From Gammaproteobacteria bacterium (GTDB lineage: Bacteria > Pseudomonadota > Gammaproteobacteria > Thiomicrospirales > Thiomicrospiraceae): a stretch of DNA of 51,316 nt. Below, piece after piece: positions 1 through 51,316 of the stretch. Position 1 is the stretch's first letter. Each line of letters begins with the position of its first letter. The position numbers and the translations under genes are program-made. The stretch covers positions 1-51,316 of the forward strand of contig JACXUY010000006.1 of NCBI GenBank assembly GCA_014763665.1. The letters run 5' to 3'. Under the pieces are notes generated by a model, which was given only the letters and a program-made list of their open reading frames with translations, did not search any database and was not told the DNA's origin.

Positions 1-29
1 TTTCTTGGGTTGCCGGTTAGGGCTGCGGA

Positions 30-1220
30 TTAGGCTAATACTTTAGAAACAACACCCGCACCTACCGTACGACCACCTTCACGAATCGCAAAGCGTAAGC
101 CTTCTGCCATCGCGATTGGTTGAATCAACTCAACCGACATCTTAATGTTGTCGCCTGGCATAACCATTTCAACACCCTCTGGTAGCATACATGCACCTGT
201 TACGTCCGTTGTACGGAAGTAGAACTGTGGACGGTAGTTGTTGAAGAATGGTGTGTGACGACCACCCTCTTCTTTTGACAGGATGTACACTTCACATTCA
301 AATTTAGTGTGTGCTTTAACTGTACCTGGTTTAGCTAGTACTTGACCACGTTGTACTTCTTCACGTTTAGTACCACGTAACAGGATACCTGCGTTGTCGC
401 CTGCTTCACCTTGCTCTAGTAGTTTACGGAACATTTCAACACCGGTAACGGTTGTTTTGGCGGTGTCTTTGATACCGAGAATTTCTACTTCGTCACCAAC
501 TTTGATAACGCCCGTTTCGATACGACCAGTTACGACAGTACCACGACCTTGAATTGAGAATACGTCTTCAATTGGCATTAGGAATGGTTTGTCTACAGCA
601 CGCTCTGGTAGTGGGATGTAGTCGTCTAGCGCTTGCAATAGTTTCAATACAGCTGGTTCGCCAATGTCTGATTGATCACCTTCTACTGCTTTGAGTGCAG
701 AGCCAATGATGATCGGTGTGTCGTCACCTGGGAAGTCGTAAGATGATAGCAACTCACGGATTTCCATTTCTACAAGCTCTAACAATTCAGCGTCATCTAC
801 CATGTCGGCTTTGTTTAGGAATACAACGATGTAGGGTACACCTACTTGACGTGACAATAGGATGTGCTCACGTGTTTGTGGCATAGGACCGTCAGCTGCT
901 GAACAAACCAAGATCGCGCCGTCCATCTGAGCGGCACCAGTAATCATGTTTTTAACATAGTCGGCGTGGCCTGGGCAGTCTACGTGCGCGTAGTGACGCG
1001 TGGGTGATTCATATTCAACGTGTGAGGTGTTGATGGTAATACCACGCGCTTTTTCTTCAGGGGCATTGTCGATTTGGTCGTAACCTTTCGCTTCGCCACC
1101 AAATTGACGTGCCGATACAATCGTCAACGCTGCTGTTAGTGTTGTTTTACCGTGGTCAACGTGACCAATAGTACCAACGTTTACGTGTGGCTTATTACGT
1201 TCAAACTTTTCCTTAGCCAT
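30..1220 (-). CDS. tuf: Translation elongation factor Tu
   Basis: EF-Tu is the GTPase that carries aminoacyl-tRNA to the ribosomal A site. The 396-residue product has the usual length. It shows the P-loop GHVDHGKT (about residues 19-26), the DCPGH switch II motif, NKAD and the SAL guanine-recognition motif. The frame stays open 9 codons further upstream, but the family always begins MAKEKF, so the ATG at 1220 is chosen. The gene lies 39 bp downstream of tRNA-Tyr on the same strand, matching the common proteobacterial tRNA-tufB arrangement, so the two are probably co-transcribed. The usual tRNA-Gly and tRNA-Thr between them are absent. Only 29 bases remain beyond the stop, so the downstream neighbour is not visible. 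Confidence 0.98.
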
Positions 1221-1259
1221 GGTATTACCATTATACGAAGACCGCACACTTTGAAACGC

Positions 1260-1344
1260 TGGTGGTGGGGGTAGGATTCGAACCTACGAAGGCAGTGCCA
1301 GCTGATTTACAATCAGTCCCCTTTAGCCACTTGGATACCCCACC
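1260..1344 (-). tRNA. tRNA-Tyr (GTA anticodon)
   Basis: Read on the minus strand, a 7-bp acceptor stem GGTGGGG/CCCCACC closes the cloverleaf. The anticodon stem CTGAT/ATCAG carries the loop TGTAAA with anticodon GTA. A long variable arm, as in bacterial tRNA-Tyr, follows, then the T arm with GTTCGAATCC. The 3' CCA is encoded at 1260-1262. The gene sits immediately upstream of tuf. Confidence 0.96.
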
Positions 1345-1398
1345 AATTTCACTTATGATACCCAGTCCCCTTACTTAGGTCAAGTGTTTTACACTATT

Positions 1399-3969
1399 TT
1401 AAGCAAAAACCAGGGTTTCATCTTGCGCATCAACACGAATAGATGCACCGGGCAAATAACTGCCTTGTAAGATACGGGTTGCCAAAGCATTCTCTAAATG
1501 CTGAGCAATCGCACGTTTTAACGGACGTGCACCATAAACAGGATCGAACCCGATATCTCCCAACATATCCATCGCCGCATCGCTAACCTCCAAGGTCAAA
1601 TCGCGTGTTGCTAAACGCTCACGAAGACGCTGTAATTGAATATCGACAATACGACGAATATTCGTCTTATCTAGCGGATGGAATACAATTGTTTCATCAA
1701 TCCGGTTAATGAACTCTGGACGGAAATGCCCACTCACCACCTCCATGACACTCGCTTTCATCGTATCGTAATCCGAATGACTGGCCATTTCACGAATCAC
1801 TTGCGAACCTAAGTTCGACGTCATGACAATCACGGTATTACGGAAATCGACGGTTCTGCCCTGACCATCGGTTAGACGTCCGTCATCCAGCACCTGCAAC
1901 AGAATGTTAAAAACATCGGGATGGGCTTTTTCAACTTCGTCCATCAAAATAACCGAATAAGGCTTACGACGAACCGCCTCCGTTAAATAGCCGCCTTCTT
2001 CATAACCGACATAGCCAGGTGGTGCACCAATTAAGCGGGCAACGGAATGTTTCTCCATAAACTCCGACATATCAATACGCACCATCGCCTCATCCGTATC
2101 GAAGAGGAAAATCGCCAAGGCTTTCGTTAACTCAGTTTTACCCACCCCAGTTGGGCCTAAGAACAAGAAAGAACCACTAGGCTTATTCGGATCGGACAAG
2201 CCAGCACGCGCACGACGAATAGCATTCGCTACCGCACTCACTGCCTCTGCTTGACCCACCACCGAAGCACGCAAGGTTTCTTCCATGCGTAATAACTTTT
2301 CGCGCTCGCCTTCCAACATACGCGATACAGGAATCCCCGTCCAACGAGAAACCACTTCCGAAATTTCTTCATCAGTCACTCGGTTACGCAATAGCTTATA
2401 TTCAACCTCTTGACCCTCAGAAGCTTCTGCTGTTTTCAATTTGGCTTCTAGCTCTGGAATGCGACCATACTGAAGCTCGGACATTTTACCCAAGTCTCCA
2501 CTGCGTCGAGCCGATTCCAAGTCAATACGCGCTTGATCAAGTTGCTCTTTGATTTGTTGAGCACCAGCTAAACTCGCTTTTTCCTGCTTCCAAATCGTTT
2601 CTAAATCAGCGTATTCTTTTTCTAAACGACCAATTTCCTCTTTGAGCACATCAAGACGTTTCTTAGAGGCTTCGTCTTTTTCTTTTTTCAGCGCTTCCCG
2701 TTCAATCTTCAATTGAATCAGACGACGTTCTAACTTATCCATCGATTCTGGCTTAGAATCAATTTCCATACGAATACGGCTAGCTGCTTCATCAATCAAA
2801 TCAATCGCCTTATCGGGCAATTGTCGGTCGCTGATATAACGATGCGACAAGGTCGCTGCCGCGACAATGGCAGGATCGGTAATTTGCACACCATGATGCA
2901 CTTCATACTTTTCTTTTAAACCACGCAAAATGGCAATGGTGTCTTCAACACTCGGTTCATCGACTAACACTTTTTGGAAACGTCGTTCTAGTGCGGAATC
3001 TTTTTCAATGTACTGACGATACTCATCGAGCGTTGTCGCGCCAATACAATGCAACTCTCCCCTAGCCAGAGCCGGCTTGAGCATATTGCCCGCATCCATG
3101 GCACCATCGGCTTTACCTGCCCCCACCATGGTATGAATTTCGTCGATGAACAGAATAATCTGTCCTTCTGCTTTACCCACTTCTTTCAATACGGCTTTTA
3201 GGCGCTCTTCAAAATCACCACGAAATTTAGCACCCGCTAACAAAGCACCCAAATCGAGCGATAATACTCGTTTATGACGCAGACCCTCAGGCACCTCACC
3301 ATTCACAATACGTTGCGCTAGTCCTTCGACAATAGCTGTTTTACCGACACCGGGTTCACCAATCAATACTGGGTTATTTTTGGTACGGCGTTGTAATACC
3401 TGAATGGCACGACGAATCTCATTATCTCGTCCAATAACAGGATCCAACTTGCCCGACTCCGCGCGCGCTGTCAAATCTAACGTATATTTTTCTAATGCTT
3501 GGCGATTCTCTTCAGAATTCTGATCTTTCACGGTTTCTCCCCCACGAATACTGGTTAATGCTTGCTGGTATTGTTGTTTGGTTAATCCCGCTTGGGTCAG
3601 CAGGTCGCGCGTGGCATCTTGACTCTCGAGCAAGGCTTCAATAAATAACTCACTGGCAACGTAAACATCACCATGTTGCTTGGCGAGTTTTTCCATTTGC
3701 ATCAGCAAACGAGCAGTCGCTTGCGACAAATGAACGTCTTGCACACCTTCTACTTGCGCTAAACGCGCCAAGGTGTTTTCTGTCGATTGTCGAAGTTGTG
3801 CAATATCTGCACCAGCCAACTGCAATAAAGGCACCAACGCACCCTGGGGTTGCACCTGCACAGACAACAAATGAATTGGTTCGATGAATTGATGATGACG
3901 CTCAACCGCTAAGGCATGAGCATTTTGTAACGACTGCTGGAAAGCGTTGGTGAACTTGTCGATTTGCAT
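1399..3969 (-). CDS. clpB: ATP-dependent disaggregase ClpB (Hsp104 family)
   Basis: ClpB is a cytoplasmic hexamer that pulls polypeptides out of aggregates together with DnaK. The 856-aa product has the standard order: N-terminal Clp repeat domain, AAA+ 1 with Walker A GEPGVGKT, the long coiled-coil middle domain (about residues 400-525), and AAA+ 2 with GPTGVGKT and the GYVGYEEGG pore-loop region. There is no ClpP-binding IGF loop, as expected. The frame is open for 34 more codons upstream, but [11 protein letters not shown] aligns with known ClpB N termini, so the start is placed at 3969. A sigma-32-like promoter lies just upstream, so the gene is probably monocistronic and heat-inducible. 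Confidence 0.97.
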
Positions 3970-4002
3970 GTGACACACCCCATAATGATTAATTGCTTCA
4001 AG

Positions 4003-4033
4003 TATATGAGGTTTTGTCAAACTCATTTCAAGG
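4003..4033 (-). promoter_or_regulatory. Sigma-32 (heat-shock) promoter of clpB
   Basis: On the minus strand CTTGAAA (4026-4032) is followed after 14 bases by CCTCATATA (4003-4011). This nearly matches the RpoH consensus CTTGAAA-N13-15-CCCCATNTA. It ends about 33 bases before the clpB ATG and also argues for the downstream start codon. Confidence 0.8.
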
Positions 4034-4113
4034 GGATAGGCGCTTAAATCGCCCGAAAAAAAAAGCAGCAAATGGCAATACTAATACCACTCACTGCGAC
4101 TTAGACTATAAGA

Positions 4114-4302
4114 TTAAAAAATACGCTGACGGGCCGATTGCCAAACACGAGCAACGGGTTGATGACGCTTTAAAACCACTGGCTCAACCGGATTGATCCA
4201 ACGCATCATTTGACGCACCCATGATGAGGACGTACTTGTTTTATTCACCGCTTGGCCGACCCACATTTGACGACTTGAAGACCACTTTAACTGTACACGC
4301 AT
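4114..4302 (-). CDS. Small basic protein of unknown function downstream of lexA
   Basis: A 62-residue frame starting MRVQLKWSSSRQMW and ending QSARQRIF. I do not recognise it. A good ribosome binding site, GGAG eight bases before the ATG, supports translation from 4302; the longer open frame upstream runs through a repeat element and is unlikely to be coding. The product is rich in Arg, Trp, Gln and Ser and has no signal peptide or membrane segment. It follows lexA on the same strand, separated by the two repeat copies. In pseudomonads a small SOS gene (sulA) follows lexA, but this protein shows no SulA similarity. Confidence 0.45.
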   Translation of the reverse strand: MRVQLKWSSSRQMWVGQAVNKTSTSSSWVRQMMRWINPVEPVVLKRHQPVARVWQSARQRIF

Positions 4303-4346
4303 AATGACTACTCCACTCAACACACAAATTAAGCAATACACACAGC

Positions 4347-4394
4347 ACATGATGCTGTTCGAGCACCGAAGCAACAACGCAAGATGACTGCGCA
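4347..4394. repeat. Dispersed hairpin repeat, copy A (partial)
   Basis: These 48 bases are identical at 47 positions to 4471-4518, in the same orientation 124 bases away. This copy lacks the TGTAC...GTACA hairpin seen in the fuller copies and looks truncated at its left end. Confidence 0.85.
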
Positions 4395-4431
4395 TAACCA
4401 TCCCTTAAACCGCAACGAGCAGTCAAAATTG

Positions 4432-4520
4432 CTAGGCGCAAGGCGCACAGAACAAGGAATGTACATCAGTACATGACGCTGTTCGAGCACCGAAGCAACA
4501 ACGCAAGATGACTGCGCAGT
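4432..4520. repeat. Dispersed hairpin repeat, copy B
   Basis: The copy begins GGCGCAAGGCGCACAGAACA and contains the hairpin TGTAC-ATCA-GTACA, followed by a tail ending GACTGCGCAGTAGG. A related copy lies at 23855-23951. It sits directly downstream of the lexA stop codon, so it may form an RNA structure at the end of the lexA message. It has no coding frame of its own. Confidence 0.8.
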
Positions 4521-4524
4521 AGGT

Positions 4525-5103
4525 TTAACGATATTTACGCATTAAACCGACCAACACCCCAACCAAACGCCACTCGCCTTCTGGTCGAATAACCTCATAA
4601 GCTGAATTTTCTGGCTGAAGTGCCCACACGCCTTGCTCTTTAATGAGCGTTTTTAAGGTCACCTCACCGTCAATTTCAGCAATAACAATATCACCTACCT
4701 TATGCGGCATTGAGGTATCAATAACCGCAATATCACCCTCCACAATCGCCGCTTCGATCATCGAATCGCCTTTCACCTCGACCAATAAGGTTGAAGCCGC
4801 ATTGTGGATGAGATATCGATCCACGGCGATACCATCCAGCAAATCGTTATCGGCAATTCCTGGAATGCCAGCACGCACTACCGAACTGGCCATAGCACGT
4901 TCAAAAAACTTATCATCGGGGGCAACTCGACGATCAGGGGTAATCGACACATAACCCGCTTGCACTAAGCGCTTAATCAACGCATGCACTGCTGACTTCG
5001 ACGCCAACCCCAAGACTTCCGCCATGGTGGCATAAGAAGGCAAGGCGCGATGATCGCGGTAATAGTCTTGCAACTTACTCAAGTAATTCAGGTCTTTTTT
5101 CAT
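4525..5103 (-). CDS. lexA: LexA-type SOS repressor / S24 autopeptidase
   Basis: An N-terminal winged helix-turn-helix (about residues 1-65) binds DNA, and a C-terminal S24 domain self-cleaves when RecA filaments form. The scissile Ala78-Gly79 bond (VRAGIPG), nucleophile Ser114 (GDSM) and general-base Lys151 (TLK) are all present at the expected spacing. The product is 192 aa from the ATG at 5103; a GTG two codons upstream is an alternative. Three GAAC-N4-GTTC palindromes lie upstream, pointing to autoregulation through an operator unlike the CTGT-N8-ACAG box of most gammaproteobacterial LexA proteins. A specialised LexA2-like paralogue is therefore possible, and another lexA may exist elsewhere in the genome. 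Confidence 0.88.
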   Translation of the reverse strand: MKKDLNYLSKLQDYYRDHRALPSYATMAEVLGLASKSAVHALIKRLVQAGYVSITPDRRVAPDDKFFERAMASSVVRAGIPGIADNDLLDGIAVDRYLIHNAASTLLVEVKGDSMIEAAIVEGDIAVIDTSMPHKVGDIVIAEIDGEVTLKTLIKEQGVWALQPENSAYEVIRPEGEWRLVGVLVGLMRKYR

Positions 5104-5121
5104 GGTCACAACACTTCATCA

Positions 5122-5185
5122 GAACGTTTGTTCGAATTATGCACGAACGATTGTTCTGTTGTCAACAGAAACAGAACGAAAGTTC
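5122..5185. promoter_or_regulatory. Three LexA operator-like boxes (GAAC-N4-GTTC)
   Basis: The boxes are GAACGTTTGTTC (5122-5133), GAACGATTGTTC (5145-5156) and GAACGAAAGTTC (5174-5185). All share the 4+4 palindrome with a 4-base spacer beginning with G, spaced 23 and 29 bases apart. They lie in the lexA-yggS divergent gap, 19 bases or more from the lexA start codon, where a repressor would block the lexA promoter. The pattern resembles the CGAAC-N4-GTTCG box of Bacillus-type LexA. Confidence 0.75.
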
Positions 5186-5258
5186 GTTATTTTATTTGAC
5201 CCCAGCATGAGATCGTAATAACCTATTCTCAGTAATTTTTAGCATGTTAGGATAGGAC

Positions 5259-5978
5259 ATGAAAGATAGCCTTCTGGTTGATCGCTGGCACAGCATCCAA
5301 TCACGCATTCGACAAGCTAGTCTTGCAGCTCAACGCCATGCCAATGAAGTCAGCCTGTTAGCCGTGAGTAAATTTCATTCCAGTGACGCCATCGCTGCAC
5401 TCGCTGAAGCTGGCCAGCTAGCTTTTGGTGAAAACTATGTGCAAGAACTTTGTACAAAAGCAAAAACACTGGCACACCTTCCCATCGAATGGCATTTTAT
5501 TGGCCCGCTACAGTCGAATAAATGCAGGGATATCGCGCCAGTTGCCACGATGATTCACAGCGTTGATCGCTTGAAGTTGATTCCCTTGTTGGCACAGCAT
5601 CGCCCCGCTCACTTAGCACCGCTGCAACTACTGATTCAAGTGAATATAGATGATGAAGCCAGTAAATCGGGCGTTAAGCATTTTGATGAAGCGCTTGAAC
5701 TGGCAAAGCTCATCCAAACCTTTCCCAACTTAAAACTCGGTGGGTTGATGACCATCCCTAAACCACAATCCGATTTAAGTTTACAAAGACAGGCTTTTGC
5801 GCAATTAAGGGCTTGGCGTGATCGACTGGCTAACCTTTTAGGAGTGAATTTGCCTCATTTATCAATGGGAATGTCTGATGACCTTGAAGCAGCCATTGTT
5901 GAAGGTGCTACAATAGTTCGCATTGGTACGGCCATTTTTGGCCCTCGACCCTTACATTCGATGACAAAGGAAGAATAA
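5259..5978 (+). CDS. yggS: Pyridoxal-phosphate homeostasis protein (YggS/PROSC family)
   Basis: This is a PLP-binding TIM-barrel protein without known catalysis that buffers free PLP. The 239-aa product has the PLP Schiff-base lysine in LLAVSK (Lys38), the FGENYVQEL segment and the phosphate-binding C terminus SMGMSDDLEAAI...VRIGTAIFG. An AGGA ribosome site precedes the ATG. It is followed 4 bases later by proC and then yggT, the classic yggS-proC-yggT cluster. Confidence 0.95.
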   Translation: MKDSLLVDRWHSIQSRIRQASLAAQRHANEVSLLAVSKFHSSDAIAALAEAGQLAFGENYVQELCTKAKTLAHLPIEWHFIGPLQSNKCRDIAPVATMIHSVDRLKLIPLLAQHRPAHLAPLQLLIQVNIDDEASKSGVKHFDEALELAKLIQTFPNLKLGGLMTIPKPQSDLSLQRQAFAQLRAWRDRLANLLGVNLPHLSMGMSDDLEAAIVEGATIVRIGTAIFGPRPLHSMTKEE

Positions 5979-5982
5979 CCAG

Positions 5983-6810
5983 ATGCTTGCACAAAACTTG
6001 ACCTTTATTGGCGGCGGTAACATGGCGCGCAGCATAATTGGCGGACTTATTGCCAACGGTTTTGCCGCTAATCAGATTCGGGTTGTTGACCCTAATAAAG
6101 CCCAGCGTCAACAGCTTGCCCACATGGGCGTGGCTGTCTATGAAACAGCTAGCGCTGCCTTGCTTGAAACTGAGTTGCTACTACTGGCGGTTAAACCACA
6201 AATCATGGCCGATGTGGCCAACTCTTTGGCCACCGAAGTGCAACGCACTAAACCATTGGTTATTTCTGTTGCCGCTGGCATTCGTTGCGATGACTTAGCG
6301 CGCTGGCTCGGTGGCAATGTAGCTATTGTACGCACCATGCCGAATACCCCTGCCCTAGTACAATCAGGTGCAACTGGCTTGTATGCTAATGCACAGGTCA
6401 CAACGGCACAAAAAAATCAGGCCGAATCTTTAATGCGTTCGGTCGGTATCAGCTTGTGGGTGAACGATGAAGCCTTAATTGACAGTGTCACCGCCCTTTC
6501 TGGCTCTGGTCCTGCCTATTATTTCCTGATGATGGAAGCGATGATGAAGGCGGGTGAAGCCTTGGGACTGGATACCAAGGCAGCACGACTACTGACCGTA
6601 CAAACAGCGCTTGGTGCTGCTAAAATGGCTATCGAAAGTGCCGCCACGCCCGCAGAGTTGCGTGCACAAGTCACCTCACCCAATGGCACTACCGAAGCCG
6701 CCATCAAACATTTCCAACAACACGACTATGAAGCCCTAGTGCTCTCGGCGATGCAAGCAGCACAGGCTCGCGCCCAAGTCTTAGCTCAGGCTTTAGGAGC
6801 ACAAGCATGA
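5983..6810 (+). CDS. proC: Pyrroline-5-carboxylate reductase
   Basis: The enzyme catalyses the last step of proline synthesis, NAD(P)H reduction of pyrroline-5-carboxylate. The 275-aa product has the N-terminal dinucleotide fold FIGGGNMA (residues 8-15), the VRTMPNTPA signature and the conserved C-terminal P5CR block around ALSGSGPAYYF and TSPNGTTEAA. The ribosome site AAGGAAG lies at the yggS end. Its stop overlaps the yggT start as ATGA, indicating translational coupling. Confidence 0.97.
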   Translation: MLAQNLTFIGGGNMARSIIGGLIANGFAANQIRVVDPNKAQRQQLAHMGVAVYETASAALLETELLLLAVKPQIMADVANSLATEVQRTKPLVISVAAGIRCDDLARWLGGNVAIVRTMPNTPALVQSGATGLYANAQVTTAQKNQAESLMRSVGISLWVNDEALIDSVTALSGSGPAYYFLMMEAMMKAGEALGLDTKAARLLTVQTALGAAKMAIESAATPAELRAQVTSPNGTTEAAIKHFQQHDYEALVLSAMQAAQARAQVLAQALGAQA

Positions 6811-7376
6811 CACCTACGTCTCAAGCGGGCTTCTTTGCCCTGCAATTTATCACCGATATTATTGTCTTCTTCTTTGTGATTCGGGTTGCATTGCGTTTAT
6901 CAATGGCTAATAGCCACAGTCCGTTCGTTTATGCCATAGCACGCATTACCAACCCAGCATGTCGCCCGATCGCGCGTTTCCTCCCTCATAGCGCAAAATG
7001 GGACATTGCCGCACTTGTTTGGGCGTTTGTTATTCAAGCGACTTACTATGGTCTGATGGCTATGATATTGGATAAAAGCTATGCGCCTTTTGGGCTCGCT
7101 ATTCTGAGCTTTTCTGATGTGTTGCGTGCCTTCTTTAACCTATGGTTTTTAACTATTATTGCCGAAGCCATTCTCAGCTTCATTCGTCCAGTGCAAACCG
7201 ATCGCAATTTAAGTTTTATTAGCGATTTGAACCGTCCGATTCTGACACCCATTCGCCGCTTTATGCCGAACATGGGTGGGTTAGATTTATCGCCGATTGT
7301 TGCGTTATTTATCATTAAACTGAGTGAAATTTTTATTGTCGGTTGGTTACAGCAACTCGCTGTTCAATGGGCATGA
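6807..7376 (+). CDS. yggT: YggT family integral membrane protein
   Basis: A 189-aa inner-membrane protein with two YggT domains, each a pair of hydrophobic helices followed by a DLSP- or RPI-type motif (IRRFMPNMGGLDLSPIVAL near the C terminus). Family members are linked to osmotic or cell-shape physiology, but no biochemical activity is established. It overlaps proC by 4 bases and closes the yggS-proC-yggT operon. A palindrome covers its stop codon. Confidence 0.9.
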   Translation: MTPTSQAGFFALQFITDIIVFFFVIRVALRLSMANSHSPFVYAIARITNPACRPIARFLPHSAKWDIAALVWAFVIQATYYGLMAMILDKSYAPFGLAILSFSDVLRAFFNLWFLTIIAEAILSFIRPVQTDRNLSFISDLNRPILTPIRRFMPNMGGLDLSPIVALFIIKLSEIFIVGWLQQLAVQWA

Positions 7377-7394
7377 AGGGCTTCATGTTATAAT
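7372..7394 (+). promoter_or_regulatory. Inverted repeat plus -10 box upstream of metX
   Basis: CATGAAG-GG-CTTCATG (7372-7387) is a perfect 7-bp inverted repeat. It is followed at once by TATAAT (7389-7394), 34 bases before the metX ATG. A palindrome beside the -10 box is where a repressor or activator could act. The TGAA...TTCA core is reminiscent of a MetR site (TGAA-N5-TTCA), but the spacer is one base short. No MetJ boxes are visible. Confidence 0.45.
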
Positions 7395-7427
7395 GCAAAA
7401 ATATACTTTTAACGAGAATTGCTGTCG

Positions 7428-8597
7428 ATGACGACTGTCACTTTATCAGAATCTAACGCACCAGCATCGGTTGGTGTGGTAACGCCCGAAACACTGGTGA
7501 TTGATGATCCGCTCACACTCACTTGTGGTGCGGTGTTACCCAGCTACCAACTGGTTTATGAAACCTATGGTAAGCTAAATGAGCAAGCCAGCAATGCAGT
7601 GCTCATTTGTCATGCGCTGAGTGGCGATCATCATGCTGCTGGCTATCACCATGAAGACGACAAAACGCCTGGCTGGTGGGATCACTACATAGGTCCAGGC
7701 AAAGCCATAGATACCAACGTGTTTTTTGTCGTTGGCGTGAATAATATTGGCTCTTGCCGAGGCTCAACCGGCCCAGCTAGCATTAACCCAGCCACGCAGC
7801 AACCCTATGGACCAGACTTCCCTATGGTAACCTGTGCCGACTGGGTGGTAACGCAAGCGAAGCTCGCCGACCATTTGGGTATTGAGCAGTGGGCTGTGGT
7901 TGCTGGTGGTAGTTTAGGCGGTATGCAAGTTCAGCAATGGGCAATCGACTTTCCCTCACGCTTAAAACATGCGGTGATTATTGCCTCGGCACCTCGTTTA
8001 TCGGCACAAAATATTGCGTTCAATGAAGTAGCGCGCCAAGCCATTATGACCGATCCTGAATTTCATGGTGGACACTTCCTCGCGAACAACACCATCCCGA
8101 AACAAGGACTGATGTTAGCGCGTATGTTGGGACACCTCACCTATTTGTCAGACGATTTAATGGGACAAAAGTTTGGTCGAGAATTACGCTCAGGTCATGT
8201 TAACTATAGCTACGATGTCGAATTTCAAGTAGAAAGCTACCTGCGCTACCAAGGGGAAAAGTTTGCCACCAAGTCTAACTTTGATGCCAATTCTTACTTA
8301 TTAATGACCAAAGCACTCGACTATTTTGATCCTGCCCTTGAGCATAACGATGACTTGGTTGCCGCCTATGCCCCCATTGAGGCACAAGCACTGGTAGTTG
8401 CTTTTACAACCGACTGGCGCTTTTCACCAGAACGCTCATTAGAAATGGTCAAAGCCCTGCGTCAAGCTGGTAAACGCGTTGTTTACGCTGAAGTTGAATC
8501 AACGCATGGTCATGATGCTTTTCTATTGCCCAACGCCTACTATGAACAAGTCTTCGCTGCTTACATGAGGCGAGTCGCTGTGGAGTCTGCGCTATGA
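7428..8597 (+). CDS. metX: Homoserine O-acyltransferase (MetX)
   Basis: This alpha/beta-hydrolase-fold enzyme activates homoserine with acetyl- or succinyl-CoA in methionine synthesis. The 389-aa product carries the nucleophile elbow GGSLGG (Ser162), the acid in [10 protein letters not shown] and the histidine in THGHDAF near the C terminus. The ATG at 7428 is preferred to an in-frame TTG nine bases earlier. MetX homologues from gammaproteobacteria may use either acyl-CoA, so the donor is left open. It is translationally coupled to metW by an ATGA overlap. Confidence 0.95.
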
Positions 8598-9199
8598 GCC
8601 TAAAACCTGAATTTACCCGTTTACTCGACTGGATTCCCCAAGGCGCACGTGTACTCGATTTGGGTTGCGGCTCTGCCGATCTTCTGGCTTACTTAATGAA
8701 ACACAAAGGGGTACAGGGCGTCGGATTGGAAATGAACCCTATTTCCATCATTGCGAGTATCAGCAATGGCGTGGATGTGATTCAAGCCGATTTGAACGAC
8801 ATCAACCTAGTTAACATGTTTGGTGAAAACGCCTTTGATGTCGTACTCACCACCCAGACGTTACAATCCATGCAACGTCCCGATTACCTAATCGACAGCA
8901 TGTTACGCATTGGAAAAAGAGCGATTGTTACCTTCCCTAACTTTGGCTACTGGCGCAACCGCTTACAACTGATGTCGGGCGGAAAAATGCCCGTTTCGGA
9001 CAGCTTACCTTATCAATGGTACGACACACCCAATACCCATTTATGCACCTTTGCCGACTTTGAAACCTTCTGCCAAGAACGCAATATTTACATTCTTGAA
9101 CAGCGGGTACTTGGCAATGCTTGGGGCGCGGAATGGTTCCCTAATTTATTAGGTGAAGTAGCGCTTTATCACATTGAAAAAGGTATTGGGAGTCATTGA
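8594..9199 (+). CDS. metW: Methionine biosynthesis protein MetW
   Basis: MetW is a SAM-methyltransferase-like protein that partners MetX and is needed for or stimulates homoserine acylation. The 201-aa product has motif [13 protein letters not shown] near residue 20 and the acidic loop around QADLND. The metX-metW pair is the standard arrangement in proteobacteria using MetX. Its stop overlaps the start of the following lipoprotein remnant by one base. Confidence 0.95.
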
Positions 9200-9906
9200 T
9201 GATTTCGACTTGGAAATCCTTGAGCGTCGCCTTGCTGGCGTTGACCTTGGCAGGTTGTTTCGCTGGCAGCAAGTCATCGTCACAAGCCCCGATCGAAGCA
9301 AGCAGTAAAAAACCGAATAATACCTAAGTCAAACGCTACTGTCGCAGTCGGTTTTTTTACGCCCTACCTTACCGGGTGAACACAGTCTTTACTTGCGTAT
9401 CACCTCTACTGCCGATAAACCGGTAGATTTGGAAGGGCTACAAAAAGAACTAACAGAGCGGTTTCGTGCTAATGGCTATCCGTATGAGTCCTCCAGAAAG
9501 TGCCAACTTTTTAGTACAGGTTAACGTGCTTTCGATTAGCAAAACCAGTAAATCCTTGACCAAAGAAGCGGTCAGTAATGGATTTGGTGCAGCCGTCGCC
9601 ATCGCCAATGCGGCGGTTGGTCCAGCTGGGCAAGTGGTGAGCGCAGCAACCGAAAGTGCTACTAGCATTTTCTTTCGTGACACTTACTTCAACATGATTA
9701 CCGATGTCATGATTAATGAGCGTACGCCTCGAATTAATATTCTCAAACCCGAATCTCAGGAAGAAACGAATATCAACTGGAAAGCGCACCAGACTCGGGC
9801 ACTTTCTTCTGTCAAAGATGTCAATGCCAATCAAGACGGGTGTATTGATATTCTAGAAGAAAGTTTATTAAGGGTGTTAAACGGCCTGTTTCAATTTTCT
9901 ATCTGA
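9199..9906 (+). pseudogene. TraT-like outer-membrane lipoprotein, two frameshifts
   Basis: The first frame encodes a lipoprotein signal ending in LTLAGC (Cys20) and stops at 9327 after 42 codons. The sequence then continues in a second frame (LSQSVFLRPTLPGE, LYLRITSTADKPVDLEGL, about 9321-9480), and from about 9485 returns to the first frame (SANFLVQVNVLSISK, FNMITDVMINERT). The joined protein of about 235 aa matches the TraT surface-exclusion/complement-resistance lipoprotein in length and landmarks; TraT of F-like plasmids has MITDVQIAERT at the same place. One base seems missing near 9323 and one extra T present near 9487, so the two shifts cancel. Either the gene is dead or these are sequence errors. 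The 3' end overlaps the convergent methyltransferase gene by 16 bases. Confidence 0.7.
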
Positions 9907-11192
9907 CGTTGCAACAGAACAGCATAAAATCCATCCATGCCATGCAAGTCGGGTCTCAGTTGAAGTGCTCCCTGCTCAGTAAAGGCCGTATCAGGTAAGT
10001 GATAACCCGCCTCAGCTAAACGCGACTGTGCAGACAAGCGAACATACTCTGGATGCTGTGCTAAAAAGGCATCCACCACCGCCTCATTTTCACACCGCAT
10101 TAACGAACAAGTCGCATAAACCAAATAGCCTTCCTCGCGCACCAGTTTCGCCGCCGAGGTTAATACCGATAACTGAGTGGCATTTAAGGCAGTCAATTCC
10201 ATATTACGCCACTTCATGTCGGGACTACGGCGCCAAGTACCACTGCCCGAACAAGGCGCATCGACCAATACCGCATCTTGTGAGCCGCGTAGTTTTTTCA
10301 AGCGCGTCTCGGTTTCACTAGTCAAAGGCATAATGCGCACATTATCAACGCCTGCACGAGCCAAACGAGGTCGCATACGATTCAAACGCGCCTGTGAAAC
10401 ATCACAGGCAATTAAGCTGCCTTTATTCTGCATCGCCGCTGCCAACTGCAAGGTTTTGCCACCTGCGCCAGCACAAAAATCGACCACTTTTTGACCCGAA
10501 GCGACTGGCAGTAACGCACCAATAACTTGACTGCCAGCATCTTGCATTTCGAACCAGCCCTGCTGAAAAGCATCGGTACGAAACAGGGGCGCACGACCAG
10601 CCTGACGCAAGGCATTAGTGACGCCATCAATAGTCGTTAATTCAAAGCCAGCATCCGCCAGTGATTGCTGCACCTGGGTTTGCGTCGCTTTTAAGCTATT
10701 AACACGAATATCAGCCGGTGCCGCTGACAATAACGACTGAGCCAATTTAATGGTTTCTGCCTCACCCCACTGAGCTTCCCATGCTTGCCACACACTATCA
10801 GGAATACTGTACCTTACCGCATTAGGCAGACTGGTTGCAGGGGTAGCACGCAAGGCTTCTGCCACTTCTTTAGCCATGGTTTCATCCATGTATTTCTCTA
10901 AGCCACGCATAGAAATACCTTGCTGAATCATCAATAAAGCACCGACACGACGCTGATAACCTGGCCAACCTTCGCTCATCTCGCCAAGGCGAGCATCAAT
11001 CATACGGCAATGGCGCAACACGCTGTAGGTTAACTCGGCCACCACTCCCCGATCCCGCTTGCCCATTTCCTTATGTGCCTTGAAGTACTGATCCATACGC
11101 GCATCGGCGGGCATTTTATCGTCAGTTAGAATCTGAGATAGTAATTCTGCTGCTCGGATAACGTGACCAGGGCGGATAAGTTCGGCAATCAT
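9891..11192 (-). CDS. RsmB/NOP2-family rRNA (cytosine-C5) methyltransferase
   Basis: A class I SAM-dependent RNA m5C methyltransferase, most like RsmB, which acts on 16S rRNA C967. The 433-aa product has an N-terminal NusB-like helical domain (about residues 1-130) and SAM motif I VVDFCAGAGGKT. The two catalytic cysteines are in APCSGSGTWRRSPD (motif IV) and YATCSL (motif VI). The ATG at 11192 fits family N termini better than one 12 codons upstream. It lies outside the usual fmt-rsmB context, and the paralogue could have another target, so no symbol is assigned. The C terminus converges on the TraT-like remnant. Confidence 0.88.
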   Translation of the reverse strand: MIAELIRPGHVIRAAELLSQILTDDKMPADARMDQYFKAHKEMGKRDRGVVAELTYSVLRHCRMIDARLGEMSEGWPGYQRRVGALLMIQQGISMRGLEKYMDETMAKEVAEALRATPATSLPNAVRYSIPDSVWQAWEAQWGEAETIKLAQSLLSAAPADIRVNSLKATQTQVQQSLADAGFELTTIDGVTNALRQAGRAPLFRTDAFQQGWFEMQDAGSQVIGALLPVASGQKVVDFCAGAGGKTLQLAAAMQNKGSLIACDVSQARLNRMRPRLARAGVDNVRIMPLTSETETRLKKLRGSQDAVLVDAPCSGSGTWRRSPDMKWRNMELTALNATQLSVLTSAAKLVREEGYLVYATCSLMRCENEAVVDAFLAQHPEYVRLSAQSRLAEAGYHLPDTAFTEQGALQLRPDLHGMDGFYAVLLQRQIEN

Positions 11193-11277
11193 AATAGGAT
11201 TTCCCTTAATTAAAAGATGAGATTGCAAGTGAAGCTGGAATGCGCCTTAATGATAAGAGCGCACTCAACATAACCTC

Positions 11278-12618
11278 TTAACGACGCTGCGCTTGAAAAG
11301 CCAAACGCTGCCCGACGGGACGATGTACGGTTTCACCATTATGATAAACCAACTGACCATTCACAAAGGTGCTGCTAATGCTGGCACTAAATTCTTGACC
11401 ATTGAAGGGCGACCAACCACACAAATAAGCTAAACGATCAGGGGTATCGATAATCGGCTGTTTCATATCCACCAAGACTAAATCAGCCCAGTAACCTTCG
11501 CGAATAAATCCACGATCGATCATGCCATAACGAGCTGCCACGGCATGGGATGTTTTATGAACCACTTGTTCAATTGAAAACACACCTTGATTGACCAGTG
11601 TTAACAAAGCAGGTAAAGCATACTGAACCAAGGGCAGACCTGAAGGACAACCGAAATAGGATTGTTGTTTTTCATCCCAAGTGTGTGGTGCATGGTCAGT
11701 GGCAATGACATCAATTCGCCCGTCACGCACTGCGGCACGAATCGCTTCACGATCTTCAAGGGTTTTAATGGCCGGGTTACACTTAATCAATCCACCCAAA
11801 AGGTCGTAATCAGCATCGGTAAACCAAAGATGATGCACACAAGCCTCTGCTGTAATAGGCTTGCCCGCTAAATCTCCAGCGGCGAACAAATCACACTCTT
11901 CCTTAGTGGTAATATGCAACACATGCAGAGGTGCATCATACTTTTTCGCTAAACCAACTGCTGAGGAAGAAGAGGCATAACAAGCCTCACGCGAGCGAAC
12001 AATGCCATGTTGATTAAACGGAACCTGTTCGCCATACTGCTCACGCCATTTAGCTTCATTCGCTAAGATCGTTGGCGTATTCTCGCAGTGCGTGGCAATA
12101 ATCATTGGCGATTCACGAAAAATGCCTTCCAAGGTTTTAGCTTCATCAACTAACATATTGCCAGTAGATGCACCCATGAACACCTTCACACCACACACAT
12201 TAGCAGGGTCTATCGCTTTGATTTCTTCAATATTATCGTTGGTTGCACCTAAGTAAAACGAATAGTTGGCATAGGCATTACCCTTAGCCATAGCGTATTT
12301 ATCTTCCAAGCTTGCACGAGTCACCGCAGGGGGTTTGGTGTTAGGCATTTCCATAAAGCTGGTAATGCCGCCCATAATGCAAGCCTTAGATTCAGTCACA
12401 ATGCGGCCTTTGTGCGTTAAACCAGGTTCACGAAAATGCACCTGATCGTCAATCATACCAGGCAGTAGATACTTGCCTTTAGCATCAATAATGGTTTCAG
12501 CTTCAGCGGAAATATGGGGAGCAATTTTTTCGATACGTCCGTTACGAATGAGAACATCGGACTGAGTGATTGACCCTTCGTTAACCAAGGTCGCATTGGT
12601 AATAATTAAACTCGACAT
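11278..12618 (-). CDS. pyrC: Dihydroorotase, DQVH-variant class
   Basis: The enzyme interconverts carbamoyl-aspartate and dihydroorotate in pyrimidine synthesis. The 446-aa amidohydrolase has a metal site beginning [10 protein letters not shown] (residues 57-66), then [14 protein letters not shown] with the candidate bridging lysine, HCEN, HVLHITT and ATDHAPH. The HxH pair normal to the superfamily reads Q-V-H, so the first metal-ligand His is Gln. From memory the same [13 protein letters not shown] form is common in Bacteroidetes dihydroorotases. It diverges from yidD across a 63-base gap and is downstream of nothing obviously pyrimidine-related; pyrE is 17 kb away. Confidence 0.87.
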
Positions 12619-12681
12619 GTCGGCTCTTTGTGCAATAATAGTAGAAATAAACGAAATATATCAGATTGCAAGGATTATCGC

Positions 12682-12975
12682 ATGATAAAACGCATCTTAA
12701 TTGCCCCTTTTGTGCTCATTATTCGTGCCTATCAGCTGCTCATTAGCCCGCTATTAGGACCAAGATGCCGCTTTTATCCCAGCTGCTCACACTATGGCAT
12801 CGAGGCATTGCAAACACACGGACTATTGAAAGGAAGTTGGCTAACACTTAAACGCATTAGCCGTTGCCATCCCGGCAATGAAGGCGGGATTGATTTAGTG
12901 CCGGGCACCGAGCATAAGCACCGATGCTCAGATAATGGATGCAACCATCAACCGCCTAATGACGGCAAGGGTTGA
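12682..12975 (+). CDS. yidD: Membrane protein insertion efficiency factor YidD
   Basis: A small (97 aa) amphipathic inner-membrane-associated protein that helps YidC-dependent insertion. The family signature is complete: [22 protein letters not shown], then [19 protein letters not shown] and GGIDLVP. The start is the ATG at 12682, which gives the usual [11 protein letters not shown] terminus. It is away from the normal rnpA-yidC locus, standing alone between divergent pyrC and convergent folE2, with which its 3' end overlaps by 28 bases. The His- and Cys-containing tail after residue 80 is family-typical. Confidence 0.93.
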
Positions 12976-13895
12976 TAACCACCAGCAACCCCTTTAGAAA
13001 CGATACTGACGGCATCGTGAGGGTGTAGGCTTTCCAAATGGTCAACACGTAGCCAGAAATCACTATAGTCTGACTGAGCGTCTAATTGAGCTTGCAAGCG
13101 ACGCGCCGCATCCTCACAGAACATGAGGTTAGCGCCATTTAATCGTGCAAACTCTTGTTCATCCTCACGTTTTACAGCGGCTTGAACCGCTGTTTGTAAC
13201 GCGTCTTCGATACGATTGACTAATTGCGAAACTTCAAAGCTTTCCATCTGTGTGTTGGCTAGCGTGACACGCACCTTGGCGAAAGAGCGCTGACTATGTG
13301 GCGTCGCACAAATCCCCTGACTGGTACCCAGCCAAGCATAAACTTCCGCTTGAGATAGCTGTTCACGTCCGCTAAAGTCACTACTAAATTGTTCTTGAAT
13401 CAATTGACGCGCCAAGGCAGCAGAACAAGGACAGGTAGAAGAGTAAGGCACTTGCACTTGCAACTCTAAACGTAAGTCTCCTTCCTTCAAGTATCCTCTA
13501 ATCAAACAAGGATAGTTTTTCCAGCCACTATTACCCGATAGCAAAGAACCACGACGTTCATAATAATCAAATTTGTACTCAACAAAAGCAGCATTCGATA
13601 AGCCTGTATGCGACTGTACAAACTCCGACAGCATTGCTGATACCGACGCGGGCGTAACCGCTTGCGTACTGGCCTTATCGAGCATCAAGTACAAGCGTGA
13701 CATGTGAATGCCTTTGCTTTGCGGATCAATCAAATTGACATAAGCCTGCACACGCGCCAAGCTGCGCACAGGCTCAACGCCTGCTTGCGCCAGCATAATC
13801 GGCATTTCAATTTGCGACATACCCACCCAATCAAGCCTACCCATCGGCGTAGATAAGGGCATATTGGCAACATCGGGCATTAACGGCTTAGTCAT
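12948..13895 (-). CDS. folE2: GTP cyclohydrolase I type 2 (FolE2)
   Basis: The enzyme converts GTP to dihydroneopterin triphosphate, the first step of folate and related pterins, with relaxed metal use compared with zinc-dependent FolE. The 315-aa product has the catalytic cysteine block SSTCPCSAA (Cys155), [11 protein letters not shown] and the C-terminal [17 protein letters not shown]. The ATG at 13895 is preferred to an upstream in-frame codon. FolE2 is often induced under zinc starvation by Zur, but no Zur-like palindrome is visible upstream. A FolM-like reductase at 28937-29662 may act in the same pterin pathway. Confidence 0.94.
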
Positions 13896-14174
13896 TGGTA
13901 ACTCTCTATCTATGCATTCGTAACCTCTAGTACCCCAGAGGGTTGGGGATTTCTGCGTACGTAGCACTAAAGTGTGGGGGAAGAAGGTGCTTAGGTCGCC
14001 TGTTGATGACTTCAGAAACCCTATCCCAGCAGAAATGAAACACCTTGAGCACTAAAACCGAGCCATGCGAAGGTTTTGGATGCTCAATAGTTGATTAAAT
14101 CAGTCGGGTATTATCGCAACGATAAACCATTTGGGCAAGTAGCGATAAGGCAAGATGACAGCACAATAGGCTTT
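13896..14174. other. folE2-dut intergenic region with short repeats
   Basis: No convincing gene lies in these 279 bases. They hold a small hairpin, CCCCA-GAGGGT-TGGGG (13933-13948). They also hold a 19-base match, on the opposite strand, to the start of the tandem array at 19219 (at about 13966-13984: GCACTAAAGTGTGGGGGAA). A perfect inverted repeat TTATCG-CAA-CGATAA lies at 14111-14125. The last could be an operator or chance. Confidence 0.5.
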
Positions 14175-14636
14175 TTAATGGCGACCTGTGCTGCCAAATC
14201 CCCCTTCACCTCGCTCACTAGTGGCATCGAAAGTTTCTACCCAATCCCAAGCGGCTTGAACCACTGGTACAAATACTAATTGTGCTAAACGCTCACCTGG
14301 TTGAATGATAAAGGATTCGGTTGAACGATTCCAAACCGAAATTTTCAATTCACCTTGATAGTCAGAATCGATTAGGCCGACCAAATTACCCAGTACGATA
14401 CCATGTTTATGACCCAAGCCCGAACGTGGCAAAATCATCGCTGCTAAACTGGCATCGGCAATGTGAATGGCCAATCCCGTGCCGACAAGCGTAACGGCAT
14501 TCGCCGACAATTCTATCGGCTCGTCAATACACGCGCGCAAATCCAACCCGGCTGAACCTGCTGTACCATATTCTGGTGCAGGAATATCAACCCCAATACG
14601 AGGGGATAATTTACGAATACGAATGGGGGTTTTCAT
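14175..14636 (-). CDS. dut: dUTP diphosphatase
   Basis: The enzyme hydrolyses dUTP to dUMP, keeping uracil out of DNA and supplying thymidylate synthesis. The 153-aa trimeric dUTPase has all five motifs: [34 protein letters not shown], the [10 protein letters not shown] region and the C-terminal [12 protein letters not shown] arm. The ATG at 14636 overlaps the coaBC stop as ATGA, which fixes the start and shows translational coupling. The coaBC-dut pair is standard in gammaproteobacteria. Confidence 0.97.
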
Positions 14637-15856
14637 CTCAAACATCCACAATTAAAATAAGTCGAAGCCAAATGAGCCAACACTTGTTGTGCCAGCTGTG
14701 ATTTGTGCGTTAAAGGAAACTCATGCACACCGTCGGCAGAAATCAGAAAAAGTTGATTCTGTGCTTGGTCAAAAGCAGCACCATCGGCTACCGAGTTCGC
14801 TAATACCGCATCAACGCCTTTGCGTTGCAGTTTTTCCTGAGCGTGAGCGATTAGGTTTTCGGTTTCAGCAGCAAAAGCAATCACCTTACCCCGATTCGGC
14901 TGTGCTGCAGCCCAAGCCACAATATCGGGGTTTTGCATCAAGGTTAGCGTCAGCACGCCATCGCCTTGCTTTTTGAGCTTACTGCTGGCAACTTGCTCGA
15001 CACGATAGTCAGCAACCGCCGCTGCTGCAATCATAAAGTCTATACCTACAAAGTGGGTCTGCACCGCCTCAAACATTTGTAGCGCCGAACGCACGCGAAT
15101 GGTCGTAACGCCAACTGGGTCGGGCAAGGCGGTTGGTCCCGAAACCAACACGACATCCGCCCCCAAGTCTCGTGCAGCTTGCGCAAAGGCATAACCCATT
15201 TTGCCGCTAGAACGATTGGCAATAAAACGCACCGGATCAATATCTTCAACCGTCGGACCAGCGGTAATCAGCACACGCTTGCCTACCAACATCTGCTCCG
15301 ACCGTGATCCAGATAGTCTATCCACAATCACTTGCGGCTCTTGCATCCGCCCGACATCTACTTCACCGCAAGCGAGACAGCCACTGTCAGGGTCTAACAC
15401 ACGCGCGCCACGCTGTTGGAGTAATGCAAGATTGGCTTGCGTCGCAGGGTGTCGCCACATATCACCATTCATGGCAGGTGCAAGAACTAAGTTGGCACGG
15501 GTTGCTAATGCTAAGGTGGTGAGTAAATCGTCGGCGATACCCTGTGCCAACTTCGCCAAGGTGTTTGCTGTTGCTGGAGCGATTAATAAGGTATCAGCCC
15601 AACGCGCCAACTCGATATGGCTCATTGCCGCTTCTGCTCCCTCATCCCATAAGCTATGACGCACAGCCACGCCCGTTACCGCTTGTAGTGCGGTCGCAGA
15701 AACGAAGTGAGTCGCACTTTCAGTAAGGACACAGCGCACCTGGGCACCCTCCTGCACAAGCTTACGTGCTAGGTCAACAGTTTTATAGGCTGCAATCCCA
15801 CCACTAATACCAAGTAGAATGCGTTGTCCCTGCATAGGAAGTCGTTGAGTTGTCAT
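14633..15856 (-). CDS. coaBC: Bifunctional phosphopantothenoylcysteine decarboxylase / synthetase
   Basis: The protein makes 4'-phosphopantetheine for coenzyme A. Its N-terminal flavin-dependent CoaC half starts [13 protein letters not shown] and contains the catalytic region APAMNGDMW. Its C-terminal CoaB half starts [27 protein letters not shown] and contains AAAVADYRV and AFAAETEN. The length of 407 aa matches E. coli CoaBC. The start at 15856 ([11 protein letters not shown]) is one of three close in-frame ATGs. In many relatives radC diverges directly from coaBC; here about 2.5 kb of accessory DNA separates them. Confidence 0.96.
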
Positions 15857-15882
15857 TGAATATTCCATACTAACATTATATA

Positions 15883-15989
15883 TCCTGAATTCAAGTATTA
15901 AGTGCCTTATCATCAGGGTGTAGTAACCATCATGATAAGACAGCTAACACCCTACATAAAGCGATTGCACTTATTGGATGAATTCAGGA
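15883..15989. repeat. Imperfect inverted repeat, about 107 bp
   Basis: Two 23-base arms (15883-15905 and 15967-15989) match as inverted repeats at 18 positions: TCCTGAATTCA, five unpaired bases, then TAAGTGC. Inside, GGGTGT/ACACCC and CTTATCAT/ATGATAAG form further pairs. The arm sequence TCCTGAATTCA recurs at 16672-16682. The layout resembles a MITE-like or long-hairpin intergenic element just upstream of coaBC. Confidence 0.6.
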
Positions 15990-16007
15990 ACATACACCCA
16001 AAAATAA

Positions 16008-16030
16008 ACCCCAGCTTTGTGAGCTGGGGT
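16008..16030 (-). terminator. Terminator of the coiled-coil gene, hairpin copy 1
   Basis: ACCCCAGCT-CACAA-AGCTGGGGT on the minus strand is followed by TTATTTTT. It lies about 29 bases after the stop of the 16059-16424 gene. The same stem recurs at 16480-16500. Confidence 0.75.
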
Positions 16031-16058
16031 GGTTAAGAACATAAACAGGGCGATTAAC

Positions 16059-16424
16059 TTATTTAACCGATTTAATAAGCTCAATAAATGCAGGATTGGC
16101 AAAGGTTAGACCAAACACCATTAAACCGATCAACACTTTCATGAGGGTTTGCATGTTTCTCATTTCCGCACGCACTTCACCGATTTCTGCACGCACTTCA
16201 CCGATTTCTGCACGCACAAACTCTTTCGTTGCCAATTCGCTACGTAAGTCGTTATACAGTTCTGCTTTTAACTGATGTTTCTTTTCAGTTATCGACTCAA
16301 CAGCTTTGTCATCAATTGCTTGAATAGAGGATTCAATGGCACGCGCAAATACCTCTGTTTTTTGCTTATCACCTAAGGCTTCAAGCAACATATCAAAAAT
16401 ATTTCTTGGTAACCTATAAGTCAT
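16059..16424 (-). CDS. Coiled-coil protein with C-terminal membrane anchor
   Basis: About 121 residues from MTYRLPRNIF (an ATG two codons upstream is also possible). The globular N terminus carries a YRLPRNIFDMLLEALGDKQ motif. A charged coiled coil (about residues 50-95) contains three near-identical heptads RAEIGEV-RAEIGEV-RAEMRNM, and a hydrophobic segment LIGLMVFGLTFANPAFI lies near the end. The look is that of DUF1640-like coiled-coil proteins that are amplified in sulfur-bacterial and methanotroph genomes. The function is unknown. The gene is flanked by direct copies of the same hairpin and inserted between coaBC and radC, suggesting a small duplicated or mobile cassette. Confidence 0.65.
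   Translation of the reverse strand: MTYRLPRNIFDMLLEALGDKQKTEVFARAIESSIQAIDDKAVESITEKKHQLKAELYNDLRSELATKEFVRAEIGEVRAEIGEVRAEMRNMQTLMKVLIGLMVFGLTFANPAFIELIKSVK
16171..16218. repeat. In-frame 21-bp tandem repeat
   Basis: A 21-base unit (16171-16191, 16192-16212, plus a partial third copy) repeats perfectly inside the coiled-coil gene. It encodes RAEIGEV heptads and so can lengthen or shorten the coiled coil without shifting frame. Confidence 0.85.
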
Positions 16425-16449
16425 GACCATCTCCTAGCGATTCATGGGC

Positions 16450-16680
16450 TTATTGTAGCACACAACCCCCAAAAACAAACCCCAGCCTTACGAGCTGGGG
16501 TTTTCTGCTTATTAGGCTTTGGCTAAATATAAACATAGCCGCTATCGAAAGCACTAACAACAACATCACTAAGGTTTTGTTTAGTCCCTTCAACTTGAGG
16601 TGTGGATTTTCTTTAAAAAGTTCAGGGTTAGAATCAAACTTTTCAAGCAGTGTAGCATAGGGACTTTTAAATCCTGAATT
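16450..16680 (-). pseudogene. Truncated small membrane-protein frame
   Basis: An open minus-strand frame reads SPYATLLEKFDSNPELFKEN, continues through NPHLKLKGLNK into a hydrophobic helix LVMLLLVLSIAAMFIF, and ends at 16450. It is protein-like but has no ATG, GTG or TTG near its beginning; the open frame starts inside the CCTGAATTCAGG palindrome. Its last 19 codons run through the second hairpin copy and look non-native. I read it as a gene remnant whose ends were replaced by repeat DNA. The family is not recognised. Confidence 0.35.
16480..16500. repeat. Hairpin copy 2 (CCCCAGC stem)
   Basis: CCCCAGC-CTTACGA-GCTGGGG, preceded by CCAAAAACAAA and followed by TTTT. With the copy at 16008-16030 (preceded by CCAAAAATAAA) it forms direct repeats of about 33 bases on either side of the coiled-coil gene. 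Confidence 0.75.
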
Positions 16681-16816
16681 CAGGGATTGTAGCGGTGATT
16701 AAGGCATTATTTTTATCTATCGCCTGCGATTATCAGAATTAATGTGAGTTATTAAAAGTTTTATAGTATCATAAACTTGCTTTATAAACAACATTCGTTA
16801 CAAAAAGGGTTACAAC

Positions 16817-17290
16817 ATGAAACAGGGTATTTTAATCGGACTAATCACGCTGTTCAGCACTGGACTCGCTCAGGCTGCCGAAGCATTAAAAGTGGGTGAT
16901 AAGCTACCTAATATAACGCTCACCACCCAACATGACAAAGCTTTCAGTTTTGACAATGGTGTCAAGCGCATCATTATGTCGGTCGAAAAACAATCTGCTG
17001 ACATGCTCACCAATTTGCTCGACAGCAAACCCGCAAGCTACTTAAAAGACACGCAGACCATTTATTTGGCCGATATACATCGCATGCCCAGCCTCATCAC
17101 CAAATTTGTTGCGTTACCGCAACTGCGCGAAAAAACCTATGATATTGTTTTAGGTCGCGAAGAAGCTGACCTAGCCACATTCCCACGCGAAAAAGGGTGC
17201 TTAACCCTAATGTCAATTAAAGAACAAACGATTGAGTCACTCAGATTCATTTGTAATGAAGATGAGCTGAAAACAACCATGAATCCTTAA
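16817..17290 (+). CDS. Exported protein, possible thioredoxin-like fold, unknown function
   Basis: A 157-aa product with a clear signal peptide (MKQGILIGLITLFSTGLAQA|AE), so it is periplasmic. The mature part opens LKVGDKLPNITLTTQHDKAF, the way peroxiredoxin/thioredoxin-fold proteins often begin. There is no CXXC, only isolated cysteines (KGCLTL, FICNED). No catalytic motif can be assigned. It lies 27 bases before the SLAC1-type channel on the same strand, so the two are probably co-transcribed. Confidence 0.7.
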   Translation: MKQGILIGLITLFSTGLAQAAEALKVGDKLPNITLTTQHDKAFSFDNGVKRIIMSVEKQSADMLTNLLDSKPASYLKDTQTIYLADIHRMPSLITKFVALPQLREKTYDIVLGREEADLATFPREKGCLTLMSIKEQTIESLRFICNEDELKTTMNP

Positions 17291-17317
17291 TAACGTATAA
17301 CGAGGAGTTTCTCAACT

Positions 17318-18286
17318 ATGCAAACCACACACACACACAAGCGTTTAGAGCATATGCCCATTTCCTTATTTGCGACAGTAATGGGGTTGGCTGGGCTAAC
17401 CATTGCCACACAGAAGGCAGAAACCTTATTGGGTTTTGGAGAACAACCAGCTATGGCATTAACTGCTGTAACCAGTTTGGTTTATTTGTTGGTGTTGCTG
17501 GCTTACACCAGTAAATGGCTTAAATATCCAGAAGCGGTAAAGCATGAATTTGCTCATCCGATTCGCCTAAGCTTTTTTCCGGCCAGTAGTATTGGCATGA
17601 TTTTGCTCAGCATTGTTTATCTTCCTTATCAGCTAGACCTTGCCTTTTACTTATGGGCAATCGGTTCAACGGTGCAGTTACTCTTCACGCTCGTTGTTCT
17701 ATCTAACTGGATACATCACGACCGCTTTCAAATACAACACAGCAATCCAGCATGGTTTATCCCGATTGTGGGTAATGTTTTAGTACCTATAGCGGGTGCT
17801 GAATTAGGTTACCTAGAAGTCAGCTGGTTTTTTTACAGCATCGGTTTAATGATGTGGCTTCCTCTACTCGCCGTTTTATTAAATCGCTTTTTCTTTCATC
17901 CCATGATGCCAGGCAAACTGCTACCAACTTTGTTTATTTTAATTGCGCCACCGGCAGTGGGTTTTATTTCGTGGATGAAATTGCATCATGGCGTTACCGA
18001 CGATGTTGCTCGCATCCTGTACTATTTTGCGCTTTTTACAACCTTGCTCTTAGCTAGTCAGTATAAGTTTTTTATAAAAGTTGAATTTGCCCTACCTTGG
18101 TGGGCCTATTCCTTTCCGATTGCGGCCATCACCATTGCCAGCTTCATTATGAACGAACATATTGGTGGCGTTTTCTTTTATAGCCTAAGTATTGTGCTTT
18201 ATATTTCCTTGCTACTCTTAATGATAATGCTCATCGTTAAAACCGTCAAAGCCATGCTAAACGGAAAGATTTGTGTTCCTGAATAG
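17318..18286 (+). CDS. SLAC1/TDT (TehA-like) anion channel family protein
   Basis: A 322-aa polytopic membrane protein with about ten hydrophobic helices. It opens LEHMPISLFATVMGLAGLTIA, the region that in TehA/SLAC1 contributes to the pore, and contains NPAWFIPIVGNVLVPIAGAE and the FFYSIGLMMWL segment. TDT family members move tellurite-related oxyanions, dicarboxylates, sulfite or other anions; the substrate here cannot be told, though sulfite would be relevant if the host oxidises sulfur. A strong GAGGAG ribosome site lies ten bases before the ATG. A rho-independent terminator follows. Confidence 0.85.
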   Translation: MQTTHTHKRLEHMPISLFATVMGLAGLTIATQKAETLLGFGEQPAMALTAVTSLVYLLVLLAYTSKWLKYPEAVKHEFAHPIRLSFFPASSIGMILLSIVYLPYQLDLAFYLWAIGSTVQLLFTLVVLSNWIHHDRFQIQHSNPAWFIPIVGNVLVPIAGAELGYLEVSWFFYSIGLMMWLPLLAVLLNRFFFHPMMPGKLLPTLFILIAPPAVGFISWMKLHHGVTDDVARILYYFALFTTLLLASQYKFFIKVEFALPWWAYSFPIAAITIASFIMNEHIGGVFFYSLSIVLYISLLLLMIMLIVKTVKAMLNGKICVPE

Positions 18287-18317
18287 CCATTAAGCATTCA
18301 CGAATCTATTCAACATT

Positions 18318-18342
18318 GGACACCCTAGGGTGTCCTTTTTTT
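18318..18342 (+). terminator. Rho-independent terminator after the anion channel gene
   Basis: Perfect palindrome GGACACCCTAGGGTGTCC followed by seven T residues, 32 bases past the channel stop codon. Confidence 0.92.
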
Positions 18343-18393
18343 ATGACACTTTGCTACAATGAAGCCTAGTTCAACTCCACTAACAAGCCTATT

Positions 18394-19089
18394 ATGTCAA
18401 CCATTCAGCAACTCCCCTGCAATGAGCGACCACGCGAAAAGCTCTTACAACAAGGTGCTGATGCCCTTACTGATGCCGAACTCTTAGCGATTTTCTTACG
18501 CGTCGGCATTCAAGGCATGAATGCCATTGAACTCGCCCAGCATTTGCTGGATGAATGTGGCGGTATGGCACGTCTTTTATCCGCTTCACAGGCTGAATTT
18601 TGTCGCTTACGCGGCTTGGGTAGCGCTAAATATGCACAACTGCAAGCTGTCTTAGCCTTGTCACGGCGGCATCATTTGGCACAGCTAACAACGCAATCGG
18701 TGATAAACAGTACGAACAGTGCTGTTGCCTTGCTCAGTGAGCACCTCTCTCACCAAAGCAACGAGGTCATTGCTGCATTATTTTTGAACAGCAAACACCA
18801 ACTCATCACTTTTGAAATTATCAGCCAAGGCAGCCTTCGTGAAGCACCCATTTATCCTCGAGAAATCGCCAAACGTGCTTTTCATCACAATGCTGGGGCT
18901 TTGATTCTGGCACATAACCACCCAAGTGGAGATGCTACCCCTTCTAAAGTAGACATTGATGTTACCTACAGCCTCGCTAAAACCCTTAAACCACTCGATA
19001 TTCGCTTGCTCGATCACATCATCATTGGTAAAGGCTTAAGTTATACGTCATTGGTAGAGGCACGGTTATTTAATGCTTCCGATTATTAG
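18394..19089 (+). CDS. radC: RadC family JAB/MPN protein
   Basis: A 231-aa product with an N-terminal helix-hairpin-helix region (about residues 60-85, RLRGLGSAKYAQLQAV) and a JAMM metalloprotease-like domain with E(x)nHxHPSGD (AHNHPSGDATPSKVD). RadC was once thought to be a DNA repair protein, but its activity is unproven. It has the same strand orientation as in coaBC-radC divergent pairs, but is displaced from coaBC by the accessory patch. Confidence 0.95.
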   Translation: MSTIQQLPCNERPREKLLQQGADALTDAELLAIFLRVGIQGMNAIELAQHLLDECGGMARLLSASQAEFCRLRGLGSAKYAQLQAVLALSRRHHLAQLTTQSVINSTNSAVALLSEHLSHQSNEVIAALFLNSKHQLITFEIISQGSLREAPIYPREIAKRAFHHNAGALILAHNHPSGDATPSKVDIDVTYSLAKTLKPLDIRLLDHIIIGKGLSYTSLVEARLFNASDY

Positions 19090-19102
19090 CTGGCTAAGGA
19101 AG

Positions 19103-19157
19103 GTCTGAATAATGCGCTTCGCTTCTCATTCAGACTTCACATTTTCGTTTTTTTAGC
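19103..19157 (+). terminator. Probable terminator after radC
   Basis: GTCTGAAT (19103-19110) pairs with ATTCAGAC (19128-19135) across a 17-base loop. A T-rich tract (ATTTTCGTTTTTTT) begins a few bases later. Confidence 0.55.
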
Positions 19158-19218
19158 TGGCGGAAGGATATTAATTAAATCAAGTGGTTACATGTTACTA
19201 AATGCAGCCCTTCCCCCA

Positions 19219-19310
19219 CACTTTAGTGCACCGTTAGGTGACACTTTAGTGCACCGTTAGGTGACACTTCAGTGCACCGTAAGGTGACACTTTAGTGCAC
19301 CGCAAGTTGA
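19219..19310. repeat. Four tandem 23-bp repeats
   Basis: Units start at 19219, 19242, 19265 and 19288. Each contains ACTTTAGTGCACCG (one copy has ACTTCAG) followed by a variant of TTAGGTGAC. The first unit is preceded by TTCCCCCA, and the 19-base string TTCCCCCACACTTTAGTGC recurs inverted at about 13966-13984. There are no unique spacers, so this is not a CRISPR array. Repeated ACTTT-GTGCACC motifs resemble the multiple transposase-binding repeats at IS21-family ends; that comparison is from memory. Confidence 0.85.
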
Positions 19311-19534
19311 AGATCCCATCCCTTTTGTATTTTTCAAAGATTCCCTGGCCAGATACCCGATTATAGGCTGAGTTGTCATCGGATGATTTTTATTAGCGAT
19401 TAGTTGAACCTATATCAAAACCAACTTGAGTAGAGTGGCCTTGAGTCGTTGTTTGAATCGCAATAATGTTGTCAGGTTACGTATGTGCTTAATATGCGTT
19501 GTTGCTTGAGACAAATTGTGGTATAAGAATTTTG

Positions 19535-19549
19535 TGTACATTTTGTACA
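19535..19549. promoter_or_regulatory. TGTACA-TTT-TGTACA inverted repeat before the chemoreceptor gene
   Basis: A perfect 6-bp inverted repeat with a 3-base spacer, 16 bases upstream of the ATG and just before the ribosome site AAAGGAAA. It could be an operator, or an RNA hairpin affecting translation. Confidence 0.4.
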
Positions 19550-19565
19550 TTAAAGGAAATGGATC

Positions 19566-21872
19566 ATGGCTATCCCAAGCAATAAAGAGTATATGTTGCC
19601 TGCTGATTTGGTGATTCTTTCAACCTCCGATTTGCAAGGCAGCATCAAGAGTTACAATGCAGGTTTTAAAGATGCGTCGGGTTACTCGGATGAGGAGTTG
19701 TTGGGTAAGCCACACAGCATTCTTCGTCATCCTGATATGCCCAAAGAGGCGTTTCAAGATTTTTGGCATACCATCCAGGCGGGGCGCCCTTGGTATGGGA
19801 TAGTCAAGAACATGCGCAAAAACGGCGATCATTATTGGGTAGCGGCGAATGCTTCGCCTGTTACAGAAAATGGTCGCATAACAGGTTATTTGTCGGTGCG
19901 TTATCCTGCAACGCGCGAGCAAATCAGTGAGGCTGAGCTTCTGTATGCCGATATTAAGGCAGGCAAACGCCGCATGCCTTGGACGCGGGTGCAAAATGAC
20001 AGCATCGGGAAGTTGTTTGTGCTGTTGATGGTTGCTGTGTTGGTGGTGGCCTCTTTGGTGGCCTCGCTGATGGAGGCGCCAAGAGATGTGGTTACGCTGA
20101 TGATGCTGGCTACTTTAGTAGCGGCTGGTTATGCCTTGTATCACGGCTATCGCAGCAGTGTGTTGCCCGTAGCCTTAGTCAATGGTATCAATGCCTTGGC
20201 GAATGGTCGTTATCGGCAGCGCATCGAAGACAATAGTCAGTGGGGTTTTGTGTTGAACATGATTCGTACCCACATGGGAGCTGCGGATGCATTGCAGTAC
20301 GATGCGTCTCGTGCTTCGCAGGTGATGAGTACAGCCTTAAATGTAGCTTCAACCAATATCATGACGGCGGATGCTGAGTACAACATTGTGGACATCAATC
20401 GCAGTTTGAGAGAGATGTTTTCTGCTCATGAAAGCAAGTTTAGGCAGGTATTTCCGCAGTTTTCGGTGGATAAGTTGATTGGTTCAAATATGGATATTTT
20501 CCATAAAAATCCAGCACATCAACGCCAAATGTTTCAAGATCTGAACAACAAAATGGAAGCCAATTTGGTTTTGGCAGGTTTGCATTTTCGTTTAACGGTG
20601 ACTCCGATTGACATGAATGGTCAGCGACTGGGTTATGCCGTCGAGTGGTTGGATCGGACGACTGAAGCTACGGTGGTGGCTGAATTGGCTGAAGTGTTCA
20701 ATGGTATTCAGCAAAGCAACTTCAATAGACGCATTGAGGCAAAGGCTGATGGTATATATTCGAAGATTAAAAGCGATGTTAATAGTAGCATGGATGTTAT
20801 CCAGATCGCTTTGGATCGCATCAGTGAGGTGATGACGACACAGGCAATGGGTGACTTTACCAAAACCTTGCCTTCGGATTGCTTTAAGGGTCAGTTGAAT
20901 GACTTGAAAAATGCAATTAACTATTCAGCCGACAAGGTCAAAGAAGCCATTGCCCAAGCGGTGAATTCGGCTGAGATATTGGGTCATACTGCCAATCAGG
21001 TGGCCAGTGGTGCGCATGATTTGTCAGGTCGTGTGCAAGAACAAGCAGCAGCTTTGGAAGAGACTAGTGCGACTATGCACGAAATGGCTTCTGCTGTTGA
21101 GATCAACACACAGAATGCTCGCAAGGTGGCGGATTTGGCGCATCAAGTGCAGAATCAGGCAGACGCAGGGGTGGATGTGATGAAGCAAACCATTCTGGCT
21201 ATGCAGGGTATTCGTGAGTCGAGTGCTAAAATCGTGGACATTGTGGCTTTGATTGATGGTATTGCTTTCCAGACAAATCTGTTGGCACTCAATGCGGCGG
21301 TGGAAGCGGCGCGTGCTGGTGAGCATGGTCGTGGTTTTGCGGTGGTGGCAGGCGAAGTTCGTGCTTTGGCGCAAAAGTCTGCCGATGCCGCCAAAGATAT
21401 TAAACTATTGATAGATGACAGCGTCAGTCGTGTTGAAAATGGCACGCATCTGGTCGAGAAATCGGGCGAGGTGCTCGGTGGCATCAATGGCGCCATTGAA
21501 GGTGTGGTATCGATGATTGAAGATATTGCTAGGACATCCCAAGAACAAAGCCAAGGCATTGCTCAAGTCAATCAAGCAGTTGCGAGTATCGACAGGGTGA
21601 CCCAAGAGAATGCTGCTTTGGTCGAAGAGAGTACGGCAGCTGCACAACAAATGAACGAAGAGGCGCAGACATTGCTTGGTGTTGTTAGCTTCTTTAATGT
21701 GGGGCAGGCGAGGCAATCGACAGCAATGCAGTCGGCGCCCAAAAAGTCAACGACGGTGACGGAAAAACGTCCTGTTGCTCAGGCTGCACCCAAATTGGCA
21801 GCCAAAACTTCGGTTGCTCATCGCAGCTTGCCTAAGCCAAATACTGGTTCAGATGAGTGGACTGACTTTTAA
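19566..21872 (+). CDS. Methyl-accepting chemotaxis protein with Aer-like PAS domain
   Basis: A 768-aa receptor. The cytoplasmic N-terminal PAS domain (about residues 15-115) has the Aer-type segments [21 protein letters not shown] and [14 protein letters not shown], so it may sense redox through FAD or another bound ligand. Two hydrophobic segments follow (about 150-195), then a second PAS-like region (about 250-375), a HAMP-like stretch and the signalling domain. The hairpin tip ([20 protein letters not shown]) is complete. The C terminus EWTDF resembles the CheR/CheB-docking pentapeptide. It stands alone upstream of the RuBisCO genes, and a terminator separates them. Confidence 0.93.
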
Positions 21873-21896
21873 TAGTTGTTAGCTATTTGTATTCTG

Positions 21897-21921
21897 TGCT
21901 GCCTAGATGGCAGCATTTTTT
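21897..21921 (+). terminator. Terminator of the chemoreceptor gene
   Basis: TGCTGCC-TAGAT-GGCAGCA followed by six T residues, about 25 bases after the stop codon. Confidence 0.93.
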
Positions 21922-22346
21922 ATATGGGTTGGTTGTTGAGTCTCCACTGATTGGATGGCTATCATTATCTAACATCCCTGTAGCTCATTGATGAATGCAA
22001 TGTCGGCGGTGCCACAGCCACCCAATGTGCAAAGAGAGATAGCAGCCCGATAAGTTGTCATGACTAAGCTGAGAGAATGACAAAAAAACAGTCCTGATTT
22101 GTTTATAAAAAATATCGATAATCAATCAAATAACAACATATAGTGATTTCCATAGATATTTATCTATTAATCTCATCGGAAACTTGTGTTAGACAGCGTG
22201 AATTAAACCGCATAAAATGAAAAAACAAACGGAAAAGACCTCATTTTTGTTCGTTTAACCTTATTTGACGCTGTAACATCGTTTCCGGTCACCACAATAC
22301 CCTCGATGTTCTCGTTAAATTCATATCAACCTTTGGAGATGATACG
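21922..22346. other. Leader region upstream of cbbM
   Basis: About 425 bases without a convincing gene. A 30-codon minus-strand frame with an ATG (21969-22061) lacks a ribosome site. The part from 22080 to 22180 is very AT-rich and holds an inverted repeat ATAGATA-TT-TATCTAT (22152-22167). A GGAG ribosome site lies just before cbbM. No cbbR gene is adjacent, so a LysR-type regulator, if any, is encoded elsewhere. Confidence 0.5.
22152..22167. promoter_or_regulatory. AT-rich palindrome upstream of cbbM, candidate regulator site
   Basis: ATAGATA-TT-TATCTAT is a perfect 7-bp inverted repeat about 180 bases upstream of the cbbM ATG. LysR-type CbbR sites are AT-rich dyads, but this one does not cleanly show the T-N11-A core, so the assignment is weak. 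Confidence 0.25.
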
Positions 22347-23726
22347 ATGGATCAATCAGGGCGTTATGCTGATCTCAGCTTAAAAGAAGACGAGTTAATC
22401 AAAGAAGGCAACCATATTCTTGTTGCCTACCATATGACACCAGCAACTGGTCACGGTTTCTTAGAAGCGGCTGCACACGTTGCGGCAGAATCTTCTACCG
22501 GCACTAACGTAGAAGTATGCACGACCGATGACTTCACGAAAGGCGTTGACGCTTTGGTGTACGAAATCAACGAAGCCACTGGCTTGGTTAAAATCGCTTA
22601 TCCATTAGACCTATTCGATCGTAATGTGACCGATGGCCGCATGATGATCGTATCTTTCCTAACCTTGACCATTGGTAACAACCAAGGCATGGGCGACGTA
22701 GAAAACCTACAAATGATTGACTTCTGGGTGCCACCACGCGCCATCCAATTGTTTGATGGTCCTGCAAAAGGCATTTCTGATCTGTGGCGTATTTTAGGTC
22801 GTCCAATTCAGGACGGTGGTTATATCGCTGGTACGATCATCAAGCCTAAGTTAGGTTTGCGTCCTGAGCCTTTCGCTGAAGCAGCTTACCAGTTCTGGTT
22901 AGGTGGTGACTTCATCAAGAACGATGAACCACAAGGCAACCAAACTTTCTGTCCAATGAAAAAGGTGATGCCGTTAGTCTATGATGCCATGAAACGCGCG
23001 CAAGACGAAACAGGCGAAGCGAAATTGTTCTCAGCCAACATCACGGCTGACGATCACTTCGAAATGTGTGCTCGCGCTGACTACATCCTAGAAACATTTG
23101 GCCCAGATGCAGATAAAGTAGCCTTCTTGGTTGACGGTTATGTTGGCGGTCCGGGCATGATCACGACAGCACGTCGTCAGTATCCTAACCAGTACTTACA
23201 CTACCACCGTGCTGGTCATGGTGCGATCACTTCTCCTTCCTCTAAGCGTGGTTACACCGCTTATGTGTTGGCTAAGATTTCTCGTTTACAAGGTGCGTCT
23301 GGTATCCACGTAGGCACAATGGGCTTTGGCAAAATGGAAGGCTCGAATGACGACCGCGCCATTGCTTACATCATCGAACGTGACAGCTACACTGGCCCTT
23401 ACTTCCACCAAGAATGGTACGGCATGAAGCCAACAACACCAATTATCTCTGGTGGTATGAATGCGTTACGTCTACCTGCGTTCTTCGCGAACTTGGGTCA
23501 CGGCAACGTTATCAACACTGCAGGTGGCGGTTCTTACGGTCACATCGACAGCCCAGCTGCTGGTGCTAAGTCGTTGCGTCAAGCTTACGAATGCTGGAAA
23601 GCAGGTGCTGATCCAATCGAATGGGCTAAAGAGCATAAGGAGTTCGCTCGTGCGTTCGAATCTTTCCCGAAAGATGCGGACAAGATCTACCCAGGTTGGC
23701 GCGAAAAGTTGGGCGTTCACAAGTAA
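22347..23726 (+). CDS. cbbM: Form II ribulose-1,5-bisphosphate carboxylase/oxygenase
   Basis: The enzyme carboxylates ribulose bisphosphate in the Calvin cycle. Form II enzymes have only large subunits and work best at high CO2 and low O2. The 459-aa product keeps the catalytic residues at the numbering of the Rhodospirillum enzyme: Lys166 (KPKLGL), carbamylated Lys191 with Asp193 and Glu194 (FIKNDE), His287 (HYHRAGHG) and loop 6 Lys329 ([10 protein letters not shown]). These mark an active form II RuBisCO, not a form IV RuBisCO-like protein. The gene has a GGAG ribosome site and is followed by a hairpin and then cbbQ-cbbO. Codon use looks optimised, as for an abundant protein. Confidence 0.98.
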
Positions 23727-23747
23727 TTTGTGATGTTCAACTCAGCG

Positions 23748-23779
23748 ATAACCCTGTGCGCAAGCACGGGGTTATTTCT
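23748..23779 (+). terminator. Hairpin/attenuator after cbbM
   Basis: ATAACCC-T-GTGC-GCAA-GCAC-G-GGGTTAT is a stem of about 12 pairs with a GCAA tetraloop and TTTCTT after it, 22 bases past the cbbM stop. A partial terminator or mRNA-protecting stem here would keep cbbM expression above that of cbbQ and cbbO. Confidence 0.75.
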
Positions 23780-23854
23780 TAATGCCTTAGGCAACTGAAT
23801 CATTCAGAAATAACCCCGCAAACTGCTACTAAATTAAAACCGTCATGAGCGACA

Positions 23855-23951
23855 TGAGTGCGAGGCGTAGGGCGTGCAGATGAGGAATGTACACGAAGTA
23901 CATGACGACATCCGAGCACCGCGCAACAAAGCAATCCTGGCGCGCAATAGG
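23855..23951. repeat. Dispersed hairpin repeat, copy C
   Basis: Related to the copies downstream of lexA: GCGAGGCGTAGGGCGTGCAG, then GAGGAATGTACACGAAGTAC (hairpin TGTAC-ACGAA-GTACA), then CATCCGAGCACCGCGCAACA and a GCGCAATAGG end. The loop differs from copy B (ATCA) but the stem is kept. It fills the gap between cbbM and cbbQ and ends about 14 bases before the cbbQ start. Confidence 0.75.
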
Positions 23952-23964
23952 TCTGGAGACGAAT

Positions 23965-24774
23965 ATGAGCGATTTTGATATTAATCAGTATTTAATTAAA
24001 GAAGAACCCTTCTACCAAGCGCAAGGTAATGAAGTCACACTGTACGAAACCGCTTATAAGAGCCGTATGCCCGTGATGGTTAAGGGTCCTACAGGCTGTG
24101 GTAAGTCTCGTTTTGTGGAACACATGGCGTGGAAACTCGGCAAACCCATTATTACCGTAGCGTGTAACGAGGACATGACGGCTTCTGATTTGGTCGGGCG
24201 CTACTTGCTTGATGCTAATGGTACGCGCTGGGTTGACGGTCCATTAACCTTAGCGGCACGTCATGGTGCGATTTGCTACCTAGATGAAATCGTCGAAGCC
24301 CGTCAAGACACTACCGTAGTCATTCACCCGCTCACCGACCACCGCCGCCAACTGCCATTAGATAAAAAAGGCGAACTGGTCGAAGCGCACCCAGACTTTC
24401 AACTCGTCATTTCTTACAATCCAAATTATCAGTCTTTAATGAAAGACCTGAAGCAATCGACCAAACAACGCTTTGCGGGCATGACTTTTGACTATGCGCC
24501 AGCCGAACTTGAAACATCGATCTTGGCAAAAGAAGCAGGTGTTGATACTAACATTGCTTCTGGCTTGGTACAAATTGCAGTCACCGCCCGCAACCTTAAA
24601 GGTCACGGCTTAACCGAAGGGATTTCAACCCGTTTGTTGGTATACGCGGCAAGCCTAATTCGTGATGGCGCCGACACGTGCGAAGCCTGCCGCATGGCAT
24701 TGGTTGAGCCGATCACTGATGATGCCGATATTCGTGATACCCTACTTCACGCGATTGATGCGATTTTCGGCTAA
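23965..24774 (+). CDS. cbbQ: RuBisCO activase AAA+ subunit CbbQ
   Basis: A MoxR-class AAA+ ATPase that, with CbbO, remodels inhibited RuBisCO active sites. The 269-aa product has Walker A GPTGCGKS (residues 41-48), Walker B AICYLDEI (102-109), the sensor region VISYNPNY and a C-terminal arginine-rich lid. The frame is open 26 codons upstream, but that part lies in the repeat element. MSDFDINQYL with a GGAG site at 23954-23957 is the likely start. Pairing with cbbM makes this the Q2/O2 type that serves form II enzymes. Confidence 0.95.
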   Translation: MSDFDINQYLIKEEPFYQAQGNEVTLYETAYKSRMPVMVKGPTGCGKSRFVEHMAWKLGKPIITVACNEDMTASDLVGRYLLDANGTRWVDGPLTLAARHGAICYLDEIVEARQDTTVVIHPLTDHRRQLPLDKKGELVEAHPDFQLVISYNPNYQSLMKDLKQSTKQRFAGMTFDYAPAELETSILAKEAGVDTNIASGLVQIAVTARNLKGHGLTEGISTRLLVYAASLIRDGADTCEACRMALVEPITDDADIRDTLLHAIDAIFG

Positions 24775-24793
24775 TGCGCTTTAGGAGCTCCAT

Positions 24794-27040
24794 ATGCCGA
24801 AACTAGCCGACTACCGCGCACGCTTTAAGTGTAGCTTCCCGCAGGCAAAAGAGGTTTTTGATGCCTGCATGACCCGCGCGTTGCAAGTATTATCTGACAA
24901 AGGGATCGATGAGTACCTGCACGCAGCCAGCCTCATCTGTATGATGGGGCGCGGTGTCGAACCAGTGTTGGTCTATTTGGAAGAAGCACCTGAAGTCGCG
25001 AATGCGGTTGGCGAAGACATTTTAGCAGACTTAACCAACTTCACCTTTAAGCTCAACAAATCGCCCAACAGCAAAGCGATTGTGCCATTTCTACAAAGCC
25101 TTGCCCCTGTTGCGCGTCGCTTAGAATGCCCAGAATCGATGCGCACTTACTTGCAAATCGTCATCGACACCATGCAAGCCACAACGCCCTCGATTCATGG
25201 GTTTCATGCCATTATCAATAGCCCTTGCTTGGTCGAGTTCTTAGAAAGCGCACCGCGCGTGCTGCAAACTTTGTCGCTCGCTGGCATGAAAAACTGGATT
25301 CACTATGGCGTGAAAGCACATGCTGCCGATCCAGATCGTCAGGCTGCCTATTTTTCACTTAATACGCCAGACAGTCTGACCATTTTACAACGCGAGCGGC
25401 ATGGTACGCTTCTAATCGATCATGAACGCCAACTCGATGCCATTCTCAAGGCCATGTGGGATACCGATGCGATGATCGTCCCTTACCCAACCGCATTGGA
25501 AGAGGGCGAAGCACAACGCCCTTATTTCGATGAATTTGGGCTACGCGCACCAGATATTTACGATGATTTGAACGGTGTATCTGGCATCAATCGCTACCGC
25601 GCGCTCATTGCGCACATGGCAGCCCACAAACGCTATTCGACACGCATTGTTGCCGACAACTACAGCCCCATGCAGCGTTTTGCCATCGAACTTTTCGAAG
25701 ACAGCCGCGTCGAAGCCTTGGCCATGCGCCAATACCCTGGCTTACGTCGCTTATGGTTAAGCTTGCATCCTATCCCACTCGAACACGCTTGCAATGAAAG
25801 CAATGAGTCTTGCCTGCGCCACCGCGCAGCCATGCTGTCTTATGCCATTTTGAATCCCAATCATGGCTACACCAACCCAGCAATTTTGGAGTTCTTGGGC
25901 AAGTTCAACGACATGATGGCACAAGAAACAACGACAACACGCGATGCTGCCGATTTAGCCATTAGCTTTGTTGCACGCACCCGTCGTCAGTCCGACGCGC
26001 TACCCAATATTTTCTTTACCGATACCGAAATCGATTACCGTGATGACAACCGCCATTTATGGCTCTTCATCGAAGAAGGCGACGAAGAAGAGATTTTCGA
26101 CCTATCGAAAAAGCAACACGATGACCAAAAACCTGAACAGACAGGATTGCCGCCGCATCACTACCCCGAATGGGATTATCACAGTGAAAGCTACAAACCC
26201 AACTGGGTCAGTCTGTTCGAAGCAGTACACCCTTCAGGGCAAGCCAGCACCATCGACAAGTTACTCGAAAAGCATGCAGGCATTGCGCGTCAGCTTAAGC
26301 AACTTATCGACATGATTAAACCTCAAAACAAGGTGCGCATTCGTTACCAAGAAGATGGTAGTGAACTTGACTTAGACGTAGCCATTCGCTCGCTCATTGA
26401 CTACAAAAGCGGCTCTAGCCCCGATCCGCGCATCAATATGAGCCACAAAACCGATGGTCGTGATTTTGCCGTGTCTTTACTCATCGACTTGTCTGCATCG
26501 GTGGGCAACAAGGCGACGGGCAGCACGCAAACCATTTTAGAACTGAGCCAAGAAGCGGTCAGTTTGTTGGCGTGGGCGGTCGATCAAATGGGCGATCCAT
26601 TGGCCATTGCGGGCTTTGACTCTAATACCCGTCACGAGGTGCGTTATCGTCACATTAAAGGCTTTAACGAAGCCTTTGATGATGGCGTTAAAGCACGCTT
26701 AGCCGCCATGCAACCTGGGCAATCGACCCGTATGGGTGCTGCTTTGCGTCATGCAGGACACTACTTGGAACACCGCAACGCCGATAAAAAACTACTATTG
26801 GTGCTCACCGACGGCGAACCCGCCGACATCGATAGCAAAGATCCACAAGCATTAATTGCCGATAGTCGCGAAGCGGTAAAAGAACTGAGCCAGAAAGGCA
26901 TTTCCACCTATTGCATCAACCTAGACCCCAATGCCGACACCTATGTTGCCGATATTTTTGGTAAGCACTACACCGTTATTGATAATATCAATCGTTTACC
27001 CGAAAGATTGCCGCAATTATTTATTTCATTAACAAAATAG
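24794..27040 (+). CDS. cbbO: RuBisCO activase adaptor CbbO (vWA domain)
   Basis: CbbO is the substrate-binding partner that docks on the CbbQ hexamer and contacts RuBisCO. The 748-aa product has a long N-terminal helical region and a C-terminal von Willebrand A domain (about residues 555-748) with an intact MIDAS: DLSAS (565-569), the threonine region TRMGAAL and LTDGEPAD. The MIDAS is the known contact with an acidic residue of RuBisCO. An AGGAGC ribosome site lies six bases before the ATG. The 19-base gap to cbbQ indicates one transcript. Confidence 0.95.
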   Translation: MPKLADYRARFKCSFPQAKEVFDACMTRALQVLSDKGIDEYLHAASLICMMGRGVEPVLVYLEEAPEVANAVGEDILADLTNFTFKLNKSPNSKAIVPFLQSLAPVARRLECPESMRTYLQIVIDTMQATTPSIHGFHAIINSPCLVEFLESAPRVLQTLSLAGMKNWIHYGVKAHAADPDRQAAYFSLNTPDSLTILQRERHGTLLIDHERQLDAILKAMWDTDAMIVPYPTALEEGEAQRPYFDEFGLRAPDIYDDLNGVSGINRYRALIAHMAAHKRYSTRIVADNYSPMQRFAIELFEDSRVEALAMRQYPGLRRLWLSLHPIPLEHACNESNESCLRHRAAMLSYAILNPNHGYTNPAILEFLGKFNDMMAQETTTTRDAADLAISFVARTRRQSDALPNIFFTDTEIDYRDDNRHLWLFIEEGDEEEIFDLSKKQHDDQKPEQTGLPPHHYPEWDYHSESYKPNWVSLFEAVHPSGQASTIDKLLEKHAGIARQLKQLIDMIKPQNKVRIRYQEDGSELDLDVAIRSLIDYKSGSSPDPRINMSHKTDGRDFAVSLLIDLSASVGNKATGSTQTILELSQEAVSLLAWAVDQMGDPLAIAGFDSNTRHEVRYRHIKGFNEAFDDGVKARLAAMQPGQSTRMGAALRHAGHYLEHRNADKKLLLVLTDGEPADIDSKDPQALIADSREAVKELSQKGISTYCINLDPNADTYVADIFGKHYTVIDNINRLPERLPQLFISLTK

Positions 27041-27042
27041 AA

Positions 27043-27072
27043 TTGACAAGGCAGTAAATAACTGGCTATAAT
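27043..27072 (+). promoter_or_regulatory. Sigma-70 promoter of rpmB-rpmG
   Basis: TTGACA (27043-27048), an 18-base spacer, TATAAT (27067-27072): both hexamers are consensus. It lies 37 bases before the rpmB ATG. Confidence 0.9.
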
Positions 27073-27108
27073 TTTTGCTTTGTCATTTTAGACGATAAGG
27101 AATTCATC

Positions 27109-27345
27109 ATGGCACGTGTATGTCAAATTACTGGCAAAGGCACAGTAACTGGGAACAAAGTGTCTCACTCTAACATCAAAACTAAGCGTCGTTTTTTGCC
27201 TAACCTGCATAACAAACGTTTTTGGTTAGAGTCAGAACAACGTTTTGTTCGTTTACGTATTTCAGCAAATGGCTTGCGTACTATCGACAAATTGGGTATC
27301 GAAGCTGTAGTTGGCGCTTTACGCGCTAACGGCGAAAACATCTAA
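27109..27345 (+). CDS. rpmB: 50S ribosomal protein L28
   Basis: A 78-aa large-subunit protein with the family start [20 protein letters not shown] and [20 protein letters not shown] near-perfect sigma-70 promoter precedes it. It is followed 11 bases later by rpmG, the conserved rpmB-rpmG operon. Confidence 0.98.
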
Positions 27346-27356
27346 GGAGTAATGGT

Positions 27357-27524
27357 ATGGCTAAGTCAATTCGTGAAAAGATTAAATTGGTTTCTACCGC
27401 TGAAACGGGTTTCTTCTACACCACAACCAAAAACAAACGCACAACGCCTGAAAAGCTCGAAATGATGAAGTTCGATCCTAAAGCGCGTAAACACGTTTTG
27501 TTTAAAGAAGCGAAAATTAAATAA
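27357..27524 (+). CDS. rpmG: 50S ribosomal protein L33
   Basis: A 55-aa protein, [20 protein letters not shown] through [20 protein letters not shown] to the KEAKIK end typical of L33. The AAGGAG ribosome site overlaps the rpmB stop region. The zinc-ribbon cysteines found in C+ L33 paralogues are absent, so this is the zinc-free type. A terminator follows directly. Confidence 0.97.
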
Positions 27525-27541
27525 TTGTCTGCTTCTTCTGC

Positions 27542-27568
27542 AAAAAGCCCGACTTGTTCGGGCTTTTT
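27542..27568 (+). terminator. Terminator of rpmB-rpmG
   Basis: AAAAAGCCCGA-CTTGT-TCGGGCTTTTT, an 11-bp stem with an A-tract and a T-tract, so it could act in both directions. It lies 17 bases past the rpmG stop. Confidence 0.93.
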
Positions 27569-27638
27569 GCATATAAGCCTTTTTTCAATGTGCTAACATA
27601 ACGCCTATTAGCCAACTTTTTGACCGTGAAACCCAACC

Positions 27639-28466
27639 ATGCCCGAATTACCCGAAGTTGAAACCACACGACGTGGCATTGCACCGTATATTGACCAGCA
27701 ACAGTTAACGCACGCCATCATACGTCAAGCTAGATTGCGTTATCCTATTCCTGTCGAGCAGGTCAACTGCCTCATCGGACAAGTCTTAGTGTCGGTTGAG
27801 CGACGTGCCAAATATTTGTTACTCAAATTCAACACATCAACCCTTATTATTCACCTAGGCATGTCGGGCAGTTTGCGCATTGTTTCACAAGAGGCAGAGT
27901 GGCGTAAACACGACCATTGGCAGCTCGCATTTGGCTCAGTATTGCTGCGTTATCATGATCCGCGTCGTTTTGGTTTTCTGATTGCGTGTGATTCAGTCGA
28001 GCAGCATGGCTTAATTATAAAACTCGGGCCTGAACCCTTAAGTGATGCTTTTAGCACCCAATACTTACAAAGCAAGCTTGCCAAACGTAGGGCTCCGATC
28101 AAAACCAGCCTGATGAATAATGAACTCGTGGTTGGTATTGGCAATATTTATGCCTGTGAATCGCTCTTTTTGGCGGGTATTCATCCACTCACACCGTGCC
28201 ATCAGCTCACACCAACTCAGCTCTGCTTATTACACGGTCACATTCAAGCCACCCTAAACCGAGCCATCGCTCAAGGCGGCAGCACGTTAAGGGATTTTCT
28301 TAACCCCGATGGTCAACCCGGCTATTTTGCGCAAACACTCAACGTTTATGGTCGCGCACAACAGCCTTGCCATCAATGCGGTACTCCGATCGACAATCTT
28401 CGCATCGGTGGTCGCTCAAGCTATTATTGTCCTCAGTGTCAACCCCTTAACCCAGGTAAACAGTAA
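27639..28466 (+). CDS. mutM: Formamidopyrimidine-DNA glycosylase (Fpg/MutM)
   Basis: The enzyme excises 8-oxoguanine and formamidopyrimidines and nicks the abasic site. The 275-aa product begins MPELPEVETTRRGI, with the Schiff-base Pro2 and Glu3. It has the helix-two-turn-helix NNELVVGIGNIYACESLF and a C-terminal zinc finger (CHQC...CPQC, about residues 246-269). It directly follows the ribosomal protein operon, as in many gammaproteobacteria, and overlaps the next gene by one base (TAATG). Confidence 0.97.
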   Translation: MPELPEVETTRRGIAPYIDQQQLTHAIIRQARLRYPIPVEQVNCLIGQVLVSVERRAKYLLLKFNTSTLIIHLGMSGSLRIVSQEAEWRKHDHWQLAFGSVLLRYHDPRRFGFLIACDSVEQHGLIIKLGPEPLSDAFSTQYLQSKLAKRRAPIKTSLMNNELVVGIGNIYACESLFLAGIHPLTPCHQLTPTQLCLLHGHIQATLNRAIAQGGSTLRDFLNPDGQPGYFAQTLNVYGRAQQPCHQCGTPIDNLRIGGRSSYYCPQCQPLNPGKQ

Positions 28467-28930
28467 TGAAAAAATGGCTCGTATTTATGTTACCCCTAGG
28501 TGCCATCCTCGCTAGTGCATTAACATGGTGGTGGATACAGCCTTCGCCACATATCAAGACCCGCATTCTGTCCATGCCTAATCAATGCCAGTTACATACA
28601 GGCGATTGCATTATCGAGCAGGATGCTATCAGAGTACGCTTAAGTATTAGTCCACAACCCATCCCCATTGCCAAAGGCCTTAACATAACAGCAGAAATTC
28701 AGGGGGTTATGGCTGATAAGGTACAATTAGACATTAACGGTAGTAACATGTATATGGGTTACAATCGCGTCAACCTGACACAAACTGCGCCCAATGAATG
28801 GCGAGGAAAATCTATTCTATCCTTCTGCACCATTGATGAAATGCAATGGCAATTAACACTACTGATTGACTTAGCTGACGGTCAGCAAATCCAAGCACCC
28901 TTTCCACTGGTCACACCGTTTAAACCATAG
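28466..28930 (+). CDS. Membrane-anchored hypothetical protein
   Basis: A 154-aa product with an N-terminal hydrophobic anchor (LVFMLPLGAILASALTWWW, about residues 4-23) and a periplasmic beta-rich domain. Cysteines are in QCQLHTGDCIIEQ and SFCTIDEM, so disulfides are possible. I do not recognise the family. It is translationally coupled to mutM through TAATG and converges on the folM-like gene 7 bases later. Confidence 0.75.
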   Translation: MKKWLVFMLPLGAILASALTWWWIQPSPHIKTRILSMPNQCQLHTGDCIIEQDAIRVRLSISPQPIPIAKGLNITAEIQGVMADKVQLDINGSNMYMGYNRVNLTQTAPNEWRGKSILSFCTIDEMQWQLTLLIDLADGQQIQAPFPLVTPFKP

Positions 28931-28936
28931 CAAAGA

Positions 28937-29662
28937 TCAACTTCGCAACAAACTGGAGCCACCATCAACTACTAGGCGCGTGCCTGTGGTGTAGGTGCTG
29001 GCAAACACATAATCAATGGCATCAATAACCGGCTTAAATCCTGGCTCAATACCTAATAGCGTTTGAGCCAATCGTTTCTGCCGATAGGCTTCATCGTCCG
29101 TTTCATGAAAGGCCAACAGCCCTGGTGCCACGGCATTCACCTTAACCTTGGGTGCATAAGCAACCGCTTGAGAACGCATTAAACTCTCCATGGCACTTTT
29201 AGATGCCGTGTATAACGCTTTATCTGCATTGCCTTGATCGCTACTGGCATCGCTGATAAAAACAATATCACTCAATCCAGAATGGGCTTGTAATAGTGGC
29301 AGCAGCGCCTGATTCAGTCGGTAAGGCGAAAAGAGATGCAAGGCATAAGTTGTATTGAGTAGCATTGGTGACTGTGTTAACTCTGCATCAGAATGCCAAA
29401 TGGAAGCATTATGGACGATACCCCTCAAAGAAGGGGTAAGCGCTTGCACAGCTTCAATGAGCTCCTGTACACCAGCTTCAGTGGCGACATCGGCACACAA
29501 CATAACCGCCCCCTGTTGGCGTAGCATCTGAACTTGGTCAGACTCATGGCGATAGCTAGCCAACACTTTATATCCCGACTGCAACCAATGAGCCACCAAA
29601 CTCGCTCCTAAGCGACGACTGGCTCCCGTCACCAAAACACAAGGCTGATCGCCGTCCTTCAT
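28937..29662 (-). CDS. folM: FolM-like short-chain dehydrogenase (dihydromonapterin/dihydrofolate reductase)
   Basis: A 241-aa SDR with an NADPH-binding TGASRRLG (residues 12-19), LHNAS-type IVHNASIW, catalytic YTASKSA and VKVNAVAPGLLAF. The TGxxRR signature, the HNAS variant and the FHETDDEAYRQ segment match E. coli FolM (LFNEHDDAEYRQ), which reduces dihydromonapterin and dihydrofolate. It lies between mutM's partner and pyrE, divergent from pyrE. The folE2 gene at 13 kb would feed the same pterin pool. Assignment to another SDR subfamily is possible but less likely. Confidence 0.78.
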   Translation of the reverse strand: MKDGDQPCVLVTGASRRLGASLVAHWLQSGYKVLASYRHESDQVQMLRQQGAVMLCADVATEAGVQELIEAVQALTPSLRGIVHNASIWHSDAELTQSPMLLNTTYALHLFSPYRLNQALLPLLQAHSGLSDIVFISDASSDQGNADKALYTASKSAMESLMRSQAVAYAPKVKVNAVAPGLLAFHETDDEAYRQKRLAQTLLGIEPGFKPVIDAIDYVFASTYTTGTRLVVDGGSSLLRS

Positions 29663-29747
29663 TCGCCTCTCCTTAACCGACGTTGGACTTCCATTTTAGC
29701 GCAATATGCCGTATAAATAGCATTATCTGTTTATAACTTGGTTTATT

Positions 29748-30389
29748 ATGCATCCTTACCAACATGATTTTATAGACTTTATTCTCAACACCAATGTATT
29801 ACGCTTCGGTGAATTCACACTAAAGTCTGGTCGTACCAGCCCTTATTTCTTTAACGCTGGCTTATTTAACTCAGGTAGCAGTCTCGCTAAACTGGGACAG
29901 TTTTACGCTCACACCATTGCTCAATGTGGTGTCGACTATGATGTACTATTTGGCCCAGCCTACAAAGGAATTCCACTCGTAGCGGCGGCTAGCATTGCCT
30001 TATCGGAACACCATCAGCAAGACAGAGCTTACAGCTTTAACCGCAAAGAAGCCAAAGCACACGGTGAAGGTGGTTGCATTGTTGGTACGCCCTTAGCAGG
30101 CAAGATTTTAATTGTTGATGATGTGATCACAGCTGGCACGGCAATTCGTGAATCCATTGCAATCATTCAGGCGGCGGGAGCAACGCCAGCTGGTGTGGTC
30201 ATTGCCTTAGACCGCATGGAAAAAGGTACGGGAGAAAAATCAAGCGTACAAGAAGTAGAAGATCGCTTTGGCATTCCCGTTATCCCAATTGTTACCATGG
30301 CACATCTCATTAGCCACTTAGCAAGCCACCCCACACTCAGTCATTACGTGGACGCCATGCGCGCCTATCGTTCGGCTTACGGAGTCTAA
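29748..30389 (+). CDS. pyrE: Orotate phosphoribosyltransferase
   Basis: The enzyme adds ribose-5-phosphate from PRPP to orotate to give OMP. The 213-aa product matches the gammaproteobacterial PyrE length. It has the N-terminal [29 protein letters not shown], the flexible loop [13 protein letters not shown] and the PRPP motif [13 protein letters not shown]. It is followed 4 bases later by a sixA-like phosphatase. Confidence 0.97.
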
Positions 30390-30393
30390 AGGA

Positions 30394-30930
30394 ATGAGTG
30401 CCAACACTGGCTTACGTGAACTACTGATTCTGCGCCACGCCAAGTCGGATCATAGTGATCCGACACTGGCTGACTTCGAACGCCCACTGAGTGAGCGTGG
30501 ACGTGATGACGCTCATAAAATTGGACACTGGATTGCGCAACAACAACTTCATCCCGATTTAATTGTCACCTCTCCCGCTAAACGCACCCTACAAACCATT
30601 CGACGTGCGCGTAGTCATTTCGACAGCGATAATCATATTGACTGTATTGAATCGCTTGACCTATACGAATCCAGCACTGAAACCCTATTAACGGTATTGG
30701 CACAAATACCTGTTGCTAAACGCACGCTATTGGTCGGCCACAACCCTGGTTTAGAAAACTTGTTGACTTACTTGACCGAAGATGCTCGCTTGCAACAAGA
30801 GGTCAAACTCTTTCCCACTTGTGCACTGGCTCAGTTGGTATTGCCAGCCGATTGGACGACCCTGACTCAAGGTTGTGCTAAATTAATTAACCTATGGCAA
30901 GTTAAAACGCTGCCCTTATTAACAGACTAG
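30394..30930 (+). CDS. SixA-like histidine phosphatase
   Basis: A 178-aa phosphoglycerate-mutase-fold phosphatase with the phosphohistidine motif LRHAKSD (His15), TSPAKRTLQT and the second histidine in LLVGHNPGLE. SixA in E. coli dephosphorylates phosphohistidine on HPt and PTS proteins; the substrate here is inferred only. A GGAG ribosome site lies nine bases before the ATG. It is probably co-transcribed with pyrE. The 3' end overlaps the convergent permease gene by 29 bases. Confidence 0.85.
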   Translation: MSANTGLRELLILRHAKSDHSDPTLADFERPLSERGRDDAHKIGHWIAQQQLHPDLIVTSPAKRTLQTIRRARSHFDSDNHIDCIESLDLYESSTETLLTVLAQIPVAKRTLLVGHNPGLENLLTYLTEDARLQQEVKLFPTCALAQLVLPADWTTLTQGCAKLINLWQVKTLPLLTD

Positions 30931-31669
30931 CCCCCGTTAGTAAAGTTACCCACTCAAAAGCACGCTTAACCCAAAGATTACCTTTGAGCAGTGCCCAATG
31001 AGCACCTAAATAACCACCCACTACCGAGGCAATGAGCAAGGTTGGCAGCCAATCCCAACGAACTTCACCGACTAGCGCCAAAGTCAGTCCACCCAATCCG
31101 TTCCAAAAAAAGCCCACCAACACCAGCGTGTATGCAACGGCTTGTTTATAATCCAAACCATACCATCGAACCAGCCATAAGGTAACAAACAATCCCGTGC
31201 CCGAGGTGAGCGATCCATTTAACACACCAATCAAAGCCAATACCAACGCACCTAAGCCCATTTGCAGTCGACTAGGCAGCATCTGACGTTGTTCTAGCCC
31301 CAAACTGGCTTGTTTCATAGAATAAAGCCCCATCGCCATGGTCAGCAGCCCCAAAGCAATGAGCAAAGCCTGCTCTGGCAATGCCAACACACTGATGGCA
31401 CCCAACCAAACACCTGGCAAGCCAGCCGCTAGAATCAGCAAACTTAGACGCCACGATAACAAGCCAGACTGCATATAGCGCAAGGTTGCACCAATACCCA
31501 AGGCGACACTGGCGACCTTATGCGTGGCCAAGGCGACAGCAAAGGGCAAACCCAGCCACAATAACGCTGGAAACTGTAACAGACCTGCACCACCGCCCGC
31601 CAGCGCCGAAAAAGCATTAGCCACTAAAGATAGCAAGAGCAACACTAACTGCTCTAACCAAAACTCCAT
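30902..31669 (-). CDS. TauE/SafE family (DUF81) membrane permease
   Basis: A 255-aa product with about eight hydrophobic helices in two related halves. The first contains the family block FSALAGGGAGLLQFPALL, and the second has LNGSLTSGTGLF. The family exports or imports sulfur-containing organic anions such as sulfite, sulfoacetate or taurine. The substrate here is unknown, though a sulfur oxyanion would suit a sulfur-oxidising host. The start at 31669 (MEFWLEQ) avoids an implausible N-terminal extension through the upstream terminator. Confidence 0.85.
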   Translation of the reverse strand: MEFWLEQLVLLLLSLVANAFSALAGGGAGLLQFPALLWLGLPFAVALATHKVASVALGIGATLRYMQSGLLSWRLSLLILAAGLPGVWLGAISVLALPEQALLIALGLLTMAMGLYSMKQASLGLEQRQMLPSRLQMGLGALVLALIGVLNGSLTSGTGLFVTLWLVRWYGLDYKQAVAYTLVLVGFFWNGLGGLTLALVGEVRWDWLPTLLIASVVGGYLGAHWALLKGNLWVKRAFEWVTLLTGASLLIRAAF

Positions 31670-31689
31670 GAATCCCCAACCCTTAGGAT

Positions 31690-31719
31690 GTAAAAAAACC
31701 ACTCATTGAGTGAGTGGTT
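31690..31719 (-). terminator. Terminator between the Spy-like gene and the permease gene
   Basis: On the minus strand AACCACTCA-CTCAA-TGAGTGGTT is followed by a run of T residues. It terminates leftward transcription from argB and the Spy-like gene before the permease start at 31669. Confidence 0.85.
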
Positions 31720-31827
31720 CAAATTGAGGAGTGTTCAATAACAGAGGAATGTTATCTACTAGCGCCTATCATAATCACAAACTCGCACTAATACCATGCG
31801 ACATAGTGTCGCACCCAGTTCGCCAAC

Positions 31828-32250
31828 CTACTGCAACGCTAACTCAGTTAGCGTCTTCCATTGTTCTGCTGTCAGTGTCGAACGCAATCCTTTAGCGCAC
31901 TCAATCGACAACTGCACACGTGCCGCCTCTTGTTTTGCCAACTCATCACTTAACTGCTTAATGAGTTGAGTATCCGCCTTGAACTTGAAAATTTCCTCGC
32001 GCAACTCCGCACGTAAATCTAAGACCGACTGGTCAACAGCTTCGCGCTTTGCACTACTCACTTGCGCGATTTTCGTTACCGCTTGTCTTTGCTCTGGGGT
32101 TAAGGCAAAAAAATCAGGATTATCTATTAGAAAAGGCATCAGCACCACAACAGGAGTGGCTGCGACAATCGTTGGTTGCTTGGCTTGAACAGAGGTTGCC
32201 AAGCCACTCATCAACAAGCTTGTTAACAAAACCGTTAAGCCCATTTTCAT
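31828..32250 (-). CDS. Periplasmic LTxxQ (Spy/CpxP-like) protein
   Basis: A 140-aa product with a signal peptide (MKMGLTVLLTSLLMSGLATS to VQA|KQ). The mature protein is alpha-helical with two LTxxQ motifs, LTPEQRQAV and LTAEQWKTL, as in Spy, CpxP and metal-responsive relatives. Such proteins act as periplasmic chaperones or stress sensors. The ATG at 32250 has AAGGA eight bases upstream and is preferred over one six bases earlier. It follows argB by 11 bases, so the two are likely one transcript. Confidence 0.78.
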   Translation of the reverse strand: MKMGLTVLLTSLLMSGLATSVQAKQPTIVAATPVVVLMPFLIDNPDFFALTPEQRQAVTKIAQVSSAKREAVDQSVLDLRAELREEIFKFKADTQLIKQLSDELAKQEAARVQLSIECAKGLRSTLTAEQWKTLTELALQ

Positions 32251-32261
32251 GCTCATTTTCC

Positions 32262-33176
<915 letters not shown>

Positions 33177-33194
33177 CTAAAATGGTGGTGCGCA

Positions 33195-33917
33195 CTAGTA
33201 TAACCGACCTTTACTCACTTTTTCTTCCACAATGCGACATTTTCCACCAACATTATCAAACACTAGGGTTTTCTCCACTTGGTCTTGATAGTTTGATGAT
33301 TGATAAGTTTGTTCAAACGTAGCGCTAATCATTGAACCATTTTGTATCATTCTTAGATCTCGAACAGTAACATTTAATTCTCCAACAACCTGTTTAATAC
33401 GCTTTGATCGATTCTGAATCCACTCATCTCTTGTCATACCTTTTGCAGCAAAATTCGGCGCGTAAAAACTAAAATAACGCTTAATATCGCGACTCGACCA
33501 AGCCTCTGCCCACTGATAAACCAGTTCATGCGCACTTGCACAATCCGGGTACGTTTCCATAAAAAACTGTTCCTTGTATTTTGGTTTAGCTTCGGATGAA
33601 GCGTTGACAACATCCAACAAGCCAAGATTAAACTGAGCTGGCATATATCCTTGTTGCGCGGCTTTTGCATACCAATATTTGGCTTTTGTTATATCCCTTT
33701 GCACCCCATGACCTTCATCATAAAGTGTCGCCAACTTAAATTGTGCCAAAACATGACCTTGCTCTGCCAAGAGCTGCCAATATTTTGCTGCAGAAGAATA
33801 GTCTTGCTTATCGTAAGCCTGCTGACCTAAAAAATAATCACTATCAGCTTCAGCACATACTATTGTAGAAAAGATAAGCCCTAACAGCAAAAGAAAACTT
33901 ATATTTATTTCTTTCAT
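33195..33917 (-). CDS. Secreted Sel1-repeat protein with C-terminal NTF2/SnoaL-like domain
   Basis: A 240-aa product with a signal peptide (MKEINISFLLLLGLIFSTIV to VCA|EA). Two or more Sel1/TPR-like repeats follow (YYSSAAKYWQLLAEQGHVLA-type segments; KLATLYDEGHGVQRD and KAKYWYAKAAQQGYMPAQFN, about residues 30-95). The C-terminal domain (about 120-240) resembles NTF2-like folds, with YQWAEAWSSRDIKRYFSFYA. It sits 38 bases downstream of pelG on the same strand and so looks like the last pel gene. Sel1 or TPR scaffolds occur in other exopolysaccharide exporters (AlgK, PelB), so a role in assembling the Pel machine is plausible but inferred. Confidence 0.7.
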   Translation of the reverse strand: MKEINISFLLLLGLIFSTIVCAEADSDYFLGQQAYDKQDYSSAAKYWQLLAEQGHVLAQFKLATLYDEGHGVQRDITKAKYWYAKAAQQGYMPAQFNLGLLDVVNASSEAKPKYKEQFFMETYPDCASAHELVYQWAEAWSSRDIKRYFSFYAPNFAAKGMTRDEWIQNRSKRIKQVVGELNVTVRDLRMIQNGSMISATFEQTYQSSNYQDQVEKTLVFDNVGGKCRIVEEKVSKGRLY

Positions 33918-33955
33918 AATAGCAATAAATAAAAAATAATAAAAATCAACCTATA

Positions 33956-35329
33956 CTAATTATGCATCATAAAAGTATCGAATTCAAGCCTATCAAGCAG
34001 GCGATTAAGTATCCATAATCCAATAAATAAAGTCACGGTTAACGATACCGCTATGCCATAACCAAAGAAAACAACGCCAAGATTGAAGCTAATCCACGTA
34101 AAAAGAAGATTGGTTAAAACAAAAAGAATCATTAATTTCATTACCAGAATACGTTCATCTAAATAGAATAAAATGTTAATCAACGCAAGCAAGGCAACTT
34201 GCAAACTTGCCGATATAATATCAATGTATAACAATGGCAAATATAGCAAAGAAACACCTAACCAGCTTAAAAAACTAGGCGCCAACAAAAAAGAGATCAA
34301 AACAAATATCGTCTGTATCTTAGCAATATCGAATATACCTTTACGCACCGATATAACCATTTCATTACGCATAACTTCAATATACTCCAAAGTTGATCCT
34401 TCTCGAACAGCTCGAAAAAAGCGATCATAATATTCAGCAAAGTCTGTTTCTATTCTGACTAAAAAAACTGCCATGCCTGGAATGATTGCCAGATAAGCAA
34501 GGAATAAGGGAAAGTCATATATCACTGAGGCATGTAGAGGACCAATGACTTGTTGTCCTGTATCAGGATTAAACCAAAACATGAACTTATCAACCCACAA
34601 CCCCAAATTAAACAAAAAACCTGAAACAACTAAACTTAAATAAACTTCATTACGATTAAAAAAAGAAAAGCTGACACATGATGATTCTGGGAAACTGCGA
34701 TATACCTGGAACAACATAGACATTAAAAGAATTATGTGACCAAAAACAAAGCCAGCAAGAAGTCCCTCCATACCATATCTTCTTAACACAAAGGCAGATC
34801 CAACAACTACAATATAGCCCAATAAAAATGACCAAAAAATCTGCATGTACTGCTTTAATCCAGACAATAAAATGGCTACCAACCAAATACTAGAAAGTGT
34901 AGAAAATCCAATTACAATTAAAAACCTATATAAAATACTCTGTTCAGGAAAAAACCAATAAGCAACAGATCCGACTATAGTACCACCAATCAATAGTATC
35001 ACTAACAACAATCCATTCAGTGTTGGCACTACGAGGTCTTCTTTATTTTCAAACAGTCTGTCAGCGATATAACGCGTATAGACCAACTGAGCAAGTCCTG
35101 TGAATATTAAAGAAATAGCAATAATATAGGTAACTGTTACTTGAAATTGGCTAATTAAAACATTAGGTACAACTACGCTAATGCTCAATAAACCTACCAC
35201 TAGAATACCTATAATTGAAAGAACCCACGGTCCCGAACTGATAATACCTGCATAGACATAGGTTTGTAGCAAACCCGCATAACTTCTTTTCTTAAGTAAC
35301 TTCCTTAATTCAAATCCTATTCCTGCCAT
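33956..35329 (-). CDS. pelG: Pel exopolysaccharide membrane protein PelG
   Basis: A 457-aa inner-membrane protein with about twelve hydrophobic helices and the PelG start MAGIGFELRKLLKK. PelG is the polytopic component of the PelDEFG synthase complex, thought to conduct the polymer across the inner membrane. The length agrees with the Pseudomonas protein. It overlaps pelF by 13 bases. AT-rich codons are more frequent than in the surrounding housekeeping genes, which may reflect transfer or relaxed codon use. Confidence 0.95.
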   Translation of the reverse strand: MAGIGFELRKLLKKRSYAGLLQTYVYAGIISSGPWVLSIIGILVVGLLSISVVVPNVLISQFQVTVTYIIAISLIFTGLAQLVYTRYIADRLFENKEDLVVPTLNGLLLVILLIGGTIVGSVAYWFFPEQSILYRFLIVIGFSTLSSIWLVAILLSGLKQYMQIFWSFLLGYIVVVGSAFVLRRYGMEGLLAGFVFGHIILLMSMLFQVYRSFPESSCVSFSFFNRNEVYLSLVVSGFLFNLGLWVDKFMFWFNPDTGQQVIGPLHASVIYDFPLFLAYLAIIPGMAVFLVRIETDFAEYYDRFFRAVREGSTLEYIEVMRNEMVISVRKGIFDIAKIQTIFVLISFLLAPSFLSWLGVSLLYLPLLYIDIISASLQVALLALINILFYLDERILVMKLMILFVLTNLLFTWISFNLGVVFFGYGIAVSLTVTLFIGLWILNRLLDRLEFDTFMMHN

Positions 35330-36888
35330 TTCAAACCTTCTTCATAACGTTGATGATACTGCTCAAGCATAAGTGATTGAGTATAGTACTTTTCTACCCG
35401 AGCAATACCTGCAGCGCTTGCTGACTTCCATGCTTCATCATCCGTTAGTAACTCTAAAATAGATTCTGACATTGCTTGAGGATCAGCAATTCTAACTACT
35501 CTTCCCGCTGCACCTAGTGCATTGTCTTCCTCAGTGTAACCATATATGAGTTGCTTACAAGAACCAACATCGGTAGCAACTGAAGGTACACCTGCAGCAA
35601 ACCCCTCCAACAATACCAATGGCAATGCCTCCGATATGGAGCTGAGTACTGTCACTCCCACTTTAGGAAGAAGCTCCTCAACCTTTTGGAAACCAAGAAA
35701 CGTAACATTTTCTGTCAGTCCTAATGACTGAACGAGTTGCCGACACTCTTGCGCATAACTTTTATCTTCATCCTCTGGGCCAGCAATCCATCCCTGAGCA
35801 TTTGGCAAACGATTTACAACAGTACGCATGGAGCGAATAAATGTCTTAATGTCCTTTATCGGTACTACACGACCAATCAAACATGCAACTTTTGGAAGCT
35901 CATTGGGTCTTTTGCATCGCTGAGCAGCGAACTTTGGCAGGTCAATACCATTGGGTATCGTTTGAGTTTTGTCGGGATCGGCACCATCAGAAATCTGACG
36001 TTGTCGATTGGTTTCGTAAAGAGAAATAATTGCATAGGCTTGTTCATAAGCGATTCTAGCAAGCACTTCAAAAAAACGAATCCACATTTGCTTAAAGTAA
36101 GCAACCTCACTATAGTCATTTTGAAAGAAATCACGATTGTCTTTTATCCAATCTACTTGGTAAAGATCTATTTTGCGTTCTTTGGTGTAGATACCATGTT
36201 CAGAAATTAATAACGGTCGTTTATGTCTATGACTCATGAGTGCGCCCAAAAAACCTGCATAACCAGTTGAAATAGTGTGATACATGCGGGCAGGCTCAGT
36301 TGACAGAGTAAGTTCATTTAGTATCCATATCGGCGTATGCATACCTCTTACTGTCCAAAAATAATCGACAAATGAAGGATCAGTGCAAAACTGACGATAG
36401 TTTTGACTCAAAAAATTCCAAGCCCCCTGACTATGTAAGAAAACATTTTTGTTAAGCGAACCATCTAACAGCGCCAAATCCAACAAAGAAGTTACTTGAT
36501 CTGTTAAGTTATTACATTCCATTCGTTGTCTAAAACACTGGTGCATGTTGCTAATTTGCATTTGCACTGTATGCTTCATAGGCTGCTCAACTGCTTCAGT
36601 TTTATCTGTTGAACTAAAAAGGTAAACCACTTTAAGATAGACAAAATTTTCTGGCAACTGATAACGAAGTCCTTTATAGTCTTCAGGCTGACTACCTAAA
36701 AACACACCCCCAAAACACAAATGTGGAAAGCCTTTTATGATTTGGTGCATCCAAGATGACACTCCACCAGAAACAAATGGATAGGTTCCCTCCAACAACA
36801 ACATAACATCTATAAATCGATCATTTCTCCGAAAACTGGCACCATTATCTGGCATGTGATCTGCATTGAGATCATCAAATGAATTCAT
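35317..36888 (-). CDS. pelF: Pel glycosyltransferase PelF
   Basis: A cytosolic GT4-family (GT-B fold) glycosyltransferase that polymerises Pel from UDP-GalNAc or related donors. The 523-aa product has the PelF signature LLEGTYPFVSGGVSSWMHQI, EHGIYTKERKIDL in the middle, PIKDIKTFIR and the donor-site E(x)7E block SEALPLVLLEGFAAG. The ATG overlaps the pelE stop (ATGA), fixing the start. The N-terminal 25 residues before the first strand are longer than in Pseudomonas PelF. Confidence 0.96.
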   Translation of the reverse strand: MNSFDDLNADHMPDNGASFRRNDRFIDVMLLLEGTYPFVSGGVSSWMHQIIKGFPHLCFGGVFLGSQPEDYKGLRYQLPENFVYLKVVYLFSSTDKTEAVEQPMKHTVQMQISNMHQCFRQRMECNNLTDQVTSLLDLALLDGSLNKNVFLHSQGAWNFLSQNYRQFCTDPSFVDYFWTVRGMHTPIWILNELTLSTEPARMYHTISTGYAGFLGALMSHRHKRPLLISEHGIYTKERKIDLYQVDWIKDNRDFFQNDYSEVAYFKQMWIRFFEVLARIAYEQAYAIISLYETNRQRQISDGADPDKTQTIPNGIDLPKFAAQRCKRPNELPKVACLIGRVVPIKDIKTFIRSMRTVVNRLPNAQGWIAGPEDEDKSYAQECRQLVQSLGLTENVTFLGFQKVEELLPKVGVTVLSSISEALPLVLLEGFAAGVPSVATDVGSCKQLIYGYTEEDNALGAAGRVVRIADPQAMSESILELLTDDEAWKSASAAGIARVEKYYTQSLMLEQYHQRYEEGLKWQE

Positions 36889-37892
36889 ATAGTTGAATTA
36901 TCTCCTGATTTATGCGGCTCAGTTACCCAAATACCCATTAATCCTTTAATGCTTGGCATTTCAACTTTAGCTTGAACTAATTGATGCATATTAAATTTAA
37001 CTTTTTCGTATTGACGCTGCCGAAAGTAAATTTCAGCCATATATGGAATAACTCTAATTGGAGCATGGCCTAGCTCAATAGACAAATTAAAATATGTTAG
37101 TGCCTGTTCATATTTACCTTGAGCATTTTTTATTTTTGCAAACAAAAAAACACTTGATGAATTTCTATATTGTTCAATCACCAAAACCTCTTGTAGGTAA
37201 TGTTCTGCCATTTTAAGACTGAATACTCGCAAATCGCCTTGTACTAAATTTTCATAGATATAAGACCAATAAAGCTCAGCTAACCGCATTAGCAAAAATT
37301 TTCTTGAATCTGTTCTTTTAGCTGAAACATCTGAACTGTTTTCTATATTTTCTAAAATTTCTAATTGCTCATAAATCTGTTGATTTATAATTTTTTCTCG
37401 CTTATTAAGCATACCAAAAGCCAACAACCTTAAGTCATCATGCTCATCTGACAATAACTTATTAACAACCTCCGTAACATGAGATTTTGAAAAATGCTGT
37501 AACATCATTAATGAATCAACTCTAACTTGTGCAGATAAATGATTATTTTGCAATCGCTCTTTTGCGCCAGCCAATCCGCCAAAACTTAGTTTACTCTTTG
37601 TATGAATATCGAACTCAGGGTTGCTTAATTTTTCGAATTTAATTTTTACTTTTTTCCGATAAGGAAAGTAGAATGACAACACAACTACGATATAATAAAA
37701 AAATAAAACCAATTCCGAAAGAAAAAAACCAACCGCCCAAAAAAACATGAAAACACTGAGCCTATTGCATTGTTTATTATAATATTTTTTAATAATAAAA
37801 TAAAACAATATAGCTAATAAAAACGAAAAAACAAAATGAAGAAAAACCAATTCTGGAAACGGTATTTGCTCAAATAAGTTTTTAATCAACAT
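36885..37892 (-). CDS. pelE: Pel synthesis protein PelE
   Basis: A 335-aa product starting MLIKNLFEQIPFPELVFLHF. Two or three N-terminal transmembrane helices (about residues 12-80) are followed by a cytosolic helical HEAT/TPR-like domain containing the repeat-like SPEFDIHTKSK and GKYEQALTYFNLSIELGHAP. PelE interacts with PelD and the synthase in Pseudomonas. The frame is open 16 codons further, overlapping pelD; the start 10 bases after the pelD stop is preferred. Identification rests on operon position and topology, as PelE is poorly conserved. Confidence 0.85.
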   Translation of the reverse strand: MLIKNLFEQIPFPELVFLHFVFSFLLAILFYFIIKKYYNKQCNRLSVFMFFWAVGFFLSELVLFFYYIVVVLSFYFPYRKKVKIKFEKLSNPEFDIHTKSKLSFGGLAGAKERLQNNHLSAQVRVDSLMMLQHFSKSHVTEVVNKLLSDEHDDLRLLAFGMLNKREKIINQQIYEQLEILENIENSSDVSAKRTDSRKFLLMRLAELYWSYIYENLVQGDLRVFSLKMAEHYLQEVLVIEQYRNSSSVFLFAKIKNAQGKYEQALTYFNLSIELGHAPIRVIPYMAEIYFRQRQYEKVKFNMHQLVQAKVEMPSIKGLMGIWVTEPHKSGDNSTI

Positions 37893-37902
37893 TAGAGGCA
37901 AC

Positions 37903-39261
37903 TCAAACACTAACAACCTGATCTTGCTTATTTTTACCAATAAAAAACTTTTCTATAGAAACCAATGAATCATAACCAACAATAACGATAGCATGTACAT
38001 CAATTCTATAAGTGTCAAAGTCACCCTGATGACGGTCGATCAACCAATTTTTCAGTCGCATTATCATTCCCTTAACCCCTGACGATGAGGCAAATGGCAT
38101 AAGAATACATAAACTTGGCTGATTATCAATTGATGTCATCCACATAAAATCCATAGCTCTTTTAAGCTCTTGAATTTGCCCTGGTAAGATATTCGCCTTT
38201 TCACCAGAAAATGTAAGTACAACAAGATAGCTTGGTACTTTTGTTTTTTCTGCAACACGAATTAAGCGATTCAACTCCTCAATAAAATGAATATCAGCTG
38301 AATTATTAAAGCAAGATAAAATTTGTTGTGCACTTTCATTGCCAACCAACATATCTGCATAATAAGACACAATCACTTGAATAAGATGTATATTTTCTTC
38401 ATTAAAAGCGTAAAAAGGCATAGCATCTACAGCCAATACACCCAACACTTGATTACGACTTGTAATCATTGGTGCAATGAGCAATTGTCCCTGATAATCT
38501 CCCGTTGCATGCTTTCCTATATGAACGAGAGATTTTTCCTCAAGTGCTTGTTGTAGTAGTTGATCATCGTTAATTAAAACACTTGGATTACCCAATTTCG
38601 CTACTGATTGACCCAAATTATATTTCTGTTTTTCCTCATGTACTTCAACCAAATAAATTTGTGCATGCTCAATGCTAGCATATTGATCAAGAATTCCCAT
38701 AAGCACATCTGCGCCAAAAAGATCTACATGCTCTCCTTTAAATGAAAGCATTTTCGTGCGCAAATCTTGAATAGCAGTGCGAAGAGATCCAGGTCGTGAG
38801 AGCATCTGCTCTTCGAGAAGATCGTGTGATATTTTGAGTAAGAGATATTGTCTGGTTAAACGTGTTAAACGCTCTTCATAATAGAGATTGGCTTCATCCT
38901 TACGATAGTGAGACTCATGCCAAACGTCTGCAAACTCCCCAGCCATCATCGTCAAAATCAAACCACCAAGAAAAAATGCTAGTGGGAAGTCCGAGCTAAG
39001 ATGAAACAAATGCACAGCTAATAATGCGCTAATGCCAAGCATAGCAACACTCATCAACCCCCAAATCATGCCATATCTGAGGGCTACCATAACAGGCGCA
39101 AACCATATCCATGGAAAATCTGTTGTCATCAACAATGGATCTTCTGGGCTTACTAACCAACCAATGGCAATAACAATACCACTGATGAAGCTAGACTCCA
39201 GAAATGCTCCCAACAATCGTCGATCTTGGGCGATTAACGAATGCTGTATTTGTGTAAGCAC
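37903..39261 (-). CDS. pelD: c-di-GMP receptor PelD
   Basis: An inner-membrane protein that activates Pel synthesis when c-di-GMP binds. The 452-aa product has about four transmembrane helices (residues 20-110), a GAF domain (about 160-310) and a degenerate GGDEF-like domain (about 325-450). The residues that bind c-di-GMP in Pseudomonas PelD (Arg161, Arg367-x-x-Asp370, Arg402, from memory) have counterparts at Arg161, Arg368-Ala-Met-Asp371 and Arg402. No GGDEF catalytic motif is present. The start is a GTG with GGAA seven bases upstream. Confidence 0.93.
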   Translation of the reverse strand: MLTQIQHSLIAQDRRLLGAFLESSFISGIVIAIGWLVSPEDPLLMTTDFPWIWFAPVMVALRYGMIWGLMSVAMLGISALLAVHLFHLSSDFPLAFFLGGLILTMMAGEFADVWHESHYRKDEANLYYEERLTRLTRQYLLLKISHDLLEEQMLSRPGSLRTAIQDLRTKMLSFKGEHVDLFGADVLMGILDQYASIEHAQIYLVEVHEEKQKYNLGQSVAKLGNPSVLINDDQLLQQALEEKSLVHIGKHATGDYQGQLLIAPMITSRNQVLGVLAVDAMPFYAFNEENIHLIQVIVSYYADMLVGNESAQQILSCFNNSADIHFIEELNRLIRVAEKTKVPSYLVVLTFSGEKANILPGQIQELKRAMDFMWMTSIDNQPSLCILMPFASSSGVKGMIMRLKNWLIDRHQGDFDTYRIDVHAIVIVGYDSLVSIEKFFIGKNKQDQVVSV

Positions 39262-39313
39262 AATGTTTCCATGCCAATAACACTTTTGGATAATATGTAT
39301 ACTGATTTATTTC

Positions 39314-39835
39314 TTACTCAATAGGCAAGCTTGCTAGAAGCTCTTTTATAAGCTCCTGAGCGACACCACTAAGTGCCGAACGACTCCAACCGCTTTTTGC
39401 ACCTACTGAAGACCACACAACGGCTTGATTACTTAAATCAATAACACGAAGCGTCAGACCGACTACTGGCTCGCCATCAATACCAACTTTGTACTGCCAC
39501 TCTTCAATACTGCCCGTAATGGCATAGCGCGCCCCTTCAGACTTTGCCCAGGTCATAGCGTGGTCAACTGATTTCCGATCATTTGGTTGAAACAGGCTAT
39601 CGTTATTCATTTCTGCTGGATAGATTTTTAACTGCGTTACGCCTTTACTCGCCAACAATGCTTGTAAAATCGCTTCGGCTTTTAAACTTGCCTGTGATGT
39701 ATCAGTATGATTAACTATAGGCAAGAGCACCCAAGAATACTGCTTGGATATTTTTGTGTCAGTTTTAGTAGATTGAAGAGAGCTACATGCTGTCAGCATC
39801 ACTAATGCAAGCACAAGAAAACTTAATCTAAACAT
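39314..39835 (-). CDS. pelC: Outer-membrane lipoprotein PelC
   Basis: A 173-aa lipoprotein with signal and lipobox MLTAC (Cys17). The mature domain has WVLLPIVNHTDTSQASLKAE and the GSIEEWQYKVG and VWSSVGAKSGW segments typical of PelC. PelC forms a twelve-subunit ring under the outer membrane that funnels cationic Pel toward the PelB barrel. It lies 23 bases downstream of pelB and 52 bases before pelD. Confidence 0.93.
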   Translation of the reverse strand: MFRLSFLVLALVMLTACSSLQSTKTDTKISKQYSWVLLPIVNHTDTSQASLKAEAILQALLASKGVTQLKIYPAEMNNDSLFQPNDRKSVDHAMTWAKSEGARYAITGSIEEWQYKVGIDGEPVVGLTLRVIDLSNQAVVWSSVGAKSGWSRSALSGVAQELIKELLASLPIE

Positions 39836-39858
39836 AGGGTTTTTTCCTTTTATGCCCT

Positions 39859-42756
39859 TTAAAATAAACGTTGATATTGCACACTAAAAGAGCGCAAAGT
39901 TTGATCAGACAATTGTATGCCACCATTAGACTCTTGATATAGTGCCAACCATTGATCTTCTCCATCAATACTTCCTCTAGCTCCCAACATACCGCTAAAG
40001 CCAAATATTTGTGCCGATGTATTATGTGTAACGCAAATCTCAGCAATCGTGCGCAACGATTTAGTATAGATTAACGCTGGAATGGTCGATCCATCAATAT
40101 TCTGTCTCTGTGCAAACTTTTGCCCCCAACCAAAACATGCTGAATATAAGTCCGTATCGATAGGCATAAAACTACTTGCTCTGTTAGCGGTATTTGGGTC
40201 GCTAAATATCGACATTGTTTGCTCTTTAATTTGGGTTATTGAATCAACCTGATAACGTCTGTGCGCTCCTGCAATGCGCAAATTCCAATCTGGTGAACTA
40301 TAAAATATCTGATGTGCCAATTCCCAATCAACACGCACGCCACTACCTAGGCGCTCGCTAAGTTGTGTTTGATAATCAGCAAAACCAACTGATAATCTAA
40401 CGCTATCGCTTGGCATTAATTGATAAGCAAAACCTAACTGAATCAGTGACTCTCTAGCCGCCAAACTCATAGCCGTGCTTTCTGCAGTTGCCGTTTGATA
40501 ACTCAGCAGACTATTGGCTTGCCAATCTCTGCCAATATTCTGGTTAAACGTTAATCGCAATGACGACCAATCTACCAAACGTTGGTGTTGATGCAGCATT
40601 ACCCCCCACTGACGTTTGCTGTCACTATGATGTAAACCTATACCCAACAAACGCATGTCTTTTACATTAACAGTGTATAAACTGTCTTTGTCATTACTGA
40701 CGGCTGATTGTGCTTGCTCTATATCAACATACCAGTTTGGCACCAATCGGAGTTTCGCAAAAAACTGAGTCGAACCGAATTGTTGACGATCTCGAGCATT
40801 AATACCCGCTTGTACGCCCACCTGACTAGCAGTTTCAACTACACGATTTACAAGCCTTTCGTGAACGCCTTCATTACGAGGATTTCTTTCCAATGTTTTG
40901 AAAGCGATAGCACTGGCATGATCCGATATATTGAGAGCTTGAGCAATATCATGTTGAACATCAGGCATCAGCTTAGCAAATAATTGACGGTTTTGATACA
41001 TTTGACTTAACAAGCGACTATCATTAAGCTGTAAAGCTATAGATGCTTGAGCCCAATCTGGTGGGCTTATTTTTTTATTTTCATAGTTAGCGCTAATCCA
41101 CAGTTTCAATGCAGAGAGCTGTCCTGTTTCAAGTGCCCACGAAACAACTAGTGACTTACGCTGATACTCATCATCCTTTGTAGCTTGTGTATTAAGTGTT
41201 TGAATCATTTTCCTGATTTGATAATTAGCCCTATCACCTTTATCGTTTCTGAGAGACAAACCACTGAATGCGAACTTTTCTGCTCTGCTCATAGCATTGC
41301 CCTTTTGCGCTGATGTTTTTTTAACATTCAACCGTTGCCAAACATAAGTACGAATACGTTCTGCTTGGAAATTGGCATTAGTTAAGGTTAATGCGTCTGC
41401 ATAATTAAGTAACATTAACGGATCAGCGCTAGGAGAAAGCAACTTTTGGTAGTAATCGATAGCTAGCGGCATATAATGTAACCTATGGAAAGCGACAGCG
41501 AGCGGTGGCCATAATTCGGGTTGGTTTTGAGCTAAGTTATGATAGTTTTTTACTGCTTGATAAAGCATATCTATTTTATCTCTGTCCAAATAATACCAAA
41601 TTACTTGAACAGCTACTTGTAAATTATTTGGCGCCAAAAACTGCACTTTAGCCATATCGGAATCGGCCAATTCTTGTTGATTGCTCTGTAAATAATATTG
41701 CGCTCTCAACAGCAGAAAATTAGGATTAGATTCCAGTTGAGTAACTAGCTGTGGCGAAATCTGTTTTAACTGCCGCCCAAACGTTAACCAGTCTTGATTT
41801 TCAGCAGCGAAAGCTAATGCTCTAGCCAAATACTGACTATCTTGCGTTTGTTGAAATACCAAAAAAGCATATTCACTTGCTTGTTCAGGATAGTCTGTCA
41901 ATAACACATTGAATAGACGAGCTTGCTCTAATCCACTTAAAGATTGAAACTTAGCCAACCTCTCATAGGCCATCGCAACTATTTTGTTTTTTTGTTGATA
42001 CCAAGCCATTTCGCCCAACAGTGCCCAATAATCGGCTTTTGCATCCATAAGCTTACCACTATTGGTACTCATTATCTCAACTGCTTGAGCTTGATTACCC
42101 AAGTGAACATATATTATTGCTGCATTCATTACCCAAGCGCTTTTTAACCTAGGCAAGGTTAAAAGCTGACTAAATAACTCCAAAGCTTCAGACAATTGAC
42201 CTTGACGATAATATAATCTAGCCGCAGCGGCTAGATAATTACCATTATGATTTCGCTGATAAAGCGCTAACAATCTTTCAGCACCTTCCTTTGATTGATT
42301 ATTTGCCTCGAATAAATCAGACAATTCAATCAGCTCTAGGTCTGTCAGTGAAGTCAATCGATGATCCATTAACCATAGTTGTAACGCCATAGCTTGATCT
42401 CCCATTGGCAACGCTAACCGCCTAATAGCACTCATAACCTGCTGATCTCTTTGGTTATTGTTAAATAAAAAATGCCATTGTCGATAAGCAACTTCTGGCT
42501 TTTGTAGCCACTCTGAAACCTGAGCCAATCTTCTTCGCCAAATCAAATCTTGTGGACGTTGAGCAACTGCTTCATCAGCAATCGTCCAAGCATCCTGAAG
42601 CTCTCCGGAAGCAACGAATACACTAAAAGCCAATTGGTAATCGCTTTCATGATAAGGCTTTACTGACTGTGCCAACACCCAAACTGAAGAAAGCATCAAA
42701 AAAATTATCAATCCAATTGATGGAGCAACTCTAGAGGGTTTAAATAGATTATGCAT
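39859..42756 (-). CDS. pelB: PelB C-terminal portion: exported TPR scaffold plus outer-membrane beta-barrel
   Basis: A 965-aa product. From MHNLFKPSRVAPSIGLIIFL it carries its own signal peptide or anchor (cleavage candidate VLA|QS). Many TPR helices follow (about residues 40-640, such as YRQWHFLFNNNQRDQQVMSA), then a C-terminal beta-barrel (about 660-965) ending in phenylalanine. In Pseudomonas one PelB of about 1193 aa combines an N-terminal membrane helix, TPRs and barrel; here that protein is divided in two. The ATG lies 16 bases after the upstream stop. The signal peptide shows the split is natural, not a frameshift. Confidence 0.92.
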   Translation of the reverse strand: MHNLFKPSRVAPSIGLIIFLMLSSVWVLAQSVKPYHESDYQLAFSVFVASGELQDAWTIADEAVAQRPQDLIWRRRLAQVSEWLQKPEVAYRQWHFLFNNNQRDQQVMSAIRRLALPMGDQAMALQLWLMDHRLTSLTDLELIELSDLFEANNQSKEGAERLLALYQRNHNGNYLAAAARLYYRQGQLSEALELFSQLLTLPRLKSAWVMNAAIIYVHLGNQAQAVEIMSTNSGKLMDAKADYWALLGEMAWYQQKNKIVAMAYERLAKFQSLSGLEQARLFNVLLTDYPEQASEYAFLVFQQTQDSQYLARALAFAAENQDWLTFGRQLKQISPQLVTQLESNPNFLLLRAQYYLQSNQQELADSDMAKVQFLAPNNLQVAVQVIWYYLDRDKIDMLYQAVKNYHNLAQNQPELWPPLAVAFHRLHYMPLAIDYYQKLLSPSADPLMLLNYADALTLTNANFQAERIRTYVWQRLNVKKTSAQKGNAMSRAEKFAFSGLSLRNDKGDRANYQIRKMIQTLNTQATKDDEYQRKSLVVSWALETGQLSALKLWISANYENKKISPPDWAQASIALQLNDSRLLSQMYQNRQLFAKLMPDVQHDIAQALNISDHASAIAFKTLERNPRNEGVHERLVNRVVETASQVGVQAGINARDRQQFGSTQFFAKLRLVPNWYVDIEQAQSAVSNDKDSLYTVNVKDMRLLGIGLHHSDSKRQWGVMLHQHQRLVDWSSLRLTFNQNIGRDWQANSLLSYQTATAESTAMSLAARESLIQLGFAYQLMPSDSVRLSVGFADYQTQLSERLGSGVRVDWELAHQIFYSSPDWNLRIAGAHRRYQVDSITQIKEQTMSIFSDPNTANRASSFMPIDTDLYSACFGWGQKFAQRQNIDGSTIPALIYTKSLRTIAEICVTHNTSAQIFGFSGMLGARGSIDGEDQWLALYQESNGGIQLSDQTLRSFSVQYQRLF

Positions 42757-42772
42757 AGTTCGAAATGAATCA

Positions 42773-43648
42773 CTATTCTCGAGATAACCCAACTAATAGA
42801 CGTGCATATTCACTTGCTACTTTAGTATCTCCCGCAGCTTGAGCGGCATAAATTAGATACCGCAATACTGTTAAATTCTGAATCAGCTCGCCGCTATGCT
42901 CTTTAGCAGCCATCATTGCTTGCTTTTGCATATTACCAGCGAGCAAAATGGAAATACCTTGAATGAGCGCATAAGCTTGATATTCAACGTCATCACTCAT
43001 GTAACGCAGGTCAAAAAAAAGCTGGGCACTGAGTTGGTAGTGACCCTGCGCTAAAGCATATTTGGCCACGCTTTCTAGCAACTCAACTGGATTATCCGGT
43101 TGTTGCTGCAGCCAGCGCACTAATAACTGCTGTGTCAGGTCAATATTATGGGCACTTAGCGATAACTGAATCAGCTTCTCATAATCACTGATTTGCCATG
43201 TAAATGACAGAGCAAGTCGCAACAAAAGCAACATCTCCGCTTGCTTTGTAACTTGGGGCTCTGATAGCGTTTCTAACTTAGTTAGTAATAGCATAATAAC
43301 TTCTTTTTTGTGCCCTAAATCACCATGAAGCAATATGGGTTGAGCTAGTTCTATCAATTGGTTCCAAGTTGATCCTGGTAACTTCTCTTTCAAGTAAAGT
43401 AATCTAAGTGCCATATTATTTGGTTCAAAACGAATTAAGTTTTCAACATAAGCAAGAGTAAGTGCATCCTGAATGTTTGCTTGGAACAGACGCTGAGTTA
43501 AGCTTTCTTTAGGATAAACTAACACTAAACTCATTAGCACTATAAATAAACTCGTTATTAGAACCAGCGGGTTAAGTACTGTTTCTCGTTGAATACGACC
43601 ATCATGGCCGACATATCGCTTGTATCTTTGCGACAAAAGTTGCGCCAT
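42773..43648 (-). CDS. PelB N-terminal portion: membrane-anchored TPR protein
   Basis: A 291-aa product with a short cytosolic N terminus (GHDGRIQRETVLNP), one transmembrane helix (LVLITSLFIVLMSLVLVYP, about residues 27-46) and a periplasmic TPR-like helical domain. The topology and the position between pelA and the barrel gene match the first 290 or so residues of Pseudomonas PelB. The two proteins together total about 1256 aa, close to a single PelB. An AAGG ribosome site precedes the ATG; the gene overlaps pelA by 47 bases. The TPR part could bind PelA, as the PelB TPRs do. Confidence 0.85.
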   Translation of the reverse strand: MAQLLSQRYKRYVGHDGRIQRETVLNPLVLITSLFIVLMSLVLVYPKESLTQRLFQANIQDALTLAYVENLIRFEPNNMALRLLYLKEKLPGSTWNQLIELAQPILLHGDLGHKKEVIMLLLTKLETLSEPQVTKQAEMLLLLRLALSFTWQISDYEKLIQLSLSAHNIDLTQQLLVRWLQQQPDNPVELLESVAKYALAQGHYQLSAQLFFDLRYMSDDVEYQAYALIQGISILLAGNMQKQAMMAAKEHSGELIQNLTVLRYLIYAAQAAGDTKVASEYARLLVGLSRE

Positions 43649-46385
43649 AATTTACCTTATTTCGTTTTTGTATCGACGGTCGAATCCGATTTAACTTACT
43701 AGACAATTTGCAGTCTTGCAATGCCAATTCAAATTTTGGTGTTACATAGCCAACAAGCTCTATATCAACACCTTGAGCGTGACGCTTGAAATCCGTAACA
43801 GAAGCATTTGCTTGTATAAGATAGGGTAGGTTTGCAGGTTGTTTGGTTAAGTAAAAACGTATATCTTCCCCTACTACATGCAAATAACGCTGATCTAAGT
43901 GGTCGTTAAATCCGACAACCGTATCGCTGGAAACCAAATCGGGATAACCCATGTGTGTTGGAATACGTAATTCTTGCAAGCTACTTAATCCCCGTACCAC
44001 CCATTGATTATCTAGGCTTTTAGCCACCACAACACGGTTAAACTCGCTGGCTTTTCTGACAAATTCAGACGCATGAATAGGGTGTAATGGTTGCTTTATA
44101 GCCCAATCAAATACCGATTTTAACGCCTGCATACTAGCGTATTTACTCAACGCAAAGGTGTGAAAATAAATATTAACTGGCTTTATACGTTTGGGCTGTT
44201 CGGTTAGCTGAAATGTTTCAAGTACACGCTTATACCCGTTAAAAGGCCCCGTCCAATCGTTAGTAAAAACATTTTCGTTTTGAATGGGTGCATAAACTTG
44301 AAAGTAACCATTTTTATTGATGCCTACAGGCGATACTTGTGTTAAGCTGTTGTCCATAAGAGTTATGACGGTATTTCCGCCATTAATACTTGGCAAGCCT
44401 TGTTTTTCCACCATGGCCAATGCTTCTTTGGTTGGGTTACAGTCGCCCGACCAATGTAGCAGAGCGACCGACTTACCTGTTGTCGTCAGCTGACGATTAA
44501 TATAGGCAATAGAACCTTCAATTTCACGTGCTAAGTTAGGAGTATAATTGGGAATCGTCATGTTATAGTTTGCGTATAGCTTGCTCTCAGCTCGCGCACC
44601 AGAAAATACCGCCCAGTCGAATGGATGAGAGTAGGTGTGACTGGCTATTTCTACATGCGGATAACTATAAATTTTTCGTGCAATAGACTCCAACTGTGGG
44701 CTCATCTCAGGGTAAATGCCCGCCGCCCCAACCTCTCCTTCAATGACAGAGATACTCATGGGGATGGCATATTTTTTCACTATCTCATCGAGCATTACCT
44801 TGCTGGCATATGGCGCACCTGGAAGCTCAGAACGTGATGCAAAACCATCTCCATCATGATGAACCATTAGCAGACGCTTACCTGATTCAGTTGTAGTATC
44901 TGGCATCGGCATCGGCGTTAGCTTTAAAGCCTGTTCAAACAGTTTATATGGATTAACTACCCACCGCTCCACTGCCGATTCGACTTGAACAGATTCATAT
45001 GCGTAAGGCGCAACGACTAATCCACCCCACGAAGTAATGGCGATTGCTGTCTGTTGATTACCTAATTGATCAGCGATTGTCAACCAAGCCTGATGCGCTT
45101 CTTCTATGCTAAGCGAATAAAAGCCAAGCCTATCTAGTACAGGTGGAGTTTCATAGCCCACTTCTTGTGTCTGCTTAACAATCTCAAGTCGAGAGGCATC
45201 AACTGTATCTTCTAACTTTAATGATAATGATTTGGTCAACTTTTTAGCACGCTTTAAGAAGTTCAAATCGCCAACAAATAGCATAGGCAATTTTTGTTGC
45301 TGAATCCCTAGTAGCCAATCAGTAAATTGGTTATTGTTTTGCATATCTTTATCATCAGTCACCCACAGCAGCAGACCTGCATAACGGTCTGCCAAAAAAC
45401 CAGCTGGTAACTGCTTATTGATTGGTGCGTAATCGACAGCATAACCCATTGCGTTGAGTACAGTAGTTGGATACGTCACTTCTGTCATAACCCCTAAATC
45501 CACTTCATCAACTACGGGTGGCGTAACCATTAGAATACGCCTTGGTCTGACTTCTCTTGCACCCACACCCAAGATTGATAAATCTGGGTTACTAACCCAT
45601 GGTATAAACCCAGCCCGATCTAACGCTTTTGCGACCTCTCTTGCTTTATCTCTGTTTTCTTCTGGAACATAATCAATGGCAATAACTGGAATACCACTAT
45701 TTCTTACAGGTTCAATTTGTGATGCTAACCAGTCTCGATCTGATTGTGTCACATCATTGTATTTTTTTTTCGAAGCATCATAACCAGAAAACCAAGATTC
45801 AAAGGCCAATGCATCCATCGAAGACAAGGCTTGTGGCAAAAGTTCAAACCCTCGATTAAAAATAAGTTTACTATCGGGGTAAGTAGACTTTATTAGTGCT
45901 ATTACCTTAAGTAAGCCGTCAATTTGCGCTTTTCGCTCATCGTTAGTTTTGGCAATCAGATTAAATGAGTCCAAGGTATCAAGAAAAAAAGCTCGATAGC
46001 CAGACTCCCATAAGGGAGTAACTATCTTTTCAAGGGCAAACTTGGGCCAATCAGCAGCACTTTGATCAATCACTTGGCTTTGCCAAGCTTTGTTTTCGCC
46101 TTTAAGCCATGCTTTGGGAATTTGTTTAAAGTAGGCTTTATCCTCGGTTACTTCACCCAGTGATATATAGGCAAATGGCTGAGATTCAGAATGCGTGTAG
46201 GGTTTAGGGTCGGGCAAATGACCTGGGTCAACCACTACCCAGTCAAATGCTCTTAACTCATGCATGGGAGGATTATCGCCATAGTAGAATGCGACTGCTG
46301 GAGACTGTCCAGCAAAAGAGAACAAAGGAATCAAAAATGCAAGCCAAACCGAATAACGCATTAGTAGCATGAAATTAACAACCAT
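43602..46385 (-). CDS. pelA: Periplasmic Pel hydrolase/deacetylase PelA
   Basis: A bifunctional enzyme that cleaves Pel and removes N-acetyl groups. The 927-aa product from MVVNFMLLMRYS has a signal peptide ending FSFAG and a GH166-type hydrolase domain (about residues 30-290, with SLGEVTED, FFLDTLDSF and IAIDYVP). A Rossmann-like middle domain follows, then a polysaccharide-deacetylase domain with metal ligands in HHDGDGF and SHTYSHPFDW, and a C-terminal beta-sandwich. Nearby ATGs at 46370 and 46361 are alternative starts. It begins 25 bases after algC. Confidence 0.95.
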   Translation of the reverse strand: MVVNFMLLMRYSVWLAFLIPLFSFAGQSPAVAFYYGDNPPMHELRAFDWVVVDPGHLPDPKPYTHSESQPFAYISLGEVTEDKAYFKQIPKAWLKGENKAWQSQVIDQSAADWPKFALEKIVTPLWESGYRAFFLDTLDSFNLIAKTNDERKAQIDGLLKVIALIKSTYPDSKLIFNRGFELLPQALSSMDALAFESWFSGYDASKKKYNDVTQSDRDWLASQIEPVRNSGIPVIAIDYVPEENRDKAREVAKALDRAGFIPWVSNPDLSILGVGAREVRPRRILMVTPPVVDEVDLGVMTEVTYPTTVLNAMGYAVDYAPINKQLPAGFLADRYAGLLLWVTDDKDMQNNNQFTDWLLGIQQQKLPMLFVGDLNFLKRAKKLTKSLSLKLEDTVDASRLEIVKQTQEVGYETPPVLDRLGFYSLSIEEAHQAWLTIADQLGNQQTAIAITSWGGLVVAPYAYESVQVESAVERWVVNPYKLFEQALKLTPMPMPDTTTESGKRLLMVHHDGDGFASRSELPGAPYASKVMLDEIVKKYAIPMSISVIEGEVGAAGIYPEMSPQLESIARKIYSYPHVEIASHTYSHPFDWAVFSGARAESKLYANYNMTIPNYTPNLAREIEGSIAYINRQLTTTGKSVALLHWSGDCNPTKEALAMVEKQGLPSINGGNTVITLMDNSLTQVSPVGINKNGYFQVYAPIQNENVFTNDWTGPFNGYKRVLETFQLTEQPKRIKPVNIYFHTFALSKYASMQALKSVFDWAIKQPLHPIHASEFVRKASEFNRVVVAKSLDNQWVVRGLSSLQELRIPTHMGYPDLVSSDTVVGFNDHLDQRYLHVVGEDIRFYLTKQPANLPYLIQANASVTDFKRHAQGVDIELVGYVTPKFELALQDCKLSSKLNRIRPSIQKRNKVNYGATFVAKIQAICRP

Positions 46386-46410
46386 TGATTTTTTCAAATA
46401 GCAAATATGG

Positions 46411-47784
46411 TCAAAACGGAATGGACATGCCATCGGCAACCTTTTCAATTTGCTGGCGGAAAACGGATTTAATGCGTTCCAAGCTCGCCTCACTGTCCGC
46501 ATCAAAACGAATCACCAAAATAGGTGTGGTATTAGAAGCACGAATCAACCCCCAGCCATCGGCAAAATCGACACGAATACCGTCTAGATCAAATAACTGA
46601 CCTTCAGGGAATTCGGCCACCGCTTTAAGCTTATCCATAAAAGCAAAATGTTCGCCCTCGGCAAACTCCCAATCCATTTCTGGAGTAGAGAAACTATCGG
46701 GCAATTCATTAAACACATGAGAGGCAGGACGGCTATCTTGCGCTAAGATTTCTAACATGCGACAGGCGGCATAGATACCGTCATCAAAACCGAACCAACG
46801 ATCTTTGAAGAAAATATGTCCCGACATCTCACCAGCCAAAGGCGCACCGGTTTCTTTCAGCTTCGCTTTAATAAACGAATGACCCGTACGCCACATCAAC
46901 GGCTGTCCACCCTTGGCTTCAATATGTCGTGCCAGCGTGCTTGAGCATTTCACATCAAAAATAATCTGCGCGCCTTCATTTCGACTGAGTACATCGGCGG
47001 CATAAAGCATCATTTGACGGTCAGCAAAAATGAGATTACCTGTTTCATCCACCACACCAACACGATCACCGTCACCATCAAACGCCAAGCCGACATCGGC
47101 ACCGACTTCTTTAACCTTAGCAATCATGTCTTTGAGGTTTTTCGGCTTAGAAGGATCTGGGTGGTGATTGGGGAAGGTACCATCGACATCGCAAAACAGC
47201 TCAATCACTTCCGCACCTATGGCACCTAATACAGCCGGGGCATAAGCACCAGCCACACCATTACCCGCATCGACCACCACTTTCAGCGGACGCTTCAGCT
47301 GAATATCGCTCGCGATACGTTGGGTGTAGGCAGCAAAAACATCGACCTGAGATACGCTTCCCTGACCTTGACTGAAGTCTTGCGCTTCAATACGCTTGCG
47401 CAAGCCTTGAATGGCATCGCCCGATAGCGTATGCCCAGCCACCACCATTTTAATACCGTTATAGTTAGGCGGATTATGACTACCGGTAATAGCGGCACAA
47501 GAGGTCACCCCCTCCAGCGTCGCAGCGGCAAAATAAACCATCGGCGTCGTTACCATGCCGACATCGACCACATCAACACCACCTTCGGTAACACCTTTCA
47601 CCAGTGCCGCCATCAAACGCGGACCCGATAAGCGTCCATCACGTCCCACCGCCATGGCTTTGCCACCGCTTGCCAATACTTCACTCGCCAAAGCACGACC
47701 AACGCCATAAACAGCTTCTTCGGTTAAGGCTGTATCGACAATACCACGAATATCATAGGCACGGAAAATAGACGGATCAATCAT
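46411..47784 (-). CDS. algC: Phosphomannomutase/phosphoglucomutase AlgC
   Basis: The enzyme interconverts hexose-6-phosphates and hexose-1-phosphates, supplying sugar nucleotides for exopolysaccharides. The 457-aa product has the phosphoserine loop ITGSHNPPNYNG (Ser102), the metal site FDGDGDRVG, GEMSGH and the phosphate-binding RASNTTPILV. It is the first gene of the pel operon, 25 bases before pelA. AlgC is known to be needed for Pel and alginate in Pseudomonas but is normally not in the pel operon. No UDP-GlcNAc/GalNAc epimerase gene is visible here. Confidence 0.95.
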   Translation of the reverse strand: MIDPSIFRAYDIRGIVDTALTEEAVYGVGRALASEVLASGGKAMAVGRDGRLSGPRLMAALVKGVTEGGVDVVDVGMVTTPMVYFAAATLEGVTSCAAITGSHNPPNYNGIKMVVAGHTLSGDAIQGLRKRIEAQDFSQGQGSVSQVDVFAAYTQRIASDIQLKRPLKVVVDAGNGVAGAYAPAVLGAIGAEVIELFCDVDGTFPNHHPDPSKPKNLKDMIAKVKEVGADVGLAFDGDGDRVGVVDETGNLIFADRQMMLYAADVLSRNEGAQIIFDVKCSSTLARHIEAKGGQPLMWRTGHSFIKAKLKETGAPLAGEMSGHIFFKDRWFGFDDGIYAACRMLEILAQDSRPASHVFNELPDSFSTPEMDWEFAEGEHFAFMDKLKAVAEFPEGQLFDLDGIRVDFADGWGLIRASNTTPILVIRFDADSEASLERIKSVFRQQIEKVADGMSIPF

Positions 47785-47882
47785 TTCTCAGGGTCTCATT
47801 AATTATTAATTACTTTATTTTAGCCTAAAAAGGTGACAAATCTTTGTTCATTATGAATCAATGTTTTTGAAATTTTTCGCAT

Positions 47883-48833
47883 TCATTGTATTTTAGGATA
47901 GATGCAATATGACAAAATCGACAACCAATCAGTCAGTATTTCACGCCCAACAACCTCAAAACGACTATCACCAGCATAATCACTCTCTTGCCATTGCCAA
48001 CCCGAATAGGGCGTCCAATCGACTTGTAGCCAATGCGCTGGACCAGTGCGGAGCAAACCCTTCACCCTCAAAACATCCTGCATATTCAATTGTGCCAATT
48101 GCTTTTGCAAGCAAGGTCTTGACCATTGTTGTTGCAGCGGAAAGCGCCAGCCAGACTGATGCAATCCATTGTGCTGATGGTGTTCTGTTTGAACGACTGC
48201 AGGCGAAACGGGTGGTTGACTGTCTATTTTTAGGGATGGAGCTTGCATTTCATTTAATGACAGATGCGCCAACCAAGTAGACATCACCGCTTCACTCACA
48301 ACAAACTGCCAATCCAGTTTGACAGGATAAATCTGAGCAAGTTGTTCGCTAATCGCCTGCTGTTGTTCGATAGTTAAATGTTGACTATGGCTAACCCAAA
48401 TCAGTTGAGACAAGGCTAACTGGGCACGCAAAACAGGACTTTTCCGCTCAGAAAGTAACGAGCTGGCGGGAAGCACAGCGATAATGGGTAATAACTGAAT
48501 GAAAGGGTGTTTGCGTAACGCCAAATACAAAGCGCGCGCATCGGCCACCCCCGAAGGCTCCAAAACAATGCGCTTAACACCACGCTGCTGTAAACGCTCC
48601 AGTGCTTGAGCAATCAAGCCTTGCAAACTACAACAGACACAGCCACCCGATAAAGATTCAACCAGCACGCCTTGTAAGGATAAGGCTTGCGCATCCAGTG
48701 ACATAGTGCCAAAATCATTCACTAACACACCCCAAGGCTCATCGGCTGGCTTATGGGCAAGCAATTGGCGCAGGAATGTGGTTTTACCCGCGCCCAAAGG
48801 CCCTATCACTAACATGAGTGGTATGGGTGTCAT
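47883..48833 (-). CDS. CobW/COG0523-family GTPase (metallochaperone-like)
   Basis: A 316-aa G3E GTPase with Walker A GPLGAGKT (residues 11-18), the metal-binding GCVCC motif (64-68) and LEPSGVADARALY. A His-containing linker TEHHQHNGLHQ precedes a CobW C-terminal domain. Family members deliver Zn, Co or Fe to client enzymes. The start at 48833 is preferred; the longer open frame crosses the divergent promoter. It diverges from the His-rich gene at 48885 across 51 bases, which suggests a linked metal role. The exact metal is unknown. Confidence 0.87.
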   Translation of the reverse strand: MTPIPLMLVIGPLGAGKTTFLRQLLAHKPADEPWGVLVNDFGTMSLDAQALSLQGVLVESLSGGCVCCSLQGLIAQALERLQQRGVKRIVLEPSGVADARALYLALRKHPFIQLLPIIAVLPASSLLSERKSPVLRAQLALSQLIWVSHSQHLTIEQQQAISEQLAQIYPVKLDWQFVVSEAVMSTWLAHLSLNEMQAPSLKIDSQPPVSPAVVQTEHHQHNGLHQSGWRFPLQQQWSRPCLQKQLAQLNMQDVLRVKGLLRTGPAHWLQVDWTPYSGWQWQESDYAGDSRFEVVGREILTDWLSILSYCIYPKIQ

Positions 48834-48884
48834 AGCGCCAAAACCGTAACTAGGGCATGGCAATTTATTAAGGAAGCCTGATTC

Positions 48885-49385
48885 ATGAGTGAAACCTGTC
48901 CTCATCAAAATACACATTATCATTTTGGTCGTGGCGGCAAAGATGCCGAACACCAAGCGCATCAAGCCGATATTCAATCGCTGCTAGCGCAACACACCCA
49001 ACTCAGCCGTCAGGTCGAATTGCTCAGCAATGGCTTTCGTGCCATTACCACCAGTAACGACAGTGCATTGGTTACCATCCTTCAACGCCATGTTTTCGAT
49101 ATGAAAGCACGCTTTGCTAAAGGTCGAGCCATTCGCAGTTGGGATGCGGTTTATGCGCTACTCTTTGCTTACCGTGATCAGATTAGCGTCAACTATGAAC
49201 GACTCGACAATGGCGTCAGCAGTGTTGTGACCACGGATCAAGCCGATTTAGTAGAAGTATTACATGCTCATGCCCATGCTGTCAGCCGTTTTGTGCAACA
49301 AGGTAATGAAGCCGCTGGAGAAAGTTATCCTTTATCAGCAAAAGCACTCGAAAAACTGACCAACACTTCCCATAATAAAATTTAG
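48885..49385 (+). CDS. His-rich protein with internal duplication, unknown function
   Basis: A 166-aa soluble product. The N-terminal 26 residues are rich in His and Cys (CPHQNTHYHFGRGGKDAEHQ), a possible metal site. Two 34-residue blocks offset by exactly 60 residues (47-80 and 107-140) align without gaps, sharing L-x-N-G, T, L-V-x-(I/V)-L, H and a final G. This points to a duplicated small domain. I do not recognise the family. A strong AAGGAAG site precedes the ATG. Neighbours are a divergent CobW GTPase and downstream trxC, suggesting metal or thiol handling. Confidence 0.72.
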   Translation: MSETCPHQNTHYHFGRGGKDAEHQAHQADIQSLLAQHTQLSRQVELLSNGFRAITTSNDSALVTILQRHVFDMKARFAKGRAIRSWDAVYALLFAYRDQISVNYERLDNGVSSVVTTDQADLVEVLHAHAHAVSRFVQQGNEAAGESYPLSAKALEKLTNTSHNKI

Positions 49386-49412
49386 TTTAATCTTTTAGTT
49401 TAGGAGTTTACT

Positions 49413-49844
49413 ATGTCATTAGTTGTTTGTCCTCACTGCCATGGAATCAATCGCGTGCCACACGATAAATGTCGTGCTGACAGTGGTGCCATTTGTGGTC
49501 ATTGCAAACAAGCACTTTTTGATGGTTCGGTCATTGAAACAGATTTGCTGAGCTTTAACAAACATATTCAGCGCAGTGAGCTGCCTATTGTCATCGATTT
49601 TTGGGCTCCTTGGTGTGGTCCTTGCCGTCAATTTGCTCCCACATTTAGCCAAGTAGCACAAGCATTTGCTGGTAAAGCGCAGTTTATTAAGGTGAATACC
49701 GAACAACAGCAACAACTGGCTGCGCAATATGGCATTCGCTCTATTCCAACCTTAATGTTATTCAAAGGCGGGCAAAAAGTCGCCGAGCTAGCTGGTGCCT
49801 TGCCTGCGCCTCAGTTTACGCAATGGGTGCGTCAACACTTGTGA
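49413..49844 (+). CDS. trxC: Thioredoxin 2
   Basis: A cytoplasmic disulfide reductase. The 143-aa product has the TrxC-specific N-terminal zinc module with CPHC (Cys6, Cys9) and CGHC (Cys28, Cys31). A thioredoxin domain follows with the active site WAPWCGPC (Cys68, Cys71) and the cis-proline SIPTLMLF. TAGGAG precedes the ATG. It lies 27 bases after the His-rich gene and overlaps the kinase frame, so the three probably form one operon. Confidence 0.95.
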   Translation: MSLVVCPHCHGINRVPHDKCRADSGAICGHCKQALFDGSVIETDLLSFNKHIQRSELPIVIDFWAPWCGPCRQFAPTFSQVAQAFAGKAQFIKVNTEQQQQLAAQYGIRSIPTLMLFKGGQKVAELAGALPAPQFTQWVRQHL

Positions 49845-51175
49845 TTGAAGAACTCGCTAAACGATTAGTCTTACTGCGAGCAGGTGGCATTGCTGTTATT
49901 GCGTTGTTATTGTCGTTTAGTTTGACGCTACATTTGCCACTGGCCTATGACAAGCTACTGATCATTTGCTTAGGATGGGTGATTTTGCATGGCTTCATCC
50001 TGTTCTCACAACGTCGTTGGCAAATTACTTCGACCAGTGTCACCTTTCAACTCAGTGCCGATATCATTGTTGTTGCCAGCCTATTAGCGGTTTCAGGTGG
50101 TGTGCACAATCCCTTTTTTGGACTACTACTGTTACCCTTGCTAATGGTTGTGGGTATTTTACCCAAAAGTCATCAATATTGGCTGCTCGTTTTAGTGTTA
50201 TTGGCCTCGACCCTGTTAATTTTCGTGCCCGCACCACTCAATACGGTTATCCCCGCTATACCCAATCAGCTCTACCAGTGGCTCTTTTTACTCGACGGGA
50301 GCGTGGTTAGGTCGACGCCTTTTAATCCACTCGATGTATTAGCCAAAATTGGACTGTGGTTAAATGTCGGCTTAACCGCTATTTTAGTGACCTTTTTTCT
50401 GGCCAGGCTGCATCAACGCCTGCAACAGCAACAGCAAGCTTTACAACAGGCGCAACTAGAAGGACAATCACAACAACATCTGCTCAATATGAGCCTTGCC
50501 GCCGCTTCCACGGCACACGAACTTTCCACACCCTTGGCAACGATTAGCCTATTAGCAGCTGAAGCAGCAGATGCTTATCGGTATCAAGAACCAGAAAACG
50601 CTCAAGCGGCTTTAGCGCAGATTCAGCAACTCGTTAGCAACTGTAAAACGCAAATTAGCGCCAGCTTAAAACAGCACCGCCTCGAACGCAGTGAACAAAT
50701 GAGTTTATTAGCTTGGCCAGTTTATTTAGAAAATCTACTGACACAATGGAAAACACTCCGTCCGCAGGTTAAGGTGGTGCTAACCATCGAGGGTAATACT
50801 CAACACGTCCCACAAACCATTAATTTACCCATACTCAGTCAAAGCATAACCAGCTTATTGAATAATGCCTGTGAAGCTTCTCCTGAACCCTTACAACTGC
50901 ACTTAAATTGGGATGAACAACAAGTGTGTTTATGTTTGCATAATCAGGGAAAAGGCTTTTCTGAAACCCTACTGGCACAATTTCCGCAGCCACTGCTCAG
51001 TGATAAAACAGATGGACATGGTGTCGGTTTGGCTCTGGCTCATGCCAATATACAGCAACTTGGCGGGCAATTAGTGCTCAGTAATCCGCAAGCAGGTGGC
51101 GCGCAAGCCTGTATCATCATGCCGATTTCAATCGAGAAATGGCAACTGCGACAATTAGCCACATTCCATTATTAA
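49823..51175 (+). CDS. RegB/PrrB/ActS-type redox sensor histidine kinase
   Basis: A 450-aa membrane kinase. Six hydrophobic helices (about residues 15-195) include the quinone-binding GG-x-x-NPF motif (GGVHNPF, 92-98). The H-box AHELSTPLATI (His232), N-box NNACEAS and G-box GHGVGLALAHA complete the kinase. A cysteine in VSNCKTQ (Cys274) sits where RegB has its redox-active cysteine. In phototrophs and lithotrophs RegB-RegA controls Calvin-cycle and respiratory genes by redox state. The ATG at 49823 overlaps trxC by 22 bases; a GTG at 49841 (GTGA overlap) is an alternative start. A regA gene would be expected just past the window. Confidence 0.85.
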   Translation: MGASTLVIEELAKRLVLLRAGGIAVIALLLSFSLTLHLPLAYDKLLIICLGWVILHGFILFSQRRWQITSTSVTFQLSADIIVVASLLAVSGGVHNPFFGLLLLPLLMVVGILPKSHQYWLLVLVLLASTLLIFVPAPLNTVIPAIPNQLYQWLFLLDGSVVRSTPFNPLDVLAKIGLWLNVGLTAILVTFFLARLHQRLQQQQQALQQAQLEGQSQQHLLNMSLAAASTAHELSTPLATISLLAAEAADAYRYQEPENAQAALAQIQQLVSNCKTQISASLKQHRLERSEQMSLLAWPVYLENLLTQWKTLRPQVKVVLTIEGNTQHVPQTINLPILSQSITSLLNNACEASPEPLQLHLNWDEQQVCLCLHNQGKGFSETLLAQFPQPLLSDKTDGHGVGLALAHANIQQLGGQLVLSNPQAGGAQACIIMPISIEKWQLRQLATFHY

Positions 51176-51219
51176 TAACTAAGTCGTAACATAGCTTACA
51201 CAACGATCTCCTCTCGTTT

Positions 51220-51257
51220 AGTCCAAAAGACACCTCTAGGTTTTTTGGACTTTAATT
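51220..51257 (+). terminator. Possible terminator after the sensor kinase
   Basis: AGTCCAAAA (51220-51228) pairs with TTTTGGACT (51243-51251), followed by TTAATTT. The stem is 9 bp but A/T-rich at the loop end and the T-tract is short, so efficiency is uncertain. Confidence 0.5.
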
Positions 51258-51316
51258 TGTCGCCCCTGAACAACACCACTTATTCATCCATACATTTTTT
51301 ATGACGTTCAACCACT

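Follow-up and report, generated by a model that had tools for sequence, protein, structure and literature searches.

A noncanonical LexA with three predicted operators in a genus of Thiomicrospiraceae, and its candidate SOS regulon

Results

The lexA gene and its leader

The window (the whole stretch of DNA analysed, 51,316 nucleotides of contig JACXUY010000006.1) carries a lexA gene and a divergent yggS gene, separated by a leader with three copies of a palindrome. The features of this interval are as follows.

4525-5103, minus strand: lexA, 192 amino acids from the ATG at 5103, with a winged helix and an S24 self-cleaving domain
5122-5133: predicted operator box 1, GAACGTTTGTTC, just 3′ of the -10 element and covering the presumed transcription start
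5136-5165, minus strand: predicted lexA promoter, TTGACA-N18-CATAAT, assigned purely by its match to the consensus (11 of 12 letters)
5145-5156: predicted operator box 2, GAACGATTGTTC, inside the -35/-10 spacer and identical in its letters to the box at umuDC
5174-5185: predicted operator box 3, GAACGAAAGTTC, 5′ of the -35 element, between lexA and yggS
5259-5978, plus strand: yggS, divergent from lexA, which could share box 3; its product is putatively the PLP-homeostasis protein YggS

A pattern scan of the window bore out the initial annotation, which had described three palindromes in the lexA leader: all three are exact GAAC-N4-GTTC sequences at the positions given, and each spacer begins with G. 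The window as a whole contains four such sites against 0.63 expected, a number reached in none of 100 shuffles; the fourth (1805-1816) lies within clpB. In a leader of approximately 155 bp, 0.002 boxes are expected by chance, and the probability of finding three is about 1e-9. Two other species of the genus have the three boxes with identical 23- and 29-bp spacing, and the fourth species has a single box at lexA. A sequence similar to the predicted promoter was recognized by eye in all three of these species. No CTGT-N8-ACAG sequence was found upstream of lexA, either in the three genus loci scanned or in the window leader as read.

The window protein lies at the edge of the family models. Its match to Pfam LexA_DNA_bind (PF01726) is 24.5 bits, just above the cut-off of 23.7, and Peptidase_S24 was also matched; with NCBIfam TIGR00498 it scores 99.4 bits, below the curated 110.95. 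Two betaproteobacterial relatives (106.3 and 100.5 bits) likewise fall under the TIGR00498 cut-off, which thus misses a noncanonical LexA subtype. Cleavage is predicted at A-G in VVRAG, with the serine in GDSM and the lysine in TLKTL, and the catalytic residues are invariant across the genus alignment. Judged by its domains, its Ala-Gly site and its putative Ser-Lys dyad, the product is a genuine LexA. Alignment with other LexA proteins places the recognition helix of the N-terminal winged helix at GLASKSAVHALIKRL. This differs from the canonical gammaproteobacterial SPNAAEEH, as had been anticipated for a protein facing such boxes. An alternative in-frame GTG start lies at 5109.

In the three genus genomes read, lexA is flanked by clpB on one side and yggS-proC on the other. 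This clpB-lexA-yggS-proC synteny argues against misbinning. The yggS gene of the sister genera adjoins a polyphosphate-kinase-like gene, not lexA, in nearly all of the genomes read. A check for a second lexA, which the initial annotation had proposed, returned a single LexA DNA-binding domain by profile search of the window's genome; the gene is present in one copy only.

Relatives of the window LexA

Relatives were taken as the best 80 lexA loci in contigs of named genomes, one genome per species. Three are from the window's own genus (97, 82 and 66% identity); the other 77 are almost all betaproteobacterial (Leeia, Andreprevotia, Novimethylophilus, Gallionella, Sideroxydans, Nitrotoga and others, from Gallionellaceae, Nitrosomonadales and their neighbours), with identities of 44-54%. 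A GAAC-N4-GTTC box lies within 300 bp upstream of lexA in 75 of these 77, as a single copy in 59 leaders and as two copies in 16.

In a maximum-likelihood tree the genus forms one group (98/100) within the LexA clade of Gallionellales and Nitrosomonadales, separate from the LexA proteins of Salmonella, Methylobacter, Streptomyces, Collinsella and Listeria. The base of the clade is a polytomy, so that the tree fixes neither the donor nor the direction of transfer. These results divide two phrases of the initial annotation. "Gammaproteobacterial lexA" holds for the host and fails for the gene, which groups with the noncanonical LexA of betaproteobacteria; "Firmicutes-style" holds for the motif and fails for the protein, which does not group with Firmicutes LexA. 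A mobile source was also considered and rejected: no relative of this LexA was found in viral contigs, the phage and plasmid matches all have less than 60% identity, and the best full-length plasmid match has 35%.

LexA across the order

The order was sampled with 63 genomes from seven genera, four from the window's genus and 59 from its sister genera. LexA_DNA_bind was matched in four of the 63, all four in the window's genus, and the positive controls were detected. The profile search found no LexA DNA-binding domain in the 59 genomes of the six sister genera, with a model that barely reaches the window LexA, so that an equally divergent LexA elsewhere could escape it. A protein search of the same genomes gave no further match spanning the DNA-binding domain.

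The sister genera have a LexA of approximately 153 amino acids without the DNA-binding domain (L260 703-1164, G054:C1:889205-889663, and orthologues). It scores 114.1 bits with the NCBIfam lexA model (cut-off 110.95), over profile positions 79-200 only, and would be called LexA by automatic annotation. Its cleavage site and Ser-Lys pair are intact by eye, it is present in nearly every sister genome searched, with a conservation of approximately 57-100%, and its gene adjoins YciI-like and asparaginase-like genes where read. Most sister genomes also encode a UmuD with an N-terminal extension (GGARKGAGRKKGSGKFGE..., e.g., L037 1492-2112), whose gene is divergent from a umuC-like gene in the two loci read. 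Neither an orthologue of the peptidase-only protein nor the extended UmuD was found in the window's genus.

Candidate regulon

Candidate operators were scored with a matrix trained on 91 betaproteobacterial lexA boxes only. The training boxes span 14.2-29.6 bits, and the window's own lexA boxes score 13-19 bits. The initial annotation had staked its reading on further boxes near DNA-repair genes, and these are present at nadK-recN, parE and umuDC, the identities of the candidate target genes having been checked with family models. An invariant AGAACATTCGTTCT (22.7 bits) precedes nadK-recN in all four genus genomes, and a box scoring 15.7-19.6 bits precedes parE in the same four. The box before umuDC (20.0 bits) was found in the window's species only. 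Two of these predicted operators lie within promoter spacers: the umuD box falls in the 17-bp spacer that separates TTGTCT from TATAAT, and by eye the parE box falls between TTGTAT or TTGTAA and TATTAT or TATGAT in the four species. In the window's genome (G000; L018 7076-7229) 154 bp lie between nadK and recN, two genes that directly abut each other in two further species of the genus.

A box at recA, one of the genes that the initial annotation had proposed to scan, was found in none of the four genus genomes: the best sites in the recA leaders score -17.7 to -5.1 bits, and none of them reaches the 95% point for shuffled leaders. In the sister genera, the exact box is absent from 17 of 17 parE leaders and 20 of 20 nadK leaders; four one-mismatch sites near nadK fall within the neighbouring upstream reading frame.

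Genome-wide, the motif is not enriched (20 GAAC-N4-GTTC sites versus 48 for the reversed control), which implies a very small regulon. Other exact sites in the genus are mostly intragenic. A one-mismatch scan with the extended box in the four genomes added no repair-gene site; 20 regions were read, and the best sites are nearly all intragenic. One exact site, GAACAAACGTTC, occurs near umuDC (L016 6810-6821; C191:6810) and is lexA box 1 reversed. Its position is the end of a small gene; it has no evident downstream target and is separated from umuDC by toxin-antitoxin-like genes.

Discussion

The reading that we consider probable is that a noncanonical LexA was acquired laterally, once, in the ancestor of this gammaproteobacterial genus, and that it would control a minimal SOS regulon from which recA is excluded. 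The protein is of the type otherwise found in Gallionellales, Nitrosomonadales and other betaproteobacteria. A LexA dimer is predicted to bind the GAAC-N4-GTTC boxes lying on core promoters, repressing its own gene through three boxes, nadK-recN, parE and, in the window's species, umuDC. Upon DNA damage, RecA assembled on single-stranded DNA would provoke self-cleavage of LexA at the Ala-Gly bond and release these promoters; recA itself would stand outside the regulon. In other LexA systems, a promoter-embedded dimer blocks RNA polymerase, and RecA filaments trigger self-cleavage and induction. If recN and parE are indeed induced together, the response would appear to be directed at cohesion and decatenation.

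Vertical inheritance, with a LexA in the ancestor of the order and loss in every other genus, appears unlikely. LexA loss is common and the peptidase-only protein of the sister genera could be a remnant of the ancestral LexA, but this account requires loss in six genera, the nearest relatives of the window LexA are encoded on betaproteobacterial chromosomes, and the sister peptidase is only approximately 34% identical to it across approximately 100 residues. That the protein came together with its motif from Firmicutes or Actinobacteria is scarcely credible, even if the GAAC-N4-GTTC core is common to both and the recognition helix (GLASKSAVH) resembles that of Listeria LexA (GLASSSTVH): the Listeria, Collinsella and Streptomyces proteins group with canonical LexA, away from the window's clade, and matches in those phyla reach about 31-35% identity, against 44-54% for the betaproteobacterial type.

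The occurrence of motif-like sites inside genes of the genus might indicate that the palindromes are inert or serve a different regulator. We regard this as very improbable, since the operator precedes lexA in 75 of 77 relatives outside the genus and its presence at recN and parE follows that of LexA. A LexA2-type repressor linked to the imuA-imuB-dnaE2 mutagenesis cassette is a comparably poor candidate. The S24 repressor encoded beside imuA on a Rhodanobacter plasmid is a distant match (34% identity), but it joins the tree on a very long branch, and the window gene adjoins yggS-proC and not such a cassette.

A fuller history accompanies lateral acquisition more tentatively, and we hold it to be somewhat less than an even prospect. 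The order, one of sulphur oxidisers, may have lost the DNA-binding function of LexA while keeping the peptidase-only protein; the genus may then have captured a complete betaproteobacterial LexA, shed the peptidase-only form and re-established an SOS switch over recN and parE without recA.

Sanchez-Alberola et al. (J Bacteriol 197:2622; cited in PMC8565304, PMC13148647 and PMC7017128) reportedly described in 2015 a group of Betaproteobacteria (Sideroxydans, Gallionella and relatives) with a changed operator motif under a noncanonical LexA. The window LexA resembles that type in its clade (44-54% identity to those sampled), in the operator core and flanks, in its putative autoregulatory boxes at lexA and in having candidate operators at several SOS genes (nadK-recN, parE, umuDC). 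It differs in residing in a gammaproteobacterial host whose order is otherwise without LexA, in having three lexA boxes as against one or two in the sampled relatives, and in that, in its genus, a box was found at parE and none at recA. A recA operator was not treated as defining the betaproteobacterial type, since there are documented SOS networks to which recA does not belong (PMC13148647).

The LexA of Bacillus and Staphylococcus recognizes the same GAAC-N4-GTTC core (PMC3323433, PMC11442139) from a different branch of the LexA tree; the motif is convergent. Control of parE by LexA is known from S. aureus (PMC11442139) and Streptomyces venezuelae (PMC9380542). In Francisella, FddR is a phage-type repressor with the motif GTG-N11-CAC (PMC13148647). 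The present case would be similar in that an S24 repressor has a small regulon in a lineage without canonical LexA, where recA is not induced; unlike FddR, the window protein has a LexA DNA-binding domain. The E. coli-type LexA shares with it the fold, the cleavage site and the Ser-Lys dyad, and differs in its CTGT-N8-ACAG operator, in the recognition helix SPNAAEEH and in having recA in its regulon. Targets of the E. coli-type protein include umuDC and recN.

The betaproteobacterial noncanonical LexA and its motif are known; what is new is the host group. Among the papers searched, none joins Thiomicrospira with LexA and the SOS response. In E. coli, both RecN and topoisomerase IV work at the contacts between sister chromatids, and changes in topoisomerase IV compensate for RecN loss in sister-chromatid cohesion (PMC5343486); co-control of recN and parE agrees with this work. 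LexA motifs are known to switch in the course of evolution, and according to models an SOS network can be reassembled once LexA has been lost (PMC8565304, PMC13148647). Here a LexA-bearing genus stands among LexA-less sister genera, and the same target genes occur with and without operators in neighbouring genera, which opens regulon gain to stepwise study. Through gene transfer, this genus of sulphur bacteria appears to have recovered a small switch for the damage response.
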